Shown here: positions 1-64,000 of the stretch, in pieces
How the letters are laid out: every line of letters begins with the position of its first letter
Numbering within the stretch: the first letter of the stretch is position 1
Source of the DNA: Desulfobulbaceae bacterium
GTDB taxonomy: Bacteria > Desulfobacterota > Desulfobulbia > Desulfobulbales > Desulfocapsaceae
Length of the DNA stretch: 64,000 bases
Direction: 5' to 3'
Assembly (NCBI GenBank): GCA_011390165.1
Contig: JAABSV010000010.1
Span: 1-64,000 of the forward strand
Program-made: the position numbers and the translations under genes
Notes under the pieces: generated by a model
What the model saw: only the letters and a program-made list of their open reading frames with translations
The model's database searches: none
Told to the model about the DNA's origin: nothing

Positions 1-356
1 CGGCCGATCAGGCCGAAGAGCAGCAGCGGCAGGGAAGGCCGACCAGCCGTGTATCTCCGCAAGGTCAAGGTCGGCTTCTCCGCCAGCTTCTCCGTCCGGC
101 CGATCAGGCCGAAGAGCAGCAGCGGCAGGGAAGGCCGGCCAGCCGTGTATCCCCGCAATCTCAAGGGCGGCCTGTCGAGAAGCCTCTATCAGCCCAGCCA
201 TCCCGTCGATACAAGTTGCCGAGCAACAGCGGCAGCAAGAACCAGCCGTATATCTCTACAAAAATCAAGTCCGACCTCTCTGCCAGTCAAATCGTCCAAC
301 CGATACAGGCTAGAGAGCGGCAGTCACTGGGAAAGTCAGCCAGCCGAAAATCCGTT
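1..356. repeat. 96-bp tandem repeat, decaying rightwards
   Basis: Two adjacent copies of a 96-bp unit (1-96 and from 97) are nearly identical at their starts. A third copy from about 208 and a fourth from about 296 are recognisable only in part (CAGC/GGCAG core followed by AGCCGTRTATCTC). The unit length is a multiple of three and several frames stay open, but the related copies fall in different frames. The third copy matches the first only after a one-base shift. This looks like decayed repetitive DNA or a broken repeat-protein gene rather than an intact reading frame. The array continues beyond the left window edge, so its full size is unknown. Confidence 0.7.
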
Positions 357-759
357 TACCACCGGTTGCCCCACAAGAATTCAGCCAAACAAAGAGGCCC
401 TTTCCGGCAGGGACGCGGCAAACTACTTGATCGGCTGGGGAGCGTCAAGGGGAATATAACGGGTTCTCCATTTTCCACATTTTCAGCCATGAATGAGTCT
501 TTGTTCACCTGGCGTTCATATTTCCACTGCCATCGTACTTGAATAGTTGGGAAGGTGGGGCTATTATTGCCCCGGTACCAGATATGCCCTGGATTGCATA
601 CCGTGGGGCAGCTTTTTTCTTCTGTTTGATCATAATACACCCTTTGCTTGCCTTAGTTCTGACCGACAGAGTTTACGGTGGACTGGGTAATCTGGTGCAG
701 CCGTTGCCAGGACCGGGCTGTAACTGAAATTTTTCGAATATTTCCCCTTTGAGGCAATC
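357..759. other. No gene recognised; 5' flank of ugd
   Basis: Short open frames cross this stretch on both strands, but none has a good ribosome binding site or a recognisable product. Base composition is lower in GC than the repeats to its left. The last part probably carries the promoter of the sugar-nucleotide operon. I could not single out a convincing -35/-10 pair. Confidence 0.5.
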
Positions 760-2130
760 ATGAATGTTACGGTGTTTGGGGTAGGTTATGTTGGCCTGGT
801 GCAGGCAGCTGCCCTGGCCGATGTCGGCCACCACGTCTGCTGTGTTGATGTTGATGCAAAAAAGATTGAAGGTTTGAAAAATGGCATAATTCCAATATAT
901 GAACCGGGTCTCTCCGATCTGGTACTGACCAACTACGAAAAGGGGCGACTCTCCTTCAGCACCGACCCTTCTGTTGGGGTCGTCCATGGGAAACTGCAGT
1001 TCATTGCCGTCGGTACTCCACCTGATGAAGATGGCAGTGCCGATCTGCAGTACGTCCTTGCTGTAGCTGGAAAAATCGCCGAACTTATGGACGATTCCAA
1101 GATTGTGATCAACAAGTCAACTGTACCGGTGGGGACGGCTGACAAGGTGAAAAAGCACATTTCGGCGATTCTTGACCAACGACAACTTGCCATTCCTTTC
1201 CATGTGGTTTCCAACCCTGAGTTCCTCAAAGAAGGCTCGGCCCTTGACGACTGCATGCGCCCGGAACGGATCATCATTGGTACCGGCAGTGCCGAGGTCG
1301 AAGAGGTCATGCGGGAGTTGTACGAGCCGTTCAGCCGCAACCATGATAAAATCATGATCATGGATGTACGCAGTGCAGAATTCACCAAATATGCGGCTAA
1401 CTGCATGCTTGCCACCAAAATATCCTTTATGAATGAGATGGCCAATCTAGCCGAACGGCTGGGGGTAGATATCGAGCAGGTGCGCCGTGGTATCGGTTCC
1501 GATTCGCGGATAGGGTATCAGTTCATCTACCCGGGGTGCGGCTACGGTGGTTCCTGTTTTCCAAAAGATGTCCAGGCCCTGGAACGTTCAGCGCGAGAAA
1601 TCGGCTATGAGGCCCGCATTCTCCGGGCAGTTGAAGCGGTTAACCGACAACAGAAGGAACTCCTTTTTGCCCATATCTCCTCGTTCTACCGGGAAGGGGT
1701 GGCAGGAAAGACCTTTGCCCTCTGGGGACTGGCCTTCAAGCCAAACACCGATGATATGCGGGAAGCCTCCAGTCGGGTCCTCCTCGAAGCCCTCTGGGGG
1801 GCCGGGGCCCGGGTGCAGGCCTATGACCCGGAGGCGATGGAGGAGGCGCAGCGAATCTACGGCACTCGTGACGATTTTACCTTGATGGGCACCAAAGAGG
1901 CTGCTTTACATGGCGCCGACGCCCTGGTGATCGTTACCGAGTGGAAGTCCTTTCGGGTCCCGGATTTCCAGCGGCTATCCGAGGAGTTGCGGGACAGGGT
2001 AGTGTTTGATGGCCGGAATCTGTACGATCCCGGCCGGGTGGAGAAAATGGGCATCGCCTACTACGGCATAGGGCGCGGCCGTTCGCTGTGGAAAACGGGA
2101 CCAGCTGACAAAAATGGGAGAAAGAAGTGA
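760..2130 (+). CDS. ugd: UDP-glucose 6-dehydrogenase
   Basis: Oxidises UDP-glucose to UDP-glucuronate with two NAD+, in the cytoplasm, supplying acidic sugar for surface polysaccharide. The 456-residue product has the full family layout. The N-terminal Rossmann motif GVGYVG is at residues 7-12, and NPEFLKEG is near 152-159. The catalytic pair K210 (EFTK) and N214 are present, and the catalytic Cys266 lies in [12 protein letters not shown]-terminal UDP-binding domain contains [18 protein letters not shown]. The ATG follows a GAGG at suitable distance. Its stop overlaps the next gene's GTG start by four bases, so the three sugar genes are probably one operon. Assignment as UDP-glucose rather than UDP-ManNAc dehydrogenase rests on motif similarity. 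Confidence 0.95.
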
Positions 2131-3248
2131 AAAAAAGAGCGTTGATCACCGGTATTACCGGTCAGGATGGTGCCTATCTGGCTGAGTTTCTCCTTGGCAA
2201 GGGGTATGAAGTGCATGGCATAAAGCGTCGGGCCTCGCTGTTCAATACCGACCGCATTGACCATCTCTATCAGGACCCACACCGCAGCGACCGGAATTTC
2301 ATCCTCCACCACGGTGATTTAACCGACAGTTCCAGCCTGATCCATATCATTGGCAAGGTCCGGCCGGACGAGATCTACAACCTTGCCGCCCAGTCTCATG
2401 TGGCAGTCTCGTTCGAAGAGCCTGAGTATACGGCCAACTCCGATGCCTTGGGGACCCTGCGAGTACTTGAGGCCATCCGCATTCTCGGCCTCTCCGGCAC
2501 CACCCGATTCTATCAGGCATCCACCTCCGAACTGTACGGCAAGGTTCAGGAGATTCCCCAGAGCGAGACCACGCCCTTTTACCCCAGATCGCCCTATGCG
2601 GTGTCCAAACTCTATGCCTACTGGATCGTGGTCAACTACCGGGAGGCGTACGGTATCTATGCTTGCAACGGGATTCTCTTTAATCATGAATCGCCGTTGC
2701 GGGGTGAAACCTTTGTAACCCGGAAAATCACCCGGGCTCTGGCCAGAATCTTTCTCTCTCTTCAGGATTGTCTCTACCTGGGCAACCTCGATGCCCGTCG
2801 TGACTGGGGCCATGCCCGGGATTACGTGGAGATGCAGTGGCTGATGCTGCAGCAGGAGGAACCGGAGGATTTCGTCATTGCCACCGGGGTGCAGCATTCG
2901 GTGCGGGACTTTGTCAACGCCGCCGCTGCTGAAATGGGAGTTGTGCTGCGCTGGGAGGGGAAGGGGGTTGAAGAGGTGGGGCGAGTCGTTTCGATTCCGG
3001 AGAATACGGTTACCGGAAGCATGGTGCCGGGGAATGTGGTGGTCCGGGTCGATCCGCGCTATTTTCGTCCCACCGAGGTGGAGACCTTGCTTGGAAATCC
3101 GGCCAAGGCCAAGGCGAAACTCGGTTGGCAGCCGAAGACCACCTTCCCGGAACTGGTGGCGGAGATGATGCGCTACGACCTGGAGGAGGCGAGAAGGGAT
3201 GAACTGTGCCGGAATGAGGGTTTTTCGGTTCTCAACCATCACGAATAG
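2127..3248 (+). CDS. gmd: GDP-mannose 4,6-dehydratase
   Basis: Converts GDP-mannose to GDP-4-keto-6-deoxymannose, the first step to GDP-L-fucose and related 6-deoxyhexoses. It is a 373-residue extended short-chain dehydrogenase. GITGQDG (residues 9-15) binds NADP. T133 and E135 lie in ASTSELYG, and the catalytic Y157 and K161 lie in SPYAVSK. The start is GTG, overlapping the ugd stop (GTGA) and preceded by GGAGAAAG. The length matches the family. The next gene, fcl, completes the pathway. Confidence 0.95.
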
Positions 3249-3308
3249 ATCTGGCTGGGTCGGTTCTGCAGAGGAGCGGACTGGACGGAGCAGTGAGTGG
3301 AGTGCGTT

Positions 3309-4391
3309 ATGGGCAAGGAAAGGATTTTTGTCGCCGGCCACCGCGGCATGGTTGGTTCGGCAATTGTCCGAAGCCTCGAGGCCATGGGCGAGGCCGAGAT
3401 TGTTACCCGCAGCCACCGCCAGGTAGATCTCACCGACCAGGCAGCGGTCGGCAAATTCTTCCGTGAGCAGCCGGTGGACCGGGTGATCCTTGCCGCCGCC
3501 CGGGTGGGAGGGATCCACGCCAATAATGTCTATCCCGCCGATTTCATCTACACCAATCTGATGATTCAGGCCAATGTCATCCATCAGGCCTGGCGGGCTG
3601 GTGTCCGGAATCTCCTTTTTCTCGGCTCATCCTGCATCTATCCGAAACTGGCGCCGCAGCCGATGCGCGAAGAGCATCTTCTCACCGGCCTCCTTGAACC
3701 AACCAATGAAGCCTACGCGGTGGCCAAGATTGCCGGAATCAAGATGTGTGAGTCGTATAACCGGCAGTACGCCACCTGTTACAGGGCGGTGATGCCCACC
3801 AATCTCTATGGACCGGGGGACAATTACCACCTCGAGAACAGCCACGTTCTGCCGGCAATGCTCCGCAAGTACCATCTTGCCCGTCTTTCCGAACTGGGTG
3901 ATCTGGCCGGGATTCAAACTGATGAACTTTGTTTTGGGGCTATTCCTGACGATATCTGCCGGGCTATAGGGTACCGGCGGCAGAGCGGAGAACTGGCTGG
4001 CGACCGCCGGCCGCAGGTGGTGCTCTGGGGTACCGGAACCCCCCGTCGGGAGTTTCTCCATGTCGACGACATGGCTGCCGCTTGTCTGCATGTGATGGCC
4101 CTTGATCAGGCCCATTTCAGCGGTGACAACCCCTCCTTTGTCAATGTCGGCAGCGGCCGGGATATCAGTATCGCCGAGGTCGCCGAGCGGGTCGCCCGCC
4201 TGGTCGGTTTTTCCGGCCCCACCGTCTTCAACCCGGCCCAGCCGGACGGTACGCCGCGAAAACTTCTCGACACCAGTAGAATCAATGCTCTCGGCTGGCG
4301 GCCCCGGTTCAGCCTGGAGGAGGGTTTGGCCGACGCCTATCGTGCCTATCGCACCCGGTTGCAAGGGCAGGGGGCAACGCCTGACAGCTGA
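3309..4391 (+). CDS. fcl: GDP-L-fucose synthase
   Basis: Epimerises and reduces GDP-4-keto-6-deoxymannose to GDP-L-fucose. It is an extended short-chain dehydrogenase with GHRGMVG at residues 10-16, a serine in LGSSCIYP (about 105-112), and Y136/K140 in YAVAK. I chose ATG 3309 because a GGAG lies six bases upstream. An in-frame GTG at 3297 would add four residues. At about 360 residues it is longer than the usual ~320. The extra sequence sits between the conserved KYH segment and [18 protein letters not shown], about residues 195-245. The gene ends six bases before a convergent unknown gene. Confidence 0.93.
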
Positions 4392-4397
4392 GCGACT

Positions 4398-5708
4398 CTA
4401 CTCCTCAATCCTGCGCCGATACCGGCGGATCATGTCGTTGCGGATCGTCTGATGGTTGAGGTCGAAGATGTCGCGGGGAAAGAGGAGTTCGACGACCCCG
4501 GAGTCGAAGATCCGTCGCACCTCGTACTCGTCGTGGGAGACCTCCTTTTTGTACTTGTAGTCGAGCCAGGAACGGTTGGTGTGGATGATGAACTCCACCC
4601 GCATGCCGCCGAGACGGGCGAAAAATTTCATCATTGCCGTGGCGGGGCTGGAACCGGTGGCACTGGTGCGGTAGGCAGCGCTGCCGCTCAGGGTATCGGA
4701 AATGTCCTCCAGGACCATCAGAGAGTCGGCCCGGGCGGCACTGCGGGTGAGGTGCTGCTGAAATATCTTGATATCGGCCACCGAGTCGAGGACCGCCATC
4801 AAGCCCAGTTCGTCATCAACCGCCACTGCCGGGTTTTTCTGATTTTTTCTGAGCAGCTTGAGAACTTTTGCCTCCGGAGGTTTTTTTCGGATGGACACAT
4901 GGACCGGGATCAGTTGGTTGCCGGCGCGTATTCGCCGCCGCTTCAGAAGGGTGAGCTTTTGTCCCGCCGCGGTGGACACCTCTTTGGCAGCTTCCGGGTT
5001 GAGGACATGGACCGCAGTGCAGCAGAAATCTTCCGGAGCGTGGTCGGAGAGGAGATAGGCGATATCGTGCTCGCCGATCTTCAACTCCCTGCTCCATACG
5101 TAGTCGTTGAGGAAGTGGAGAAAGGCTGAGAACTTCTCCTCGATCTGGGTCTCCCGTTCCCGCTGGTCGATACTGCCGGCCAGATTCATCAGGGTCAGCT
5201 TCCGCCGGGCCTCAAAACGGGCCTTCTTGTGGTAGCGGTTGTTGAACATGATCAGCAGCAGGGTCACCGGGTCGTTGGCCACCTCAATCTCGTTGGTGGT
5301 GGCAACGAAGGAGGCGTAGGGGCTGAGGATCGTTGCCCGCAGAGAGTTGACTACCGCGTCGGCGGTGCGGGCGTACTCGTAGACCCTGGCTTCAACCTCC
5401 CTCTGGGTTCCGTGCAGTCCGAACATGTTGCCCAGCAGGGCGCAGGCCCGCCGACTGCGGCCGCTCTGCTCTTCTTCCTGGTCAAGCAACTTGCCGATCT
5501 GCGAGAAGCTGTTGATGTCCAGAAACTCGAAGATCTGGCTGCGTAGGGCCCGGTATTTGGTCCTGCTCACCTGCTCCCGGCAGAGCTTTTTTACCCAATC
5601 CCTGGTGTCTCGAGAAAAGGGCCGGCTGATATCGACCCTTTCCCCCACCGCCAGGGGGCCTTTCTGCAGAAGCGAGGTGAAGACACTCTCCTCTCCAATC
5701 ACCGACAT
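4398..5708 (-). CDS. Conserved-looking protein of unknown function, 436 aa
   Basis: I do not recognise this family. The frame is long, uses codons like its neighbours, and has a good binding site (GGAG five bases before ATG), so it is very likely a real gene. The product is soluble with no signal peptide or membrane segment. It is rich in charged residues, with basic stretches (KLTLLKRRRIRAG near the middle, RRYRRR at the C-terminus). Mid-protein GEHDIAYLLSDHAPEDFCC and the C-terminal SGVVELLFPRDIFDLNHQTIRND are the most motif-like parts. It is transcribed towards fcl and away from kdnB, and nothing in the context assigns a role. Confidence 0.75.
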   Translation of the reverse strand: MSVIGEESVFTSLLQKGPLAVGERVDISRPFSRDTRDWVKKLCREQVSRTKYRALRSQIFEFLDINSFSQIGKLLDQEEEQSGRSRRACALLGNMFGLHGTQREVEARVYEYARTADAVVNSLRATILSPYASFVATTNEIEVANDPVTLLLIMFNNRYHKKARFEARRKLTLMNLAGSIDQRERETQIEEKFSAFLHFLNDYVWSRELKIGEHDIAYLLSDHAPEDFCCTAVHVLNPEAAKEVSTAAGQKLTLLKRRRIRAGNQLIPVHVSIRKKPPEAKVLKLLRKNQKNPAVAVDDELGLMAVLDSVADIKIFQQHLTRSAARADSLMVLEDISDTLSGSAAYRTSATGSSPATAMMKFFARLGGMRVEFIIHTNRSWLDYKYKKEVSHDEYEVRRIFDSGVVELLFPRDIFDLNHQTIRNDMIRRYRRRIEE

Positions 5709-6028
5709 GGCTTCTCCGTTGGAATGTGTTCAGGTTGTTGAAATGGGCCTGGGCTTTGGCGGTCAGGAACTCCTGCCGACAATTGCCGGATGCCGAGCGC
5801 CCGGTTGTGAGGTGGCAGGGGCGGCTTGCGACCGAGAGTTTCGGTCGGGAAATCGCCCTTGAGTTTTGTGCCGATTTTTGTTACCTCTCGGTTGCATATA
5901 TCCACGGTATCCGGCCGATGCCAGGGGAGGATACGGAAACAACGTGTTCTGCCGCGCCTGGCTGTCCGACCAGAGCCACGCCGCCCGCCTGGGGCAACTT
6001 CCAGCCAATTCTACACCTATCAGGGACC
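5709..6028. other. Divergent intergenic region, no gene seen
   Basis: This 320-bp stretch separates the unknown minus-strand gene from kdnB. The kdnB frame is open through much of it. The encoded peptide has no similarity to the iron-alcohol dehydrogenase family and no good binding site at its possible upstream starts. It probably holds two divergent promoters, which I could not define. Confidence 0.5.
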
Positions 6029-7096
6029 ATGTACAGAAATTTCAGTATCGTGCCCAATATCATGTTCGGCAGAGGCTCTTTCAATCAGTTGACCGATGTT
6101 ATCGGCCCCAGAAAAACGGGTCAGGACTCGTTCTTCGTCTACATTCTCGACGATGTCTTCAAAGGCGGCACTCTGGAGGGGCGTCTTCCCTTGCAGGGGC
6201 GAGACCTGCTCCTGCCGGTCAATGTAGATGACGAACCGAAGACCAGCTATATCGACGCCCTGGTTCAGCGGATTCGTGACTATAGCCCACACCTGCCGGT
6301 GGGGGTCATCGGCATAGGTGGCGGCTCGGCTATGGATATCGCCAAGGCGGTTTCCCTCCTCCTCACCAACCCCGGTTCAGCGGCCGACTACCAGGGGTGG
6401 GACCTCATCAAAAACCCCTCCGTCTACCATGTGGCGGTGCCCACTTTGGCCGGTACCGGTGCCGAGATATCGCGCACAGCCATCCTTACCGGGCCGGTGA
6501 AAAAACTGGGAATCAATTCCGACCATACCCTCTTTCACCAGATCATTCTCGACCCGGAACTGCTTGCCGGGGTGCCGAAGGAGCAGTGGTTCTACACCGG
6601 TATGGACTGCTACATACACGATGTCGAGTCGTTGCAGGGGACCTACATCAACGCCTTCAGCCAAGCCTACGGTGAAAAATCACTTGACCTCTGTCGGCAG
6701 GTCTTCCTTGAGGAACACCCGGACAAAGATGACAAGCTGATGATGGCCTCCTACTTCGGTGGCATGTCCATAGCCTATTCCCAGGTTGGTGCCTGCCACG
6801 CCCTCTCCTACGGCCTCTCCTATGTCCTTGGTATCCACCACGGCATCGGCTGCTGTATCGCTTTCGACTACCTCGATGAGTTTTACCCGCAAGGGGTGGA
6901 CGAGTTCCGCCAGATGATGGCCAGGCACGGCATTACCCTGCCGCGCGGGCTGACGGTCGGGATGGAGAACGATGCCCTGGAACTGATGGTCACCACCGCC
7001 CTCAACTTGGTGCCGTTGTGGGAAAACTGTCTTGGGCCGGAGTGGCGGGAGAAGATGAGCCGCGAGCGCTGTCTTGAACTGTACCGGCGCATGTAG
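6029..7096 (+). CDS. kdnB: Iron-dependent alcohol dehydrogenase, probable Kdo 8-oxidase (KdnB-like)
   Basis: Group III iron-dependent alcohol dehydrogenase of 355 residues, the length of Shewanella KdnB. KdnB oxidises the 8-hydroxyl of Kdo so that KdnA can aminate it to 8-amino-Kdo for the lipopolysaccharide core. Visible features are the dinucleotide-binding GIGGGSAMDIAKA, the family segment VPTLAGTGAEISRTA, and a metal-binding region with HALSYGLSYVLGIHHGIGCC. Start ATG 6029 gives the family N-terminus (MYRNFSIVPNIMFG) with an AGGGA just upstream. No KdnA-type aminotransferase lies in the window. Nearby sugar-nucleotide genes fit an envelope role. The specific substrate is inferred from overall resemblance. 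Confidence 0.8.
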   Translation: MYRNFSIVPNIMFGRGSFNQLTDVIGPRKTGQDSFFVYILDDVFKGGTLEGRLPLQGRDLLLPVNVDDEPKTSYIDALVQRIRDYSPHLPVGVIGIGGGSAMDIAKAVSLLLTNPGSAADYQGWDLIKNPSVYHVAVPTLAGTGAEISRTAILTGPVKKLGINSDHTLFHQIILDPELLAGVPKEQWFYTGMDCYIHDVESLQGTYINAFSQAYGEKSLDLCRQVFLEEHPDKDDKLMMASYFGGMSIAYSQVGACHALSYGLSYVLGIHHGIGCCIAFDYLDEFYPQGVDEFRQMMARHGITLPRGLTVGMENDALELMVTTALNLVPLWENCLGPEWREKMSRERCLELYRRM

Positions 7097-7111
7097 TCGG
7101 CGGCAGGAGCG

Positions 7112-7807
7112 ATGATTGCAGTACGCCCGACCCGGGCCTGCTGGGCCGGTGTGCGTCGTGCGCTGCCCATTGTCCTCGGCTATGTGCCGATCGGTTTTGC
7201 CTACGGTGTCCTCGCCGGCAAAAGTGGACTGTCGCAGAGTAATACCCTGCTCATGTCACTGCTTGTCTTTGCCGGCTCCGCCCAGTTCATCGCCGTTGGC
7301 CTCTTTGCCGCCGGTACCGGCCCGGCGGCGATTATCCTTACCACCTTCGTGGTCAACCTGCGCCATCTGCTCATGGCTGCCTCGCTCACCCCCTATCTGG
7401 CCGGCTGGAGTAAACGGACGCTGGCCCTCTTCTCCTTCCAACTCACCGACGAAACCTTCGCCCTCCACTCGGTTGGCGCCTCGCGGTTGGAGTGTTGCCG
7501 CCTGGAGGCGCTTGCTCTGAACGTCACCGCCCAGTTCTCCTGGGTGCTGGGGACCATCCTCGGCATGATCGCAGCCGGCCTGATCGACGATGTCAAACCC
7601 TACGGTCTTGATTACGCTCTGGCGGCGATGTTCATCGGCCTGCTGGTCAGCCAGTGCGAGAGCCGGGCCAGACTGTGCACGGCCATTTTTGCCGGCGGCC
7701 TCGCCACCATCCTCTACCTGGCCGGCTGGCAGCAACTCTATATCCTCGTCGCTACCGTGGCCGGGGCGACCTTCGGCCTGGGGGTGGAAAAGTGGAGCAA
7801 ACACTGA
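7112..7807 (+). CDS. azlC: AzlC-family amino-acid exporter, large subunit
   Basis: Inner-membrane protein of 231 residues. With AzlD it exports branched-chain amino acids in characterised systems. The N-terminal PIVLGYVPIGFAYGVLAGKSGLS and following AGSAQFIAVGLFAAG are typical of AzlC, and five or more hydrophobic segments are evident. ATG 7112 has CAGGAG close upstream. The small partner gene starts inside its 3' end, the usual azlCD arrangement. The substrate cannot be told from the sequence. Confidence 0.92.
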   Translation: MIAVRPTRACWAGVRRALPIVLGYVPIGFAYGVLAGKSGLSQSNTLLMSLLVFAGSAQFIAVGLFAAGTGPAAIILTTFVVNLRHLLMAASLTPYLAGWSKRTLALFSFQLTDETFALHSVGASRLECCRLEALALNVTAQFSWVLGTILGMIAAGLIDDVKPYGLDYALAAMFIGLLVSQCESRARLCTAIFAGGLATILYLAGWQQLYILVATVAGATFGLGVEKWSKH

Positions 7808-8127
7808 TACTCTGGACCATCGTGGGGATGGCGGTGGCCACCTATCTGCCCAGACTGCTGCCTATTCTTTTTCTCAGCGGTCGGAACCTGCACCCTTTAT
7901 TGATTGCCTGGCTGCGGTTGGTACCGCCGGCAGTTCTGGCGGCGATGCTGGTTCCCTCTCTGCTGGTGCGGCAGGAGGGGCAGGTGGCCTTTTCTTTCGA
8001 GAATCTCTACCTCTGGGCGGCACTGGTCGCCTTCCCGGTTGCCTGGTTTGGGCGCAGCCTCTTTGCCACCGTGCTGGTCGGGATGGGCCTGGTGGCCCTT
8101 GGCCGCCATCTGGGCTGGGGAGGTTAA
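7792..8127 (+). CDS. azlD: AzlD-family small subunit of amino-acid exporter
   Basis: A 111-residue membrane protein starting at GTG 7792 and overlapping azlC by 16 bases. The N-terminal ATYLPRLLPI motif, followed by an LRLVPPAVLAAML segment, is characteristic of AzlD, which is required with AzlC for export. Longer upstream frames would extend it inside azlC and are not supported. Translation is probably coupled to azlC. The downstream mutY starts five bases later. Confidence 0.9.
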   Translation: MEQTLILWTIVGMAVATYLPRLLPILFLSGRNLHPLLIAWLRLVPPAVLAAMLVPSLLVRQEGQVAFSFENLYLWAALVAFPVAWFGRSLFATVLVGMGLVALGRHLGWGG

Positions 8128-8131
8128 GGGG

Positions 8132-9217
8132 TTGGGTGCCTTTGTCCAGCCTCTGCTCACCTGGTTTCGCCTGCAGGGCCGCCAACTCCCCTGGCGGCAG
8201 AGTTACGACCCCTACCACGTCTGGATCTCGGAAATCATGCTCCAGCAGACCCAGATGGAGCGGGGGGTGGCTTATTTTCTCCGCTGGGTGCGACGCTTTG
8301 CCGACGTGCAGGCGGTTGCCGCCGCCTCGGAACAGGAGATTCTCAAGTATTGGGAGGGATTGGGCTACTATGCCAGGGCCCGTAATCTGCACCGGGCGGC
8401 CCGGGAAATGGCGGCCCATTTCGGTGGCAGGGTGCCCTGCGATTACCAGACCCTGCTCAGTCTGCCGGGCATCGGGCCCTACACCGCCGCAGCCATTGCC
8501 AGCGTGGCCGGCCAACAGGATGTGGCGGTGGTCGACGCCAATGTGCTGCGGCTTTTTGCTCGCCTGTTTGATATCGCCCGGCCGGTTTCCGAACGGCAGT
8601 GTCGGGCGGAGGTGGAGACACTGGCCGCTGGCCACCTCCCCGTCGGCCAGGCACGGGCCTACAACCAGGCCTTGATGGATCTTGGCGGCCTGATCTGTAC
8701 TCCGAAACGGCCGCGGTGTACCGATTGCCCCATCGCTGCCTGGTGTCTCGCCCGGCAGCGGGGGACGGTATCGGTACGGCCGCTGCCGGGCAAGCGGCGG
8801 GCTCCCGTCTACCTGACCCGGGTGGCCGCGCTGATCGTCGCTGACGGCCGGCTCTTCCTCCAGCAGCGACCGGCAGCGGCGGTGTGGGGTGGGTTGTGGG
8901 AGTTTCCCGGCGGTGAACTGGTAGAAGGGGATTCGCCGTCCACCGCCCTGCCCGGCAAGGTGCTTGCCGCTTGTGGCTTATCGGTTGAGATCAGGCAGAC
9001 AATTCCCCCAGTCAGCCACCAGTATACCCACCACCGGGTGACGCTGCATGGCTTTATCTGCCGGATCAGGGCAGGGGGGCCACGGCAGCCGAATTGTCCA
9101 GATGCTGCTGCCTGGCAATGGGTAGCCCTGGCTGATCTGCACCGTTTTCCCTTCCCGGCCGGGCCGAGAAAACTGCTCGCGGCAGTTCGTCAGGGTCTGG
9201 CAGCGGAGTCCTGCTAA
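8132..9217 (+). CDS. mutY: A/G-specific adenine glycosylase
   Basis: Removes adenine mispaired with 8-oxoguanine in base-excision repair. It has a helix-hairpin-helix glycosylase domain with catalytic Glu34 in SEIMLQQTQ, hairpin LPGIGPYTAAAI and catalytic Asp in VVDANVLR. The [4Fe-4S] motif C-x6-C-x2-C-x5-C starts at CTPKRPRC. A C-terminal MutT-like domain (about 230-361, LQQRPAAAVWGGLWEFPGGE) recognises 8-oxoG. The open frame reaches back into azlD. The most sensible start is TTG 8132, behind GAGGTTAAGGGG, giving 361 residues. The gene converges on the fused nth-xth gene. Confidence 0.95.
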   Translation: MGAFVQPLLTWFRLQGRQLPWRQSYDPYHVWISEIMLQQTQMERGVAYFLRWVRRFADVQAVAAASEQEILKYWEGLGYYARARNLHRAAREMAAHFGGRVPCDYQTLLSLPGIGPYTAAAIASVAGQQDVAVVDANVLRLFARLFDIARPVSERQCRAEVETLAAGHLPVGQARAYNQALMDLGGLICTPKRPRCTDCPIAAWCLARQRGTVSVRPLPGKRRAPVYLTRVAALIVADGRLFLQQRPAAAVWGGLWEFPGGELVEGDSPSTALPGKVLAACGLSVEIRQTIPPVSHQYTHHRVTLHGFICRIRAGGPRQPNCPDAAAWQWVALADLHRFPFPAGPRKLLAAVRQGLAAESC

Positions 9218-9222
9218 ATTGC

Positions 9223-10665
9223 TCAGCAGAGGTACTCCAACGTTACCGGGCAGTGGTCGGAACCGGTCACTTCGGCCAGGATCGCCGCATTCCGCACCTT
9301 CTCCCGTGCCGCTGCACTGACGCAGAAGTAATCGATACGCCAGCCGATGTTCTTGGCCCGGGCATTGAAGCGGTAACTCCACCAGGTGTATTGCTCCGGT
9401 TCGTTGTTGAACATCCGGAAGCAGTCCACATAGCCGTTATCGAGAAAGCGGTCCATCCAGGCTCGCTCCTCCGGGGTGAAACCGGCGTTTTTAACATTGG
9501 CGGCCGGGTTTTTCAGATCGATTTCCCGGTGGGCGACGTTGTAATCGCCACAGAGGATGACCGGTTTTTTCTTCTCCAACTGTTGGAGGTAGGTGAGTAG
9601 CCGGTCGTTGAAACGGAGTTTGAAATCAAGCCTCTTCAACCCCTCGCCACTGTTCGGAAAGTAGCAGCAGAGCAGGAAACAGGGAGCAAATTCGAGGGTA
9701 AGCAAACGTCCTTCGCAATCAAATTCCCTTTCCCCCAGGCCGTAGTGGACCGCCAGCGGCGGCAGGCGACTGTACCAGGCAACGCCGGAGTACCCTTTTC
9801 GTTCGGCACTGTGCCAGTAGGAGGTGTAGCCGGGGATATTCTTCAATTGCTCGGAGAGTTGTTCCGGCTGGGCCTTGGTTTCTTGGACGGCGATGAGATC
9901 GGCATCAAAGGAGAGGAGAATGTCGACAAAGCCTTTTTTCTCTATGGCCCGGATACCATTAACGTTCCACGAGACGAATTTGAGCGGCCGTTGCGGGTCC
10001 ATTTTTGCTCCAGGTGGTCGACGGGGGCGAACCCCCAGTTTTGGGCAGAGTCCGCCTAGCGGGCAGCAGTCGCAGTGGGGGCCGATTGGCCGGCAGATCG
10101 ACTGGCCAAAGGCGACCAGCAGGCCGTTAACCTCTCGCCAGAAGGTGACGGGCAGCTTTTCGCGCAGGGCCATCTCCGTCTGTAACGGGGTTCTGGTGGC
10201 CACGTACCCCCAGATGTTCATGATCCGGTGGACATGGGTGTCGACACAGATGGCGGCCTTGCCAAAGCCCATGGCCATCACCAGATTGGCGGTCTTCCGC
10301 CCCACTCCCGGCAGGGTGAGCAGCTCTTCGATACTCTCCGGGACCTGCCCGCCGAAGCGGGCCAGTTCGGTCGGCAGACGAAAGAGGTGGCCGGCCTTGG
10401 TGCGGAAAAAGCCCACCGGCCGGATCAGGCTGGCGATCTCCTCTTCGCTCAGGGTCGCCAGAGCGTCGGCATCTTGGGCCCTGGCAAAGAGTCTGGCTGC
10501 CGCCCTGGCAGTCATCTCATCCCGTGTTCGTGCCGAGAGGATGGTGGCGACCAGGACCTTGAAGGGGTCGTTGCTCTGCACTGCGATCAGGTCGACCACC
10601 GGTACCTGTCGGCTGCGGACGGCCTCGGCGACTGATGCCAGAAATGATTCGATCTCTATGGCCAT
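9223..10665 (-). CDS. Fused endonuclease III (residues 1-221) and exonuclease III/AP endonuclease (222-480)
   Basis: One uninterrupted frame encodes two complete base-excision repair enzymes. Residues 1-221 are endonuclease III (Nth). The helix-hairpin-helix LPGVGRKTANLV carries catalytic K124, VDTHVHR carries D142, and the [4Fe-4S] cysteines are C201, C208, C211 and C217. Residues 222-480 are exonuclease III (Xth), with KFVSWNVNGIRA, the metal-binding VQETKA, GDYNVAH and the catalytic GSDHCPV near the C-terminus. The joint is a short basic linker (RPRRPPGAK). Xth begins with an internal Met222, so a separate Xth could also be made by internal initiation. The gene starts two bases after lysA. 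A fusion would hand the cleaved abasic product from glycosylase/lyase to AP endonuclease. Confidence 0.93.
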   Translation of the reverse strand: MAIEIESFLASVAEAVRSRQVPVVDLIAVQSNDPFKVLVATILSARTRDEMTARAAARLFARAQDADALATLSEEEIASLIRPVGFFRTKAGHLFRLPTELARFGGQVPESIEELLTLPGVGRKTANLVMAMGFGKAAICVDTHVHRIMNIWGYVATRTPLQTEMALREKLPVTFWREVNGLLVAFGQSICRPIGPHCDCCPLGGLCPKLGVRPRRPPGAKMDPQRPLKFVSWNVNGIRAIEKKGFVDILLSFDADLIAVQETKAQPEQLSEQLKNIPGYTSYWHSAERKGYSGVAWYSRLPPLAVHYGLGEREFDCEGRLLTLEFAPCFLLCCYFPNSGEGLKRLDFKLRFNDRLLTYLQQLEKKKPVILCGDYNVAHREIDLKNPAANVKNAGFTPEERAWMDRFLDNGYVDCFRMFNNEPEQYTWWSYRFNARAKNIGWRIDYFCVSAAAREKVRNAAILAEVTGSDHCPVTLEYLC

Positions 10666-10667
10666 CT

Positions 10668-11963
10668 CTACCCCGCGTTGTGCTTCTCTGCCTGCCCCAT
10701 TCCACTTGCTGTCAGGCGGTCCGGAAGAAAATCGAGGGTGGCGAAGTAGTCGCTGACCCGTTCGGCCCGACGGATCAACTCCACCTCTCCGCTGCTGGTG
10801 AGCAGCAGTTCTTTGGGGCGGAGACTGCCGTTGTAGTTGAAGCCCATGGCGATGCCGTGGGCACCGGTGTCCTGAATGATCAGAATGTCGCCATCGACGG
10901 TGCGCGGCAATTGGCGCTGGATGGCAAATTTGTCGTTGTTCTCGCAGAGCGAGCCGACCACGTCAACCATCTCCTGCGGTTCGTCCCGACCCTTACCAAG
11001 GACCTCTATGTGGTGGTAGGCGCCGTACATTCCCGGGCGCATCAGTGCACTCATCGAGGCATCGACGCCGACATAGGTGCGGTATATTTCCTTGCGATTG
11101 ATGGCGGTGGCAACCAATACCCCGTGCGGCCCGGTCATGAATCGGCCGCTCTCCATGTAGAGCGCTGGCTGGTAGCCTTGTCGGGCTGCGAACTCTTTGA
11201 ACAAGGAGGTGATTTCCCGACCCATGTTGGCGAGATCGAGGGGATTGACCCCAGGCTGGTAGGGGATGCCCAGGCCACCGCCGATGTTGATGAATTCGAA
11301 CCGGATCCCCAGGCTGTCGCCGATATCCCGTACCAGGTCGAGGAGCATCCCGGCGGTCTGCACCATATAGCGGTAATCGAGCTCATTGGAGGCGAGCATG
11401 GTATGGATGCCGAAGCGGCTGGCCCCGCCCTCCCGGGCCTGGCGGTAGGCATCAATGATCTGTTCGTGGCGCACCCCGTATTTTGCCTCCAGCGGGTTGC
11501 CGATAATGGCGTTGCCGGTCCGCCTCCCTCCCGGGTTATAGCGAAAACAGATCAATTCGGGCAGTGCCGGCACCTTGGCCAGCAGGCTGATATCGTCGAG
11601 GTTGAGGATAGAGCCCCCGGCACCGGCCGCCTCGATAAACTCCGTGGCGCTGGTGTTGTTGGAGGTGTACATCAACTCCTCGCCAACGGCACCAATACCA
11701 CGACAGAGGCGCAGTTCGGCAACTGAACTGCAGTCGAAGCCAAAACCCATCTCGCGCATGATGGTAAGAATTTTCGGGTTGGGGAGGGCCTTTACCGCAT
11801 AGTATTCACGAAATCGATCTATTTCGGCAAAGGCTTCATGGAGTAGCCGGCCGGTTTCACGAATCCCCACCTCGTCATAGATGTGGAAGGGGGTGCCGAA
11901 ATGGTTGACGACGGTTGGCAGCAGGGGGAAGAGACGCTCTTTGAACGAGTCGGACATGGGCAT
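10668..11963 (-). CDS. lysA: Diaminopimelate decarboxylase
   Basis: Final step of lysine synthesis: PLP-dependent decarboxylation of meso-diaminopimelate. In the 432-residue product the PLP lysine is K58 in EYYAVKALPNP. The phosphate-binding glycines are in FINIGGGLGIPY, and the second-subunit signature is VGSLCENNDKFA. The open frame extends much further upstream through the regulator gene. ATG 11963, with GAAGGA upstream, gives the family N-terminus. It lies 13 bases downstream of the Lrp-type regulator gene and two bases before nth-xth, so the three are probably cotranscribed. Confidence 0.92.
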   Translation of the reverse strand: MPMSDSFKERLFPLLPTVVNHFGTPFHIYDEVGIRETGRLLHEAFAEIDRFREYYAVKALPNPKILTIMREMGFGFDCSSVAELRLCRGIGAVGEELMYTSNNTSATEFIEAAGAGGSILNLDDISLLAKVPALPELICFRYNPGGRRTGNAIIGNPLEAKYGVRHEQIIDAYRQAREGGASRFGIHTMLASNELDYRYMVQTAGMLLDLVRDIGDSLGIRFEFINIGGGLGIPYQPGVNPLDLANMGREITSLFKEFAARQGYQPALYMESGRFMTGPHGVLVATAINRKEIYRTYVGVDASMSALMRPGMYGAYHHIEVLGKGRDEPQEMVDVVGSLCENNDKFAIQRQLPRTVDGDILIIQDTGAHGIAMGFNYNGSLRPKELLLTSSGEVELIRRAERVSDYFATLDFLPDRLTASGMGQAEKHNAG

Positions 11964-11976
11964 GGCGTGGTATCCT

Positions 11977-12435
11977 TCAGGGACGTTGGGGAAGAGGGAA
12001 GCGGGCGGTTTCCTTGATGGTGGTGAGCACGGTTTCGGTGGCGGTGGAGACCACTCCGGGGATGGTGGTGATCTCCTCCTGCAGCAGGTGGGCGAGGGCG
12101 GCGGTATCGGCCACCCGGGCCTTGACCAGGTAACAGTCACGGCCGGAGACAAAATGGACTTCCTGAATATCCGGGAGCAGGCAGAGTTTTTTTCCCACCT
12201 CTTCGCTTTCGGTGGCTTTTGTCTGCACGTAGATAAAGGCCACCTGGGAGCGCAGGAAGCGTTCCGGGTTGAGGCGAACCTCGTACCCGTCGATCACTCC
12301 CTGCCTTTCCAGTTTGCGGATGCGTTCCAGGACTGCCGAGGGGGCAAGGCCGATCTGGCGGGAAACCTCGACATTGGGTATTCGCGCTTTCTCCTGGAGA
12401 ATCCTCAGAATTTCAAGACTGATACTGTCAAGCAT
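11977..12435 (-). CDS. Lrp/AsnC-family transcription regulator
   Basis: A 152-residue regulator. An N-terminal winged helix-turn-helix (about 5-60, LEILRILQEKARIPNVEVSRQIG then APSAVLERIRKLE) is followed by a C-terminal ligand-binding RAM domain (about 65-140) with the typical GRDCYLVKARV strand. Such proteins sense amino acids and bind DNA as multimers. Its position directly before lysA suggests control of lysine synthesis or of its own operon, which is inference. The upstream region is AT-rich and could hold its own operator. Confidence 0.9.
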   Translation of the reverse strand: MLDSISLEILRILQEKARIPNVEVSRQIGLAPSAVLERIRKLERQGVIDGYEVRLNPERFLRSQVAFIYVQTKATESEEVGKKLCLLPDIQEVHFVSGRDCYLVKARVADTAALAHLLQEEITTIPGVVSTATETVLTTIKETARFPLPQRP

Positions 12436-12849
12436 GTCAGCTCCTCGGCTGCAAGTTGGACATTTTACGGAAAAATATTCTTACTCATGTCGAATGTCAA
12501 GAACATTGTTCTTGTTATTGCCAATAATAATGAAATTTGTTCTGTATGTGTTGCCTGACACCGATACGCTGACACACAGGTCGACCATGCTCTTCGGCCT
12601 TCCCGCTTCTTTCGGTTTCCCACGTTGTGGCAGGCACGGCAGAAAAGAGACGACGATACTGGTACCGATACCTTGATTTGGCAGGTTCATGGCTATACTT
12701 TTGCCAGGATTTCAACTATACATTGTCAACATGTGGGCACTGGGGCCAGAATCGAAGAGCTCAAGTCGTTTCCCACCAGGCATAGACGGGGTGATTGCTG
12801 GATTGGGTTTGCCGGCCGGTTGGCCGATTAGTCGCTATGCCCTTTCCGG
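12436..12849. other. Divergent intergenic region, no gene seen
   Basis: This is the AT-rich spacer between the Lrp-type regulator (leftward) and the glycosyltransferase (rightward). Short frames exist but carry no recognisable product or good binding site. It is the likely location of the regulator's promoter and operator. Confidence 0.5.
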
Positions 12850-12940
12850 GGATGGGCTGGCTTAAGGGATAGGCTGGCTTAAGGGATAGGCTGGCTCAGG
12901 GGATAGGCTGGGGGATCGGCTGGCTGAGGGGATCGGCTGG
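12850..12940. repeat. 17-bp tandem repeat array
   Basis: Four full copies of a 17-bp unit close to GGATAGGCTGGCTTAAG lie at 12850, 12867, 12884 and 12913, with partial copies at 12901 and 12930. The variation (TAAG, CAGG, GAGG at the unit ends) suggests slippage followed by drift. The array ends 13 bases before the glycosyltransferase start codon, so copy number would change the 5' leader of that gene. Confidence 0.9.
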
Positions 12941-12953
12941 AAAAGGATGCGAG

Positions 12954-13649
12954 ATGGCAGCGGTTACGGTGATTATTCCAACCTTGAACGAAGAGGACAA
13001 TATCGATATTCTCCTCGAGCGGCTCCTGGCTGTTCGCAAAAGCGCCGGAATGGATTTTTCGGTGTTGTTTGTCGATTCGGCATCGACCGACCAGACCCAG
13101 GCCAGGGTGCGCAACTGGCGGGAGAAGGGACCGGTGCGCCTGCTCAGTCGTGCCACCAACGTCGGTCTGGCCGGTGCCGTTTTGGCCGGGGCCCGGGCGG
13201 TCAATAGCGATGTCGTGCTGGTAATGGACGCCGACCTCAGCCACCCGCCGGAAGCGATACCAAGCCTGCTCGGGCCGATCCTGGCCGAAGAGTGCGACAT
13301 GGTGATCGGCAGCCGCTATGTCTCCGGTGGGGCGACCCCGGACTGGCCCTGGTCGCGCCGGCTCTCCTCGCGACTGGCCACCCTCCCGGCCCTCTTTTTC
13401 TGTGAGGTTCGAGATCCTCTGGCCGGTTTTTTTGCCATTCGCCGCCACTTTCTCAGTGAGTTGCCCGGGTCGGTGCCTGGTTTTAAAATCGGTCTGGCCC
13501 TCCTCGCCGAATATGGCAGCAACCTGCGGGTTAAGGAGTTGCCGATCGTTTTCCGGGATCGTGACTACGGCAGGTCAAAGATGAACCACGGTGTCGCCTT
13601 CGCCTATCTGCAGCAGTTGTTTGCTCTCTTTTTGAAACGTCTGCGTTGA
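12954..13649 (+). CDS. Family 2 glycosyltransferase, polyprenol-phosphate mannosyltransferase-like
   Basis: A 231-residue GT-A glycosyltransferase resembling dolichol-phosphate mannosyltransferase. It has VTVIIPTLNEEDNI at the N-terminus, VDSASTDQT, NVGLAGAV and the metal-binding DADLSHPPE. GSRYVSGG follows, then the acceptor-loop region FRDRDYGRSKM near the end. No membrane segments are evident, so it is a soluble or peripheral form that would charge a polyprenyl phosphate with a sugar from a nucleotide donor. ATG 12954 follows AAAAGGATG. The 17-bp repeat array lies immediately upstream. Donor and acceptor are not determinable here. Confidence 0.88.
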   Translation: MAAVTVIIPTLNEEDNIDILLERLLAVRKSAGMDFSVLFVDSASTDQTQARVRNWREKGPVRLLSRATNVGLAGAVLAGARAVNSDVVLVMDADLSHPPEAIPSLLGPILAEECDMVIGSRYVSGGATPDWPWSRRLSSRLATLPALFFCEVRDPLAGFFAIRRHFLSELPGSVPGFKIGLALLAEYGSNLRVKELPIVFRDRDYGRSKMNHGVAFAYLQQLFALFLKRLR

Positions 13650-13895
13650 CTCTTTTGCTGATCTCGCCTTTCGCAACACCCTGCAGTTGTCAGTGGCAAT
13701 TACCTGGCACGGACCAGGCCAAAGGAGGCAGCGCCTCTGGTGGTTGAACCTGTTCAAGATGCTTTTCCCGGTTCGGGGCGCGATGGTCTCCCCTTTTCGT
13801 GCGGCACTTTTTCTTCTTCCGGGATACTTCCTGGACAACGGCTGGGAGGTGGGCTGTGGCTTCAGGAGATGCTGGTAGCGGGGGAGTTGCTGCGG

Positions 13896-15290
13896 TCAGT
13901 CGCCTCCGTCGGCAAGTTTTTTGGGGTCGAGCAGTGCCGCCAGTTGTTCCCTCGACAGATCGGTCTGTTCCATGGCAACCTCGAGGACCGGCCGTCGCTC
14001 CAGCCCGGCGATTTTACCGATCTCCGCCGCCCGAAGATAGCCGATGTGCGGGTTGAGGGCGGTGACCAGGATCGGGTTGAGGGCGAGGGCGCGTTGGCAC
14101 CCCTCGCTGTTGACCGCCATGTTGCGGATTGCCTTTTCGCCCAGGCTGACGGCACTGCCGCTGAGCAGTTCGATGGACTCCAGCAGGGCAGTGCCGGCCA
14201 GGGGAAGCATGGTGTTCAGTTGAAAACTCCCACCCAGGGCTGCCTGGCTGATGGTGGTGTCGTTACCGATCACCTGGGCGCAGGCCATGCAGACCGCCTC
14301 GGGGATCACCGGGTTGACTTTGGCCGGCATAATGCTTGAACCAGGCTGCAGGGCCGGCAGGCGGATCTCGGCCAGCCCAGCCAGGGGGCCGGAATTCATC
14401 CAGCGCAGGTCATTGGCAATCTTCTGCAGGGCAATAGCAGCGCATTTCAAGTGGCCGGAAAACTCCACCAGGCTATCAAGGCTGGCCAGCCCCTTGTAGG
14501 CGGAGTGGGCCCGGGTAAGAGCCAGGCCGGTTATCTTGCCGAGGAGGGCGATGGCCAGGGCCGGGAAATCTTTGTGGCAGTTGACCCCGCTGCCGATGGC
14601 AGTGCCGCCGAGGGGAAGACGCTGCAGGCGGGGCAGGGCCCCCTGAAGACGCTCGCAGCATTCGTCAAGCTGAACGGCCCAGGCCTCCATTTCGGCGGCA
14701 AGGCGGATCGGCAGGGCATCCATCAGATGGGTTCTGCCGGTCTTGATTACCTCGTGGTGGGCGGCGGCAAAGTCACGGATTGTCCCGGCCAACTGGGTCA
14801 GGGCCGGCAGCAGGGTGGCAACCGTCATCTTCGCCCCGGCGAGGTGGATGGCGCTGGGCACGACATCGTTGCTGCTCTGGCCAAGGTTGACCTGGTCATT
14901 GGCGGAGAGGGTGATCCCCTGCCGCCGGGCCAGGCCGACGATTACCTCGTTGACGTTCATGTTGCTGCTGGTGCCGGAACCGGTCTGGTAGACCGATAGG
15001 GGAAACTGGTCGAGGGGGGGCTGGTCAAGAAGGGTCTGGACCGCCAGCGAAATCTGTTCGGCAGCCTCGCCGCTGAGGAGCCCCAACTGGTGGTTGGTGG
15101 CGGCTGCGGCGGCCTTGATCTGCAGTATGGCGGCGAGAAATGGCCAGGGAAGGGGTTTGGTGCTGATGGTGAAATTAGTCAGTGCTCTTTGGGTCTGTGC
15201 ACCGTAGAGGGCATAAGCGGGTACAAGGACTTCCCCCATGCTGTCATGTTCGCGGCGAAAGGCCGGTTGTGGCGACTCTTTCTGCTCCAT
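13896..15290 (-). CDS. fumC: Class II fumarate hydratase
   Basis: Reversible hydration of fumarate to malate by an iron-free, oxygen-stable enzyme. The 464-residue product contains YQTGSGTSSNMNVNEV, the catalytic region KTGRTHLMDALPI, and the superfamily signature GSSIMPAKVNPV (about residues 315-326). The C-terminal domain has NPHIGYLRAAEIGK. The N-terminal HDSMGEVLVPAYALYGAQTQR supports fumarase rather than aspartase, although the two are close. A class I fumarase is encoded separately at 34733. The gene stands alone, converging on the glycosyltransferase. Confidence 0.9.
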   Translation of the reverse strand: MEQKESPQPAFRREHDSMGEVLVPAYALYGAQTQRALTNFTISTKPLPWPFLAAILQIKAAAAATNHQLGLLSGEAAEQISLAVQTLLDQPPLDQFPLSVYQTGSGTSSNMNVNEVIVGLARRQGITLSANDQVNLGQSSNDVVPSAIHLAGAKMTVATLLPALTQLAGTIRDFAAAHHEVIKTGRTHLMDALPIRLAAEMEAWAVQLDECCERLQGALPRLQRLPLGGTAIGSGVNCHKDFPALAIALLGKITGLALTRAHSAYKGLASLDSLVEFSGHLKCAAIALQKIANDLRWMNSGPLAGLAEIRLPALQPGSSIMPAKVNPVIPEAVCMACAQVIGNDTTISQAALGGSFQLNTMLPLAGTALLESIELLSGSAVSLGEKAIRNMAVNSEGCQRALALNPILVTALNPHIGYLRAAEIGKIAGLERRPVLEVAMEQTDLSREQLAALLDPKKLADGGD

Positions 15291-15557
15291 TTTCCAGATT
15301 CTCTCCGACGGGGGGGGCTTTGTCCGGATCTCCTTTCCAGTGCCCGTTCACCAGCACCTCATTTTCGCCCGGTCAGGCCACCGCATAGAGTAAACTCATA
15401 GAACCAACTCTTGCTCGGCGGCCTGCCTGTACGAACCCGTACGAACCTGGAGGAACGGGTACAAATCCGGGTTCCGCAACCTTTTGCTGCACATCAGTGA
15501 ACGATTACCTTTTCAAGCCTATCCGGACAAAGGATGAAAAGTTGCGGCGACAGCCGG

Positions 15558-15932
15558 TCAGCTCTTCCAGAGACCATGCAGGTTGCAGTAGGCCCTGGCC
15601 TTGACATTATCGGCGGCCAGCGGGAAGAAGGCAGTGGGTTTCTCGCCGGGGTTGAGGAACTGGCGGTAGACGGCATTGCCGGCACTCAGTTCAATCCATT
15701 CGATCCAGTGCGCATCGGTCATCGGGTGGTCGACCGACCCCACCGTCACCTGCCAGCCACCATCCATTTTCTTGACTACCGGAACGTGCTTTTCCACGGC
15801 GGCGTCGGTGGTATTTTCGTTTTGTTTGGTCATCTGCTGTCCACAGCACATCAGTTCGGCACCGCCGGCGGTGAGGACTTCAACGATGTTACCGCAGAGA
15901 TCGCATTTGTAGACTGCCAGTTTTTCTGCCAT
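15558..15932 (-). CDS. dfx: Desulfoferrodoxin (superoxide reductase)
   Basis: Reduces superoxide to hydrogen peroxide without making oxygen, using electrons usually delivered by rubredoxin. The 124 residues carry both iron centres. The N-terminal desulforedoxin site is C10, C13, C29 and C30. The catalytic His4-Cys site fits H49, H69, H75, C116 and H119. This is the two-centre class typical of sulfate reducers. ATG 15932 is preceded by CAAGGAG. It is transcribed away from the oxidase operon, and a rubredoxin gene lies at 23501. Confidence 0.95.
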   Translation of the reverse strand: MAEKLAVYKCDLCGNIVEVLTAGGAELMCCGQQMTKQNENTTDAAVEKHVPVVKKMDGGWQVTVGSVDHPMTDAHWIEWIELSAGNAVYRQFLNPGEKPTAFFPLAADNVKARAYCNLHGLWKS

Positions 15933-16641
15933 TTGATATTCTCCTTGCCATTGATTGTCCCGGGCTTCTGTCCGGGGTTCCAGGGTAACGCAATACGATT
16001 CAACTTCTTCAGCACGTCATAGTACCCAAAGATCTCCCGCTCTGCAAAGTATTCCTAATAAAAGTTCCTGGAATAAAGCAGCCGGCCGTTGCCAACCAGG
16101 CCGGAGGTATTATCAATCAATATGGGAACAACAGCTTGCATGCTGCGACAACCGTCGCCCTTCAGCCCCGGCTGTCGCTTTTGGTACTTCTCGGCGGGGA
16201 CAGTTTCTCTGGGCGTATAGGTTCCGGCTTCGGTGAACAACCTATGGATCAAGGATGGCCCAGAGAAACTGTACTCCAACTTATGGTGACGCAATGGCCA
16301 AGCAGTGGTTACAAGCAATGGCCGCGCAATACCTCACGTCATAACAGTGAGTACTGCATGGTTATGATTTCGTTAAGGTCCGGACGTGGTACCATTGTGA
16401 GGCCAGACTATATCGGGTGTTGCCGTCAGACCACAAGGACAAATGCTCTTTTCATGCCGGATGGAGTATGCTACTTTACAAAAGATAATGCGCTTGTAGG
16501 ACCGGCGACGGCAGTGTTGGCCGGAGAAGAACATTCTTCCAGAAAAATTGAAAACTGTTTAGACCTCCAGCGAGGCTGTCAGCATGCTATTCAGGCAGCG
16601 ATGGCAACTGGTTCATTTTTCCCACATGTAGAGGAGAGACT
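15933..16641. other. Long divergent intergenic region; no convincing gene, one strong hairpin
   Basis: About 700 bp separate desulfoferrodoxin (leftward) from the DOMON/oxidase operon (rightward). A frame of 169 codons at 16136-16645 has no binding site, no recognisable domain and overlaps the DOMON start, so I do not call it. The region is less GC-rich than its surroundings. Its main visible structure is the nested inverted repeat at 16200-16272. It probably carries regulatory sequence for oxygen-responsive genes on both sides. Confidence 0.55.
16200..16272. other. Nested inverted repeat, likely structured RNA or regulatory element
   Basis: A perfect 15-bp inverted repeat (ACAGTTTCTCTGGGC at 16200-16214 against 16258-16272) encloses a second perfect 7-bp stem (ATAGGTT at 16217-16223 against 16239-16245). 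That in turn encloses a mini-hairpin CCG-GCTT-CGG at 16224-16233. No T-run follows on either strand, so it is not a standard terminator. It lies about 370 bp upstream of the DOMON/oxidase operon. Confidence 0.75.
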
Positions 16642-17187
16642 ATGAAGAAAACGATGATCGCCGCAGCCCTGGCGGGGCTTTTGCTGACCAGCAATCCCGG
16701 CCTACTGCCGGCAGCCGACTATGAACATGAGGTGGCCGACAAGGATATCTCCTTTGCCTGGAGGGTGGCGGGAGACCAACTGGCGGTGAAACTGACGGCA
16801 ACGACCGATGGCTGGGTCGGTATCGGCTTCAATCCGAGTAGCCGCATGAAGGATGCCAACTATGTTCTTGGCTACGTCAAGGGTGGGGAGGTGGTGATCA
16901 GTGATGAGTTCGGGGTTCGTGACACCGCGCACGATACCGACGAAAAATCAGGCGGCGGCAGCGATGTTACTCTGGTTGGCGGCAGTGAAGAGGGTGGGGT
17001 GACCACCATTGAATTTACCATGCCTCTCGACTCCGGTGACAAATATGACAATGCCATCACCGTTGACGGCAATACCACTGTTCAACTGGCCTACGGGGCC
17101 GGTCGGGACAGCTTTAAGACCAAGCACAAGTACCGCACGTCGATGGTGGTGAATCTGGCCACCGGCAGTGTCGAGAAGGGAAAATAG
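16642..17187 (+). CDS. Exported DOMON-domain protein
   Basis: A 181-residue protein with a clear signal peptide (KK then AAALAGLLLTSNPGLLPAAD, cleavage near residue 25). A single DOMON-like beta domain follows, marked by DKDISFAWRVAGDQLAVKLTATT, GWVGIGFNP and NYVLGYVKGGEVVISDEFG. DOMON domains bind heme or sugars in secreted redox proteins. Its place at the head of the SCO/cytochrome oxidase operon suggests a periplasmic heme or electron-transfer role. The SCO gene starts directly after its stop codon. ATG 16642 follows GAGGAGAG. Ligand and partner are inferred from context only. Confidence 0.85.
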   Translation: MKKTMIAAALAGLLLTSNPGLLPAADYEHEVADKDISFAWRVAGDQLAVKLTATTDGWVGIGFNPSSRMKDANYVLGYVKGGEVVISDEFGVRDTAHDTDEKSGGGSDVTLVGGSEEGGVTTIEFTMPLDSGDKYDNAITVDGNTTVQLAYGAGRDSFKTKHKYRTSMVVNLATGSVEKGK

Positions 17188-18048
17188 ATGCAAACGGGGA
17201 AGGGCGTTGCTGGCAGCAGACGTCTGCTTCTTCTCCTTTTCCTCTTCCTGTCCCTGCTGACCGCAGTCGGCGACAGTGAGGGGGCCGGGCTGCTGGAGCA
17301 ATCGAAACAACAGCAGGCCGGTGTCGACAATCCGCGCTGGGTGGAAGAAAAACTCGGCGACTTTCTCCCCCTGGATCTCTTTTTTATCGACTCCCAAGGG
17401 GAGCAGGTGCAGTTGCGTGAGATCGTCGACCGGCCGACTATCATCCTTCCCGTTTACTTCTACTGTCCGGGTATCTGCAGCAAAAATCTGGCCAATCTGG
17501 CTATTGCCCTCAACAACCTCAAGTCTCAGCCAGGCCGGGACTATCGGGTCATCGCCCTCAGTTTCAACTCTGCCGAAGGGGCCGCTGATGCCGCCCGGGC
17601 GAAGCGTAATTATCTGAAAATTCTTGATGAAGGATTTCCGGCTGAACAGTGGCGCTTTCTCACCGGCAGCGAAGAGGCGATCAGGGCCGCCACCGATGCC
17701 CTCGGCTTTCGTTTTGAAAAGGTGGACGATGAGACATTCATCCATCCGGCTGCCCTGATCACCCTTGCCGCCGATGGCAAGATCATCCGCTATGTCTACG
17801 GCTCTTTTCTCGCCGGTGATATCGATGTTGGGCTTGCCGATGCGAGCAGCGGTCGACCTTCACTGTCGGTCAAACGTCTGCTCGATTTCTGCTTTAATTA
17901 CGATCCACGCCAGAATCAGTCTCTCTTTACCTGGGTGAAGGTTGTTGTCCTGGCGGTTTTTGCTGCAGCCCTCTCCTTTGTCCTCTTTTCTCTTAAAGGC
18001 AGGGGACGGCGGAGTTCCCCGCCGGCATCCCACAGGAAAGATTCATGA
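17188..18048 (+). CDS. SCO1/SenC-family copper chaperone
   Basis: A membrane-anchored thioredoxin-fold protein that helps build the CuA centre of cytochrome c oxidase subunit II. The 286 residues start with a basic and hydrophobic signal/anchor. The copper-binding CPGIC motif is in PVYFYCPGICSKNLAN and the distal histidine in DDETFIHPAAL. A second hydrophobic segment near the C-terminus (VKVVVLAVFAAALSFVLFSL) makes this a two-anchor form. It overlaps ctaD by four bases (ATGA), which couples its translation to the oxidase. Confidence 0.9.
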   Translation: MQTGKGVAGSRRLLLLLFLFLSLLTAVGDSEGAGLLEQSKQQQAGVDNPRWVEEKLGDFLPLDLFFIDSQGEQVQLREIVDRPTIILPVYFYCPGICSKNLANLAIALNNLKSQPGRDYRVIALSFNSAEGAADAARAKRNYLKILDEGFPAEQWRFLTGSEEAIRAATDALGFRFEKVDDETFIHPAALITLAADGKIIRYVYGSFLAGDIDVGLADASSGRPSLSVKRLLDFCFNYDPRQNQSLFTWVKVVVLAVFAAALSFVLFSLKGRGRRSSPPASHRKDS

Positions 18049-19676
18049 CAGCTCCCCAATCCTTCTACCATACCTCCTCCCCTGCCGGCCTTTCCGGTAT
18101 CCGGGCCTGGCTGTTGACTCACGACCACAAACGTCTTGGCCTGATGTATTTGGCCGCGGTCTTTTTCTGGTTTGTTCTAGCCATGGTTCTGGGCCTTCTG
18201 CTGCGCACCGAGCTGATGGGGCAGGGGCCGACCATCATGGGCCCGGAGGTGTACAACTCGATGTTCACCCTGCATGGGGTGATCATGATCTTTCTCTTTG
18301 TGATTCCTGCCATTCCAGCCATATTCGGCAATTTTTTTCTGCCCATCCAACTGGGTACCGACGATGTATTTTTCCCCCGTCTGAACCTGTTCAGCTGGTA
18401 CCTGTTCATGCTCGGTGGGCTTTTTGCCATTGTCGCCCTGTTTGCCGGCGACGGTTTTCCGGATACCGGCTGGACCTTTTATGTCCCCTTCAGCGTCGAG
18501 GTGGACAGCAATGTCGGTCTGACTGTTTCGGCGGCCTTTATTCTCGGCATGTCCTCCATGCTCACCGGCCTCAACTTCGTCACCACCTTCCATCGGATGC
18601 GCGACCGGAGCATGGGCCTGATGCAGATTCCGCTCTTCACCTGGTCACTCTACGCCACCGCCTGGGTGCAGATTCTCGCCACCCCGGTGATCTCCATCAC
18701 CTTCGTGCTGGTGATGGTGGAACGTATTCTCGGGGTCGGCCTCTTTGATCCGGACAAGGGAGGGGACCCGCTTCTTTACCAGCATCTCTTCTGGATGTAC
18801 TCCCATCCGGCGGTGTACATCATGATACTCCCCGGGATGGGGGTTATTTCAGAAATTATCCCGGTCTTTTCCCGCAAATCGATCTTTGGGTACAAGGCGA
18901 TCGTCTGGTCGTCAATGGGAATCGCCATTGCCGGTTCGCTGGTCTGGGCACACCACATGTACACCAGTGGCATGAGTGACGTGTCGGTCTTTGTTTTCTC
19001 GCTGCTCACCTTCCTGGTTGCCATCCCGTCGGCGGTGAAGGTTTTTTCCTGGGTGGCCACCATGTACCGCGGTGCCATTGAGATGACCCCACCCCTGCTG
19101 CTTGCCCTGATCTTTATCTACCTCTTTACCGTTGGCGGCCTGACCGGTCTGGTGCTGGGGGCGGTCGGCACCAATATCCATGTCCACGATACCCACTTCG
19201 TCGTCTCCCACTTCCACTTTGTGATGTTCGGCGGTACCGGTTTTGCCTTTTTTGCCGCCCTCCATTTCTGGTGGCCGAAGATGTTCGGGATCATGTACCG
19301 CTTCAAGCCGGCCTACATCGGCGCCAGTCTCACCGGCATCGGCTTTCTCTTTCACTATGTACCGATGCTCATTCTCGGTCTGCAGGGAATGCCCCGGCGA
19401 TACTACGATTACCTACCCCAGTATGAGACCGGTAATTTTCTTGCCGGCTTTGGTGGTTATCTCCTCTGTCTGGGGATCGTCATCATGTTCGTCAATCTCC
19501 TGATGAGTTTTCGACAGCAGCAGCCGGCCGGTGCCGACCCCTGGGGGGCGACCACCTTGGAGTGGAGCGTCCCTTCGCCACCGCCGCTGCATAACTTTGT
19601 CGCCCCGCCGGTGGTTGCCTCTTTCCCCTATGATTTTACCACGGTGGTGGAACGGGCCGGGAAGGGTGGTAGCTGA
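18045..19676 (+). CDS. ctaD: Cytochrome c oxidase subunit I (heme-copper oxidase, type A2)
   Basis: Catalytic oxygen-reducing subunit, 543 residues with about twelve membrane segments. A low-spin heme ligand is in TLHGVIMIF. The CuB/high-spin region contains YSHPAVYIMILPGMG, the HH pair is in VWAHHMYTSG, and heme ligands are in VVSHFHFVMFGG. The usual glutamate of HPEVY is absent (HPAVY) and is replaced by the preceding YS pair. This is the signature of the A2 subgroup. AGGAAAG precedes ATG 18045, and ctaE follows two bases after the stop. Electron donor and true oxygen affinity cannot be read from sequence. Confidence 0.95.
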   Translation: MTAPQSFYHTSSPAGLSGIRAWLLTHDHKRLGLMYLAAVFFWFVLAMVLGLLLRTELMGQGPTIMGPEVYNSMFTLHGVIMIFLFVIPAIPAIFGNFFLPIQLGTDDVFFPRLNLFSWYLFMLGGLFAIVALFAGDGFPDTGWTFYVPFSVEVDSNVGLTVSAAFILGMSSMLTGLNFVTTFHRMRDRSMGLMQIPLFTWSLYATAWVQILATPVISITFVLVMVERILGVGLFDPDKGGDPLLYQHLFWMYSHPAVYIMILPGMGVISEIIPVFSRKSIFGYKAIVWSSMGIAIAGSLVWAHHMYTSGMSDVSVFVFSLLTFLVAIPSAVKVFSWVATMYRGAIEMTPPLLLALIFIYLFTVGGLTGLVLGAVGTNIHVHDTHFVVSHFHFVMFGGTGFAFFAALHFWWPKMFGIMYRFKPAYIGASLTGIGFLFHYVPMLILGLQGMPRRYYDYLPQYETGNFLAGFGGYLLCLGIVIMFVNLLMSFRQQQPAGADPWGATTLEWSVPSPPPLHNFVAPPVVASFPYDFTTVVERAGKGGS

Positions 19677-19678
19677 GG

Positions 19679-20302
19679 ATGGCCAGCATGATTGCCCACA
19701 AGGAGAGCGGCGAGAGGATTGACCCGACCGGGATCAAGATCGGCATGTGGCTTTTCCTCTATTCGGAGATAATCCTCTTCGGTGGCCTCTTTGTTCTTTA
19801 TGCCGCCTATTTCCACCGCTATTCGGAGTCTTTTGCCGCCGGAGGCGAGGAGTTGGACAGGCTGATCGGTGCCGCCAATACTGTGGTTCTGCTGATCTCC
19901 AGCTTCACTGTCGCCGCCTCCATCACCGCCCTCCGCCTGCACCAGCGCCGGCGCTGCATCTGCCTGCTCCTCTTCTCTCTGCTCTGCGGGGTGATCTTTC
20001 TGGTAAACAAATATTTTGAGTGGGGGGCAAAGTTTGCCCGTGACCTCTATCCAGGCTCGGAGACTCTGGTCGGTGGTGAACCGGGACTAAACATCTTCTT
20101 CGGTCTCTACTATATCATAACCGGCCTGCATGGGATCCACGTGCTGATCGGCATGGTGCTGCTGACGGTCAGCCTGGTTTGGGTTGTCAGTGGCCGCGCC
20201 ACCGCCGAACGCTATTCGATGCTCGACAACTCCGGTCTCTACTGGCATCTGGTCGATCTGATCTGGATATTTGTCTTTCCCCTCTTTTATCTGGTGCTGT
20301 AA
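19679..20302 (+). CDS. ctaE: Cytochrome c oxidase subunit III
   Basis: A 207-residue membrane protein of the heme-copper oxidase subunit III family. GIKIGMWLFLYSEIILFGGLFVLYAAYF lies in the first membrane segment and GLHGIHVLIGMVLL in a later one. It ends with YWHLVDLIWIFVFPLFYLVL, matching the family C-terminus. About five membrane segments are visible, the short form without the first two helices of mitochondrial subunit III. It stabilises the catalytic core. It begins two bases after ctaD and is followed by the subunit IV gene. Confidence 0.93.
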   Translation: MASMIAHKESGERIDPTGIKIGMWLFLYSEIILFGGLFVLYAAYFHRYSESFAAGGEELDRLIGAANTVVLLISSFTVAASITALRLHQRRRCICLLLFSLLCGVIFLVNKYFEWGAKFARDLYPGSETLVGGEPGLNIFFGLYYIITGLHGIHVLIGMVLLTVSLVWVVSGRATAERYSMLDNSGLYWHLVDLIWIFVFPLFYLVL

Positions 20303-20335
20303 ACGGCCCGATGTTTTCGGGCGGTATTTTTTCCC

Positions 20336-20653
20336 ATGGAGCGTTTCGACGTGAGCAATCAAAGCCTGGAACAACAGCAACAGGAACATCTGCTCGGCTA
20401 CCGGCAACTGGCGGTTGTCCTCTGCCTGTTGTTGCTGTTGACCGTAGTAACGGTGGCTGTCTCCTATGTTGATCTCGGTTTTTTCAATGTACCGGTGGCG
20501 CTGGCCATAGCCTGCGGCAAGGTAAGCCTGGTGCTCCTGTTTTTCATGCATTTGAAATATGAAGGGGCGATCATCAACATCTCATTTCTCAGTACGGTGC
20601 TTTTTCTGGTGATCATGATCGGTTTCACCTTCTGGGATGTTGCCTTTCGCTAA
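20336..20653 (+). CDS. Cytochrome c oxidase subunit IV-like small membrane protein
   Basis: A 105-residue protein with three hydrophobic segments: RQLAVVLCLLLLLTVVTVAVSY, NVPVALAIACGKVSLVLLFFMHLKY, and a C-terminal segment ending TFWDVAFR. The KVSLVLLFFMHLKYE segment is typical of the prokaryotic subunit IV (COX4-like) family. These accessory subunits sit beside subunit III. It lies between ctaE and ctaC in the same operon. The ATG at 20336 is the likely start, although no strong binding site is seen. Confidence 0.85.
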   Translation: MERFDVSNQSLEQQQQEHLLGYRQLAVVLCLLLLLTVVTVAVSYVDLGFFNVPVALAIACGKVSLVLLFFMHLKYEGAIINISFLSTVLFLVIMIGFTFWDVAFR

Positions 20654-20692
20654 CCGCCATCATGGGAAGTTTCAGAGGAGTTGGAGAGGACA

Positions 20693-21280
20693 ATGACCGC
20701 AGTTCAAGGAGTTGATCAGGCGTACTGGTATATTCTTGGTATTTCCGTACTGTTGCTGCTGGCAATAACCGTGGTGATGGTCTATTTCGTTATCCGCTAC
20801 CGGCGCAGCCGCCACCCGGTTGCCGCCGACATCAGGGACAATTATAAACTGGAGATTGTCTGGACCATCATACCGACCCTGATCGCCCTGTCGATGTTCT
20901 ATGTCGGCTGGACATCCTACGTCGGCCTGCGCACAGTACCCGAAGATGCCATGGAGGTGGAGGTGATCGGCCAGATGTTTTCCTGGATCTTCGTCTATGA
21001 CAACGACAAGGAAAGCGAAAACGAACTGGTCGTGCCGCAGGGGCGGGCGATCAAGTTGAACATCAGTTCCATCGATGTTCTGCACAGTTTCTACCTGCCC
21101 GCCTTCCGGGTCAAGGTTGATGCCGTCAAGGGGATGCCCACCTATGCCTGGTTTTATGCCGACGAAGTAGGGGAGTATGATATCCAGTGCACTGAATACT
21201 GTGGTGTCGACCATTCGGCAATGGTTGGCACCATGCGGATCGTCCCGGCTGAGACCTTTGCCCTCTGGCTTGATGAATAG
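20693..21280 (+). CDS. ctaC: Cytochrome c oxidase subunit II
   Basis: The CuA-containing subunit that accepts electrons from cytochrome c. The 195 residues have two N-terminal membrane helices and then a periplasmic cupredoxin domain. The aromatic GQMFSWIFVYD and the CuA ligands are present: a histidine in DVLHSFYLP and the cluster C-x3-C-x3-H-x2-M in CTEYCGVDHSAM. There is no fused cytochrome c domain. I chose ATG 20693, behind GGAGAGGA, over an upstream TTG. It is unusual in being encoded after subunits I, III and IV. Its stop overlaps the ctaB start. Confidence 0.93.
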   Translation: MTAVQGVDQAYWYILGISVLLLLAITVVMVYFVIRYRRSRHPVAADIRDNYKLEIVWTIIPTLIALSMFYVGWTSYVGLRTVPEDAMEVEVIGQMFSWIFVYDNDKESENELVVPQGRAIKLNISSIDVLHSFYLPAFRVKVDAVKGMPTYAWFYADEVGEYDIQCTEYCGVDHSAMVGTMRIVPAETFALWLDE

Positions 21281-22184
21281 CCCGACCTTGTCGGGTGCGA
21301 TGCCGGCGAAGCGGCAGATGAGGCTCAGGCTGTGGCCGTGGCTTCGACTGGCCAAACCCGGCATCTGCCTGATGATCACGGTTGCCGCATTGTTCGGGGC
21401 GCTGCTTGCCGAGCCAGACATCTCGCTTCGTACCTTCCTGCTCGGTGCCGCTGTCCTCCTTCTTGCCGCCGGTGCCGCCACGCTGAACAGCCTTCAGGAG
21501 GATCGACTGGACAGCCGTATGCGTCGGACCAGCAGCCGACCCCTGCCGCAGAGAGAACTTTCCCGACGGCAGGCCCTCTACCAGGCCTTGTTCCTCCTGG
21601 GCCTTGGCATGGCGCTGCTCACGGCTCTTGCCGGCCGACCCGCCGCCAGCCTCGGTGGCCTTGCCGTATTCCTCTACAACGGCCTCTATACCCCGTTGAA
21701 GGGCAGGACGGTACTGGCCATCGTCCCCGGTGCCCTGAGTGGTGCCCTGCCGCCGTTGATCGGCTGGGTGGGGATGGGCGGGACACTTTTCTCCTATCCA
21801 GCCGCCCTGCTCGCCGCCCTGCTGGTGCTATGGCAGATTCCCCACTCCTGGCTGGTGCTGCTCAGCCACCGTCACGACTTCCACGATAATAAGCTGCCGA
21901 ATATTCTGGAAATGTTCGGTGAGACACGGGTTAAGGCCTTTTTCCTTCCCTGGTTGGTTGCCCTGGCCACGGTGATGTTCCTGCAGCTCAATCTTTTTGA
22001 CTTGCCGCTACGGGGTTGGCCGATCGGCGGGGTCGCTGCCAATGTCATTGTCCTCCTGCTGGTCTTTGCCCGACAACTTCCCCTGGTCGCTGACGGCAGC
22101 CGTTGCCGGTCACTTTTTGCCACCCTCAACCTCTCCCTGTTGGTGCACATGGCACTGATCGGCGCCAACCGCCTTTTCGCTTGA
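21273..22184 (+). CDS. ctaB: Protoheme IX farnesyltransferase (heme O synthase)
   Basis: Attaches farnesyl to heme b to make heme O, the precursor of heme A. It is a UbiA-family integral membrane protein of 303 residues. The prenyl-diphosphate motif is N-x3-ED-x2-D, continuing MRRT-x2-RPLP as in CtaB proteins. The second conserved region is around SHRHDFHDNKLPNILEMFGE. The start ATG 21273 overlaps the last codons of ctaC. Together with the oxidase genes it makes the operon self-sufficient for heme O. No heme A synthase (ctaA) is seen here, so an o-type heme use or a distant ctaA is possible. Confidence 0.93.
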   Translation: MNSPTLSGAMPAKRQMRLRLWPWLRLAKPGICLMITVAALFGALLAEPDISLRTFLLGAAVLLLAAGAATLNSLQEDRLDSRMRRTSSRPLPQRELSRRQALYQALFLLGLGMALLTALAGRPAASLGGLAVFLYNGLYTPLKGRTVLAIVPGALSGALPPLIGWVGMGGTLFSYPAALLAALLVLWQIPHSWLVLLSHRHDFHDNKLPNILEMFGETRVKAFFLPWLVALATVMFLQLNLFDLPLRGWPIGGVAANVIVLLLVFARQLPLVADGSRCRSLFATLNLSLLVHMALIGANRLFA

Positions 22185-22374
22185 GTGGTACCACCACCTC
22201 TGCCCGCTCTCCGGCAGGAAAAAACTGGCGGCATCTTTGCGGAGTACTTATCCTCTTGCCGTCATCATCCAAGATTGCCCGGCATATCCGTTGCCCGGGA
22301 CTTCACGGACATCAGACAGAGGATGCAGGAACGCCTGCTTTCATGCAGCAAAACAGTTGAAAGGAGAATCGCCA

Positions 22375-22884
22375 ATGATTGCAAAGAAGATCAATACCGC
22401 CCTCAATGCCCAGGTCAATGCCGAGCTTTTTTCCGCCTATCTCTATATGTCCATGTCTGCCTGGTGCAGCCAGCGGAGTCTTTCCGGAATGGCCAACTGG
22501 ATGCGTTGTCAGGCTCAGGAAGAGCAGTTTCACGCCATGAAGATATACGATTATATTCTTGAAAGGGGTGGTCACATCTCTTTGGATGCCATCGAAAAGC
22601 CCAGTGCTGAATGGGACTCCCCCATTGCCCTGTTTGAGGAGACCGCCCGGCATGAGGCGAAGGTAACCGGTCTGATCAACGATCTGGTTTCCCTCTCCAT
22701 AAAGGAAAAGGACTACGCCGCCCATATATTTCTGCAGTGGTTTGTTACCGAGCAGGTCGAAGAGGAGGCGAGTGTCAGCGAGGTTCTGGAGCGGATGAAG
22801 ATGATCGGTGATGATTCAGCCGGGATGTTCGCCATGGATATGGAGTTGGCTAAGCGTCTCTTTACCCCACCGGTGGCGCCGTAG
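22375..22884 (+). CDS. ftn: Ferritin
   Basis: A non-heme bacterial ferritin of 169 residues that stores iron and detoxifies Fe2+ by oxidation inside a 24-subunit cage. A four-helix bundle is apparent, with ferroxidase ligands in NAELFSAYLYMSMS, the E-x2-H pair in QEEQFHAMKIYDY, and FVTEQVEEEASVSEVLERM. ATG 22375 has AAGGAGA upstream. It is separated by about 190 bp from ctaB and could have its own promoter. The probable selenoprotein and rubredoxin follow. Confidence 0.95.
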   Translation: MIAKKINTALNAQVNAELFSAYLYMSMSAWCSQRSLSGMANWMRCQAQEEQFHAMKIYDYILERGGHISLDAIEKPSAEWDSPIALFEETARHEAKVTGLINDLVSLSIKEKDYAAHIFLQWFVTEQVEEEASVSEVLERMKMIGDDSAGMFAMDMELAKRLFTPPVAP

Positions 22885-23051
22885 GGCTGATTGCCTCCCT
22901 GTTTTTAGGGCAGACCGGCCTGGGACTTGCCGGGAGGTGTATGCTGGGAATAAGCCGTGCCCTGCCGGGAAGAGTCTGGTTGACCTCGGTGGAGGTTGGC
23001 CCGGGAGTTTAGAGAACCAAGGAAAAGATGTGGAAAAGAGAGGAGCTGAGC

Positions 23052-23390
23052 ATGCGGATTACCCAGGCATACATGCGTAAGGGCTGAGTCTCCTGCCAGA
23101 AGGCCTGGAAGGCCTTGGCCGGAGGAAACCACGTCATTGCCGCCGAAATCGATGCCAGAAAAGAGGTCTATACCGGCGATTCGGCTTGGCAATTGGTTGC
23201 TGCTGCGGAAAAAGTGGTTGTCGCCAGCGGCAAAAAAGTTCTCGAATTTGCACCGGCCACCGACGGCCGTGACACCATCCTGCCGGAGATTACCGGCCGA
23301 ACCGGTAATCTCCGCGCTCCGGCGGTGCAGGTGGGGAAGGTGTGGTACATCGGTTTCAATCAGGAGATGTACCAGCAGATCTTCGCGTGA
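23052..23390 (+). CDS. Probable selenoprotein, thioredoxin/ArsC-like, Sec at residue 12 (UGA 23085-23087)
   Basis: A 112-residue frame is interrupted only by one TGA at 23085-23087. Reading it as selenocysteine gives MRITQAYMRKG-U-VSC-QKAWKAL, a UxxC redox motif at the start of a helix after a short strand, as in thioredoxin-fold and ArsC-like proteins. The rest (NHVIAAEIDARKE, then GRTGNLRAPAVQVGKVWYIGF near the C-terminus) fits that fold, including the cis-proline-like RAPAV. A strong AGGAG lies six bases before ATG 23052. An in-frame ATG at 23028 is an alternative. A hairpin of bSECIS type begins three bases after the UGA. Without Sec, only a headless 91-residue frame beginning at TTG 23115 remains. 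Substrate is unknown; context suggests redox or oxidative-stress work. Confidence 0.8.
23090..23124 (+). promoter_or_regulatory. Candidate bacterial SECIS hairpin
   Basis: Just downstream of the UGA, CTCC (23090-23093) pairs with GGAG (23121-23124) and GCC (23095-23097) with GGC (23117-23119). AAGGCCT (23100-23106) pairs with AGGCCTT (23110-23116). The apical loop contains GG (23107-23108), 19 bases after the UGA, within the spacing known for SelB-dependent elements. The structure lies inside the coding frame, as bacterial SECIS elements do. Confidence 0.7.
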
Positions 23391-23412
23391 CTGGCTGAAA
23401 GTCAATGCAAAA

Positions 23413-23438
23413 AGCCCCGGCCTTCGACGGCCGGGGCT
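23413..23438 (-). terminator. Intrinsic terminator between the selenoprotein and rubredoxin genes
   Basis: Perfect 10-bp stem AGCCCCGGCC/GGCCGGGGCT with loop TTCGAC. On the minus strand it is followed by a run of five T (AAAAA at 23409-23413 on plus), so it ends the rubredoxin transcript. It can also stop plus-strand transcription from the selenoprotein gene less efficiently. Confidence 0.9.
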
Positions 23439-23500
23439 CTGCTCACTGCCTTGTCCTGTACGTTGAAAGATTGTCGGTGTAGACCGGCAGACCTTCTTTC

Positions 23501-23659
23501 TCAGTCAGCCTTCCAGAACGCTGATTTTTCGGCACCACACAGAGGGCAGCACCAGTTCTCGGGAAGATCTTCCCAGGCGGTTCCCGCTGCCACGCCATTG
23601 CCTTCATCACCAATTTCCGGATCGTAGATATAGCCGCATGGACATTCCATTTTCTGCAT
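23501..23659 (-). CDS. Rubredoxin with CxC first half-site
   Basis: A 52-residue electron carrier. It has [10 protein letters not shown], the central [13 protein letters not shown], and the second half-site [11 protein letters not shown]. Iron ligands would be C6, C8, C38 and C41. The first pair is spaced CPCG (one residue between cysteines) instead of the usual CxxCG, while the rest matches standard rubredoxins. AAGGAG precedes ATG 23659. It could pass electrons to desulfoferrodoxin (15558) or other reductases. It was too short for automatic frame listing and lies in a different frame from a longer spurious one. Confidence 0.93.
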
Positions 23660-23759
23660 GTTCTTTCTCCTTGATGTGAACGATTACTATTTTCGCTTTC
23701 CGTCCTACCCAACAGTTTTACCCAAAATCCACCCCGAGTCAACAACAAAAGGAGCGGCA

Positions 23760-25163
23760 TCATTGCCCCTCCCGAGCGAGAATATCCTTGCAGGGGATCA
23801 GTGCCGTGGCGGTGGCCGAGACGATATTGCCGGCAACCCCGGGGCCATCACCGGCAACGTACAGGCCGCTCACTGCGGTCTGGAGGTTGCGGTCGGTGGC
23901 CACCTGGGTGGCAAAGAACTTTATTTCCGGGGCGTAGAGCAGGGTCTCGTCATTGGCTACCCCGGGGATCACCTGATTGAGCTGATCTAGGCCATCGACC
24001 AGGTTGGTGAGAATCCTTTCCGGCAGGGCCATGGCAATGTCACCACAGGTGACACTCTTCAGGGTCGGTTCGATATAGCTGTTGTGCACCCTGTTCCAGG
24101 TGGAGCGACGTCCTCTTTTCAGGTCGCCATAGCGCTGGAGGATCGGTTTACCGCCGCCAATCAGGGTGGCCAGTTTGCCGATCGATTCGCCGTAGGCCTG
24201 ATTGTCTTCCACCGGGTCGGTGAGGACAACCTTGGAGAGAAAGGCGAAGTTGGTGTTGTCGGATTTTTTGTCCATATAGGCATGGCCGTTGACACAGACG
24301 AAGTTCTGGTAGTTTTCCAGCGCCACATAGCCCCCGAAATTGGTGCAGAAGGTGCGGGTCTGGTCGTCGTACTTGCTGGTACGGACAAAAAAGGTCGGGT
24401 CGTAGATCACCTCGCAGAGGTCCTGCATGATCTCATTGTGCACCTCCACCCGGACCCCGACCTCAATCCCCCGCTGGGAGACCTCGATGCCGTGTTCCCG
24501 GGCGACGTTGGCCACCCACTCCGCCCCCACCCGGCCGGGGGCGAGGATGACGAACCGGGCATTGTACGTTGCCCGGTTGGTTTTCACCCCAACCACCATG
24601 CCCTTTTCAACCAGCACTTCTTTGGCCTCTTCCGAGTGGTGGAAGGTCACCCCGTGGTCGGCGACGTAGTCCGCCATTTTGCTGATATGGCCGGGCAGAT
24701 TATCGCTGCCGAGGTGTTTCTGGCGGATGATCAGCAGATCGATCCCCTGTTTGCGGGCCTCCTTGCGGATGGTGTGGGCCTGCTCCAGATCGGTGGGAAA
24801 AACCTTGCCGTCCATATGGAAACGGTTGAAAATCGCCTCGGTCTCGTCGATCAGGGCCATTGCTTCGGAGACCTCGAGAAACTGAGTCAGATCCGTTTTC
24901 CCCAGTTTATGGATGAAGTTCAACTTGCCGTCGGAGAAGAGCCCGGCCCCACCAATCCCACAGAGGATGTTACAGGGCCGGCACTTGATACAGCCGCCAT
25001 TCTTGATCGGGCACTGCCGCTTCAACGAGGCCTTGCCCTTTTCGAGCACCAGAACCTTCAGCCGCGAATGTTCGGCGAGATAATAGGCGGCAAAGAGCCC
25101 GGCGGGGCCGCCGCCGACGATGATCACGTCATAGGTTGTGGTGGACGGGCCTGCAGCGGGCAT
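23760..25163 (-). CDS. FAD-dependent dehydrogenase of unknown substrate
   Basis: A 467-residue flavoprotein of the uncharacterised FAD-dependent dehydrogenase type (COG2509-like). The N-terminal FAD-binding motif GGGPAGLFAAYYL is followed by ALVLEKG-type spacing. A cysteine-rich segment CPIKNGGCIKCRPCNILCG (about 50-68) comes next, then GGAGLFSDGKLN. The C-terminal FAD segment is SGLYVAGDGPGVAGNIVSA. The cysteine cluster is typical of the family and may bind metal or mediate redox. Its product and partners are unknown. Proximity to rubredoxin suggests but does not prove a redox link. Confidence 0.82.
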   Translation of the reverse strand: MPAAGPSTTTYDVIIVGGGPAGLFAAYYLAEHSRLKVLVLEKGKASLKRQCPIKNGGCIKCRPCNILCGIGGAGLFSDGKLNFIHKLGKTDLTQFLEVSEAMALIDETEAIFNRFHMDGKVFPTDLEQAHTIRKEARKQGIDLLIIRQKHLGSDNLPGHISKMADYVADHGVTFHHSEEAKEVLVEKGMVVGVKTNRATYNARFVILAPGRVGAEWVANVAREHGIEVSQRGIEVGVRVEVHNEIMQDLCEVIYDPTFFVRTSKYDDQTRTFCTNFGGYVALENYQNFVCVNGHAYMDKKSDNTNFAFLSKVVLTDPVEDNQAYGESIGKLATLIGGGKPILQRYGDLKRGRRSTWNRVHNSYIEPTLKSVTCGDIAMALPERILTNLVDGLDQLNQVIPGVANDETLLYAPEIKFFATQVATDRNLQTAVSGLYVAGDGPGVAGNIVSATATALIPCKDILAREGQ

Positions 25164-25253
25164 TGTCTGTTCCTTCTTCGTAGAATGCGTGCTCTACCCG
25201 GCCTGGTACCCCTTCCAAATGATCACGGAAACGGTGGTAAAGGGCCGGGCAGG

Positions 25254-25276
25254 GGGGGGCTGAGCGGGTGCCCCCC
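25254..25276 (-). terminator. GC-rich hairpin directly after recA
   Basis: GGGGGGC and GCCCCCC (25254-25260 and 25270-25276) form a stem immediately after the recA stop codon on the minus strand. There is no T-run, so termination would be weak or assisted. Confidence 0.5.
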
Positions 25277-26362
25277 TTATTCGGTTGGTTCGGCTTCCGG
25301 GGGGGAATCGACTGGGCTGGTGGCGGAGTCGGCCCTGGCAAAAGTCTCGGCAGTGGCGGTGGGTTTCATGCCGTAGGCCATTCGCACCTTGTTTTCGATC
25401 TCGGCGCACATCTCCGGCTGGTCAGTCAGGAAGCGCTTGGCATTTTCCCGACCCTGGCCGATCCGCTCGGAGTTGTAGGCGTACCAGGAACCGCTCTTCT
25501 CAACGATTTCCAGATTGACGGCCAGGTCGAGCATGTCGCCAACCTTGGAAATCCCCTCTCCATAAATGATATCGAACTCCGCCTCTTTGAATGGGGGGGC
25601 GACCTTGTTTTTCACCACCTTCACCTTGGTGCGGTTGCCGATGATATCCTGTCCTTCCTTGATCTGGCCGATCCGACGGATATCAAGGCGCAAAGAGGAG
25701 TAAAATTTCAGCGCGTTGCCACCGGTGGTGGTCTCCGGGCTACCGAACATCACCCCGATCTTCATTCTGATCTGATTGATGAAAATGAGGATTGTATGGC
25801 TTCGGTTGAGGACCCCGGTGAATTTTCGCATCGCCTGGGACATCAGCCGGGCCTGCAGGCCGACATGGGCATCGCCGACGTTGCCGTCTATTTCCGCCTT
25901 GGGAACGAGGGCTGCTACCGAGTCGATGACGATCACATCTACCGCCCCGGAGCGGATCAAAATCTCGGCAATCTCCAGCGCCTGTTCACCGTAGTCCGGT
26001 TGGGAGACGAGCAGGTTGTCGATATCCACCCCCAGTCGGCCGGCATAACTGGTGTCCAGTGCGTGTTCAGCGTCAATGAAGGCGGCGGTGCCGCCGGCCC
26101 GCTGGGCTTCTGCAACCACATGCAGGGCAAGGGTGGTCTTGCCCGATGATTCCGGGCCATAGATTTCGGTAACCCGCCCCTTGGGCATTCCGCCAACCCC
26201 AAGGGCGATGTCCAGGCTGAGGGCACCGGTGGGGATGACCGGGATGACTTCGGTTTCGTGGCTGCCAAGCCGCATGATTGATCCTTTGCCGAACTGGCGC
26301 TGGATCTGGTTGATGGCGTTGTCGACGCTGCTGCTTTTCTCTTTGGACGTTCCTGCGGCCAT
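25277..26362 (-). CDS. recA: Recombinase RecA
   Basis: DNA strand-exchange protein and SOS coprotease. Present are the Walker A motif GPESSGKTT, Walker [13 protein letters not shown], the DNA-binding loop L1 region [42 protein letters not shown], and [18 protein letters not shown]. The acidic, proline-rich tail is normal. Start ATG 26362 follows GGAG by six bases. An upstream TTG (26374) would add four residues. I looked for a LexA site upstream and found none that is convincing. cinA lies upstream in the same direction, the common recA-cinA neighbourhood. Confidence 0.97.
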
Positions 26363-26474
26363 ATCGTTCTCCAATCCTGTTTCTGGTTTATCTGCAAATG
26401 CCAGCTTTTTGGTCTGTGGCGGGACCCAGCTTAGCGGTCGGTACTGACAAAACTCTCAAAGAGAGATGGGGGGG

Positions 26475-27734
26475 TTAGTCCTCTTTACCAGGGTTCAGCC
26501 CTTGCAACAGGTATTTGCGCACCAGGTCTAGGCCACTCTGGGCGGTGATCTCGCGTACTTGCTGGCGGTCACCGGGGAAGTGGAATTTACTTACCCAGTT
26601 CTCCTCGGCGGTGGCTATGGCGATATAGACCGTGCCCAAGGGTTTTTCTTCGCTGCCACCGCCGGGGCCGGCGATGCCGGTCACCGCCAGGCCGATGTCG
26701 GCGCTACTTTGCTTGCGTACCCCCACCGCCATCGCCTCGGCGACTTCCCGGCTGACTGCCCCGCAGCTGGTCAGCAGGTGCGCAGAGACCCCGAGGAAAT
26801 GGCTCTTCAGGCTGTTGTCGTAGGCGACCACGCCGCCAAGGAAGTAAACGGAACTTCCCGGCATTTCCGTGATTTTCGCGGCGATCAGACCACCGGTGCA
26901 GGATTCCGCCACCGCCAGACGCAGCCCCTTGTCGCCGAGCAGCCGGCCGACAACCTGTTCCATCGACTCCCGGTCGCAGCCGTATATGGCATCACCAAGG
27001 ACGGTATCGATGGCCTTGCAGGAGGATTTGAACAACCGACGGGCGTTGTTGGTCTTTTTATCACGGACGGTGAGGCTGAGATGGACCTCGGGATAGACCG
27101 GGTAATAGCCGATCTGAACATCCGGGTTCAGATCGAGGGTGGCGATCCGCCGGTTCACCTCGGTCTCGGGGAGATTGAAGATCCGGAAGACCCGCTGGTA
27201 GGTGGCCAGACGGTGCTCTTTGTGCCAGGTAGAGAGTTTTGGCAGCACCTCTTCCACCAGCAGTTGCTGCATCTGGCTCGGGATCCCCGGCAGAAAGAAG
27301 ATAGGCTTGTCGTCGTGGATCAGCTGGTAGCCGGCCATCCGCGAGCCGGGGTTGAGGGCTGTGGCTCCGGAGGGGAGCCAGGCCAGTTTTTCCAGTCGGC
27401 TCACCGGGGTACTGGTGATTTCATCAAGATGGCAGCGGATGGTGGAGAGGATTTCCAGGTTAGGCAGGGTCGGACGGTTGAGCGCCTTGGATACCGCCTC
27501 GTTGGTGAGATCGTCATCGGTGCTGCCGAGGCCGCCGGTTACCAGCACCGCATCAGCACGATTGAGCGCCTGCTTCAGAGCTTCACCGATCAGGGCCGGG
27601 GTGTCACCGATGGTGTTCATGGCGTAGATCTCGTACCCCGCCTCAAAAAGGTTCCGAGCGGCAAAGCTGCTGGTGGTGTTGATGATTCTGCCGGAGGTCA
27701 GTTCGTCGCCAATGGCGATAATCTCAATTTTCAT
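26475..27734 (-). CDS. cinA: CinA: competence/damage-inducible protein, nicotinamide mononucleotide deamidase
   Basis: A 420-residue two-domain protein. The N-terminal COG1058/MoaB-like domain starts IEIIAIGDELTSGRI and has VTGGLGSTDDDLT. The C-terminal PncC domain (about 255-415) contains AVAESCTGGLIAAKIT and GVVAYDNSLKSHFLGV. In characterised members PncC deamidates NMN for NAD recycling and the N-terminal domain hydrolyses ADP-ribose. ATG 27734 gives the family start; the frame runs further back inside mtaB. It overlaps the mtaB stop by 11 bases, implying coupled translation. Confidence 0.92.
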   Translation of the reverse strand: MKIEIIAIGDELTSGRIINTTSSFAARNLFEAGYEIYAMNTIGDTPALIGEALKQALNRADAVLVTGGLGSTDDDLTNEAVSKALNRPTLPNLEILSTIRCHLDEITSTPVSRLEKLAWLPSGATALNPGSRMAGYQLIHDDKPIFFLPGIPSQMQQLLVEEVLPKLSTWHKEHRLATYQRVFRIFNLPETEVNRRIATLDLNPDVQIGYYPVYPEVHLSLTVRDKKTNNARRLFKSSCKAIDTVLGDAIYGCDRESMEQVVGRLLGDKGLRLAVAESCTGGLIAAKITEMPGSSVYFLGGVVAYDNSLKSHFLGVSAHLLTSCGAVSREVAEAMAVGVRKQSSADIGLAVTGIAGPGGGSEEKPLGTVYIAIATAEENWVSKFHFPGDRQQVREITAQSGLDLVRKYLLQGLNPGKED

Positions 27735-29049
27735 CTGCTGGCACCCTCTCTGCAATGACCTGTTCTCCCTCCAGGCGGAGCAGCCGCACCTGGCAGTGGC
27801 GGTGATGGAGATGGTCCGGGCCGGGAAAATGGACAGGAATATAGTTGCCGCTGTAGCCGTGCAGCAGGTCGGCACGGTGCCCTTCCACCAGTACCTCCAT
27901 CTGCCGGCCCAGCTGGCGCCTGTGAAACTGTCGCCGTTTGTCGGCGCTCAGTTGGCGGAGTTGGTGGACCCGATCATCCTTCTCCCCTCTGCCGACCTGT
28001 TCACTCCAGCCTGCCGCTGCTGTTCCCGGCCGAGGAGAGTAGGGGAAAACGTGGAGATAGCTAAAGTCGAGGCCGGCGACAAAGTCCAGCGAGCGGGCAA
28101 AGCTGGTACCGTTTTCGCCGGGAAAACCGGCCATGATATCGATGCCGATGCCCGCATCGGGCAGGTAGTTCCGGCAGAGCGCGATGATTGCCGCGAACCG
28201 GGCCGTATCGTAGTGGCGGTTCATTCGGGCCAGAATCTGGTCGTCGCCGCTCTGCAGGGGAATGTGGAGATGGGGACGGATATTTTCCCGGGAGGCGATC
28301 AAGGCAAGCAGTTTCTCGTCAATCTCCAGGGGTTCCAGGGAGCTGAGCCGGTAGGCGGTGTGTGGGGTGGCGCGGCTCAACTGGTCGAGGAGGGAGAAAA
28401 AGTCGACCGGTTCGGCCAGGTCGTGGCCGTACTTGCCGATATGGATACCGGTCAGCACGATTTCCTGGTGGCCGGCGGCAGCAAGAATCTCCGCCTGAGC
28501 TATCGCCTCGGGGAGGGGCAGGCTACGGCTCGGGCCACGGGTATGCGGGACGATGCAGTAGCTGCAGAAGCTCTCGCAACCGTCCTGTACCCGCAGCAGG
28601 GCCCTGGTTCGGCCGGGGAAATGGTGCACCGGGAGCCGGCAGATGTTCCGGGCGGTGGCGATCTCTCCGAGGAGCAGCCGGCACTGGCCCGGTTCTGTCT
28701 GCAGGGCGGCGGCCACCAGTTGCTCTTTGCAGCTGTTGCCAACCACGGTAAGGGTCCTCCCCTGCAACTCTCCGGCAGCTGCCACCCGCTCACCGGCCAT
28801 CTCCACCTGGCAGCCGGTGAGCACCACCGCCGCCTGCGGACTGCGGCGCAGGGCCTGGCGCAGGGCCTGGCGCGACTGGGCAGCGGCAGTGGCGGTGACG
28901 GCACAGCTGTTGACCACCACCAGGTCGGCTGTGTGGTTGGCGGCAACCACCTCCAGGCCGGCAGCGGCGAAACCAGCCTGGAAGGCTGCCGCTTCGTACT
29001 GGTTCACCTTGCAGCCAAGGGTGATGATCGCCACTTTTTTCGGAGCCAT
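27724..29049 (-). CDS. mtaB: tRNA t6A37 methylthiotransferase MtaB
   Basis: A radical-SAM enzyme that adds a methylthio group to t6A37 of tRNAs reading ANN codons. Of 441 residues, the N-terminal UPF0004 domain includes TLGCKVNQYEA, NSCAVTATA and LTGCQ, with three cysteines for one [4Fe-4S] cluster. The radical-SAM motif C-x3-C-x2-C is in DGCESFCSYCIVPHTRG. PLQSGDD and a C-terminal TRAM-like domain follow. KVNQYEA favours MtaB over MiaB or RimO. It starts one base after mnmA ends, making a tRNA-thiolation pair. Confidence 0.9.
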   Translation of the reverse strand: MAPKKVAIITLGCKVNQYEAAAFQAGFAAAGLEVVAANHTADLVVVNSCAVTATAAAQSRQALRQALRRSPQAAVVLTGCQVEMAGERVAAAGELQGRTLTVVGNSCKEQLVAAALQTEPGQCRLLLGEIATARNICRLPVHHFPGRTRALLRVQDGCESFCSYCIVPHTRGPSRSLPLPEAIAQAEILAAAGHQEIVLTGIHIGKYGHDLAEPVDFFSLLDQLSRATPHTAYRLSSLEPLEIDEKLLALIASRENIRPHLHIPLQSGDDQILARMNRHYDTARFAAIIALCRNYLPDAGIGIDIMAGFPGENGTSFARSLDFVAGLDFSYLHVFPYSPRPGTAAAGWSEQVGRGEKDDRVHQLRQLSADKRRQFHRRQLGRQMEVLVEGHRADLLHGYSGNYIPVHFPGPDHLHHRHCQVRLLRLEGEQVIAERVPADEN

Positions 29050-29050
29050 G

Positions 29051-30100
29051 TCAACTGGTGCTCTTCTGTTCGATTATTCCGGAGCCGAGCAGTTCGTCGC
29101 CCCGGTAGAAGACGGCAAACTGGCCCGGGGTAATCGCCCGTTGTGGCTGATGGAGGTGGACTTCGCCACAATCTGCGCCCCGTGGCAGCAATTCTCCAGG
29201 GCAACCCCGGTGGCCGGAACGGAGGCGGATGGTAAATGGCCCGGTCTCAGCCGGGGGGGTGCCGGCCAGCCAGTGGAGCTGACTTATGGGGAATCGTTCC
29301 CGGAACAGTTCATGCTCCTCGCCGACCACCACCGCGTTTTCTTCCGGTTTCAGGGCGACCACGTAGAGTGGGGTGGCGGCAGCAATCCCCAGGCCGCGCC
29401 GCTGACCGATGGTGAAGCGGTGCAGCCCCTGGTGCCGGCCAAGTTCCTCGCCGGTGGTGCGCAGGATTGGTCCGGGTTCACCATTCATGCCGCTCTGCCG
29501 GACGATGAAACTGCCAATATCGCCATCGGCAAGGAAACAGACATCCTGGCTCTCCTCGCCTCGGAAGTCACCCAGGCCGGCGGCGGCGACCTGGCGATAG
29601 GTTTCCTCCTTGCTTTGGCCGCCGAGGGGGAAAGAGAGCCGGGACAGCTGTTTCTGGTCCAACCGGGAGAGAAAATAGCTCTGGTCCTTACGGTGGTCAC
29701 GGCCGGAATAGAGGTGGTAGCGCCCCTCGATTAGGCCAAGGAGAGCGTAATGGCCGGTGGCCAGACGCTCCATACCGGTGGCCAGAACCGCCTCCAGGAA
29801 GAGACCGAATTTGATCTGCCGGTTGCAGACCATGCAGGGGTTGGGAGTCAGGCCTCGGCGGTAGGTCGCGGCGGTATAGTCCAGCACCACCTTCCGGAAG
29901 GCGGAGCGGAGGTCGATTACGGTCAGTTCCAGGCCAAGGCGGTCGGCAACTGCACGCACCCGGGCCTCCTGCTCGAAATAGTCGGGCTGGGCCAGACGCA
30001 TGAAAAAACCACGCAGGCGGTGCTCCCGGCGGAGGAGCAGGGCACAGGCGGTGGAATCGACCCCGCCGCTCATCGCCACCCCAATCGCTCTGCCCTTCAC
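29051..30100 (-). CDS. mnmA: tRNA-specific 2-thiouridylase MnmA
   Basis: Thiolates U34 of tRNA-Lys, Glu and Gln, improving decoding. The 349-residue product has the PP-loop SGGVDST (11-17). The catalytic cysteines are in NPCMVCNRQIKFG and ESQDVCFLADGD, both needed for persulfide chemistry. RKDQSYFLSRL, FTIGQRRGLG and a C-terminal beta-barrel ending with AVFYRGDELLGSGII are also seen. It is the first gene of an mnmA-mtaB-cinA run and is divergent from the U32 gene. Confidence 0.95.
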   Translation of the reverse strand: MKGRAIGVAMSGGVDSTACALLLRREHRLRGFFMRLAQPDYFEQEARVRAVADRLGLELTVIDLRSAFRKVVLDYTAATYRRGLTPNPCMVCNRQIKFGLFLEAVLATGMERLATGHYALLGLIEGRYHLYSGRDHRKDQSYFLSRLDQKQLSRLSFPLGGQSKEETYRQVAAAGLGDFRGEESQDVCFLADGDIGSFIVRQSGMNGEPGPILRTTGEELGRHQGLHRFTIGQRRGLGIAAATPLYVVALKPEENAVVVGEEHELFRERFPISQLHWLAGTPPAETGPFTIRLRSGHRGCPGELLPRGADCGEVHLHQPQRAITPGQFAVFYRGDELLGSGIIEQKSTS

Positions 30101-30219
30101 TGATTTTCTTGCATTGTAACGGCCATTACTCTATTACAGGGGGCGTGATCAGACGAGCTCAGGCAGCCTTTCTTTACATCCCCACCGGTTGAAAAACCAG
30201 GAGCGCACCTTACCTCACC

Positions 30220-31518
30220 ATGGACAAAAAGAAAAGCGGCAATGGCAGGCAGATGCCGGAACTCCTCGCCCCGGCGGGAAACTTCGAGAAGCTGGTTACC
30301 GCCATCCACTACGGTGCCGATGCCATTTACCTGGGTGGCAGCCGATACGGCCTGCGGGCCAAGGCGGGGAATTTTTCCGCTGAGCAGTTGGCCGAGGCGG
30401 TGGCCTATGCCCATGCCCGGGGTGTCAAGCTCTATGTGACCGTCAATATCTTTGCCCACCAGGAGGATCTGAGCGGCCTGGTGGGGTATCTGCACACTCT
30501 TGGCGGGTTGGCGGTGGATGGGTTGATCATCGCCGACCCGGGGATTCTTGCTATTGCCCGCCAGGTATTGCCGGCAATGCCCCTGCATCTTTCCACACAG
30601 GCCAATGTCACCAACCACGCCGCGGCCGCCTTCTGGTTTGCCCAGGGTGTCGGGCGGCTCAATCTGGCCCGCGAACTCTCCCTCGCGGAGATCACCGCCA
30701 TCCGCCGGCAGACTGCCGGCGAGTTGGAGGTGTTCGTGCACGGCGCCCTCTGCATTGCCTACTCCGGTCGCTGCCTCCTTTCCACCTACCTCACCGCTCG
30801 GGACGCCAACCGCGGCAAATGCGCTCACCCCTGCCGCTTCCGCTACGCCATCCAGGAAGAGAAGCGTCCTGGCCAGTACTTTCCGGTGGAGGAGGATGAG
30901 CGGGGCAGCTATATCTTCAATGCCCGCGATCTCTGCCTGCTGAACAGCCTGCCGCAACTGGTGGCGACCGGGGTGGAGAGTTTGAAGATAGAGGGGCGGA
31001 TGAAATCGATCTTTTACGTTGGTGGGGTGGTACGGGTCTACCGGGCCGCTCTTGACTACCTGGCCGCACTGCCGGCGGAGGTGTGGCGGGAGCCGGCGGC
31101 GATTACCCTGCCGAATGAGTTTGCCGAGGAGATCGCCCGGACCGGCACCAGGGGCATGAGCGATAATTTTCTGCACGGACCACCGACGGCGGCGGAGATG
31201 CTCTACGAGAGTTCCCGGGCGGCCCAGACCTTCGAACCGGTGGCGGTAATCCGGGCGGCGGCCTCGGCTCCACTGGTCGAGATCCGCAACACCTTGAGGG
31301 TAGGCGAAAAGGTGGAGTACATGCCGCCCGGGGTGGCAGTGGAGCGGTTGACCGTAGTCGGCATGGTCGACCCGGAAGGTGCCCAGTTGGCCAGGGCAAA
31401 TCCCGGTACCTGTCTGTATTTACAGACCGAGCCGCCACTGGTCGGCGGCGAGGTGCATGGGATTCTCCGCCGCAGCCGTCCGTTGCCGGCAACGGACGGC
31501 GGGGTCATAGCAGGATGA
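30220..31518 (+). CDS. U32-family protein (peptidase U32 / tRNA-hydroxylation type)
   Basis: A 432-residue protein with the U32 N-terminal signature PELLAPAGNFEKLVTAIHYGADAIYLGG. The central family block is EVFVHGALCIAYSGRCLLS followed by NRGKCAHPCRF. Cysteines there bind an iron-sulfur cluster in TrhP-type members, which hydroxylate U34 of tRNA using prephenate as a cofactor source. The C-terminal domain resembles U32 accessory domains. ATG 30220 is preceded by CACC with only a weak binding site. Whether it acts as peptidase or in tRNA modification is unresolved, though the neighbouring tRNA-modification genes favour the latter. Confidence 0.88.
   Translation: MDKKKSGNGRQMPELLAPAGNFEKLVTAIHYGADAIYLGGSRYGLRAKAGNFSAEQLAEAVAYAHARGVKLYVTVNIFAHQEDLSGLVGYLHTLGGLAVDGLIIADPGILAIARQVLPAMPLHLSTQANVTNHAAAAFWFAQGVGRLNLARELSLAEITAIRRQTAGELEVFVHGALCIAYSGRCLLSTYLTARDANRGKCAHPCRFRYAIQEEKRPGQYFPVEEDERGSYIFNARDLCLLNSLPQLVATGVESLKIEGRMKSIFYVGGVVRVYRAALDYLAALPAEVWREPAAITLPNEFAEEIARTGTRGMSDNFLHGPPTAAEMLYESSRAAQTFEPVAVIRAAASAPLVEIRNTLRVGEKVEYMPPGVAVERLTVVGMVDPEGAQLARANPGTCLYLQTEPPLVGGEVHGILRRSRPLPATDGGVIAG
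31475..31500. terminator. Perfect 26-bp palindrome at the convergent gene ends
   Basis: GCCGTCCGTTGCC (31475-31487) and its exact reverse complement (31488-31500) form an 11-bp stem with a four-base loop. It lies within the last codons of the U32 gene, five bases before the end of the convergent decarboxylase gene. No T-run follows on either strand. A transcript-end structure serving both genes is likely, but this is inference. Confidence 0.5.
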
Positions 31519-32722
31519 ACTCCTGGAAGCGGCCGCGCATGCAGTGGTTCGAGGCCATGGCCGCCGAGTAGGCCCCGGCGTTAAGCAGGGCGAGATACTC
31601 CTCCCGGCTCATGTCCGGCAGCAAGGCATCCTCGTACCAGACGTCCAGGGCCTCGTTGATGTTGCCGGCGACGTGCATCGGCGAGAGCGGCAGGCTCTCG
31701 TCTCGAGAGAGGGCCACCGGCTGAAAGGGGAGGTGGTAGTAGGCCGGTTCCGGGGCGAGGTTGAAGCCGCCATCAACCCCGAGAAAGAAGATGTCCCGTT
31801 TTTTCTCCCGGAAGGTGATCCCAAGCACCAGCAGACCGGCATCCTTCACCAGGTAGTCGCCCGGTTCGACATCCACGGCCAGGCCACGGGCAGTGAAATT
31901 GTCGGCGATGATCCTGGACCATTCGCCCAGGTCGAGAGGGGCGTCGCTGGCGATGTGTGGCACGCCCAGGCCACCACCGATATTGACCCGTTTCAGCTCC
32001 GGCAGACGGTCGAGAAACCAGTGACACTTGTCAATGACCTCCCGCCACACCGGCAACTGGTCGGAGAGATAGCCGCAGCCGGTGTGGAAGTGGATGCGGC
32101 TCACCTGGAGCTGGTATTCGGCTGCCAGGCTGAGTGCTTCGGCAAATTGCTCCCGGTAGACCCCGAATTTGGTGGTCTGGGCGCCGGCGTACTGGAGCAG
32201 CTGGTTGCTTGCCCGGCTCACCCCGGCGGCTGGGTTGATACGGATACCGATTTCGCTGCCTGGCCGTCTTTTGCCCCATTCAGCGATGGCATGCAGGGAG
32301 TCGGCGTTGAAATGGAGACCGCGGTAGCGGGCAAGGCTGTCAAAATCATCCCTGGAGAGGCTGCCGGCGGTGAAGGAGACATCCTCGGCAGTGAAACCGC
32401 AGCCGAGGGCGTGGCTCACCTCCGCCGGCGAACAGGCGTCGATGCCGCAGAGGCCGCTCTGCTTGAGCAGGGTGAGGAGCGGGGCAAAGCGGTTGGCCTT
32501 TATCGCGTAATAGAGGCGATGGTCCTGACGGCCGGTCCCCTCGCTCAGTGCCTGGTGCAGCCGGATGAGGTTTGCCCTGACCCGTTCGGCGGAGTAGACG
32601 AAGGATGGGGTGCCGAACTGCCGGGCAAGGTCGGCGACGGATCGCCCGGCGAAATGGAGATGTCCCTGCCGGTAGCCGAGGTCGGCCCTCTGCCACCAGT
32701 CTGCCCTGGCCACCGCCCCCAT
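31505..32722 (-). CDS. Type III PLP-dependent decarboxylase homologue, diaminopimelate decarboxylase-like
   Basis: A 405-residue alanine-racemase-fold protein. The PLP lysine is K76 in LYYAIKANRFAP, HTGCGY follows, and the phosphate loop is RVNIGGGLGVPH. It lacks the CESxD motif that donates the second active-site residues in LysA; the equivalent segment reads HVAGNINEALD. It therefore probably acts on something other than diaminopimelate, and true lysA is at 10668. Its ATG overlaps the stop of the SET gene by one base (TGATG), so both proteins are made from one message. Substrate unknown. Confidence 0.85.
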   Translation of the reverse strand: MGAVARADWWQRADLGYRQGHLHFAGRSVADLARQFGTPSFVYSAERVRANLIRLHQALSEGTGRQDHRLYYAIKANRFAPLLTLLKQSGLCGIDACSPAEVSHALGCGFTAEDVSFTAGSLSRDDFDSLARYRGLHFNADSLHAIAEWGKRRPGSEIGIRINPAAGVSRASNQLLQYAGAQTTKFGVYREQFAEALSLAAEYQLQVSRIHFHTGCGYLSDQLPVWREVIDKCHWFLDRLPELKRVNIGGGLGVPHIASDAPLDLGEWSRIIADNFTARGLAVDVEPGDYLVKDAGLLVLGITFREKKRDIFFLGVDGGFNLAPEPAYYHLPFQPVALSRDESLPLSPMHVAGNINEALDVWYEDALLPDMSREEYLALLNAGAYSAAMASNHCMRGRFQEFILL

Positions 32723-33216
32723 CAGATTCCGGCTGCTCCGTTGACCTGGGCGGGAAGCAGGGCGGGATCGGCATGTGGACCATTACTGTGATAGGGTAAT
32801 TCCAGCCTGCCGGTTATCCAGCCACGGCAGGTGGTGGCACCGCAGGAGCAGGGAAACTGCTTGAACAGATAGTCTTCGGTCTCGGCGTAATCCATGTAGA
32901 GGAAGCTGTCGGCGGCAATATCGCGCAGGGCGGTAATGGTGAATGTCTGCATGTCCACAGAGATGTTCGGGTCGCAGGAATGCAGGAAATACCCGGAAAA
33001 ATAGGGATCGAAGTTGTGCCGGTGGCGGGATATCTGGAGGGTGTGCTGGCGAATATCCGGAACCTCCTGTCTGGCAATCCGGGCAACGATATCACCCCGG
33101 CGAAAAGAACGCCAGGTCATCACCCCCTTGCCGGCATACTGGTCTTTCTGGACAACGGAAAAATCCTCGGCCCGGGGAAAAAGTGGATCACTTCCAAATT
33201 CGGGGGGATAGAGCAT
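32722..33216 (-). CDS. SET-domain protein, putative lysine methyltransferase
   Basis: A small (164 aa) SET-domain protein. After a short N-terminal region with GKGVMTWRSFRRGDIVAR, the S-adenosylmethionine-binding FLHSCDPNISVD and the catalytic-tyrosine segment DSFLYMDYAETEDYLFKQF follow. A post-SET-like zinc motif CSCGATTCRGWITG is near 135-148. All hallmark elements are present, so catalysis is plausible. It is coupled by TGATG to the PLP decarboxylase homologue, which suggests that protein, its product or a common partner as target. Bacterial SET proteins are uncommon and usually of unknown function. Confidence 0.88.
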   Translation of the reverse strand: MLYPPEFGSDPLFPRAEDFSVVQKDQYAGKGVMTWRSFRRGDIVARIARQEVPDIRQHTLQISRHRHNFDPYFSGYFLHSCDPNISVDMQTFTITALRDIAADSFLYMDYAETEDYLFKQFPCSCGATTCRGWITGRLELPYHSNGPHADPALLPAQVNGAAGI

Positions 33217-33432
33217 GGCGAATACTCCAAGACGGGATGGGGTTGGTGGTGTTCCTGCAAGCCTGGGACAGGTTTCAGGGGGTGGTTGAAAATCGACTAT
33301 ATAAACGAAAATTCCAGGAACACAATTGTTATTTTCCGGCCCGGAAAACTATTTGTGGCACGGGAGGTAAGGGCCCCCCGACAGGGGGCGTGAGGTGACT
33401 GAAAAGGGCAGAATGTGCAGCCTGGAGAGCAC

Positions 33433-34335
33433 TCAGGGCCGGGGGAAAAAACGCTCGCCAAGGAGGGCGATATGGGCTGGGCCAATGCCGCAGCAGCCGC
33501 CAAGTATCGTTGCCCCGAGTTGCCACCACTCTTCGGCGGCGGTGACGTAGTTGGCCGGTGAGATGACATCGTTGAACTGCCAGTTGGGCATCACGAATAT
33601 CCCCGAGTGGGCGTAGACCCCAAGGGGGCCGGACCAGTGATCCCGCAAAATGGAGAGGGCCTCGCTGGCCAGACTCACCTCGGTATGCATGATACAGGCG
33701 GCCTCACCGCCGAGGGGGGCGATGGCATCAATTCCTTCGGCCAGACTCTGTCGACGGTCCCAGAGCATCATCCTGCCGTCCGTGGCCTGCCGGCAGCTGA
33801 AACCGAGCCAGACCGGCAGCCCGGTGGCGACAGCTGCCGCCACTGCCGCCGAACCGAATTCGATATCTTCAATCATTTCGACACAGAGAATCTCCGCCCC
33901 GGCCTCGGCCAGAATCTCCGCCTGCTCGGCAAACCAGTTGCGGGCATCTGCCGGTGCCGGTCGGCAGCGCCGCGAATCGACGCAGAAGGTGGTCGGGGCG
34001 ATGGCGGCGGCAATGGCCACCGGTGCTGAGGCTGTCTCTTCCCGGGCCTGGAGGGCAAGACGAACTGCCTCCTGGTTCAACAGGCGAAACTGCTCTTCCA
34101 GCCCGGCCGGTCGGAGCATATGCCTGGCCAGGGAAAAGGTGTTGGCGGTGATTACATCAACCCCGAGGCGGATATAGTCGGCATGAATCTCCCGGATCAT
34201 CGCCGGGGCGGTGCGTATTGACGAAGCCGACCAGGCCTTGCCATCCATCGACACACCACGTCGTTCAAGCTCGGTGCCGGTGGCCCCGTCGAGAAGGACA
34301 CGCGGTCGGGTCGAATCAACGTGCTGAATTTTCAT
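33433..34335 (-). CDS. Homocysteine S-methyltransferase family protein
   Basis: A 300-residue zinc-dependent methyltransferase-fold protein. The N-terminal LLDGATGTELERRG, ANTFSLARHML, and the C-terminal zinc-binding cysteines in ILGGCCGIGPAHI match betaine/S-methylmethionine-homocysteine methyltransferases. The third zinc cysteine is probably in VWLGFSCRQ. No cobalamin domain is attached, so it is not full-length MetH. The methyl donor is unknown. It stands alone between the SET gene and the class I fumarase. No strong binding site was seen before ATG 34335. Confidence 0.87.
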   Translation of the reverse strand: MKIQHVDSTRPRVLLDGATGTELERRGVSMDGKAWSASSIRTAPAMIREIHADYIRLGVDVITANTFSLARHMLRPAGLEEQFRLLNQEAVRLALQAREETASAPVAIAAAIAPTTFCVDSRRCRPAPADARNWFAEQAEILAEAGAEILCVEMIEDIEFGSAAVAAAVATGLPVWLGFSCRQATDGRMMLWDRRQSLAEGIDAIAPLGGEAACIMHTEVSLASEALSILRDHWSGPLGVYAHSGIFVMPNWQFNDVISPANYVTAAEEWWQLGATILGGCCGIGPAHIALLGERFFPRP

Positions 34336-34732
34336 GGATAGTAGCTGGTTTTGGCTTGTTTTTACTGTTTAGACCGCCATTTTCAGCATTGAAAAGGGAT
34401 CGCTGCGTGGCCCTCGTCTTCGGGCCGATCTCTTCATGGCACGTTTTTTCTCTGTCAATACGCCGCACATCTTCCTCAACCGCCGGGACGAGGTGCTTTG
34501 TACTGGTTCCGTGCTATCCGGCTGAAAGAGGAAGCAGGGTAAGTGTATTCTACCTCCCGGCAATCGGCAAGCCTTTGCTGACGATTGCCGTTCTCACGGC
34601 ATTGCCAGGGTGCCGGCAAGGTTCTTGCCTTTGTTGGCGGCGCAGAGTAATACAGGGGGCGGAAAACTGTTTGGTCGCCCAGTAGGCCGGGTGCGGCCTG
34701 TCCCGTGGTATCAGCTGAGAAGGAGCCCAGCT
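34336..34732. other. Divergent intergenic region, no gene seen
   Basis: The class I fumarase frame stays open back to about 34610, but that extension has no family similarity. The remainder is AT-richer spacer between two divergent genes and likely holds both promoters. I could not define motifs. Confidence 0.5.
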
Positions 34733-36361
34733 ATGGTAGACGTTGCCGATTTTGTGTATCAGGATCCCTTTGCCCTCGACAAGGATACAACCAGTTTCCG
34801 GCTCTTGCCGGATAGCGGCAAATATATTTCCCTGGCCAGTTTTGCCGGCCAGGAGATAGTGCAGGTGGCACCAGAGGCAATCACCCTGCTGGCCAGCCAG
34901 GCGATGCGCGAGGTCTCCTTTCTCCTCCGTCCGGCCCATAACCGGCAGGTGGCAAAGATTCTCGCTGATCCCGAGGCCTCCAGCAACGACCGGGAGGTTG
35001 CCCTGGCCATGCTGCGTAATGCCGAGGTGGCGGCGCGCTTTGTCCTCCCCTTCTGCCAGGATACCGGCACCGCCTGTGTGGTCGCCAAAAAGGGGCAGCA
35101 TGTCTGGACCGGCTGCGATGATGCCGAACAGATCTCTGCCGGCATCTTTACCACCTACCGTGATGAAAATCTGCGCTACTCCCAGAACGCCCCACTCAGC
35201 ATGTACGAGGAGGTGAACACCAAAACCAACCTGCCGGCACAGATCGACATCTACGCCACCACCGGCAGCGAATACAGCTTTCTCTTTCTCGCCAAGGGGG
35301 GTGGCAGTGCCAACAAGACCTACCTCTATCAGGAGACCAAGGCGCTGCTCAACCCCGTTGCCCTGAAGAAGTTTCTGGTCGAGAAGATGAAAAGCCTTGG
35401 CACGGCTGCCTGTCCCCCTTACCACATCGCCTTTGTCGTCGGCGGCACCAGTGCCGAGACTACGCTGAAGACGGTGAAACTCGCCTCAGCAAAATATCTT
35501 GATACCCTGCCAAGCAGCGGCAACCGCTACGGTCGGGCCTTTCGTGATCTCGAACTGGAAGAGGAACTCCTCGTTGAGGCGGGCCGGCTGGGTCTTGGGG
35601 CGCAGTTTGGCGGTAAATATTTTGCGCACGATATCCGGGTGATCCGGCTCTCCCGGCATGGCGCCTCTTGTCCGGTGGGGATGGGCGTTTCCTGTTCTGC
35701 AGACCGCAATATCAGAGCAAAAATCAATCGGCAGGGGCTATGGTTGGAGAAGATGGACGCCGACCCCGGCCAGTTGATTCCAGCCAGCTATCGTGACCGG
35801 AGTTCTTCCCAGGTGGTACCAATCGATCTCAATCAGCCCCTGCCTGCGGTCCTGGCCGAGCTGAGCAAACATCCGGTGGCCACCCAGCTGGCCCTTACCG
35901 GCACCATCATCGTCGGCCGGGATATCGCCCACGCCAAGTGGAAGGAGTTGCTCGATGACGGCCAGCCCCTGCCGGACTATCTGCACAAGCACCCGGTCTA
36001 CTATGCCGGCCCGGCCAAGACGCCGGCCGGCAAGCCTTCCGGTTCCTTCGGTCCAACCACTGCCGGGCGGATGGATTCGTATGTCGATCTGTTCCAGAGC
36101 CATGGTGGTTCAATGGTGATGATCGCCAAGGGAAACCGGTCCGCACAGGTTACCGAGGCCTGCAGGAAGCATGGTGGCTTCTATCTAGGCTCCATTGGCG
36201 GCCCGGCGGCCCTATTGGCTGAAGAAAACATCAGAAAAGTGGAGTGTCTCGACTATCCGGAGCTGGGCATGGAGGCGGTATGGAAGATCGAGGTGGTTGA
36301 TTTCCCTGCCTTTATCCTGGTGGACGACAAGGGCAACGACTTCTTCCAGCGCCTGCTGTAA
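34733..36361 (+). CDS. fumA: Class I fumarate hydratase
   Basis: A [4Fe-4S] fumarase of 542 residues, the single-chain form in which alpha and beta parts are fused. The N-terminal alpha part has [13 protein letters not shown] (C108) and NLPAQIDIY. The cluster cysteine region is [19 protein letters not shown]. The C-terminal beta part has [26 protein letters not shown], and ends [21 protein letters not shown], typical of class I. AAGGAG stands upstream of ATG 34733. It is oxygen-sensitive, complementing the stable FumC at 13896. In fumarate-using anaerobes this form usually carries the main flux. Confidence 0.95.
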
Positions 36362-36430
36362 CCCCCTGCCTGGCAGTGTAGCGAGCAGCGAGGCTGATTC
36401 AGCAGCATCAGTGCGCTTTTCGAAATATTG

Positions 36431-36712
36431 TCAGGTTGTTAGCGCCATCCAGGCCCAGTAGACCAGCCAGGCAGCCCCGGCAAGCAGGTAGAGGCGGGGG
36501 CTGACCAGGCCAAAAACCAGGGCCAGGGCAAAGACATTCAGACGGTGCTCGAGTTCCGGCGTGCCCTGTTTGATCCGTAGCTGGCTATGGCTGAGCTGGC
36601 CGGGGGCCTTGTCTCGGTAGTAGAGGCTGCTGCAACTGGCCAGCAGGGCATTGGCGACAACCGCCATAACCAGCAGCAAGAGCAGGGTTGGCAACCAGTT
36701 TTCCGGTACCAT
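36431..36712 (-). CDS. Small integral membrane protein of unknown function
   Basis: A 93-residue protein starting at ATG 36712 behind an excellent GGAGGTG six bases upstream. Two hydrophobic regions are visible, WLPTLLLLLVMAVVANALLASC and LNVFALALVFGLVSPRLYLLAGAAWLVYWAWMAL (probably two helices). They are joined by a polar loop of about 30 residues. I do not recognise a family. Nothing adjacent gives a role; it converges on the class I fumarase. Confidence 0.7.
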   Translation of the reverse strand: MVPENWLPTLLLLLVMAVVANALLASCSSLYYRDKAPGQLSHSQLRIKQGTPELEHRLNVFALALVFGLVSPRLYLLAGAAWLVYWAWMALTT

Positions 36713-36828
36713 CGCATTCACCTCCGTGCGGATAAAACTGGAATCGGCAACCGGCACCCAGCCGGCGCCATAAAACTCGGCCGGTTCCGTACCGGTGGTG
36801 GTTGACGGCGCGGTGGTGGCCCACTTTT

Positions 36829-38310
36829 TTAAGGAATCTGCCCCTGCCGCAGGGTCTGGGCCATCTTCTCAGGCGGCAGACGGGCGATCACCTCCCGTAA
36901 CTGGTCGTAGAACTCTTTGGCCTCGTAGTCGACCAGGAGATCGCGAAGGGTCAGTGGCCTGGCCAGGGAGAGACCGTCCAGGGAGCGGCAGCGGCTGAGG
37001 GCAACATAGGTTTGGCCCGGCGCGAAGGCCCCCCCGCCCAGATCGAGGTGGACCTTTTCGATGGTTTTCCCCTGGCTCATATGGATGGTCATCGCCCAGG
37101 CTGGCTGGAGGGGGAATTGATGGTAGTATCCGGAGGCCTCCCGGACAATCTCCTTTTTACCTGGATCCCACTGGTACTGGTAGTTGGACCAGGTAACCCT
37201 GCCGACATCGACGATGGTGCCGCCTGCCAGCTCGACGAAAATTTTATCGTCCAACAGACGCCGGACCGTACCAATGGTGCCGTTTATCCAGCGCTCCTCC
37301 CGGTCGTGGCGGGTAAAGGCGATCTGGGTGCCCACTTTCAGGGTGAGCTGGGCCGGGGAAGGGAGATGGTCGGTGGGAAACCGTCCCTCGAGCTTCCCCT
37401 GGTAAGTCTTTTCCACCCCTGGTAGACGACGCATTGCCGAAAGATTCCGATATTCCACTTCGTTTTGTCTCGGCGAGAGCCATATTGCTCCGGCAGGCGG
37501 CTCGTCACTGATCCGGCAACCGGCATTAAGCTGGTTCAGCCTCTGCTCCATGCCGACCCCCTCCCGGAGACCGCTGAGAATGTCGACAAAGTGCTGATCT
37601 GACTGACGGTAGGTCCTCTTCAGTTCCACCGCATAGTAGGTTCCTTCCTGGAGACAGCGGGCTTGGTAAAACTTTGCCGAGCCATAGGTCCGCTCGTACT
37701 GTTGCCGCAGTTTGTTGTCCACCACCGGCGGTAACTGGAACAGATCACCAACCATGATCACCGGCAGGCCGCCAAAGGGTTTGTCAACTCCCCGATTGAG
37801 GCGGAGAAAGCCACTCACTCCGTCGAGAAGGTTGGCGGTGACCATGGAAATTTCATCAATGATCAGCAACTGGGCGGCATTGATTTCCCGGCGCCGGGGG
37901 ACTGCCCGGATATCCTTCTGGGTGATCCAGCCAGGGGGGAGCTGGCAGAGGGAGTGGAGGCTCCGTCCACCGATGTTCACCGCTGCCGAGATGGTTGGGG
38001 CGCCGAGGAGTACTGACCCGGAAAATTCGCGCAGGGCCCAGCGGATAAAGGTGGTTTTACCGGTACCGGCACCACCGGTGACAAAGATCAACGGCCACTG
38101 CTGTTCCACCAAGCTGCGGATAAGTTGGTATTCAGGTAGGATATCAATCCGGTCGAGATCAAATTCGCTGCGGTTGTCGGGGTTGATACTGGCGACCAGG
38201 TCCTTGCTGAAAACAAATTCCCGGCGTTCTTCGCGATTGGAAGATCCGGAGAGTCGTTTGAAGACAAAGCCGGCAGCGGTGGCCAGGGCGAGAAGGGTGA
38301 ATGGATCCAT
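36829..38310 (-). CDS. Pif1/RecD-like superfamily 1 DNA helicase
   Basis: A 493-residue helicase. An N-terminal hydrophobic stretch (FTLLALATAAGFVFKRL) could be a membrane anchor. The motor follows, with Walker A VTGGAGTGKTT, motif II LLIIDEISMVTANLLDG, GGLPVIMVGDLFQLPPV (motif III), and C-terminal motifs MTIHMSQGKT and YVALSRCRSLDGL. These match Pif1-type 5'-3' helicases. ATG 38310 is preceded by AGGAAAG. The frame is open upstream, but the extension has no binding site. A membrane-tethered helicase would be odd, so the N-terminus deserves a check. Confidence 0.88.
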   Translation of the reverse strand: MDPFTLLALATAAGFVFKRLSGSSNREERREFVFSKDLVASINPDNRSEFDLDRIDILPEYQLIRSLVEQQWPLIFVTGGAGTGKTTFIRWALREFSGSVLLGAPTISAAVNIGGRSLHSLCQLPPGWITQKDIRAVPRRREINAAQLLIIDEISMVTANLLDGVSGFLRLNRGVDKPFGGLPVIMVGDLFQLPPVVDNKLRQQYERTYGSAKFYQARCLQEGTYYAVELKRTYRQSDQHFVDILSGLREGVGMEQRLNQLNAGCRISDEPPAGAIWLSPRQNEVEYRNLSAMRRLPGVEKTYQGKLEGRFPTDHLPSPAQLTLKVGTQIAFTRHDREERWINGTIGTVRRLLDDKIFVELAGGTIVDVGRVTWSNYQYQWDPGKKEIVREASGYYHQFPLQPAWAMTIHMSQGKTIEKVHLDLGGGAFAPGQTYVALSRCRSLDGLSLARPLTLRDLLVDYEAKEFYDQLREVIARLPPEKMAQTLRQGQIP

Positions 38311-38742
38311 GGGCCCATACTTTCCTATTCCCGCCGGGTTGTCAAGGACTGGCTGGATGGCGGTGGGCACAACCACAAAATAGGGCTTGGTTGGATACCT
38401 CAGCCAGATCGACCATGAGCACCGGAAGCCGGTTCCTCTGCACGGCACGTACCCTTTTGCGACTGCTGCCTATTCTGGCACGATCGAGAATGATCTTCCA
38501 CCAAGTAGGATACTTGCAATTTCTGTAACTGTCCGAATATAAATAGATTATAAACTGCTTCCCCGGGTGGACCGGCGACGAATCTACTCGGAACACGGGT
38601 CAGGAAATTCATCTCGGGTATAGATACGATGAAATAGATGCCAGGTCAGGTGTCAATCTGTAGAATTTTTTGCCAACCTGTGGCGCGTGCCGTGCTGGAA
38701 AAGGAAAAATGAGAAAAAGAGGAAAAAGAGGAATAAGAGGAA
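38311..38742. other. Intergenic region with purine-rich tract, no gene seen
   Basis: This region holds no supported gene. Its left part precedes the helicase. From about 38697 to 38742 the plus strand is almost all A and G (GAGGAATAAG-like units), ending in the A-run that forms the T-tail of the tRNA-Pro terminator. Confidence 0.6.
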
Positions 38743-38785
38743 TAAAAAAAAGGCTATAAGGATAAAATATTTCCTTAAAGCCCTT
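38743..38785 (-). terminator. Intrinsic terminator downstream of tRNA-Pro
   Basis: On the minus strand AAGGGCTTTAAGGA (38785 to 38772) pairs with TCCTTATAGCCTT (38762 to 38750), with one bulged G and one mismatch. At least seven T follow. It closes the tRNA-Pro transcript and probably the thrS-to-merR operon reading into it. Confidence 0.85.
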
Positions 38786-38797
38786 GGTATGTGAGAG

Positions 38798-38875
38798 TGG
38801 TCGGGATGAGAGGATTTGAACCTCCGGCCCCTAGTCCCCCAGACTAGTGCGCTAACCAGACTGCGCTACATCCCG
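38798..38875 (-). tRNA. tRNA-Pro (anticodon GGG)
   Basis: A 78-base cloverleaf with CCA encoded. The acceptor stem CGGGATG pairs with CATCCCG and the D arm is GCGC...GCGC. The anticodon stem CTAGT/ACTAG has loop CTGGGGG, giving GGG. The T arm is GGAGGTTCAAATCCTCT. It follows the MerR gene on the same strand and has its own terminator. Confidence 0.95.
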
Positions 38876-38932
38876 ACACGTGCTGCTCTATCTACCATCT
38901 GTTCTTGCCTCTGTCAACTCTCTCACCGCTCT

Positions 38933-39301
38933 CTACTCGTCTTTTTTATCAGCGCAAAGTCTTTGGATTTCCTGCAACTCACCCTTCAAACGACGTACCT
39001 TTTCGGCCGTACTGCACTCCTCCCAGCCGTTTGCCGTCCCCCTTGCCGGCAGGGTGGCGTGGGGGCAGACCAGGCGGCGAGCACCGGCAATGGTATAGCC
39101 CTCGTCGTGGAGCAGGGACCTGATCCGCAGGAGCAGCAACAGATCGGCGCGGCGGAAGAGACGTTGTCCAGATTTGGCCCGTTTCGGGTCGATTCCGGGA
39201 AACTCCCCTTCCCAGTAGCGAAGAACGTGTGGCGGCACCCCTACCAGTTTTGCCACTTCACCGATTTTAAAGTAGAGTTTGTCAGGTATCGTGGTGTCCA
39301 T
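38933..39301 (-). CDS. MerR-family regulator
   Basis: A 122-residue protein. Its N-terminal MerR winged helix ([31 protein letters not shown]) is followed by [31 protein letters not shown]. The C-terminal coiled helix (about 95-120) mediates dimerisation. No ligand cysteine pattern for metals is evident. It sits just downstream of ihfA at the end of the thrS-pheST-ihfA operon, a common position for this stand-alone MerR type in deltaproteobacteria. Targets are unknown. Confidence 0.9.
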
Positions 39302-39347
39302 CCAGCCAGCCTGGCCTCTATCTGGGATCGGTGAAGAGCGGCAGGTG

Positions 39348-39644
39348 CTACACGTTCACCTGATCCCGCAGTTTTCTGCTCGGCCGAAAGCTTATGGCCT
39401 GGCGTTTTTTGATGGTGATGCTCTCACCGGTGCGGGGGTTGCGGCCACGGCGGGGCGACTTGTTGCGGACATTGAAGGTGCCGAAGTGGACCAGTTTGAT
39501 AGACTCGCCCTGCAGCATCACCTGCTTCATATTGTCCAGAAAAGAGTCGACGATCTGGGCACAACTGGTCTGCGGCAGGCCAATTTTTCTGGCTAACTCT
39601 TCCGCCAGTTCCTTTCTGGTGACGTTACTGTTCTGTTTATTCAT
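39348..39644 (-). CDS. ihfA: Integration host factor alpha subunit
   Basis: A DNA-bending HU/IHF-family protein of 98 residues from ATG 39644. [16 protein letters not shown] is at the N-terminus, and the DNA-inserting arm contains [14 protein letters not shown], with the proline used for bending. [12 protein letters not shown] closes the domain. The start overlaps the pheT stop by eight bases, the same pheT-ihfA order as in enterobacteria. An upstream TTG (39662) would add six residues. It forms a heterodimer with IhfB, not seen here. Confidence 0.93.
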
Positions 39645-42105
39645 GACGAATACTTCCCCCAAAGCTGCCTGTCAGCAACTCTACTATCTTTTTGTGGGAT
39701 TTCTCCACGTTTTTTTCGGTAAGGGTCTTTTTTGCCGAGCGGTAGGTCAGGGTCAGGGCAACGCTTTTCTGGCCCCGAGGGATCTTTCCGCCTTGAAAGA
39801 CGTCAAAAATCTCGCACCGTTCAATGAGTGGGTCGGCGCTGTTTCGCACAGCTGCGGTCAGCTCTCCGGCCTGCACCTCTTCCGGCAGCAGCAGGGCGAT
39901 ATCGCGCTGTACCGCTGGAAAGACGGGCAGAGAGGTAAATGAGCGGGACATCTGCGCCAGGGTACAGAGGGCATCAAAATCGAGGTCGAAATAGATTACT
40001 TGATGTTTGATGCCAAAGCGTCTGAGCACCTCGGTCCGCATCTGACCGGTGGTGCCGAGCCGTTTGCCGGCGCAGCGCAGTTCCAGGGAGAGGAAGGGCT
40101 CGGCGAAGGGCTCGGCGCTGCTCTCATCCAGGGGGTGAAAGGAGATCCCATCCGTGGTGGGAGGCAAGCGGTCGACGGTGGCCAGGTGCATCTCGCCGAT
40201 GAGATATTCCACCGCCCCCTTCCCGTCAAGAAGGTCAACCTCCTGGTAGGGAAAGTGCAAAGGAGCGGCCTCGCCATGGCGATTACCGGCGAGGACGCCG
40301 CTCAGACGGTGTTTTTCCACCGGTTGTTTACCGGGTTCGGTGGGAAAGAAGACCTTGCCGAGTTCGAAGAGGCGGATCGCCGTCTGTTGGTAGCTGAGGT
40401 TGCGACGGACATTGTCGAGTAAGCCGGGGAGCAGGGTGGTTCTCAGCACCGCCTGCTCTTCGCTCAAGGGGTTGAGGAGAGCGAGGGGACTCCGACGCGG
40501 GTCACTCTCCGGCAGATCGAGCATGGCGGCATGCTTGTCGGCGATAAAGCTGTAGTTGATTGCCTCGTGAAAGCCGATGGCGGTGAGGCGGCCGGCAATG
40601 TCGAGCCGTTTGCGGCGGTCCGGGTCTTCCTCGGGGTAGCTCATTCCTACCCTGGGGAGAGTAATGGGAATCCGGTTATAGCCGTAGAGTCGTGCCACCT
40701 CCTCGATCAGGTCTGCTTCCCGTTCGATATCAACCCGGAAGGATGGTGGGGTAATCAGCAGTTGGTCACTTTCGCCCGCCTTGGGTCCCGGTTGGCTGGG
40801 TATGCCGATACTGGCAAGCAAAGCGGCGATCGATTGAGGTGGCAGGGTAATGCCGAGCAGACGATTGCAGCGATCGATATTGAGGGTGATGGTTGGCGGC
40901 GGGCGGAGACCGGGAAAGCAGTCGACCCCCTCGTCAGCAGCCGTTCCACCGGCAATTTCGGTGATCAGGGCAACCGCCCGGTTGAGGGCGTTGACTGTCC
41001 CTTGCGGATCGACACCACGCTCGAAACGGTATGAGGCGTCGCTGCTCAGGTTGAGGCGGCGGGCCGTCCGGCGGATTGATACCGGGTTGAAGCAGGCGCT
41101 TTCGACAAGGACGTCCACCGTCTTTTCGGTTACCTCCGAGTTCAGACCGCCCATTACTCCAGCCAGGGCCACCGGCTTGTCACGATCACAGATGAGCAGG
41201 GTATCAGGGTCGAGGTGACGTTCGGCACGGTCGAGGGTAGTGAAGAGACGCTCTTCCGGCCGAGGCCGGCGGACGATGATGGCGCTGCCGGCCAGGGTGG
41301 TGAAATCGAAGGCATGCAGTGGCTGGCCGTACTCAAGCATCACGAAGTTGGTGATATCGACAATATTATTGATCGGCCGCAGGCCAACGCTAAGCAAACG
41401 GCGGCGCAGCCACCAGGGAGAGGGGCCGACACGGATGCCGCGGACCAGCCGGCCACAGTAGCGGGGGCAAAGGTCAGCGGCATCGATGGCCACCGAAAAA
41501 TTTTCGCTCATCCGGTCGATCCGCTGCCCTTCGATGGGCAGAGTCAGAGGTCTGTCCACCACTGCCGCCAGTTCCCGGGCGATACCGATCACCGACAGAC
41601 AGTCAGAGCGGTTAGGTGTCAGATCGACCTCAATGCCGAGATCAGAGAGCGCCATTGCCTCGATGAAAGGTTGACCGTGCGCAATATGTTCCGGCAGTTC
41701 CATGATCCCGTCATGGTCGTTGCCAAGGCCAATCTCCCGCTCGGAACAGATCATCCCGAAGGACTCGACCCCACGAATTTTCGACCGGCTGATCTTGACA
41801 TTGCCGGGCAGGAGCGTACCGGGGAGGGCGACAACTACCCGTAGACCTTCACGGACATTGGGGGCACCGCAGACAATGGCAAGTTGCTGGTCGCCGACCT
41901 GCACCTGGCAGAGGGTGAGCTTGTCGGCAGCAGGGTGGCGCACGGCCGAGAGCACCAGGCCGGTGCGCAGGGGGGCGAGATCTTCGTACATCGGGGTGAG
42001 GGAGTCAACCTCCAGACCACGCATGGTGAGGTGGTCGGCCAGTTCCTCGTTGGTCAGGGAACTGATATCGACATAGTTCTGCAGCCAGGTACGGGTCAAC
42101 TTCAT
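39637..42105 (-). CDS. pheT: Phenylalanyl-tRNA synthetase beta subunit
   Basis: The large subunit of (alpha-beta)2 PheRS, 822 residues, handling tRNA binding and editing. Domains in order: core N-terminus MKLTRTWLQNYVDI; a tRNA-binding OB fold (about 40-150); the B3/B4 editing domain (about 210-380) with PINNIVDITNFVMLEYGQPLHAFD; B5 (about 410-480); a catalytic-like domain from about 490; and a C-terminal ferredoxin-like anticodon-binding domain ending RSAKKTLTEKNVEKSHKKIVELL. It starts 30 bases after pheS and overlaps ihfA. Confidence 0.97.
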   Translation of the reverse strand: MKLTRTWLQNYVDISSLTNEELADHLTMRGLEVDSLTPMYEDLAPLRTGLVLSAVRHPAADKLTLCQVQVGDQQLAIVCGAPNVREGLRVVVALPGTLLPGNVKISRSKIRGVESFGMICSEREIGLGNDHDGIMELPEHIAHGQPFIEAMALSDLGIEVDLTPNRSDCLSVIGIARELAAVVDRPLTLPIEGQRIDRMSENFSVAIDAADLCPRYCGRLVRGIRVGPSPWWLRRRLLSVGLRPINNIVDITNFVMLEYGQPLHAFDFTTLAGSAIIVRRPRPEERLFTTLDRAERHLDPDTLLICDRDKPVALAGVMGGLNSEVTEKTVDVLVESACFNPVSIRRTARRLNLSSDASYRFERGVDPQGTVNALNRAVALITEIAGGTAADEGVDCFPGLRPPPTITLNIDRCNRLLGITLPPQSIAALLASIGIPSQPGPKAGESDQLLITPPSFRVDIEREADLIEEVARLYGYNRIPITLPRVGMSYPEEDPDRRKRLDIAGRLTAIGFHEAINYSFIADKHAAMLDLPESDPRRSPLALLNPLSEEQAVLRTTLLPGLLDNVRRNLSYQQTAIRLFELGKVFFPTEPGKQPVEKHRLSGVLAGNRHGEAAPLHFPYQEVDLLDGKGAVEYLIGEMHLATVDRLPPTTDGISFHPLDESSAEPFAEPFLSLELRCAGKRLGTTGQMRTEVLRRFGIKHQVIYFDLDFDALCTLAQMSRSFTSLPVFPAVQRDIALLLPEEVQAGELTAAVRNSADPLIERCEIFDVFQGGKIPRGQKSVALTLTYRSAKKTLTEKNVEKSHKKIVELLTGSFGGSIRHE

Positions 42106-42135
42106 GGCAATTCTCAGAGGGTGGAAGGATGCAGT

Positions 42136-43143
42136 CTAGAACTGCGTCAGGAAGCGCTGGTCGTTTTCGTAAAAGAGCCGGATATCGTCTATGCCATATT
42201 TGAGCATGGCAATCCGTTCAATTCCCAGGCCGAAGGCGAAGCCACTGTACACCTGGGGGTCGTAGCCGACCATCCGGAACACCTCCGGGTCGATCATCCC
42301 CGAACCAAGAATCTCCAGCCATCCGCTCTTCTTGCAGACCCGGCAGCCGCTTCCCTGACAGATAACGCAGGCAATATCCACTTCGGCGCTCGGTTCAGTG
42401 AAGGGGAAAAAAGAGGGGCGAAAGCGGAGCGGCAGATCCTTGCCGAACATCTTCTCGGTAAAGATGGTCAACACCCCCTTCAAGTCGGCAAAACTGACCT
42501 CCTTTTCCACCAGAAACCCTTCCACTTGATGAAACATCGGGGTGTGGGTGATGTCGGAGTCACAGCGGTAGACTTTACCGGGGGCGATCACCCGCAGGGG
42601 AGGTTGCCGGCTCTCCATGATCCGTGCCTGCATCGGCGAGGTATGGGTGCGGAGCAGCAGCGATTCGCTGAAGTAGAAGGTGTCGTGCATATCCCGCGCC
42701 GGGTGGTGAGGGGGGATATTGAGAGCCTCAAAATTGTAGTAGTCTACCTCGACATCCGGCCCTTCGGCGACGGCAAAACCGAGGCTGGCGAAGATGGCGC
42801 AGGTCTCCTGCATCACTTGGCTGACCGGATGGAGCCGGCCGCTGACCGGTTTGCGACCGGGAAGGCTGAAGTCGAGGCCGTGGCGCCGGGTGTTGCCGCT
42901 TTCCGCCAACTGCTCCTTTCTTGTAACGAAAAGGGCCTCAACCTCGGCCTTCACCTGATTGGCGGCCTGGCCAATCCGCGGGCGGTCGGCGGCGGCAACG
43001 GCGCCAAGACCCCGCATGATTGTGCTGAACCGGCCCTTTCGGCCGAGATATTCGATGCGGAACTCTTCCAGGCTGGCCTGGGTGGTACAGCGGTCGAGTT
43101 CTTCCCGGGCGGAGACGGCTAACTGCAGAAGCTGTTGTTCCAT
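42136..43143 (-). CDS. pheS: Phenylalanyl-tRNA synthetase alpha subunit
   Basis: The catalytic subunit of PheRS, 335 residues. An N-terminal coiled-coil region (about 1-90) for tRNA contact precedes a class II core with motif 2 around [48 protein letters not shown] follows, with motif 3 [22 protein letters not shown] at the end. It lies downstream of rplT in the conserved translation operon. A Phe-codon leader is not evident; control probably comes from upstream promoters. Confidence 0.97.
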
Positions 43144-43234
43144 GGTGGCGATATGGTGATCCGAGAAACAGCATGCCGGTATTGGTCAGAGAACCAATCC
43201 GGCACGCAGAAAGAAAACTGGTGGGGCTAAAATG

Positions 43235-43591
43235 TCAGGCGTTGGCTGCCCTGGCGATATCGACCACTTTACTGAAGGCTCCGGCATCAAGGATGGCCAG
43301 GTTGGAGAGAACCTTGCGGTCGAGATCGACTCCGGCCTTTCTCAAACCTCCCATCAGACGGCTGTAACTGATATCGTTCATCCGAGCCCCGGCGTTGATC
43401 CGGGCAATCCACAGTTTGCGGAAGTCCCGTTTTCTGGCCTTCCGGTCGCGGTAGGCGTAGACCAGGGCGCGGTCAACCGCCTCGGTGGCACTCTTGAACA
43501 GGCGGGAACGGCCACCGCGAAAGCCCTTGGCCAGCTTCAGTACCCTGTTTCTTCTTCTCCGGGCTTTAAAACCCCGTGTTACGCGTGGCAT
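43235..43591 (-). CDS. rplT: 50S ribosomal protein L20
   Basis: A 118-residue basic protein with [29 protein letters not shown] and [24 protein letters not shown], diagnostic for bL20. It is needed early in 50S assembly and in some bacteria represses the rpmI-rplT message. It follows rpmI by about 90 bp. Confidence 0.98.
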
Positions 43592-43682
43592 CTCTGCACT
43601 CCTTGTCTCTCCACCGGGATAGGGGTGGAGGCTGTACCTGTCCTGTTGACAGGTGATGGGAAATTAGTCTGGCACCCGCCCG

Positions 43683-43880
43683 TCAGGCGTAGGGGAGTAT
43701 CTTCCGGATTCCTTTGAAATCGACGGCGTCAACCAGGCTGCCCTGGCGCAGGCCGCGTTTCCTTTTGGTGGACTTTTTGGTCAGAATATGGCTGGAATAG
43801 GCCTTGGCCCGCTTGATTCTGCCGGAACCGGTCAACTTGAAGCGTTTGGCGGCACCCCGGTTGGTTTTCATTTTCGGCAT
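43683..43880 (-). CDS. rpmI: 50S ribosomal protein L35
   Basis: A 65-residue protein matching bL35: [37 protein letters not shown]. Its place between infC and rplT is nearly universal. The spacers on both sides are around 90 bp and may carry regulatory RNA structure, as known for L20 control elsewhere. I did not resolve a specific fold. Confidence 0.98.
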
Positions 43881-43970
43881 CTTGAAACTCCTTTATCCGT
43901 GATATCTTCAGCTGTTGCCAGCCCTGTTTTTTCTGCAGTATCCTCTGGCCCTTGGGCAGAGTACTTCGGC

Positions 43971-44516
43971 TCAGCCCTTGGGACCGACAAACATCACCAA
44001 CTGCCTGCCTTCCATCTTTGGTTCCTGGATGATTATGGCATCTTCGGCAAGCGTCTCAGCGATCTTTTTCATCGCCTCAAGACCAATGGTCTCACAGTAG
44101 ACAATCTCTCGACCGCGAAAGCGCATGGTCAACTTCACCTTGTTTTTGTCGGCCAGGAAGCGCTTGATGTTCCGTATCTTGAAGTTGAGATCGTGCTCGT
44201 CGGTTTTCGGCCGGAACTTGATCTCCTTGGTCTCAACGGTGGTTTGTTTTTTCTTTGCTTCCTGGGATTTCTTTTTCTGCTCGTAGCGAAACTTGTCGTA
44301 ATTCATCACCCGGCAGACGGGTGGATCGGCGTTTTCCGAGACAATCACCAGATCGAGCCCTGCATTGCTGGCAATATCCCTCGCCTGATCGGAGGTTACA
44401 ATCCCCAGCTGGCTACCATCTTCGCCGATCAACCGTACCCGGGGGAATCGGATGGCCTCATTGGTCAAGGCCTTTACTTCACGCTGTACCGGTCCACTCC
44501 TTGCTTTTCTGTTAAT
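43971..44516 (-). CDS. infC: Translation initiation factor IF-3, AUU start codon
   Basis: IF-3 binds the 30S subunit and checks start codon and initiator tRNA. Extending the frame upstream leads to ATT at 44516, six bases after GAGGAGGT, and adds INRKARSGPVQREVKAL, a normal IF-3 N-terminus. No ATG, GTG or TTG with a binding site exists upstream; the first TTG (44468) would truncate the N-terminal domain. This gives 181 residues. The N-domain has TNEAIRFPRVRLIGEDG and VCRVMNYDKFRYE; the C-domain has EIKFRPKTDEHDLNFK. AUU at infC is the known autoregulatory device: IF-3 represses its own non-canonical start. Confidence 0.95.
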   Translation of the reverse strand: MNRKARSGPVQREVKALTNEAIRFPRVRLIGEDGSQLGIVTSDQARDIASNAGLDLVIVSENADPPVCRVMNYDKFRYEQKKKSQEAKKKQTTVETKEIKFRPKTDEHDLNFKIRNIKRFLADKNKVKLTMRFRGREIVYCETIGLEAMKKIAETLAEDAIIIQEPKMEGRQLVMFVGPKG

Positions 44517-44580
44517 AGCTGTACCTCCTCGATTACACGAGCTGTATTGGTTCTCAAATCACCTGCCACGATGGGTCGAA

Positions 44581-46509
44581 TCAATAACCGCGACCCGCCT
44601 GCACCTCAAGACGTACTTTCTCGGCAAACGCAGCCGGAGAGATCGGCGACAGGTTCTTGCCGTCACGGAGGCGAATAGTCACGGTCTGGTCAGTTCGTTC
44701 CTGATCGCCGATGATCAACATGTAGGGAATTTTGGCAAACTGCGCCTCCCTGATCTTGTAGTTGAGTTTTTCGTTGCGCAGGTCCTTCTCCACCCGCACC
44801 CCGGCCAGCCGCAGGGTCTTGTACACCTCTTCACAGTACGCTGCCTGAGCGTCGGTGATATTCAGTATCCTCGCCTGGACCGGAGCCAGCCAGAGCGGAA
44901 AAACCCCGGCGTAATGCTCGATGAGCACACCGATAAAGCGCTCCAGGGAACCCATCAGGGCGCGGTGGATCATAATCGGCTGGTGTTCGCTGTTGTCCTC
45001 ACCGGTATACCCCATGGCGAAGCGTTCGGGAAGGTTGAAATCGACCTGAATGGTGGAACATTGCCAGGAACGGCCGATCTGGTCCTTGATCTTGATGTCG
45101 ATCTTCGGCCCGTAAAACACCCCCTCGCCAGGGTCTATGGCATAGTTCAGCCCCTTTTTCTGCAGGGCAAGTTCCAGGGCCTCGGTGGCCTTCGCCCAGT
45201 TCTCGTCACTGCCGACATATTTTTCCGGTCGGGTGGAGAGATAAATATCGTAATCGCTGAAGCCGAAGGCCTGGAGGATATGCAGGTTGAGGGCCAGGAT
45301 ATTGAAAATCTCCTCCTCAAGCTGGTCCGGGCGGCAGAAGATGTGGGCATCGTCCTGGGTGAACCCCCGCACCCGCATCAATCCGTGCAGAGCTCCGGCC
45401 CGCTCGTAGCGGTAGACGGTGCCCAGTTCGCACCAGCGGATCGGCAGATCCCGGTAGCTGCGCCGGTGGCTGTTAAACACCCCTATGTGGAAGGGGCAGT
45501 TCATCGGCTTCAGCTGGTAGCGTACCTCGTCGATATCCATCGCCGAATACATGTTCTCGCTGTAGAAGTCGAGATGGCCGGATGTCTTCCAGAGATCCTG
45601 ACGGGCGATATGGGGGGTGTAGAGCAGCTCGTAGTCGTGGCGATAGTGCTCGTCTTTCCAGAAGTCTTCAATCAGGCGGCGCAGCTGGGCCCCCTTTGGC
45701 TGCCAGAGGATCAGGCCGGGACCGATCTCGTCGCGTATGGTGAACAATTCCAGATCTTTACCTAGTTTTCGATGATCACGGCGCTTAGCCTCTTCAATGG
45801 CTTCGAGGTAGGCGGCCAGCTCTTTCTTTTCGAAAAAGGCGGTTCCATAGAGCCGCTGGAGAACGTCACGCTTCTCGTCACCGCGCCAGTAGGCGCCGGC
45901 CACCCGGAGCAGTTTGAAGGCCTTGATGAAGGAGGTGTCGGGAAGATGTGGGCCGCGGCAGAGGTCGGTGAATTCGCCGACCTGGTAGAGGGAAACCCGG
46001 TCGCAGGCGAGGTCGTTGATCAGTTCCACCTTGAACCTCTCTTCCTCGGCCGTGAAGCGGGCCAGCGCCTCGCTGCTGGCTATCTCCTGGCGCTGGAAAG
46101 GGAGGGCGGCTCGGACCAGTTCTGCCATTCTGGCCTCGATACTGGCAAAATCTTCCGGGGTGAATGGTTCCTTGCGGAGGAAGTCGTAATAAAAGCCGCT
46201 GTCGATGGCGGGGCCGATGGCCACCTTCACCTCGCTGCCAAAGAGATCGCGGACCGCCAGGGCCATGATGTGGGAAGTGCTGTGGCGAAGAATTTCCAGG
46301 GCCTCGGAGGAGCCGATCTGGATGGGGCTGAACACCGTGTCGGTGGTGAGTACGGTGGTGAAATCGGCCACCGTTTCCCCGATCTGCACGGCCACCGTCT
46401 GCTTGCGCTGCTTGTTGGAGAGCAGTGCCTTGCAGGCTTCCCGCACCGTACTTCCGGAGGCCATGGTGGCGGCTTCCCCCTCGGACAGCTGTACCCGTAT
46501 CTCGCTCAT
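44581..46509 (-). CDS. thrS: Threonyl-tRNA synthetase
   Basis: A class II synthetase of 642 residues. Domains in order: N-terminal TGS (about 1-62); editing domain with RHSTSHIMALAVRDLFG and C-terminal zinc/His residues (about 65-225); the catalytic core (about 245-530) with zinc-binding Cys in LKPMNCPFHIGVF and motif 2 RWCELGTVYRYERAGALHGLMRVRGFTQDD; and an anticodon-binding domain ending with IIGDQERTDQTVTIR. It heads the infC-rpmI-rplT-pheST-ihfA operon. A hairpin with T-tail lies 17 bases upstream of its start, possibly an attenuator. Confidence 0.97.
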   Translation of the reverse strand: MSEIRVQLSEGEAATMASGSTVREACKALLSNKQRKQTVAVQIGETVADFTTVLTTDTVFSPIQIGSSEALEILRHSTSHIMALAVRDLFGSEVKVAIGPAIDSGFYYDFLRKEPFTPEDFASIEARMAELVRAALPFQRQEIASSEALARFTAEEERFKVELINDLACDRVSLYQVGEFTDLCRGPHLPDTSFIKAFKLLRVAGAYWRGDEKRDVLQRLYGTAFFEKKELAAYLEAIEEAKRRDHRKLGKDLELFTIRDEIGPGLILWQPKGAQLRRLIEDFWKDEHYRHDYELLYTPHIARQDLWKTSGHLDFYSENMYSAMDIDEVRYQLKPMNCPFHIGVFNSHRRSYRDLPIRWCELGTVYRYERAGALHGLMRVRGFTQDDAHIFCRPDQLEEEIFNILALNLHILQAFGFSDYDIYLSTRPEKYVGSDENWAKATEALELALQKKGLNYAIDPGEGVFYGPKIDIKIKDQIGRSWQCSTIQVDFNLPERFAMGYTGEDNSEHQPIMIHRALMGSLERFIGVLIEHYAGVFPLWLAPVQARILNITDAQAAYCEEVYKTLRLAGVRVEKDLRNEKLNYKIREAQFAKIPYMLIIGDQERTDQTVTIRLRDGKNLSPISPAAFAEKVRLEVQAGRGY

Positions 46510-46525
46510 GGCTGGATCTTCTGGA

Positions 46526-46581
46526 TAAAAATAAAGGCTAAAGAGCTAACCCCTTGTTGAAAGGTGTTCACCTTTAGCCTT
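46526..46581 (-). terminator. Hairpin with T-rich tail between tRNA-Val and thrS
   Basis: On the minus strand AAGGCTAAAG (46581 to 46572) pairs with CTTTAGCCTT (46543 to 46534), followed by TTATTTTTATCC. A competing smaller hairpin, AAAGGTG-AA-CACCTTT (46575 to 46560), shares one arm. It ends the tRNA-Val transcript, but the two exclusive folds just ahead of thrS would also suit attenuation. Confidence 0.7.
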
Positions 46582-46587
46582 ATATTC

Positions 46588-46662
46588 TGGTAGGCGCGGA
46601 CGGGATTGAACCGACGACATCCACCACGTCAAGGTGGCGCTCTCCCACTGAGCTACGCGCCT
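46588..46662 (-). tRNA. tRNA-Val (anticodon GAC)
   Basis: A 75-base cloverleaf with CCA encoded. Acceptor AGGCGCG pairs with CGCGCCT and the D arm is GCTC...GAGC. The anticodon stem CCACC/GGTGG has loop TTGACGT, giving GAC. The T arm is GTCGGTTCAATCCCGTC-like. It lies directly upstream of thrS on the same strand. Confidence 0.95.
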
Positions 46663-47045
46663 GCACTGGCTTCTTCCAGTATGCATCCCGGAACCCATTT
46701 TGACATGCCCCAAGTCAGCCAGATTGCAACCGATTTCTCAATCGGACTGCACCTGCCGCTCTCCCGCAGTGTCGGGCCCGGCATTCGGCGGCGCAACGGC
46801 CGCCTGTTTCTGGTACCGTGAAAGAGCTTCCCGGCAACAGAGGCAAATCTTATAGCACATGTTGCCGACCTGCGCAAGAGTTTTGCTAGTTTTTTTCCCT
46901 TTCTTGCCGCCACCTCAGGCAACTTTCCATGCGGCAGTCGGTCATGTTCCCTCTTTCGCTCGACCTGGGTCGGAGAGGCCCAGGCGGGACGTTCTTCTTC
47001 GACCTGCCCGCACCTCTTCGTTGCCTTGTTGAAAAGAACAGATGT
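46663..47045. other. Intergenic region, no gene seen
   Basis: No supported frame on either strand. The part next to the tRNA should hold the tRNA-Val/thrS promoter on the minus strand. I found no clear consensus and no repeat. Confidence 0.5.
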
Positions 47046-47450
47046 TCAAAAGGAAAGATTTTGTCGTTTACGGTACACCATACCGGTAAATCGGGCCACG
47101 ACCTCTCCCTCTTCGTCGGTGACCAGGACATCGTAGGTGCCGATCCGTTTCGGTTCCCCCACCTCGCTGGCGGCAGCATAGAGGGTACCGTGTGATTTGG
47201 CGGCCAGAAAAAAGATGTTGGCGCTGATCGCCAGAGCGAGTTGGCCGCGGCTGTTGGAGGCAACGGCAAAGGCCAGGTCGGCGAGGGTGAAGATGGCCCC
47301 ACCCTGTACCACGCCGGCAGCATTGAGGTGCCTCTTGTCAATTGCCATCATCGCCCGGCAATACCCGGTACCCGCCTCGACAATGGTGATTCCGGCCTCA
47401 GCGGCAAAGCGGTCGGCGGCAAAAAACGATCTCGCCTGGTCGGTATCCAT
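47046..47450 (-). CDS. PaaI-type hotdog thioesterase
   Basis: A 134-residue hotdog-fold acyl-CoA thioesterase. The family motif HLNAAGVVQGGAIFTLADLAFAVASN carries the catalytic Asp in the DL segment. The C-terminal GTYDVLVTDEEGEVVARFTGMVYRK matches the phenylacetate thioesterase group. ATG 47450 follows GGAGAAAAAA. It probably hydrolyses aryl- or acyl-CoA esters for CoA recycling. No phenylacetate genes adjoin, so the substrate is open. Confidence 0.9.
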   Translation of the reverse strand: MDTDQARSFFAADRFAAEAGITIVEAGTGYCRAMMAIDKRHLNAAGVVQGGAIFTLADLAFAVASNSRGQLALAISANIFFLAAKSHGTLYAAASEVGEPKRIGTYDVLVTDEEGEVVARFTGMVYRKRQNLSF

Positions 47451-47629
47451 TTTTTTCTCCTCAATTTTCTGGGAAAGCACTTTGTGGAGGCAATATCTAC
47501 CTCGCATCGGTGGCCCCCCTCCCATGCCCTGCTCTTCGGGTCGATGCTCAGGCAGATGGTCCGGGCGGCCGGGGTTCGCGCCCTGGCCGGTCCGGCCTGG
47601 ATCGCCAAGGAGGAGATCGGCAAAAGTGC

Positions 47630-48232
47630 TTAGCGCACCTCACCCCGGGATTCAATAGCCCGGGCCAGGGTGTAGCGGTCGGCGTACTTGATGTCCATCC
47701 CCATCGGGATGCCGCAGGCCAGCCGGGTGAGGCGGATCGGCAAGGGGTGGAGGAGGTCGATGAGGTAGGAGGCGGTGGCCTCGCCGGGGACGGTGGAACT
47801 GGTGGCGATAATCACCTCCCTGATCCCTCCCGCCTGCACCCGGGCGCGGAGTTCGCGCACTTTGATCTCGTCCGGGCCAATACCGTCCATGGGAGAGATA
47901 ACGCCATGAAGAATGTGGTACTGGCCGCGGAAGGAACCGGTTTTTTCAATGGCCAGGAGATCGCCCGACTGCTCGACCACGCAGATCAGTTCCGCTGTTC
48001 GCCGGGGATCGCCACAGATGTCGCAGGGGTCGCTGGCGGAGAAGGAACAGCAGTTCGAACAGAGGCGGATCGCCCCATGCAGCTGGTTGAGGGCGGCGGC
48101 GAGGTCGCTGGCCAGTGTCGGTGGTTTACGGAGGATGTTGAGGGCCAGACGGGTGGCGGTCTTCTGGCCGATGCCCGGGAGCTTGACCAGTTGCTCGATC
48201 AGCTCTTCCAGGGCCGGGGGGAGGATTTGCAT
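47630..48232 (-). CDS. recR: Recombination protein RecR
   Basis: A 200-residue RecFOR-pathway protein that helps load RecA at gaps. The N-terminal helix-hairpin-helix KLPGIGQKTATRLAL precedes a zinc finger CSNC-(11)-CDIC at about 57-74. A Toprim domain follows with ICVVEQSGDLLAIE and the characteristic YHILHGVISPMDGIGPD. It follows ybaB by three bases in the universal dnaX-ybaB-recR order. Confidence 0.97.
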   Translation of the reverse strand: MQILPPALEELIEQLVKLPGIGQKTATRLALNILRKPPTLASDLAAALNQLHGAIRLCSNCCSFSASDPCDICGDPRRTAELICVVEQSGDLLAIEKTGSFRGQYHILHGVISPMDGIGPDEIKVRELRARVQAGGIREVIIATSSTVPGEATASYLIDLLHPLPIRLTRLACGIPMGMDIKYADRYTLARAIESRGEVR

Positions 48233-48235
48233 GGT

Positions 48236-48559
48236 TCAGGGGTTGAGGAAGTTGCTCATGCCGGGCAGGTTGAGGCCGCCGGTGAGCCGGCCCAGTTCCT
48301 CCTTGCTCAAGGCCTTGGCTCTTCGCAGGGCATCGTTGGTGGCGGCGACGATCAGATCCTGCAAGACGGTCACCTCATTGGGATCGATTACCACCTGTTC
48401 CACCTTCACCGCCAGGACCTCTCCCTGACCGTTGACGGTCACCTCCACCATACCGCCACCGGCGCTGCCGGTGATGGTCTTACGGGCCAGATCCTGATGG
48501 ATCTGGGCGATCTTCTCCTGCATCACCTTGGCCTGCTGCATGATGTTGCTGATATCCAT
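48236..48559 (-). CDS. YbaB/EbfC nucleoid-associated protein
   Basis: A 107-residue DNA-binding protein of the YbaB family, starting MDISNIMQQAKVMQEKIAQIHQDL. The conserved core is GGGMVEVTVNGQGEVLAVKVEQVVI and the end is NLPGM. ATG 48559 follows GGAGAGC. It is cotranscribed with dnaX and recR. A longer upstream frame to 48697 has no support. Confidence 0.95.
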   Translation of the reverse strand: MDISNIMQQAKVMQEKIAQIHQDLARKTITGSAGGGMVEVTVNGQGEVLAVKVEQVVIDPNEVTVLQDLIVAATNDALRRAKALSKEELGRLTGGLNLPGMSNFLNP

Positions 48560-48665
48560 AGCTCTCCTTTGTTCGGCACAAATTACCTTTGCTCTTGTTT
48601 TGCCGGTGATGTCCGCCGGCAAAACAAGGAGGTGTACGTTCAGGTCTGCTGCCTGTAACGAGTTG

Positions 48666-50444
48666 TCAGCGGTTGCCGGGGCCGATCCGGATGTCACCGA
48701 CCTGGCCGTTGAAGATTTCCGTGGTCATCACTACCAGCGGGTCACTGGCCAGTTGCTGCCGCTTCTGCTGCGGGGAGTCGTTGCCGTCAGCATCCGGCCC
48801 GGGGAGGGTGTCCGGGACCGAAAAGCGAACCCTAAGCGGTTTCTGGAAAAAATCCAGGACGAATTCGGTAAGCACCTGGTGGTTCTCTTTCTGGCGGAGG
48901 AGGGCACAACTGGCGGCATCAGCGTAGACCAGCAGGAGTTCCCCCGGTGGGTGTTCTTTCGGGGTGTTGGCCAGTTGCAGCCCCTGGGCCATCCACTCCT
49001 TGATCCCTTTGACGTAGGCGATAAAGGCCGGCCAGTCTCGACGGATATCCCTGGTGTGGGAGGCGATGGCCGGGGTTTCCGGCTGTGCGGCCGCTTGTCC
49101 GGTCGGCTCAGCAGGCCTGGCGGGGGGCGGTTCGGCGGTTGTCGGTGGCGGTGTTGAAGGCTGCGGTGGTGGCCGGGAACTTGCGGGCGGCGGCAATGGC
49201 TGTTCCTCCGGCGGTGGGGCGGAAGGCAGATAACCAGGCCCTCTCCCTTGGTCTGCTGTCAGTACCACAGAAGCCGGGGCCATCGTTGACGGGGCCCTCT
49301 TGGGGGTTGCGGTCAGCAACCGCTCAAGTTGGCCGAGCAGGCTGGCAACCGGAACCACCTGGCCCGCCTCGAGAATAGCGAGAAAGGAGGTCTCCATGGT
49401 CAGCCGCGGTTGCGGGCTGTTTTTCACCTCGCCGGCCATGGCCATCAGTTGGCTCAACTGCAGGTGGATGGTCTCGGCGCTGCAGCCGGCGGCCAGTTGA
49501 GCCAGTTCCTGGCGCTCCTCCTCCGGCCGGTCAATCAGTTCAGCACAGCCGTCAATCCTGCAGAGCAGCAGACAGCGAAAATTGTCCATCAGATCTTCGA
49601 GAAAACGGCGGTTGTCTATGCCGTAGGCAAAGATTTCGTGCAAAACCAGAAACACCTCCGCCCGGTTACCACCGAGCAGCGCCCGGGTCAGCCGCAGCAG
49701 CGATTCCCGCCCCACTAGCCCGAGAATCTCCACCACGTCGGCAAGGGTGATTTTTTTCTCGCCAAAGGAGAACATCTGGTCAAGCAGACTGAGGCCGTCT
49801 CGGATTGAGCCGGCCGCCTCCCGGACAATCAGCGACAGCGCCGCCGCTTCGATACCATACCCTTCTGCTTCCACCAGTCTTAGGAAATGGGCCTGCAGTT
49901 CAGCGGCTGGGATCCGTTTCAGTTCGTACTGCTGGCAGCGAGAGAGGATGGTGATCGGGATCTTGTGGATCTCGGTGGTGGCAAACATGAAGTAGACGTG
50001 GGCCGGCGGCTCTTCCAGGGTCTTCAACAGGGCGTTGAAGGCCTCGGTGGTGAGCATGTGCACCTCGTCGATGATGATGATTTTATGGCGGGCGGCGGTG
50101 GGGAGAAAGCGGATTTTTTCTTTCAGTTCACGGATCTCCTGAATTCCCCGGTTCGAGGCGCCGTCAATTTCGTGCAGGTCGAGGGAGTTGCCGGCGGCAA
50201 TCTCCAGGCAGGATGAACAACTGCCGCAGGGGCGATGGTCCCGTTCCGCCTGGCAGTTGAGGGCCTTGGCCATGATCCGGGCCAGGGTGGTTTTGCCGAC
50301 GCCGCGTACCCCGGAGAAAAGGATGGCGTGGGCGACCCGGTCGCGGCGGATACTATTCTGGAGGGTCTGGACGATTGGTCGCTGCCCGACTACCTCGGCG
50401 AAGATCTGTGGCCGTGACTTTCTGGCAAGAACAAGATACGACAT
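48666..50444 (-). CDS. dnaX: DNA polymerase III subunits gamma/tau
   Basis: The clamp-loader ATPase, 592 residues. Walker A is in FSGVRGVGKTTLARIMAKALNC, and the zinc module CQAERDHRPCGSCSSC is near 64-79. Walker B is IIIDEVHMLTTEAFNALLKTLEEPP, and sensor and lid domains extend to about 360. A proline-rich linker (about 400-450, PPPEEQPLPPPASSRPP-like) leads to a C-terminal domain that would contact the polymerase. An A7 run near codon 235 is inside the ATPase core and is unlikely to be a programmed frameshift. The SRP RNA gene lies just upstream. Confidence 0.96.
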   Translation of the reverse strand: MSYLVLARKSRPQIFAEVVGQRPIVQTLQNSIRRDRVAHAILFSGVRGVGKTTLARIMAKALNCQAERDHRPCGSCSSCLEIAAGNSLDLHEIDGASNRGIQEIRELKEKIRFLPTAARHKIIIIDEVHMLTTEAFNALLKTLEEPPAHVYFMFATTEIHKIPITILSRCQQYELKRIPAAELQAHFLRLVEAEGYGIEAAALSLIVREAAGSIRDGLSLLDQMFSFGEKKITLADVVEILGLVGRESLLRLTRALLGGNRAEVFLVLHEIFAYGIDNRRFLEDLMDNFRCLLLCRIDGCAELIDRPEEERQELAQLAAGCSAETIHLQLSQLMAMAGEVKNSPQPRLTMETSFLAILEAGQVVPVASLLGQLERLLTATPKRAPSTMAPASVVLTADQGRGPGYLPSAPPPEEQPLPPPASSRPPPQPSTPPPTTAEPPPARPAEPTGQAAAQPETPAIASHTRDIRRDWPAFIAYVKGIKEWMAQGLQLANTPKEHPPGELLLVYADAASCALLRQKENHQVLTEFVLDFFQKPLRVRFSVPDTLPGPDADGNDSPQQKRQQLASDPLVVMTTEIFNGQVGDIRIGPGNR

Positions 50445-50492
50445 GCGGCACCGGTTGGAGGGTGGCCGGCCCGGCGGCCCGGAGAAAAAAAT

Positions 50493-50593
50493 GATAGCCG
50501 GGTTACCCGCGGCACACAGAGAGGGTCGCTACCGTTGCTTCCTTCCGGACCTGGCGGGGTTCGCGATTCTCTGTTGCGCGGGGCCCGGCTATC
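50493..50593 (-). ncRNA. ffs: Signal recognition particle RNA (4.5S, small bacterial type)
   Basis: About 101 bases form one long hairpin. GATAGCCGGG pairs with CCCGGCTATC at the ends, and the apical domain carries the conserved GGTCCGGAAGGAAGCAAC and internal-loop elements. Seven or more T follow the 3' end on the minus strand and serve as terminator. The position directly ahead of dnaX is common in bacteria. It partners Ffh in membrane targeting. Confidence 0.96.
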
Positions 50594-50774
50594 AAACTCG
50601 ACGCCTGGGGGAGTTGCTGTTTGCCCTGGTACAGATTGTGCTGTGACTGCTTACCACCAGTAATGCACCAGCACAAGTAACTCACCAGCGATCCACCAGC
50701 AATTTTTCTGCAATGCACCACAAGGCAACGATTGCAACGCCTGCCCCCAATAGCAAGGGCGCATATCAACTATC

Positions 50775-50860
50775 TGGCGGAGAGGGTGAGATTCGAACTC
50801 ACGGTACTTGCGTACACACGCGTTCCAGGCGTGCACCTTAAGCCACTCGGTCACCTCTCC
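50775..50860 (-). tRNA. tRNA-Ser (anticodon GGA)
   Basis: An 86-base class II tRNA with long variable arm and encoded CCA. The acceptor GGAGAGG pairs with CCTCTCC. The anticodon stem CACGC/GCGTG has loop CTGGAAC, giving GGA. The variable arm TGTACGCAAGTACC and T arm GTGAGTTCGAATCTCAC are clear. It lies upstream of the SRP RNA on the same strand. Confidence 0.96.
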
Positions 50861-51043
50861 GCATCAATCAGGGGCGGAGAAAAGGTGGCTTCTATGTAAA
50901 CCGTCGCTGCTCTTTTGGCAATAAAAAAGCGGTTTGGCCGGAAAATTGGTCATTGTCGAGGCCGTCGATGGGCGGTCTTTTTTGGCCTGCTAATTAACTG
51001 GTAAATCAGCTGCTCAATGAGCTGGCCAGCTGGCCGGCTGCCC

Positions 51044-51583
51044 TCATTCTCCTGCCGGTTCATCGTCGGCCAGCATAGCCCCGACTGCCGGCGTACTCCC
51101 CACTTTGCGCCTTTTTCGGAAAAACTGACGGAGGAGGGCAGCACATTCTCCGGCGAGGATGCCGCCACTGATCTTTAGCTGGTGGTTCAGGCGGTGGTCA
51201 CTGCCGATCTGGTAGAGGGAGTGGGCGGCGCCGCCTTTCGGGTCGGTGGCGCCATAGACCAGGCGTTCGACCCGGGCGTGGAGAATGGCCCCCATGCACA
51301 TCAGGCAGGGTTCAAGGGTGACGTAGAGGGTGGTACCGGGCAGGCGGTAGTTGCCGAGCCGGCGGGCAGCCGTGCGGAGGGCAACAATTTCGGCGTGGGC
51401 GGTAGGGTCAAAACTGGTGATCGGACAGTTGCCGGCACTGGCAAGCAGCCCCTCCCCGTCCACCAGTACCGCCCCCACCGGAACCTCGCCGGCAGCGGCG
51501 GTGGCCCGGGCCTGTTCAAGGGCCAGGGCCATCCACTGGCGGTCGGCGGAGTCGACCGATGCCAAGTGCTTGCCGGCCATCAC
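51044..51583 (-). CDS. tadA: tRNA-specific adenosine deaminase
   Basis: Converts A34 to inosine in tRNA-Arg(ACG). It is a 179-residue cytidine-deaminase-fold enzyme with zinc ligands H63 (in TAHAEIVAL, catalytic E65), C93 and C96 (EPCLMCMGAI). GEVPVGAVLVDGEG and HARVERLVYGATDPKGGAAHSLYQI are family features. The last ~25 residues are a variable tail. Its start overlaps the end of the M3 peptidase gene by four bases. Confidence 0.95.
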   Translation of the reverse strand: MMAGKHLASVDSADRQWMALALEQARATAAAGEVPVGAVLVDGEGLLASAGNCPITSFDPTAHAEIVALRTAARRLGNYRLPGTTLYVTLEPCLMCMGAILHARVERLVYGATDPKGGAAHSLYQIGSDHRLNHQLKISGGILAGECAALLRQFFRKRRKVGSTPAVGAMLADDEPAGE

Positions 51584-53358
51584 TCCACCAGGGTGAGCAT
51601 CTCCTCGATTACCCCCAGCCCCCTCTCCCAGAAGGCCGAGTCATTGAGGTCGATGGCAAAGGGGTGGAGCAGTTCGGCGGGCGAGCGGGAGCCGCCGGCG
51701 GCGAGAAGATCGAGATAGTTGGCAACAAAGGGTTCACCCTGCTGGCGATAGAGACCGTAGAGGGCCAGCACCAGCAGTTCGCCGAAGGCGTAGGAGTAGA
51801 CGTAGCCGGGGGTGGCGAGGAAGTGGGGAATGTAGGACCACCAGAGGCCATAGCCCTCGCCGAGGTGCACCGAGTCGCCGAACATCTCCCCCTGGGTGCG
51901 CAGCCAGTAGTCGCTCAACTGGTCGCTGCTCAGTTCGCCGTGCTGCCGCCGTCCCTCGTGCATCAGGGCCTCGAAACGGTGCATGGCGGTCTGTCGGAAT
52001 ACCGTGGCGAAGATCGATTCCAGTTTCTGGCAGATGAAGGCCTGACGGTGCTGCGGCTCCTTGAGGAGTTCCATCTGGCTGTGGAAAACCAGCAGCTCGG
52101 CGAAGACCGAGGCGGTCTCGGCCAGGGGCAGGGTGGTGTCGCTGTTGTAGTAGCCCTGTCCGGCGGCAAGAAACTGGTGTACCCCGTGGCCCAGTTCGTG
52201 GGCCACGGTGGCGACATCACGCAGACTGCCGGTGTAGTTGACCAGAACGAAAGGGTGGACTGAGGGAACCGCCGGGTGGGCGAAGGCTCCGCCCCGCTTG
52301 CCCGGGGCGACCGGGGCGTGGATCCAACCCTCGGCGAAAAAGCGGTCGGCGATGGCCGCCATCTGTGGCGAAAAGTCGGCAAAGGCGGCAAGAACAATTC
52401 GCCGGCAGTCACTCCAGCCGATCCGGGTCGTGGGCAGGGAGGGGAGGGGGGCGTAGCGGTCGTACTGTTCCAGTCGATCAAGGCCGAGCAGCCTTTTCTT
52501 AAGACGATAGTAGCGGGCAACCAGTTCCTGGCGGGCGGTGACCGCCGCCACCAGGGCCGCCACCGTCCCCCCCTCCAGTTCGTTTGCCAGATTCATGGCG
52601 CCCAGCCACCCTTCATGCCGGCGGAGCCGGTCGTCGATCATCTTCTCGGCGGCCAGGGTGTTGTAGATGTGGGTGAGAATATGGTTGTTGGCCTGCAGGC
52701 CAGCGGTCATCTCGGCAGCGGCGCTCTGCCGTACCTGCCGCTCCGGGTGGTAGAGGTCGCTGAGTACTTCTTCTTCGGTTCGGCCTCGCGCACCGAATTT
52801 GATGGCGCTGAAAATCTTGTCGAAGAGGGTGTTCCAGGCGCTTCGCCCGACCGGTTCGAGTTCGGCCAGGAGCTGTTCCTCGCCTTCGCTCAGCTGGTGT
52901 GGCCGGTACCGGCGCAGGCCTTCCAGGTGGTGGCGGTAGCCGGCGAGAACCGGTTCGGCCAGCAGCCGTACCGCCCGTTCCTCATCGACTCGGTTCCACT
53001 CCAAGGCGAAAAAGAGGGTATCCCGTTGGCAGCGGCTGGCCAGTTCCCGCACCTGCTGATCAAGGCGGCCGGCAGCGGCATTGTCCATTTGGGTGGTGAA
53101 ATTGAGGAAGGCAAAGGTCGACAGCCGGCCAAGAAGCGCCTCCAGTTCCTCCAGCCGGCGCACCAGGGCACAAAGTGCTGCCGCCTCCAGTTCAGCCACC
53201 CGGCCGTAGGCCAGCCGGCGGATGGCCGCTGCCTCGGCTTCGGCCCGGCGGCTGTCGGCGGCCAGTCCCGGGGCCTCGCAGCCGGTGTAGAGGTCGCCGA
53301 GGTTCCAGAGAACGTCAGTGCTGCCCAGAGCCCGGTTCAACTCGTCGTGTTCGGCCAT
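51580..53358 (-). CDS. M3-family oligoendopeptidase (PepF-like)
   Basis: A 592-residue zinc metallopeptidase. The HExxH motif is in ATVAHELGHGVHQFLA (about residues 385-400), with the downstream glutamate in LPLAETASVFAELL. The C-terminal YVYSYAFGELLVLALYGLYRQQG is typical of the PepF/M3B group. It cuts short peptides in the cytoplasm. It precedes and overlaps tadA. Trp synthase genes lie upstream on the same strand, 24 bp away, so a long operon is possible. Confidence 0.92.
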   Translation of the reverse strand: MAEHDELNRALGSTDVLWNLGDLYTGCEAPGLAADSRRAEAEAAAIRRLAYGRVAELEAAALCALVRRLEELEALLGRLSTFAFLNFTTQMDNAAAGRLDQQVRELASRCQRDTLFFALEWNRVDEERAVRLLAEPVLAGYRHHLEGLRRYRPHQLSEGEEQLLAELEPVGRSAWNTLFDKIFSAIKFGARGRTEEEVLSDLYHPERQVRQSAAAEMTAGLQANNHILTHIYNTLAAEKMIDDRLRRHEGWLGAMNLANELEGGTVAALVAAVTARQELVARYYRLKKRLLGLDRLEQYDRYAPLPSLPTTRIGWSDCRRIVLAAFADFSPQMAAIADRFFAEGWIHAPVAPGKRGGAFAHPAVPSVHPFVLVNYTGSLRDVATVAHELGHGVHQFLAAGQGYYNSDTTLPLAETASVFAELLVFHSQMELLKEPQHRQAFICQKLESIFATVFRQTAMHRFEALMHEGRRQHGELSSDQLSDYWLRTQGEMFGDSVHLGEGYGLWWSYIPHFLATPGYVYSYAFGELLVLALYGLYRQQGEPFVANYLDLLAAGGSRSPAELLHPFAIDLNDSAFWERGLGVIEEMLTLVE

Positions 53359-53382
53359 GTTCGTCTCCTCAAGGGCGCTGGC

Positions 53383-54156
53383 TCAACGCAGACCGGCGAT
53401 AAAGGGGCCCACTGCCTCCGGGCCCTTTTCGTCCACCAGTTGGATGGTCCGGGAGCCGATCACCGCCATGTCGGCCAGACCGGTTATCGCCGCCACATCG
53501 GCCCGTTCACGAATCCCGAACCCCACCGCCAGCGGCAGGCTGGTTGCCCGGCGGCAGCGGCCCAGATAGCTGGTGAAGTCATGGCCGAACTCCGACTGCC
53601 GGCCGGTCACCCCGCGTCTGGCAGTGCAGTAGATGAAGCCGGCCGCCCGCCGGCTCAATTCGGCCATGCGGCTGTCGCTGGAGGTGGGGGCGAAGATGAG
53701 GATCGGCGCCAGGTGGCGGGCTTCGGCCAGTTGGAAGAAGGTCTCGCCCATCTCCGGCGGCAGATCGGGGATGATCAGCCCCTGCACGCCTGCCCGTTGG
53801 CACTCGGCAAAGAAACGCTCTTCACCGAACTTGAAGATGATGTTGTAGTAGGTCATGAAGAGGAAGGGGATCGGATAGCGGCTGGTTATCGAGGCGGCAA
53901 ATTCCAGACACTCGTGGACGGTGGTCCCGGCGGCCAGGCTCTCCTGGTTGGCCCTGAGGATCACCGGCCCGTCGGCCATCGGCTCGGAGAAGGGAATCTG
54001 CATCTCGATACAGTCGACACCGTTGTCGGCCATTGCCGCCACCACCTGTCGGTTGACGGCAAAAGAGGGGTAACCGAGGACAAGATGGGTCATCAAAAGA
54101 ATCTGTCGGTGCTGCAGGCGCTCACGGAGCGTTGTTTCCAGAGAAGAAGTGGTCAT
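53383..54156 (-). CDS. trpA: Tryptophan synthase alpha chain
   Basis: Cleaves indole-3-glycerol phosphate to indole and glyceraldehyde-3-phosphate. It is a 257-residue TIM barrel. Catalytic acids are E51 in CIEMQIPF and D62 in PMADGP, and the phosphate-binding region is PLAVGFGIRERADVAA. Flexible loop 6 reads CTARRGVTGRQ where most have SRxGVTG. The spelling EMQIPFSEP instead of ELGIPFSDP marks a divergent subtype. It follows trpB by about 50 bp. No other trp genes are in the window. Confidence 0.94.
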   Translation of the reverse strand: MTTSSLETTLRERLQHRQILLMTHLVLGYPSFAVNRQVVAAMADNGVDCIEMQIPFSEPMADGPVILRANQESLAAGTTVHECLEFAASITSRYPIPFLFMTYYNIIFKFGEERFFAECQRAGVQGLIIPDLPPEMGETFFQLAEARHLAPILIFAPTSSDSRMAELSRRAAGFIYCTARRGVTGRQSEFGHDFTSYLGRCRRATSLPLAVGFGIRERADVAAITGLADMAVIGSRTIQLVDEKGPEAVGPFIAGLR

Positions 54157-54209
54157 GGCATCAGCTGTACGGGATGAAAGGATTCTTGCTGCCGGTGAGG
54201 GGCAGGGTT

Positions 54210-55439
54210 TCAGCCGGCGTATTCCCGGCCACGGGCAATGATGAACTCTCGCCAGGACGGGTCTTGCAGGGCGTGGGCGATGGTGAAGATATCCTTGTCA
54301 CCCCGGCCGGACTGGTTGATGATGATCGCCTGGTCCGGAGCCAGTTGCGGCGCCTCCTTGTAGGCCTGGACAAAGGCGTGGGCCGATTCCAGGGCGGGGA
54401 TGATCCCCTCCAGGCGCATGGTCAGTTCCAGGGCCGCCATGACCTCGGCGTCGGTGGCGGCGGCGAAACGAACCCGCCCCTCGTCGCGGAGATGGGAGAG
54501 GATCGGGCTCACCCCGACATAGTCGAGGCCGGCGGCCACCGAATGGGTCTCGAGCATCTGGCCGTCATCGTTCTGCAGAAACATCGTCTTGTAACCCTGA
54601 GCCACCCCGGCTGAGGCGTCGTGGCCACAGAGACGGGCGGCGTGGCGGCCGCTGTCGAGCCCCATGCCGCCTGCTTCCACCCCGACCAGTTGCACCTCCG
54701 GCTGGTCGAGAAAGCCCTGAAACACCCCCAGGGCATTGGAGCCACCGCCGACGCAGGCGTAGACTGCCGCCGGCAGTCGGCCATGGCTGGCCAGGATCTG
54801 TTCTCGGGCCTCCCGGCCGATGATCGACTGGAACCAGGCCACCATCTCCGGGAAGGGGGCCGGGCCGCAGGCGGTGCCGAGGACGTAGTGGGTGGTGTCG
54901 ACGTTGGTGACCCAGTCGCGGAAGGCCTCGTTGATCGCATCCTTGAGGGTCCTTGAGCCATCCCGCACCGGCACCACCGTCGCCCCCATCTTCTCCATCC
55001 AGAAGACGTTGGGACGCTGCCGCTGGACATCCACCTCACCCATATAGATTGTGCAGTCAAAGCCGAATTTGGCCGCCATGGTGGCGGTGGCCACCCCGTG
55101 CTGACCGGCCCCGGTCTCGGCGATCACCCGCTTCTTCCCCATTTTTCGTACCAAAAGGCCCTGGCCGAGGACGTTGTTGGCCTTGTGGGCCCCGGTGTGG
55201 TTGAGGTCTTCCCGCTTGATATAGATTTGCGCCCCAGCAAAATGGCGGCTGAGATTCTCGGCGAAGCTGAGTGGCGTTGGGCGCCCGGAGTAGCCGGCCA
55301 TCAGGGCGGTGTATTCCTGCCAGAAGCCGGGGTCGGCCTGGGCCGCTCGAAAGGCACTCTGTAACTCGTTGAAGGTGGTGTGGAGCACCTCAGGGATATA
55401 AGCCCCGCCCCAGCGGCCGAAAAAGCCAACTTTACTCAT
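54210..55439 (-). CDS. trpB: Tryptophan synthase beta chain
   Basis: PLP enzyme joining indole and serine to tryptophan, 409 residues from ATG 55439 behind AAAAGGAG. The PLP lysine is K86 in LNHTGAHKANN, AETGAGQHGVATA follows, and the phosphate site is CVGGGSNALG. Near the C-terminus NQSGRGDKDI is the conserved end. It is the standard TrpB1 type that works with TrpA. It is divergent from fliW. Confidence 0.96.
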   Translation of the reverse strand: MSKVGFFGRWGGAYIPEVLHTTFNELQSAFRAAQADPGFWQEYTALMAGYSGRPTPLSFAENLSRHFAGAQIYIKREDLNHTGAHKANNVLGQGLLVRKMGKKRVIAETGAGQHGVATATMAAKFGFDCTIYMGEVDVQRQRPNVFWMEKMGATVVPVRDGSRTLKDAINEAFRDWVTNVDTTHYVLGTACGPAPFPEMVAWFQSIIGREAREQILASHGRLPAAVYACVGGGSNALGVFQGFLDQPEVQLVGVEAGGMGLDSGRHAARLCGHDASAGVAQGYKTMFLQNDDGQMLETHSVAAGLDYVGVSPILSHLRDEGRVRFAAATDAEVMAALELTMRLEGIIPALESAHAFVQAYKEAPQLAPDQAIIINQSGRGDKDIFTIAHALQDPSWREFIIARGREYAG

Positions 55440-55611
55440 CTGTTTTTCTCCTTTTAAAAACGGCCCCATCGGCGGCGAGCCGTAATGTTGCCCCCGTTGG
55501 TACCGCCCATTTTACCACTGGCTGGATAATTATTTGAAAGGTACCGGGAAACTCTGCTAAGATGGTGCCGTACGCAGTTTCCCCTACCCTTTTCGGCTCA
55601 AGGAGAACCAG

Positions 55612-56046
55612 ATGATCCACGATGAGGCAGAGCGTGAGGCAGCAGCGAAGAACTCCGGCAAGGTGCTGACCTTTCCCCGGGGCATTCCGGGGTTCGAAAA
55701 GTACACTACTTTTATCGTCTACCACAAGGAAGAAAATGATCTCAGCGCCTACTGGCTGGAATCGTGCGATTCCCCCAAGGTGACCTTTACCCTGGTCGAC
55801 CCCGGCCAGTACGGGCTCAGTTACGAGCTGGAGCTGAGCGATGACGAGAAGAATCTCCTGCAGGCGGAAAAACCTGAAGAACTGGGTGTCTTCATGGTGC
55901 TCAGCAAGAAGGAGGGGAGCGACAAGGGCCCCCAGGCAATCAACGCCAACATCATCGGCCCGATCATCATCAACCCCCGGGCCCGGCTCGGCCTGCAGAA
56001 GGTGATCTACCGCAGCCAGATGAAGGCTGCCATCGTCGCCGTCTGA
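55612..56046 (+). CDS. fliW: Flagellar assembly factor FliW
   Basis: A 144-residue FliW protein, with LTFPRGIPGFEKYTTFIV at the start, DPGQYGLSYELELSDDE in the middle and NANIIGPIIINPRARLGLQKVIY near the end. FliW binds CsrA and relieves repression of flagellin mRNA, being itself titrated by flagellin. AAGGAGA precedes the ATG. It is usually next to csrA or flagellin genes, but here no other flagellar gene or csrA lies in the window. Confidence 0.93.
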   Translation: MIHDEAEREAAAKNSGKVLTFPRGIPGFEKYTTFIVYHKEENDLSAYWLESCDSPKVTFTLVDPGQYGLSYELELSDDEKNLLQAEKPEELGVFMVLSKKEGSDKGPQAINANIIGPIIINPRARLGLQKVIYRSQMKAAIVAV

Positions 56047-56063
56047 TGCCGGCCACCGCCGTC

Positions 56064-57683
56064 TCACGCCAGTTGACGTCGGCAGGCGGCGGCAAAATCC
56101 TCCGGATAGTGGCCGATGATCCAGCGCAGCTGTGCTTCGCTGAAGGCCCCCGGTGATTCCGGCAACCGGGGGAGGAGGGCGTAGAGCAGGGGTTGGGATG
56201 GCCAGCCGCCCCCCAGCCGGCTCGGGTACTCGATACTGTGGACCAGTCGTGCCCCGAGAGCGGCCAGAGCCTGCTGCCCTTTAAGCATGGCGAGGTCGAG
56301 GGAGCGGCGGCAGGCGGAATCGCATTCCAGGATGTTGCCGGGGAGTCGTCCCTTTTCATCTGGGAGGGTCATCAGTTGCAGCTCCCAGGCCGAGGTCTGG
56401 GCCTTGGGGACAAAGAGCAGGACCCGCTCGTCCCGCCACACTGTCAGATCGGCGGACAGGTCGTCGCGGCCGTCCATTCGTCGGTTGCCGGCAATGGCCT
56501 GTCGGTACTTGGCAAAGAAATCACCATTCCCCTGGTGCCGGTACTCGGCCAGCCAGGCGGCAATCTGGTCGCCGCAGCCGTAGGCGGCCATTTTCCCCTG
56601 CGGGGATTCCATCCCCTCGGTATAACGATCAATTTCCCCAGGAACCAGGGCGTACTGCTGATGCACCTGCTGGTGTGAGGCGTGTAACCGGTAGCGGCTG
56701 GGGGCGAAGTCGAAGCCGAAATTCCAGCCCCAGAGTGTTGTCGGTTCGCCGCCGGCGGCAGCAGCCAGCCCCTCACGGTCGGCAAGGACCTGGCGGCGCA
56801 GCCCCTCGAGTTCGTCCTCGTTCAGTTGCCGGCCCTCCGCCGGCCCCTTAATGCCCTGAAGCTCAGCCAGGCGGACAAAGGTTCGCTGATAATAGAGGTG
56901 GCGAAGACCGCGCAGGTCTTCCGGAGAGAGGTCGGCAACGGTGTAACGGATGGCGTCATCGGCCATGTTAGCGGCGTAATGGCCGCCGGGAATGTAGGAG
57001 TTGCGCCGCAGGTATTCGTAGGCATGGCTGCCAGTACCGCCGCGCCAGTCGCCGACGATTTCACTCCCCCCCTGGGCCCCTGGTCTGACCACCATGGCGA
57101 TCTTCCAGCCATCGGGGGTGTGCGGGTTGTTGGCCACCGCCTCGAAGAGGGCCTCGTCGCTGATCTGCGGCCGCAGCCGTCCGCTCCGGTCACGGTGGTA
57201 GAGGAGGCCCAGCGGTTCCCCCTCCTTCTGCACGAAACGGCAGCTCAATTCGGCCAGCCGGGTCAGGTCGGCGGGGTCGGTTGAGGTGGTGGCCAGGGCG
57301 AGTTGGAGGGGGCGGGGGAGTTCGTCGAGGAGCCGCCCATCCACCCCCAGCCGGGCCAGGGTCTGGCTCAGGGAGAGTCCTTCCGGCCGGGGCAGAGCGA
57401 TCCGTGCCGGCTGCTCGGCGCAGGTGTCGGCCCAGGCCCGGTTGATGTAGGTGCGTCCCCGGAAGGGGAAGGCGTTGGGGATTTCGAAGATCCAGTCGGC
57501 CGCCGCAACCGTCACCCGGCCCTGGGGATAGTTGGCCCGGTTGTCCACCCTTTCCCCGGCCTCGTCGCAGCCCAGCGGCAGGGGGGTGGCCGGTGGCCGC
57601 AGGTTGGCCACCTGGTAGGCAGGCTTGTGGATCCCGTACTGAAACTCTCCGTGGCGGGTGACGCAGCTGATGGCGGTGGTCAT
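56064..57683 (-). CDS. Large protein of unknown function, 539 aa
   Basis: I do not recognise a characterised family. The frame is intact, has normal codon use and overlaps the rsmI stop by four bases, so it is expressed with rsmI. It is soluble with no signal peptide. Notable are FPFRGRTYINRAWADTC (about 75-90) and GWKIAMVVRPGAQGGSE. The histidine-rich RLHASHQQVHQQYALVP (about 350-366) faintly recalls the HxHxQ active site of GalT/HIT-type nucleotidyl transferases. The C-terminal YPSRLGGGWPSQPLLYALLPRLP is proline-rich. Any link to GalT is a guess. Confidence 0.72.
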   Translation of the reverse strand: MTTAISCVTRHGEFQYGIHKPAYQVANLRPPATPLPLGCDEAGERVDNRANYPQGRVTVAAADWIFEIPNAFPFRGRTYINRAWADTCAEQPARIALPRPEGLSLSQTLARLGVDGRLLDELPRPLQLALATTSTDPADLTRLAELSCRFVQKEGEPLGLLYHRDRSGRLRPQISDEALFEAVANNPHTPDGWKIAMVVRPGAQGGSEIVGDWRGGTGSHAYEYLRRNSYIPGGHYAANMADDAIRYTVADLSPEDLRGLRHLYYQRTFVRLAELQGIKGPAEGRQLNEDELEGLRRQVLADREGLAAAAGGEPTTLWGWNFGFDFAPSRYRLHASHQQVHQQYALVPGEIDRYTEGMESPQGKMAAYGCGDQIAAWLAEYRHQGNGDFFAKYRQAIAGNRRMDGRDDLSADLTVWRDERVLLFVPKAQTSAWELQLMTLPDEKGRLPGNILECDSACRRSLDLAMLKGQQALAALGARLVHSIEYPSRLGGGWPSQPLLYALLPRLPESPGAFSEAQLRWIIGHYPEDFAAACRRQLA

Positions 57684-58537
57684 TGCTTGTGCTCCCAGAT
57701 GACGAGGGCTCTCTGATAGACGGCGGAACGGGGGACACCGAGGTCCGTGGCCAGCCGCCGGCTGACATCCTTGACGCTCAGGGCGGAGTTGTCACGGTAC
57801 CAGAGAAGCAGTTCCTCCAGGGTCCCGGCCGGCACCGTCTCTTTTTCGCCGGGGCAAACGATGAGTACGAATTCGCCCCGGTTCCGGCCGTCCCGGGCCC
57901 TGGCCAGCAGGCCGGAGAGGGTGCCGTACTGGATATCCTCGTGGCTTTTGCTCAGTTCCCGGCCCCAGAAGGCCTGGCGTTCGCCGAACAGGGCCAGGGC
58001 ATCGGCAAGCAGCCCGTCAATGCGCTGCGGTGACTCGTAGAAAACGACAGGGTAGGGACAGTCGGCCAGGGCGGCGAGGGCCTTTTGCCGTTGGCCCGGA
58101 CGGGAGGGCAGAAAGCCGTGGAAGAGAAAGCCCCCCTCGCCGAGGCCGGCGGCGGAGACCGCAGTGGTCAGGGCCGAGGCCCCGGGCAGAGGCACCACCG
58201 GCAGGCCTGCCTGGTGGGCGTGGCGGACGATGACCGCCCCTGGGTCGGAGATCCCCGGGGTGCCGGCATCGCTGATAAGGGCGATGGAGCGCCCCTCCCG
58301 CAGCTGGCGGAGCAGGTCACTGCTCCGCTCCTCCTCTTTTTCCCGGTAATAGCTGCAGAGGGGGGTGGTAATGGCGAAATGATTGAGGAGACGGCGGCTG
58401 TGCCGGGTGTCCTCGGCGGCAATCAGGTCGACTTCCCTCAGAACCCGCAGGGCTCGCAGGGTGATGTCCTCCAGGTTGCCGATGGGGGTCGGCACGAGGT
58501 AAAGGGTTCCGGGCGGCGCTGGGGGGGGGTGGCTCAT
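57680..58537 (-). CDS. rsmI: 16S rRNA (cytidine-1402) 2'-O-methyltransferase RsmI
   Basis: Methylates the ribose of C1402 in the decoding centre. It is a 285-residue tetrapyrrole-methylase-fold protein with LYLVPTPIGNLEDITLRALRVL, AAEDTRHSRRLL, ALISDAGTPGISDPG and VVFYESPQRI, all diagnostic. It also has the C-terminal HTH-like SVKDVSRRLATDLGVPRSAVYQ. ATG 58537 is chosen because the longer frame upstream carries no family sequence. It overlaps the unknown downstream gene by four bases. Confidence 0.95.
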   Translation of the reverse strand: MSHPPPAPPGTLYLVPTPIGNLEDITLRALRVLREVDLIAAEDTRHSRRLLNHFAITTPLCSYYREKEEERSSDLLRQLREGRSIALISDAGTPGISDPGAVIVRHAHQAGLPVVPLPGASALTTAVSAAGLGEGGFLFHGFLPSRPGQRQKALAALADCPYPVVFYESPQRIDGLLADALALFGERQAFWGRELSKSHEDIQYGTLSGLLARARDGRNRGEFVLIVCPGEKETVPAGTLEELLLWYRDNSALSVKDVSRRLATDLGVPRSAVYQRALVIWEHKQ

Positions 58538-58700
58538 GGCTGTCGCAGTTTCCTGGGTGGAGTGGGGTTGCTTTGGCCGGTCATTATGCTCAATGTCTGA
58601 GCAAATTGCATCAGCTTTATCTTCTCTGCCGCCGGGAGGCCTCCGGTCGGCCACTGATCGCCCACTTATCACCCGGTGAATGCCGGCGGGGATACTATTC

Positions 58701-59846
58701 ATGCTCGAACTGTTCACCACCTTTGCCGGCGAATTCTGGCAAATCCTCCTCGAATCTTCCTTCTATATCCTTGCCGGGATCACCATCGCCGGCCTGCTGC
58801 GGGTCATCCTCAACCCGGATACGGTCTTCCGTCACCTTGGCCAAGGGCGTTACCGCTCGGTGGTGAAGGCGGCCCTGCTCGGCGTCCCCCTGCCCCTCTG
58901 CTCCTGCGGTGTTCTGCCGGCGGCGGCGGCCCTGCACCGACAGGGGGCGAACAAGGGGGCGACCACCGCCTTCCTCATCTCCACCCCCGAGTCGGGAGTC
59001 GATTCCATCGCCGTCAGTTACGCCCTGCTCGACCCCCTGATGACCGTGGTTCGCCCGCTCGCCGCCCTGCTGACGGCGATCTCCGCCGGCCTGGTGGAAA
59101 ATCTGCTCTTCTGGCGCCAGGGGGCAGAGGTGGTACCGGCGGCTCAGCCCTGTCTGGTCGATGGTTGTTGCGACGGGGTGGATTGCCCGCCAGATCGTCA
59201 TGCCCACCACCATGGCCTGGCTGAAAAGCTTCTTGCCGGAATCCGCTTTGCCTACCGGGAGGTGTGGGGCGACATTGCCGGCTGGTTCACCATCGGCCTG
59301 ATTCTTGCCGCCCTGATAACCACCCTGGTCCCCGACGAGTGGATGGCCACCTTCCTCGGCGGAGGTCTTGGCTCAATGCTGGTGATGCTGGTGGTGGGTA
59401 TTCCTCTCTACATCTGTGCCACCGCTTCCACCCCCATTGCCGCCGCCCTGATCATGAAGGGGGTGAGCCCGGGTGCCGCCCTCGTTTTTCTGCTGGTGGG
59501 GCCGGCAACCAATATCACCTCGCTCACCGTCCTTATCGGCATGCTCGGCAAGGCGAGTACCGCCATCTATCTGAGCATCCTTTCCTTGTCGGCGGTGGCC
59601 TTTGGCCTGGCCGTGGACGAGATCTACCGGATCTTGGAGATATCCCCCCGGGCGGTGATCGGCGAGGCCGGCGAACTGCTTCCCGAACCGCTCAAACTGG
59701 CGGCGGCCCTGGTGTTGGTGGTCCTGTCGGTCCGTCCGCTCGGCAGAGCCCTGCGGGGCCTTCTGGCCAAGCCCCACTCGGGGGAACCGGTGGTCTACAT
59801 GAGCGGCTTCCCAACCATCCCGGCTGGAAAGAAAAACGAGAAATAA
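58701..59846 (+). CDS. Permease of the SO_0444 (Cu/Zn efflux) / DUF318 type
   Basis: An integral membrane protein of 381 residues with about eight hydrophobic segments. The duplicated permease core carries the thiol motif LPLCSCGVLPAA in the first half and GIPLYICATASTPIAAALI in the second. A cytoplasmic loop is rich in metal ligands (CCDGVDCPPDRHAHHHG, about 158-175). Members export copper or zinc, or act with thiol chemistry on metalloids. ATG 58701 has GGCGGGGA upstream; ATG 58680 would add seven residues without a binding site. Substrate is inferred. Confidence 0.83.
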   Translation: MLELFTTFAGEFWQILLESSFYILAGITIAGLLRVILNPDTVFRHLGQGRYRSVVKAALLGVPLPLCSCGVLPAAAALHRQGANKGATTAFLISTPESGVDSIAVSYALLDPLMTVVRPLAALLTAISAGLVENLLFWRQGAEVVPAAQPCLVDGCCDGVDCPPDRHAHHHGLAEKLLAGIRFAYREVWGDIAGWFTIGLILAALITTLVPDEWMATFLGGGLGSMLVMLVVGIPLYICATASTPIAAALIMKGVSPGAALVFLLVGPATNITSLTVLIGMLGKASTAIYLSILSLSAVAFGLAVDEIYRILEISPRAVIGEAGELLPEPLKLAAALVLVVLSVRPLGRALRGLLAKPHSGEPVVYMSGFPTIPAGKKNEK

Positions 59847-60034
59847 CAACTCTTGCCTTGAATCGGTCAACCGTTGTGGTGTACCATCAGGGTAGCCGAC
59901 TGGCGAGCCGGAAGCGTCTGGGGGCCAGAGGTGGGCGAGCACCACGGTGTAATGCCCGCTGTCGAGAGGAACCTAAGGTGTGGCCGAAGATTTTTTTTGA
60001 GTATGTTGCCCCAAAGGGGGCCCAAGGAGGAACG

Positions 60035-60565
60035 ATGGTTGAGACAAAAACAACAACTGAAGAACCGGAGGTTCCCGTCAGGGAGCAGGGAGCGGGAAAC
60101 GAGCAGGTGCTTCGTAACCATGTTCTCGGGGCCCTCGGCGTTGGTCTGATTCCCATTCCCATAGTCGACCTGGTTGCCCTTACCGGTGTGCAGATGAATC
60201 TGCTCCGCAGACTTGCCCAGGAGTACGATGTCCCCTTCTCCGAGGATATCGTCAAACATCTCCTCGCCTCCCTGATCGGCAGCACCATCCCGCTCTCCTT
60301 TTCTCATACCTTTGCCAGTCTGATCAAAGGGATTCCCCTGATCGGTCAGACCACCGGGGCACTGGCCATGCCGATCCTGGCCGGGGCGACCACCTATGCT
60401 GTCGGCAAGGTGTTTATCCAGCATTTCGCCTCCGGTGGGACCTTTCTCACCTTTGATCCGGAAAAGGTCCGTGCCTTCTATCATGAAAAGTTCAAAGAGG
60501 GGCAGGAGATTGCCTCACAGCTGAAAAAGGGCGGCAAGCCCGGGAGTGAGACGGTACCCAAATAG
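60035..60565 (+). CDS. DUF697-like membrane-associated protein
   Basis: A 176-residue protein whose core (about 27-120) matches the DUF697/YcjF type: VLGALGVGLIPIPIVDLVALTGVQMNLLRRLA, a mid-segment ending SLIGSTIPLSF, and GALAMPILAGATTYAVGKVFIQHFASGG. Hydrophobic helices suggest membrane association. Family members often accompany GTPases or stress systems, none of which is present here. AAGGAGG lies just before ATG 60035, whereas the frame upstream is a shadow of the permease. A terminator follows at 60601. Confidence 0.82.
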   Translation: MVETKTTTEEPEVPVREQGAGNEQVLRNHVLGALGVGLIPIPIVDLVALTGVQMNLLRRLAQEYDVPFSEDIVKHLLASLIGSTIPLSFSHTFASLIKGIPLIGQTTGALAMPILAGATTYAVGKVFIQHFASGGTFLTFDPEKVRAFYHEKFKEGQEIASQLKKGGKPGSETVPK

Positions 60566-60600
60566 CCCCCATTCCTCCTTCCTTCCCCCCTTCCTTACAG

Positions 60601-60625
60601 CCGCCGGTATCCGGCGGTTTTCTTT
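60601..60625 (+). terminator. Intrinsic terminator after the DUF697-like gene
   Basis: Stem CCGCCGG/CCGGCGG with loop TAT, followed by TTTTCTTT, 36 bp after the stop codon. Confidence 0.92.
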
Positions 60626-60809
60626 GCCCACCATCCCTCTGCAGGTCCTTGACGATTAGGAGTTAATCGATTAGTACTCGCCAAGAGACTGGTCTGTTTT
60701 ACCCCGCCGCAGGAAGCCTCCTTGTCGGCAGCCACTGGTGCGGGGAGAAGAGAAACCGCTGACCGGCGGCTCCAGCCACCAAGGCCGGCCAGAAAGGAGG
60801 GAAGGGAAG

Positions 60810-61466
60810 ATGCCGTATATCTCGTTGACCACGCCGGAAAAACCCACAGTCGGCGATCCTTCCGGCGAGGCCCGGCGGAAAAAGAGCAGAAGGATTTTTC
60901 GCCACCCGATTCGCAGCCGGATCATCGGTATCCTTCGCGATGGAGATCCCCGTACCCAGCAGGAGATGGGGAAAATTCTCGCCATGTCCAATGCCGCCAT
61001 CCACTACCATGTGAAACTGCTTCTCGAGGTGGGTGTCATCAAACTGCACGGGACCCGGGTAGGGCCCAACGGGATCGTCGAGAAACTCTACACCGTCTCG
61101 GTGGAGGAGTGGCCCGATGTCTCGGTGGACGACCTTGACTACTACCTTGACTACACCGTTTCCTGGATGAACGAGCGCCATCGGGAGGGGGTGAGTATTC
61201 TCAAAGGGGAGAAGTACCAGAGGCCTTTTCTCGCCGGCAGCTACTCCGCCCGGGCCAGCCTTGCCGAGATCGTCCGCTTCAAGCGGCAGGTGGAGAACAT
61301 CTTCAACGAATTTTTTGACCGATGCGAGGAGACCCCGGTGGCCGGGACGGTTCCCATCGCGGTCACCTTCTCCCTCCTTCCCTCGCTGGAGATACACGAC
61401 GGCGACTGCCGTCATGTCCTGGAGTTTGAACCGAAGTATGCCAGGGCAACCGGAAAAGAGCGTTAA
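60810..61466 (+). CDS. Winged-helix transcription regulator (ArsR-like fold)
   Basis: A 218-residue protein. Residues about 25-85 form a winged helix (HPIRSRIIGILRDGDPRTQQEMGKILAMSNAAIHYHVKLLLEVGVIKLHG) like ArsR-type DNA-binding domains. The C-terminal part (about 90-200) is an uncharacterised helical domain. No metal-sensing cysteine pair is visible. AGGAGGG precedes ATG 60810. It lies immediately upstream of the megasynthase on the same strand and could control it, which is inference from position. Confidence 0.82.
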   Translation: MPYISLTTPEKPTVGDPSGEARRKKSRRIFRHPIRSRIIGILRDGDPRTQQEMGKILAMSNAAIHYHVKLLLEVGVIKLHGTRVGPNGIVEKLYTVSVEEWPDVSVDDLDYYLDYTVSWMNERHREGVSILKGEKYQRPFLAGSYSARASLAEIVRFKRQVENIFNEFFDRCEETPVAGTVPIAVTFSLLPSLEIHDGDCRHVLEFEPKYARATGKER

Positions 61467-61476
61467 GTCGCCGGTG

Positions 61477-64000
61477 ATGGAGGGGGGCTGTGCTGCGGTT
61501 GGTACTGCCACCCATGCCGCCCATGCCGCCCATACCACTTGTGCCACATCAGCCGCCCCTGCCGCCGACAATTTTTATCTCCGCCAGCTGCACCGCTCGG
61601 CCGGCAGGGAGCTCTTTGCCTTCCATGGCGAGAAGGGTGGGGGCACCGTGCTCAGCGGAAAGCTTCTCGGCAGCCGGGTGGCACGGCTTGGTGAACGGCT
61701 GGCAAGAGATTTCCCCGCCCGAGAGCGTCTCCTGGTGCTGTTGCCCCAGGGAGTGGAACTGGTTACCAGCCTGCTTGCCTGCTGGTATGCCAACCTTGTG
61801 GCAGTACCTGTTCCCATGGCCGAGTTGTCTGAAGGGGCGCAGATCGGGGAAAGGATTCTCGCCATCGCCCGCGCCACCCGGCCACAGGCGATTCTCACCA
61901 CCGCCCCGCTCCGTGAGTGGCTGGGGCTGGGGCCGGAGTTGGGGCCGCCGGCCGCGACCGCTAACGAGGTTGCTGCGGGCACAGATTTCGATCTTGCCGA
62001 CCTCGCCCGGCTGCCGGTTTGCATAGTGCCGGAGGCGGCCACCTCTCCTGCTGACCAGGTTGAACCCGTCGAGCGGAGTGGCCTGCAATTCAGCGATAGC
62101 ACCGGCCCCCGCCCCCAGACAGTCGATGATCCCGCCCTGATCCTCTTTACCTCCGGCTCCACTGCTGAGCCGAAGGGGGTGGTCCTCAGCCACCGGCAGT
62201 TGCGACTCCAGGGGGAGATGGCGGCGGCACAATGGGCGATGGCAGGGGATAGCCGTGTTGTCTCCTGGGCGCCACTCTTTCACAGTTTCGGCCTGGTGGT
62301 TGGTCTCCTCGCTCCCTTGGCGGCCGGGGCAACCACGATCCTCCTGGCCCCCGGCGAGGTGGTGCGGAACCCGCTCTGGTGGTTCCGTTCCCTGGCCCGG
62401 GAGCGGGCGACCCATACCGGCGGGGCCAATTTCTCCCTTGATCTGTGCACCCGGGTGATCGACCCCGAGGAGATTGATGGTTCCGGCGGCCACGACCGGC
62501 TGAGCGTTGCTGCCCTGCAGTCGGTGATCTGTGGCGGCGAGCCGATCCGGCGTGAGAGTTGGCAGGCCTTTCTGGCCAAGTTTGCCCGCTTCGGTTTTGC
62601 CGAGAGCACCTTTTCCCCCAACTACGGCCTGTCGGAGACCGGTTCTCTGACCTGTACGCCACCCGGCGAGGGGCCCTGCTTTCTCACCATCGATGCCGCC
62701 GATCTGCAGCGGGGGCAGGTGCGGCCGGCCAGGGAGGGGAGGCCCGGCAAGGTGGTGACCAGCTGTGGCCGGTTTGGCCCCGGGATCACGGCGGTGGTGG
62801 TCAACCCGGTCGACTGCCGGCCGGCCGGCCCGGAAGAGACCGGCGAAATCTGGGTACAGACCCCGGCGCTGGCCAGCGGCTATTGGCAGCTGCCGGCGGA
62901 GCCTACCTTCGCCGCCGATTGCGGCAAGGGTGAGGAAAAATTTTTTCGCACCGGTGATCTCGGTTTTATCCGTGACGATTACCTCTATCTGGTGGGCCGG
63001 AGCAAGGAGTTGATCATTGTTGCCGGCAAGAACCATTTCCCGGTGGATATAGAGTGGCAGATCAGGGGGGCGGTTGACCTGGCCCTGCCGCTTGCCGTTT
63101 TCGCCCTAGAGGTGGCCGGCAGGGAGCGGGTGGTGGTGGTGCAGGAGGTGGCCGGACCGCTGCCGGAGCCGGCGGCGACGGTGGACACCATCCTCGGCGC
63201 GGTGTCGGCGGGGAGTGGTCTCGACCTCTACGAGATCAACTTCGTGCCGTTCGGGACCATCCCGAAGAGCGACAGCGGCAAGGTTCAGCGCCGCCTCTGC
63301 CGGCAGGCCTACCTGGAGAACAGGCTGGCGGTGGTCTATTGCTACCGGCAGGGGGTGGAGAAAGAAAAACCGAACGGGGCGGCGGCCGGGCGGCCAGAGA
63401 TCGACCACCTCGACCACCTTGTTGCAACCATCAAGAACCGGGCCTTCCTGCCGGAGATTGAGGTTTCCCCGGAGCGGCTGGCCGAGGTGGCCTCCTTCCA
63501 TCAACTCGGGCTCAATTCACTGCAGTACCTGCGGGTAGCCGGCCGACTGGAAGCCCTTTTTGCCCTCCCCTTCAATCCGGTGCTGCTGTTCAAATACCGA
63601 AGCTTTGCCGAACTGGCCAGTTACCTGGCCACACAGGGGGGCGAGCCGGTAGCCGAATTGGCCGGGAATGGGCACGGGGTGGTTCCCGTTCAAGGAAAGC
63701 CTGCAGCGCTCTCAGCTTCGACGGTTCCAGCGCCGCCCGAATCTGTGGCTTGCCCACACTCTCAAGAGGTGGAAAAAGGGCAGCCGGCGGCCGTGGACAG
63801 AAAGGGGCAGCTCGGGCAAGCCCCGGCCACCGACATCGCCATCATCGGGATGAGCTGCACATTTCCCGGCGGGGTGGATAGCCCGGAGCGGTTCTGGACA
63901 CTGATCGCTGAAGGTGGCGACGCGATCACCCCCCTTGCCGACAGCCGACCGATGGTTCTCGCCGATGCCGGCCGCTACGGGGGGAGTGCCGGGGAACTTT
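61477..64000 (+). CDS. Megasynthase start: fatty acyl-AMP ligase, acyl carrier protein, ketosynthase (partial)
   Basis: An open frame runs off the right edge, 841 codons so far. After an Ala/Thr/His-rich N-terminus (about 1-32), a fatty acyl-AMP ligase (FAAL)/ANL adenylation domain follows. Its A3 motif is LFTSGSTAEPKGVVLSH, then NYGLSETG, RTGDLGFIRDDYLYLVGRSKELIIVAGKNHFPVDIE, and C-terminal FGTIPKSDSGKVQRR. An acyl carrier domain has its phosphopantetheine serine in LGLNSLQYLRVAGR (codon 63517-63519). A proline/alanine linker follows, and from 63832 the start of a ketosynthase, DIAIIGMSCTFPGGVDSPERFW. A FAAL loading module primes a polyketide synthase with a fatty acid. The start is uncertain: ATG 61438, overlapping the regulator, is also possible. 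Confidence 0.85.
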   Translation, partial: MEGGCAAVGTATHAAHAAHTTCATSAAPAADNFYLRQLHRSAGRELFAFHGEKGGGTVLSGKLLGSRVARLGERLARDFPARERLLVLLPQGVELVTSLLACWYANLVAVPVPMAELSEGAQIGERILAIARATRPQAILTTAPLREWLGLGPELGPPAATANEVAAGTDFDLADLARLPVCIVPEAATSPADQVEPVERSGLQFSDSTGPRPQTVDDPALILFTSGSTAEPKGVVLSHRQLRLQGEMAAAQWAMAGDSRVVSWAPLFHSFGLVVGLLAPLAAGATTILLAPGEVVRNPLWWFRSLARERATHTGGANFSLDLCTRVIDPEEIDGSGGHDRLSVAALQSVICGGEPIRRESWQAFLAKFARFGFAESTFSPNYGLSETGSLTCTPPGEGPCFLTIDAADLQRGQVRPAREGRPGKVVTSCGRFGPGITAVVVNPVDCRPAGPEETGEIWVQTPALASGYWQLPAEPTFAADCGKGEEKFFRTGDLGFIRDDYLYLVGRSKELIIVAGKNHFPVDIEWQIRGAVDLALPLAVFALEVAGRERVVVVQEVAGPLPEPAATVDTILGAVSAGSGLDLYEINFVPFGTIPKSDSGKVQRRLCRQAYLENRLAVVYCYRQGVEKEKPNGAAAGRPEIDHLDHLVATIKNRAFLPEIEVSPERLAEVASFHQLGLNSLQYLRVAGRLEALFALPFNPVLLFKYRSFAELASYLATQGGEPVAELAGNGHGVVPVQGKPAALSASTVPAPPESVACPHSQEVEKGQPAAVDRKGQLGQAPATDIAIIGMSCTFPGGVDSPERFWTLIAEGGDAITPLADSRPMVLADAGRYGGSAGEL

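Follow-up and report, generated by a model that had tools for sequence, protein, structure and literature searches.

A UGA-interrupted gene of a Desulfobulbaceae bacterium as a likely selenoprotein of the ArsC-like UxxC family NF041106

Selenoproteins that resemble ArsC have been catalogued more than once. ArsC-like selenoproteins were reported in Desulfotalea psychrophila, with a distant one in Desulfuromonas acetoxidans (PMC1794560), and an arsenate reductase with a UxxS motif has been described (PMC1088965). A 2008 survey listed "Arsenate reductase 2," filed under cd03032, with a UxxC motif and 42 sequences (PMC2398784), and two reviews list an "Arsenate reductase-like protein" with UxxC (PMC9312934 and PMC13188914), the latter together with the model NF041106. 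In the sections of both reviews covered here, the family is listed as "arsenate reductase-like," with no function assigned. PMC13188914 also contains two rhodanese selenoproteins with UxxG, a motif seen in the downstream genes described below, and selenocysteine (Sec) in a rhodanese is already known from it. The word rubrerythrin is absent from the sections of that review covered here, and the words rhodanese and rubrerythrin are both absent from PMC12013277. Moreover, among the papers listed by a literature search, none dealt, by its title or abstract opening, with what the UxxC family does or with a selenoprotein that joins rhodanese and rubrerythrin. What is added here is a hypothesis of function based on gene neighborhood and a second UGA-containing gene that lies beside the seleno-ArsC gene in relatives.

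The window, by which we mean the whole 64,000-nucleotide stretch of DNA that was analyzed, contains a 113-codon frame that begins at ATG 23052, ends at the stop codon 23388-23390 and, with UGA read as Sec, opens with MRITQAYMRKGUVSC (Table 1). An AGGAG lies 6 bases ahead of the ATG. Under translation table 11 the longest open reading frame in this frame is 23115-23390, with a TTG start, and it is the only one listed. The first-pass annotation had proposed a single gene interrupted by UGA at codon 12, within UVSC and behind a well-placed AGGAG, of which standard gene callers would leave the part after the UGA; frame, codon position and homologues that span the UGA all agree with it. A promoter scan found no match, with 0.1 expected by chance. 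The 3' half of the gene contains a perfect inverted repeat at 23284-23314, with 12-base arms (13 including a flanking C/G), over which Rfam matches were at chance level only.

With Cys put for Sec12, residues 6-107 of the protein scored 100.4 bits against the NCBIfam model NF041106 ("ArsC family (seleno)protein," ArsC_rel_Se_1), the curated cutoff of which is 85 bits, and the UxxC or CxxC motif that defines the model is present as UVSC. The window protein is like other members in its score over the cutoff, its UxxC, its length and a GRTGNLRAP-like block, but most members read DWAY where it reads TQAY, with Q in place of W5, and it sits on a long terminal branch (0.76). We conclude that the gene is a new member of an already catalogued family and not a new family. 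The first-pass annotation called it a new or little-studied UxxC selenoprotein; "little-studied" stands, and "new" gives way to the curated model, the two reviews and the 2008 survey. Our overall reading, to which we give a probability of roughly 0.8, is that SelB reads the UGA and that the product is an NF041106 selenoprotein acting as a thiol oxidoreductase of the Spx/ArsC/glutaredoxin kind.

Table 1. Positions of features in the window and at related loci (L numbers are our handles for loci)
Feature	Position	Strand	Basis
Predicted Sec-containing gene, NF041106 member, 112 residues	23052..23390	+	TGA=U translation, NF041106 score, homologues spanning UGA
AGGAG, ribosome-binding-site-like	23041..23045	+	direct sequence reading
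Codon 12, a UGA predicted to encode the Sec of UVSC	23085..23087	+	UGA in 77/80 loci, TGC/TGT in 3
Cys15, second UxxC residue	23094..23096	+	Cys in 81/81 sequences
Bacterial SECIS-like hairpin within coding sequence	23089..23125	+	fold; 74/78 Sec genes pass vs 23.8 expected
Ferritin gene, directly upstream	22375..22884	+	NF007638 128.3 bits, under cutoff 178
SCO1-like, cytochrome c oxidase and heme o synthase genes, upstream	17188..22184	+	CoxB over cutoff
Rubredoxin gene, convergent	23501..23659	-	NF045768 72.1 bits, under cutoff 90; translation
FAD-dependent protein gene, convergent	23760..25163	-	clusters with L082:1457-2863, matching FAD/NAD-binding Pfam families
Rhodanese-rubrerythrin UGA gene	L146 8336-9157	+	in-frame UGA at rhodanese active-site Cys
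Rhodanese-rubrerythrin UGA gene	L144 8336-9148	+	in-frame UGA at rhodanese active-site Cys
Rhodanese-rubrerythrin UGA gene	L150 1811-2623	+	in-frame UGA at rhodanese active-site Cys
Rhodanese-rubrerythrin UGA gene	L130 8336-9139	+	in-frame UGA at rhodanese active-site Cys
Rhodanese-rubrerythrin UGA genes, further loci	L175-L183, L185-L189		VYU[RHA]SG or VYUAxG
Spx/MgsR-like TGA gene	L153 2608-2910	+	
Spx/MgsR-like TGA gene	L154 2504-2794	-	
Spx/MgsR-like TGA gene	L155 134-424	+	
Spx/MgsR-like TGA gene	L156 2528-2800	+	
Spx/MgsR-like TGA gene	L157 2514-2798	+	

What kind of protein the gene encodes is indicated by fold and profile. An AlphaFold2 model built from 21 sequences (mean pLDDT 92.8) places U12 immediately ahead of a helix at 13-23. 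The nearest solved relative is Spx, both by profile (E 1.7e-5) and by fold (6ghb_A, E 6.1e-4, TM 0.56/0.54, rmsd 6.6, a moderate likeness), followed by NrdH-like and ArsC-related proteins; a PDB search with the single sequence gave nothing useful, and a profile was needed. Spx (PDB 1z3e, 3gfk and 6ghb) shares the fold class, R-x-P and VGYN-like blocks and the place of the CxxC, its C10-C13 aligning with UxxC. Moreover, cd03032, the domain named above, is one that we take to be ArsC_Spx. An Spx-like, redox-sensing regulator of transcription that binds RNA polymerase alpha and carries an Se-S switch would fit this kinship, but we consider it improbable. Gly52 of Spx and its loop are needed for binding RNA polymerase alpha, whereas nothing in the family profile corresponds to residues 48-51 of Spx, and among 81 members (the window and the best 80 of at least 542 candidates confirmed in a scan of named genomes) the column opposite Gly52 holds Gly in 14, with Ala in the window protein, and the column opposite Arg60 holds Arg in 21. 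The family is also shorter than Spx and has Sec for its first Cys, and the window protein matched neither Spx model, NF002459 or TIGR01617, at E 1 or better. Glutaredoxin and NrdH likewise have a thioredoxin-type fold and place UxxC or CxxC at helix 1; the family is longer, and the Pfam glutaredoxin model matches it weakly (13 of 21 members; best E 0.0014). In our reading, the family consists of seleno-redoxins within the Spx/ArsC/glutaredoxin superfamily. The model match, the position of U12 and the Spx alignment bear out the earlier description of a thioredoxin/ArsC-type protein with UVSC at the place of the catalytic CxxC.

Two other activities were weighed against a redoxin. Sec12 and Cys15 might bind a metal or metalloid, making the protein a chaperone or detoxification factor, and this we hold to be about as improbable as the Spx-like regulator. 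The window has SCO1-like and Cox genes upstream of the gene, a hint of copper traffic, and some other small selenoproteins have been proposed as metal binders in the sections of PMC13188914 covered here, but COX1-4 are infrequent neighbors, each found within 3 kb at just 6 to 11 of the 81 loci (COX2 in 11, COX3 in 10, COX4 in 9 and COX1 in 6), and U12 occupies the place of a redoxin's catalytic Cys. A true arsenate reductase with Sec for the catalytic Cys is somewhat less probable still. The catalogue names point that way, as does a distant kinship through PF03960, which matches the window protein weakly (E 0.092) and reaches E 0.1 or better in 12 of 21 members; Cys12 of ArsC aligns with Sec12, and an ArsP-type permease, one among the neighbor proteins scanned, lies beside a single locus (L093). 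ArsC needs three active-site arginines (R60, R94 and R107 of plasmid ArsC), but only R9 and R88 are invariant arginines in the 81 members, in a MAFFT alignment that put ArsC out of register past the active site. Furthermore, at E 1 or better the window protein had no match to the arsC equivalog TIGR00014, comparing the family profile with E. coli ArsC gave no usable similarity and there was no significant direct match, and no arsenic-pump family was found among the 20 recurrent neighbor clusters scanned (19 with a Pfam match). Finally, the published Sec-containing arsenate reductase 1, in the text covered here, has UxxS and not the UxxC of this family.

The seleno-redoxin reading depends on translation through the UGA, and homologues with Sec and with Cys both align across it, as the first-pass annotation had proposed to check. 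Codon 12 is TGA in 77, TGC in 1 and TGT in 2 of the 80 named loci, the best of at least 542; of the two search patterns one was written with Cys, and that pattern could bias only towards Cys forms. Records from Anaerolineales, Poribacteria and Calditrichaeota are among these 80, each with TGA. In the other samples, which overlap, the family was matched in 39 of 57 related genomes, counting the window's own, with exactly one TGA in all 39 matches; in 168 of 257 genomes of the class, 165 above the NF041106 cutoff, with five lacking a stop among the matches listed (G241-G245, one genus); and in 36 of 395 genomes sampled from the phylum (own included). All 28 phylum matches above the cutoff contain one TGA, and the 8 below it contain one in 5 cases and none in 3. 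Y7, R9, U/C12, S14, C15, R88, P90 and G101 are invariant in 81 of 81 sequences. Because Y7 and R9 precede the UGA, the part before it is real protein, and the homologues begin ahead of the UGA and not at the TTG beyond it, a start that the annotation had raised as a possibility. That the UGA is a true stop, leaving a pseudogene or a shorter protein from TTG 23115, is hardly tenable: the longest table 11 frame does begin there, but the constancy of Y7 and R9, UGA or Cys at the codon in 80 of 80 loci and selection on the hairpin downstream speak against it.

The hairpin itself had been predicted with GG in its loop, 19 bases after the UGA. Refolding gave a minimum-free-energy stem (-22.4 kcal/mol) with apical loop GGA at 23107-23109 and the same spacing of 19 bases from the UGA to the first G of the loop. 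Its z score was -2.59 against dinucleotide shuffles. When synonymous codons were shuffled within the gene, a procedure that assumes them to be otherwise free, z was -2.21, and two of five control windows came near it at -1.74 and -2.11; the family-wide test therefore carries the weight. Across 78 Sec genes, the mean energy z for offsets 12-38 from U was -1.58, compared with +0.12, -0.29, +0.19, -0.33 and -0.21 for five control windows, and z fell below -1.5 in 47% of Sec genes versus 12% of control windows. When G was required in the first two positions of the loop, 74 of the 78 had such a hairpin, where synonymous shuffles expect 23.8, by thresholds set after folds had been inspected and in related sequences, the counts of which are not independent. 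None of three Cys genes passed, but the shuffles give them 0.01, 0.71 and 0.42, only about 1.1 in sum, and thus the Cys control is weak. The loop starts at offsets from 20 to 26, such that its register shifts along an unchanging protein; with hairpins in different registers, RNAalifold on the 78 sequences found no shared structure, and the shuffle tests were used instead. Rfam gave three matches near the window gene, all far under their gathering scores. Judged by these sequence comparisons, the hairpin is conserved across the family beyond its coding role. A loop-start G that is kept as the register slides over a fixed protein would be a clean overlap of coding and recoding constraints.

Machinery for Sec is present in the genome (3.59 Mb in 108 contigs, 90.9% complete), with matches to selA (527.6 bits), selB (76.4 bits) and selD (372.4 bits, with a TGA of its own). 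A tRNA-Sec was matched by Rfam, unspecific on its own as 14 of 14 controls match too, and confirmed by ARAGORN. Thus, all four genes that the first-pass annotation named for checking, selA, selB, selC and selD, were found. SelB also occurs in 10 of 11 genomes checked that lack the family, and absence of the family is therefore not explained by missing Sec machinery. Cys rows L069, L081, L097 and L103 form one group with the Sec row L029 (support 100/99), in an unrooted tree of 83 rows and few columns that does not give the direction of exchange. We note that L081, L097 and L103 are likewise forms without UGA that group with this Sec relative. The five genomes G241-G245 keep SelB, and Cys was read in two of them (L049 and L069). 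Cys can thus stand in for Sec, and on the unrooted tree Sec has probably been replaced by Cys without loss of the Sec machinery. A Sec/Cys swap within one Sec-decoding genus offers a natural pair for asking what selenium brings.

What the protein does may be reflected in its neighbors. On the forward strand of the window, a SCO1-like gene, cox genes, cyoE, ferritin and the seleno-gene follow one another, and rubredoxin, the FAD protein and recA lie on the opposite strand; ferritin and rubredoxin are thus where the first-pass annotation put them. CoxA and heme o synthase match below their cutoffs and the SCO1-like protein had no NCBIfam match, and these genes share clusters with SCO1, COX1-4 and UbiA of relatives. 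The oxidase genes sit in a genome whose relatives bear sulfate-reducer names. The first motif of the rubredoxin is CPCG (C-x-C), where C-x-x-C is usual; a rubredoxin motif scan that scored 0 of 81 loci missed this protein and is uninformative on rubredoxin neighbors.

Flanking open reading frames were clustered for the 81 loci, of which 65 have a full 3 kb upstream and 62 a full 3 kb downstream, and cluster representatives were named by Pfam and NCBIfam. Within 3 kb, ferritin was found at 12 loci (upstream, window included), heme o synthase at 13, peroxiredoxin at 10, rubrerythrin or rhodanese-rubrerythrin at 15 and a pyridine-nucleotide flavoprotein at 7, along with a bioF-like aminotransferase (17), BioG (13), ComM (8), RadA (8), RecA (14) and the FAD protein (16). 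At L143, L146 and L150, flavoprotein, seleno-gene, rubrerythrin and peroxiredoxin are consecutive on one strand, and the flavoprotein resembles TIGR03169 (254 bits; cutoff 310). Twenty of the 81 loci have none of the 16 named recurrent clusters, and 20 proteins scanned, 19 of them from 15 loci whose neighbors were listed (13 of those 20 loci included) and one from L146, were mostly unrelated, e.g., gyrase A, GlnE and HPPK, which weakens the case for a universal role. Some lineages thus have rubrerythrin, peroxiredoxin, ferritin or oxidase genes as neighbors, and others have biotin or housekeeping genes.

The rubrerythrin neighbor carries a UGA of its own in some relatives. The called rubrerythrin frame starts between +323 and +338, just where the seleno-gene ends, at 10 of the 15 loci that have one, and at L130, L144, L146 and L150 clustering without UGA read-through had called only the rubrerythrin half of a longer rhodanese-rubrerythrin gene. 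At the rhodanese site these four and L110 read VYUHSGVRS or VYURSGVRS (VYURSGMRS in L110), and L143 and L116 read VYCHSGVRS. The L146 protein, searched against the class, had matches in 239 of 257 genomes, and many of these were to plain relatives of rhodanese or rubrerythrin. Match positions compared side by side and by eye place the rhodanese-rubrerythrin gene immediately after the seleno-ArsC gene, on its strand, in at least 21 genomes; the gap between matches is within about 30 bases in 20 of them and about 100 in G253, and the downstream gene has a TGA in 10 and none in 11. Wherever such a TGA was inspected, it stood at the rhodanese Cys. The site is UGA in 28 and Cys in 9 of 37 loci inspected, several of them the same place under two numbers, a ratio without meaning since the loci were picked to hold TGA forms. 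Eighteen of the 28 are of the VYU[RHA]SG kind and 10 are VYUAxG, mostly more distant in sequence. All 18 VYU[RHA]SG forms passed the hairpin test, for which shuffling, feasible in 17 of them, predicts 8.7, and 4 of the 9 Cys forms passed, with 3.5 expected. No NCBIfam model passed its cutoff in nine rhodanese-rubrerythrin proteins scanned. The window genome has a Cys-form rhodanese-rubrerythrin gene elsewhere (G000:C53, L184), not adjoining the window gene.

How the window protein would act can be put together from these parts. SelB and Sec-tRNA would translate codon 12, directed by the hairpin just past the UGA, to give a 112-residue NF041106 selenoprotein with a predicted thioredoxin-type fold. 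Sec12, just ahead of helix 1, would be the attacking selenolate, Cys15 would close a selenylsulfide with it, and thioredoxin, glutaredoxin or a flavoprotein might reduce the bond again, the net action being that of a fast selenylsulfide thiol oxidoreductase. Such an activity is likely as a prediction. A role in defense against O2 or peroxide, or in sulfur-redox defense, is suggested by the neighbors and is put forward tentatively; the rhodanese-rubrerythrin gene directly downstream, UGA bearing in some relatives, supports such a role and does not prove it. The redox or peroxide role that the first-pass annotation drew from the neighbors stays a hint, somewhat strengthened by these relatives and tempered by the inconstancy of the neighborhood. 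More speculatively, NF041106 could be the redoxin of a two-selenoprotein module for peroxide or sulfur-redox defense, passing electrons from a pyridine-nucleotide flavoprotein to a rhodanese-rubrerythrin fusion with Sec at its rhodanese active site; in the group to which the window belongs, it would work alongside cytochrome oxidase and ferritin. In Desulfocapsa-like genomes the order is flavoprotein, seleno-ArsC, seleno-rhodanese-rubrerythrin and peroxiredoxin. Adjacency to rhodanese-rubrerythrin genes, some with UGA, and elsewhere to ferritin or oxidase genes makes the function of the family testable.

Finally, we note that the phylum also contains a second, Spx/MgsR-like group, in which 5 of 5 genes examined have an in-frame TGA, placed at UTTC or USTC (Table 1). 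Its best NCBIfam match is TIGR01617 at 62 to 77 bits (cutoff 75, passed by L154 alone), and it falls below the cutoff of NF041106. Possibly, this group corresponds to the "distant ArsC homolog" mentioned in the part of PMC1794560 covered here.
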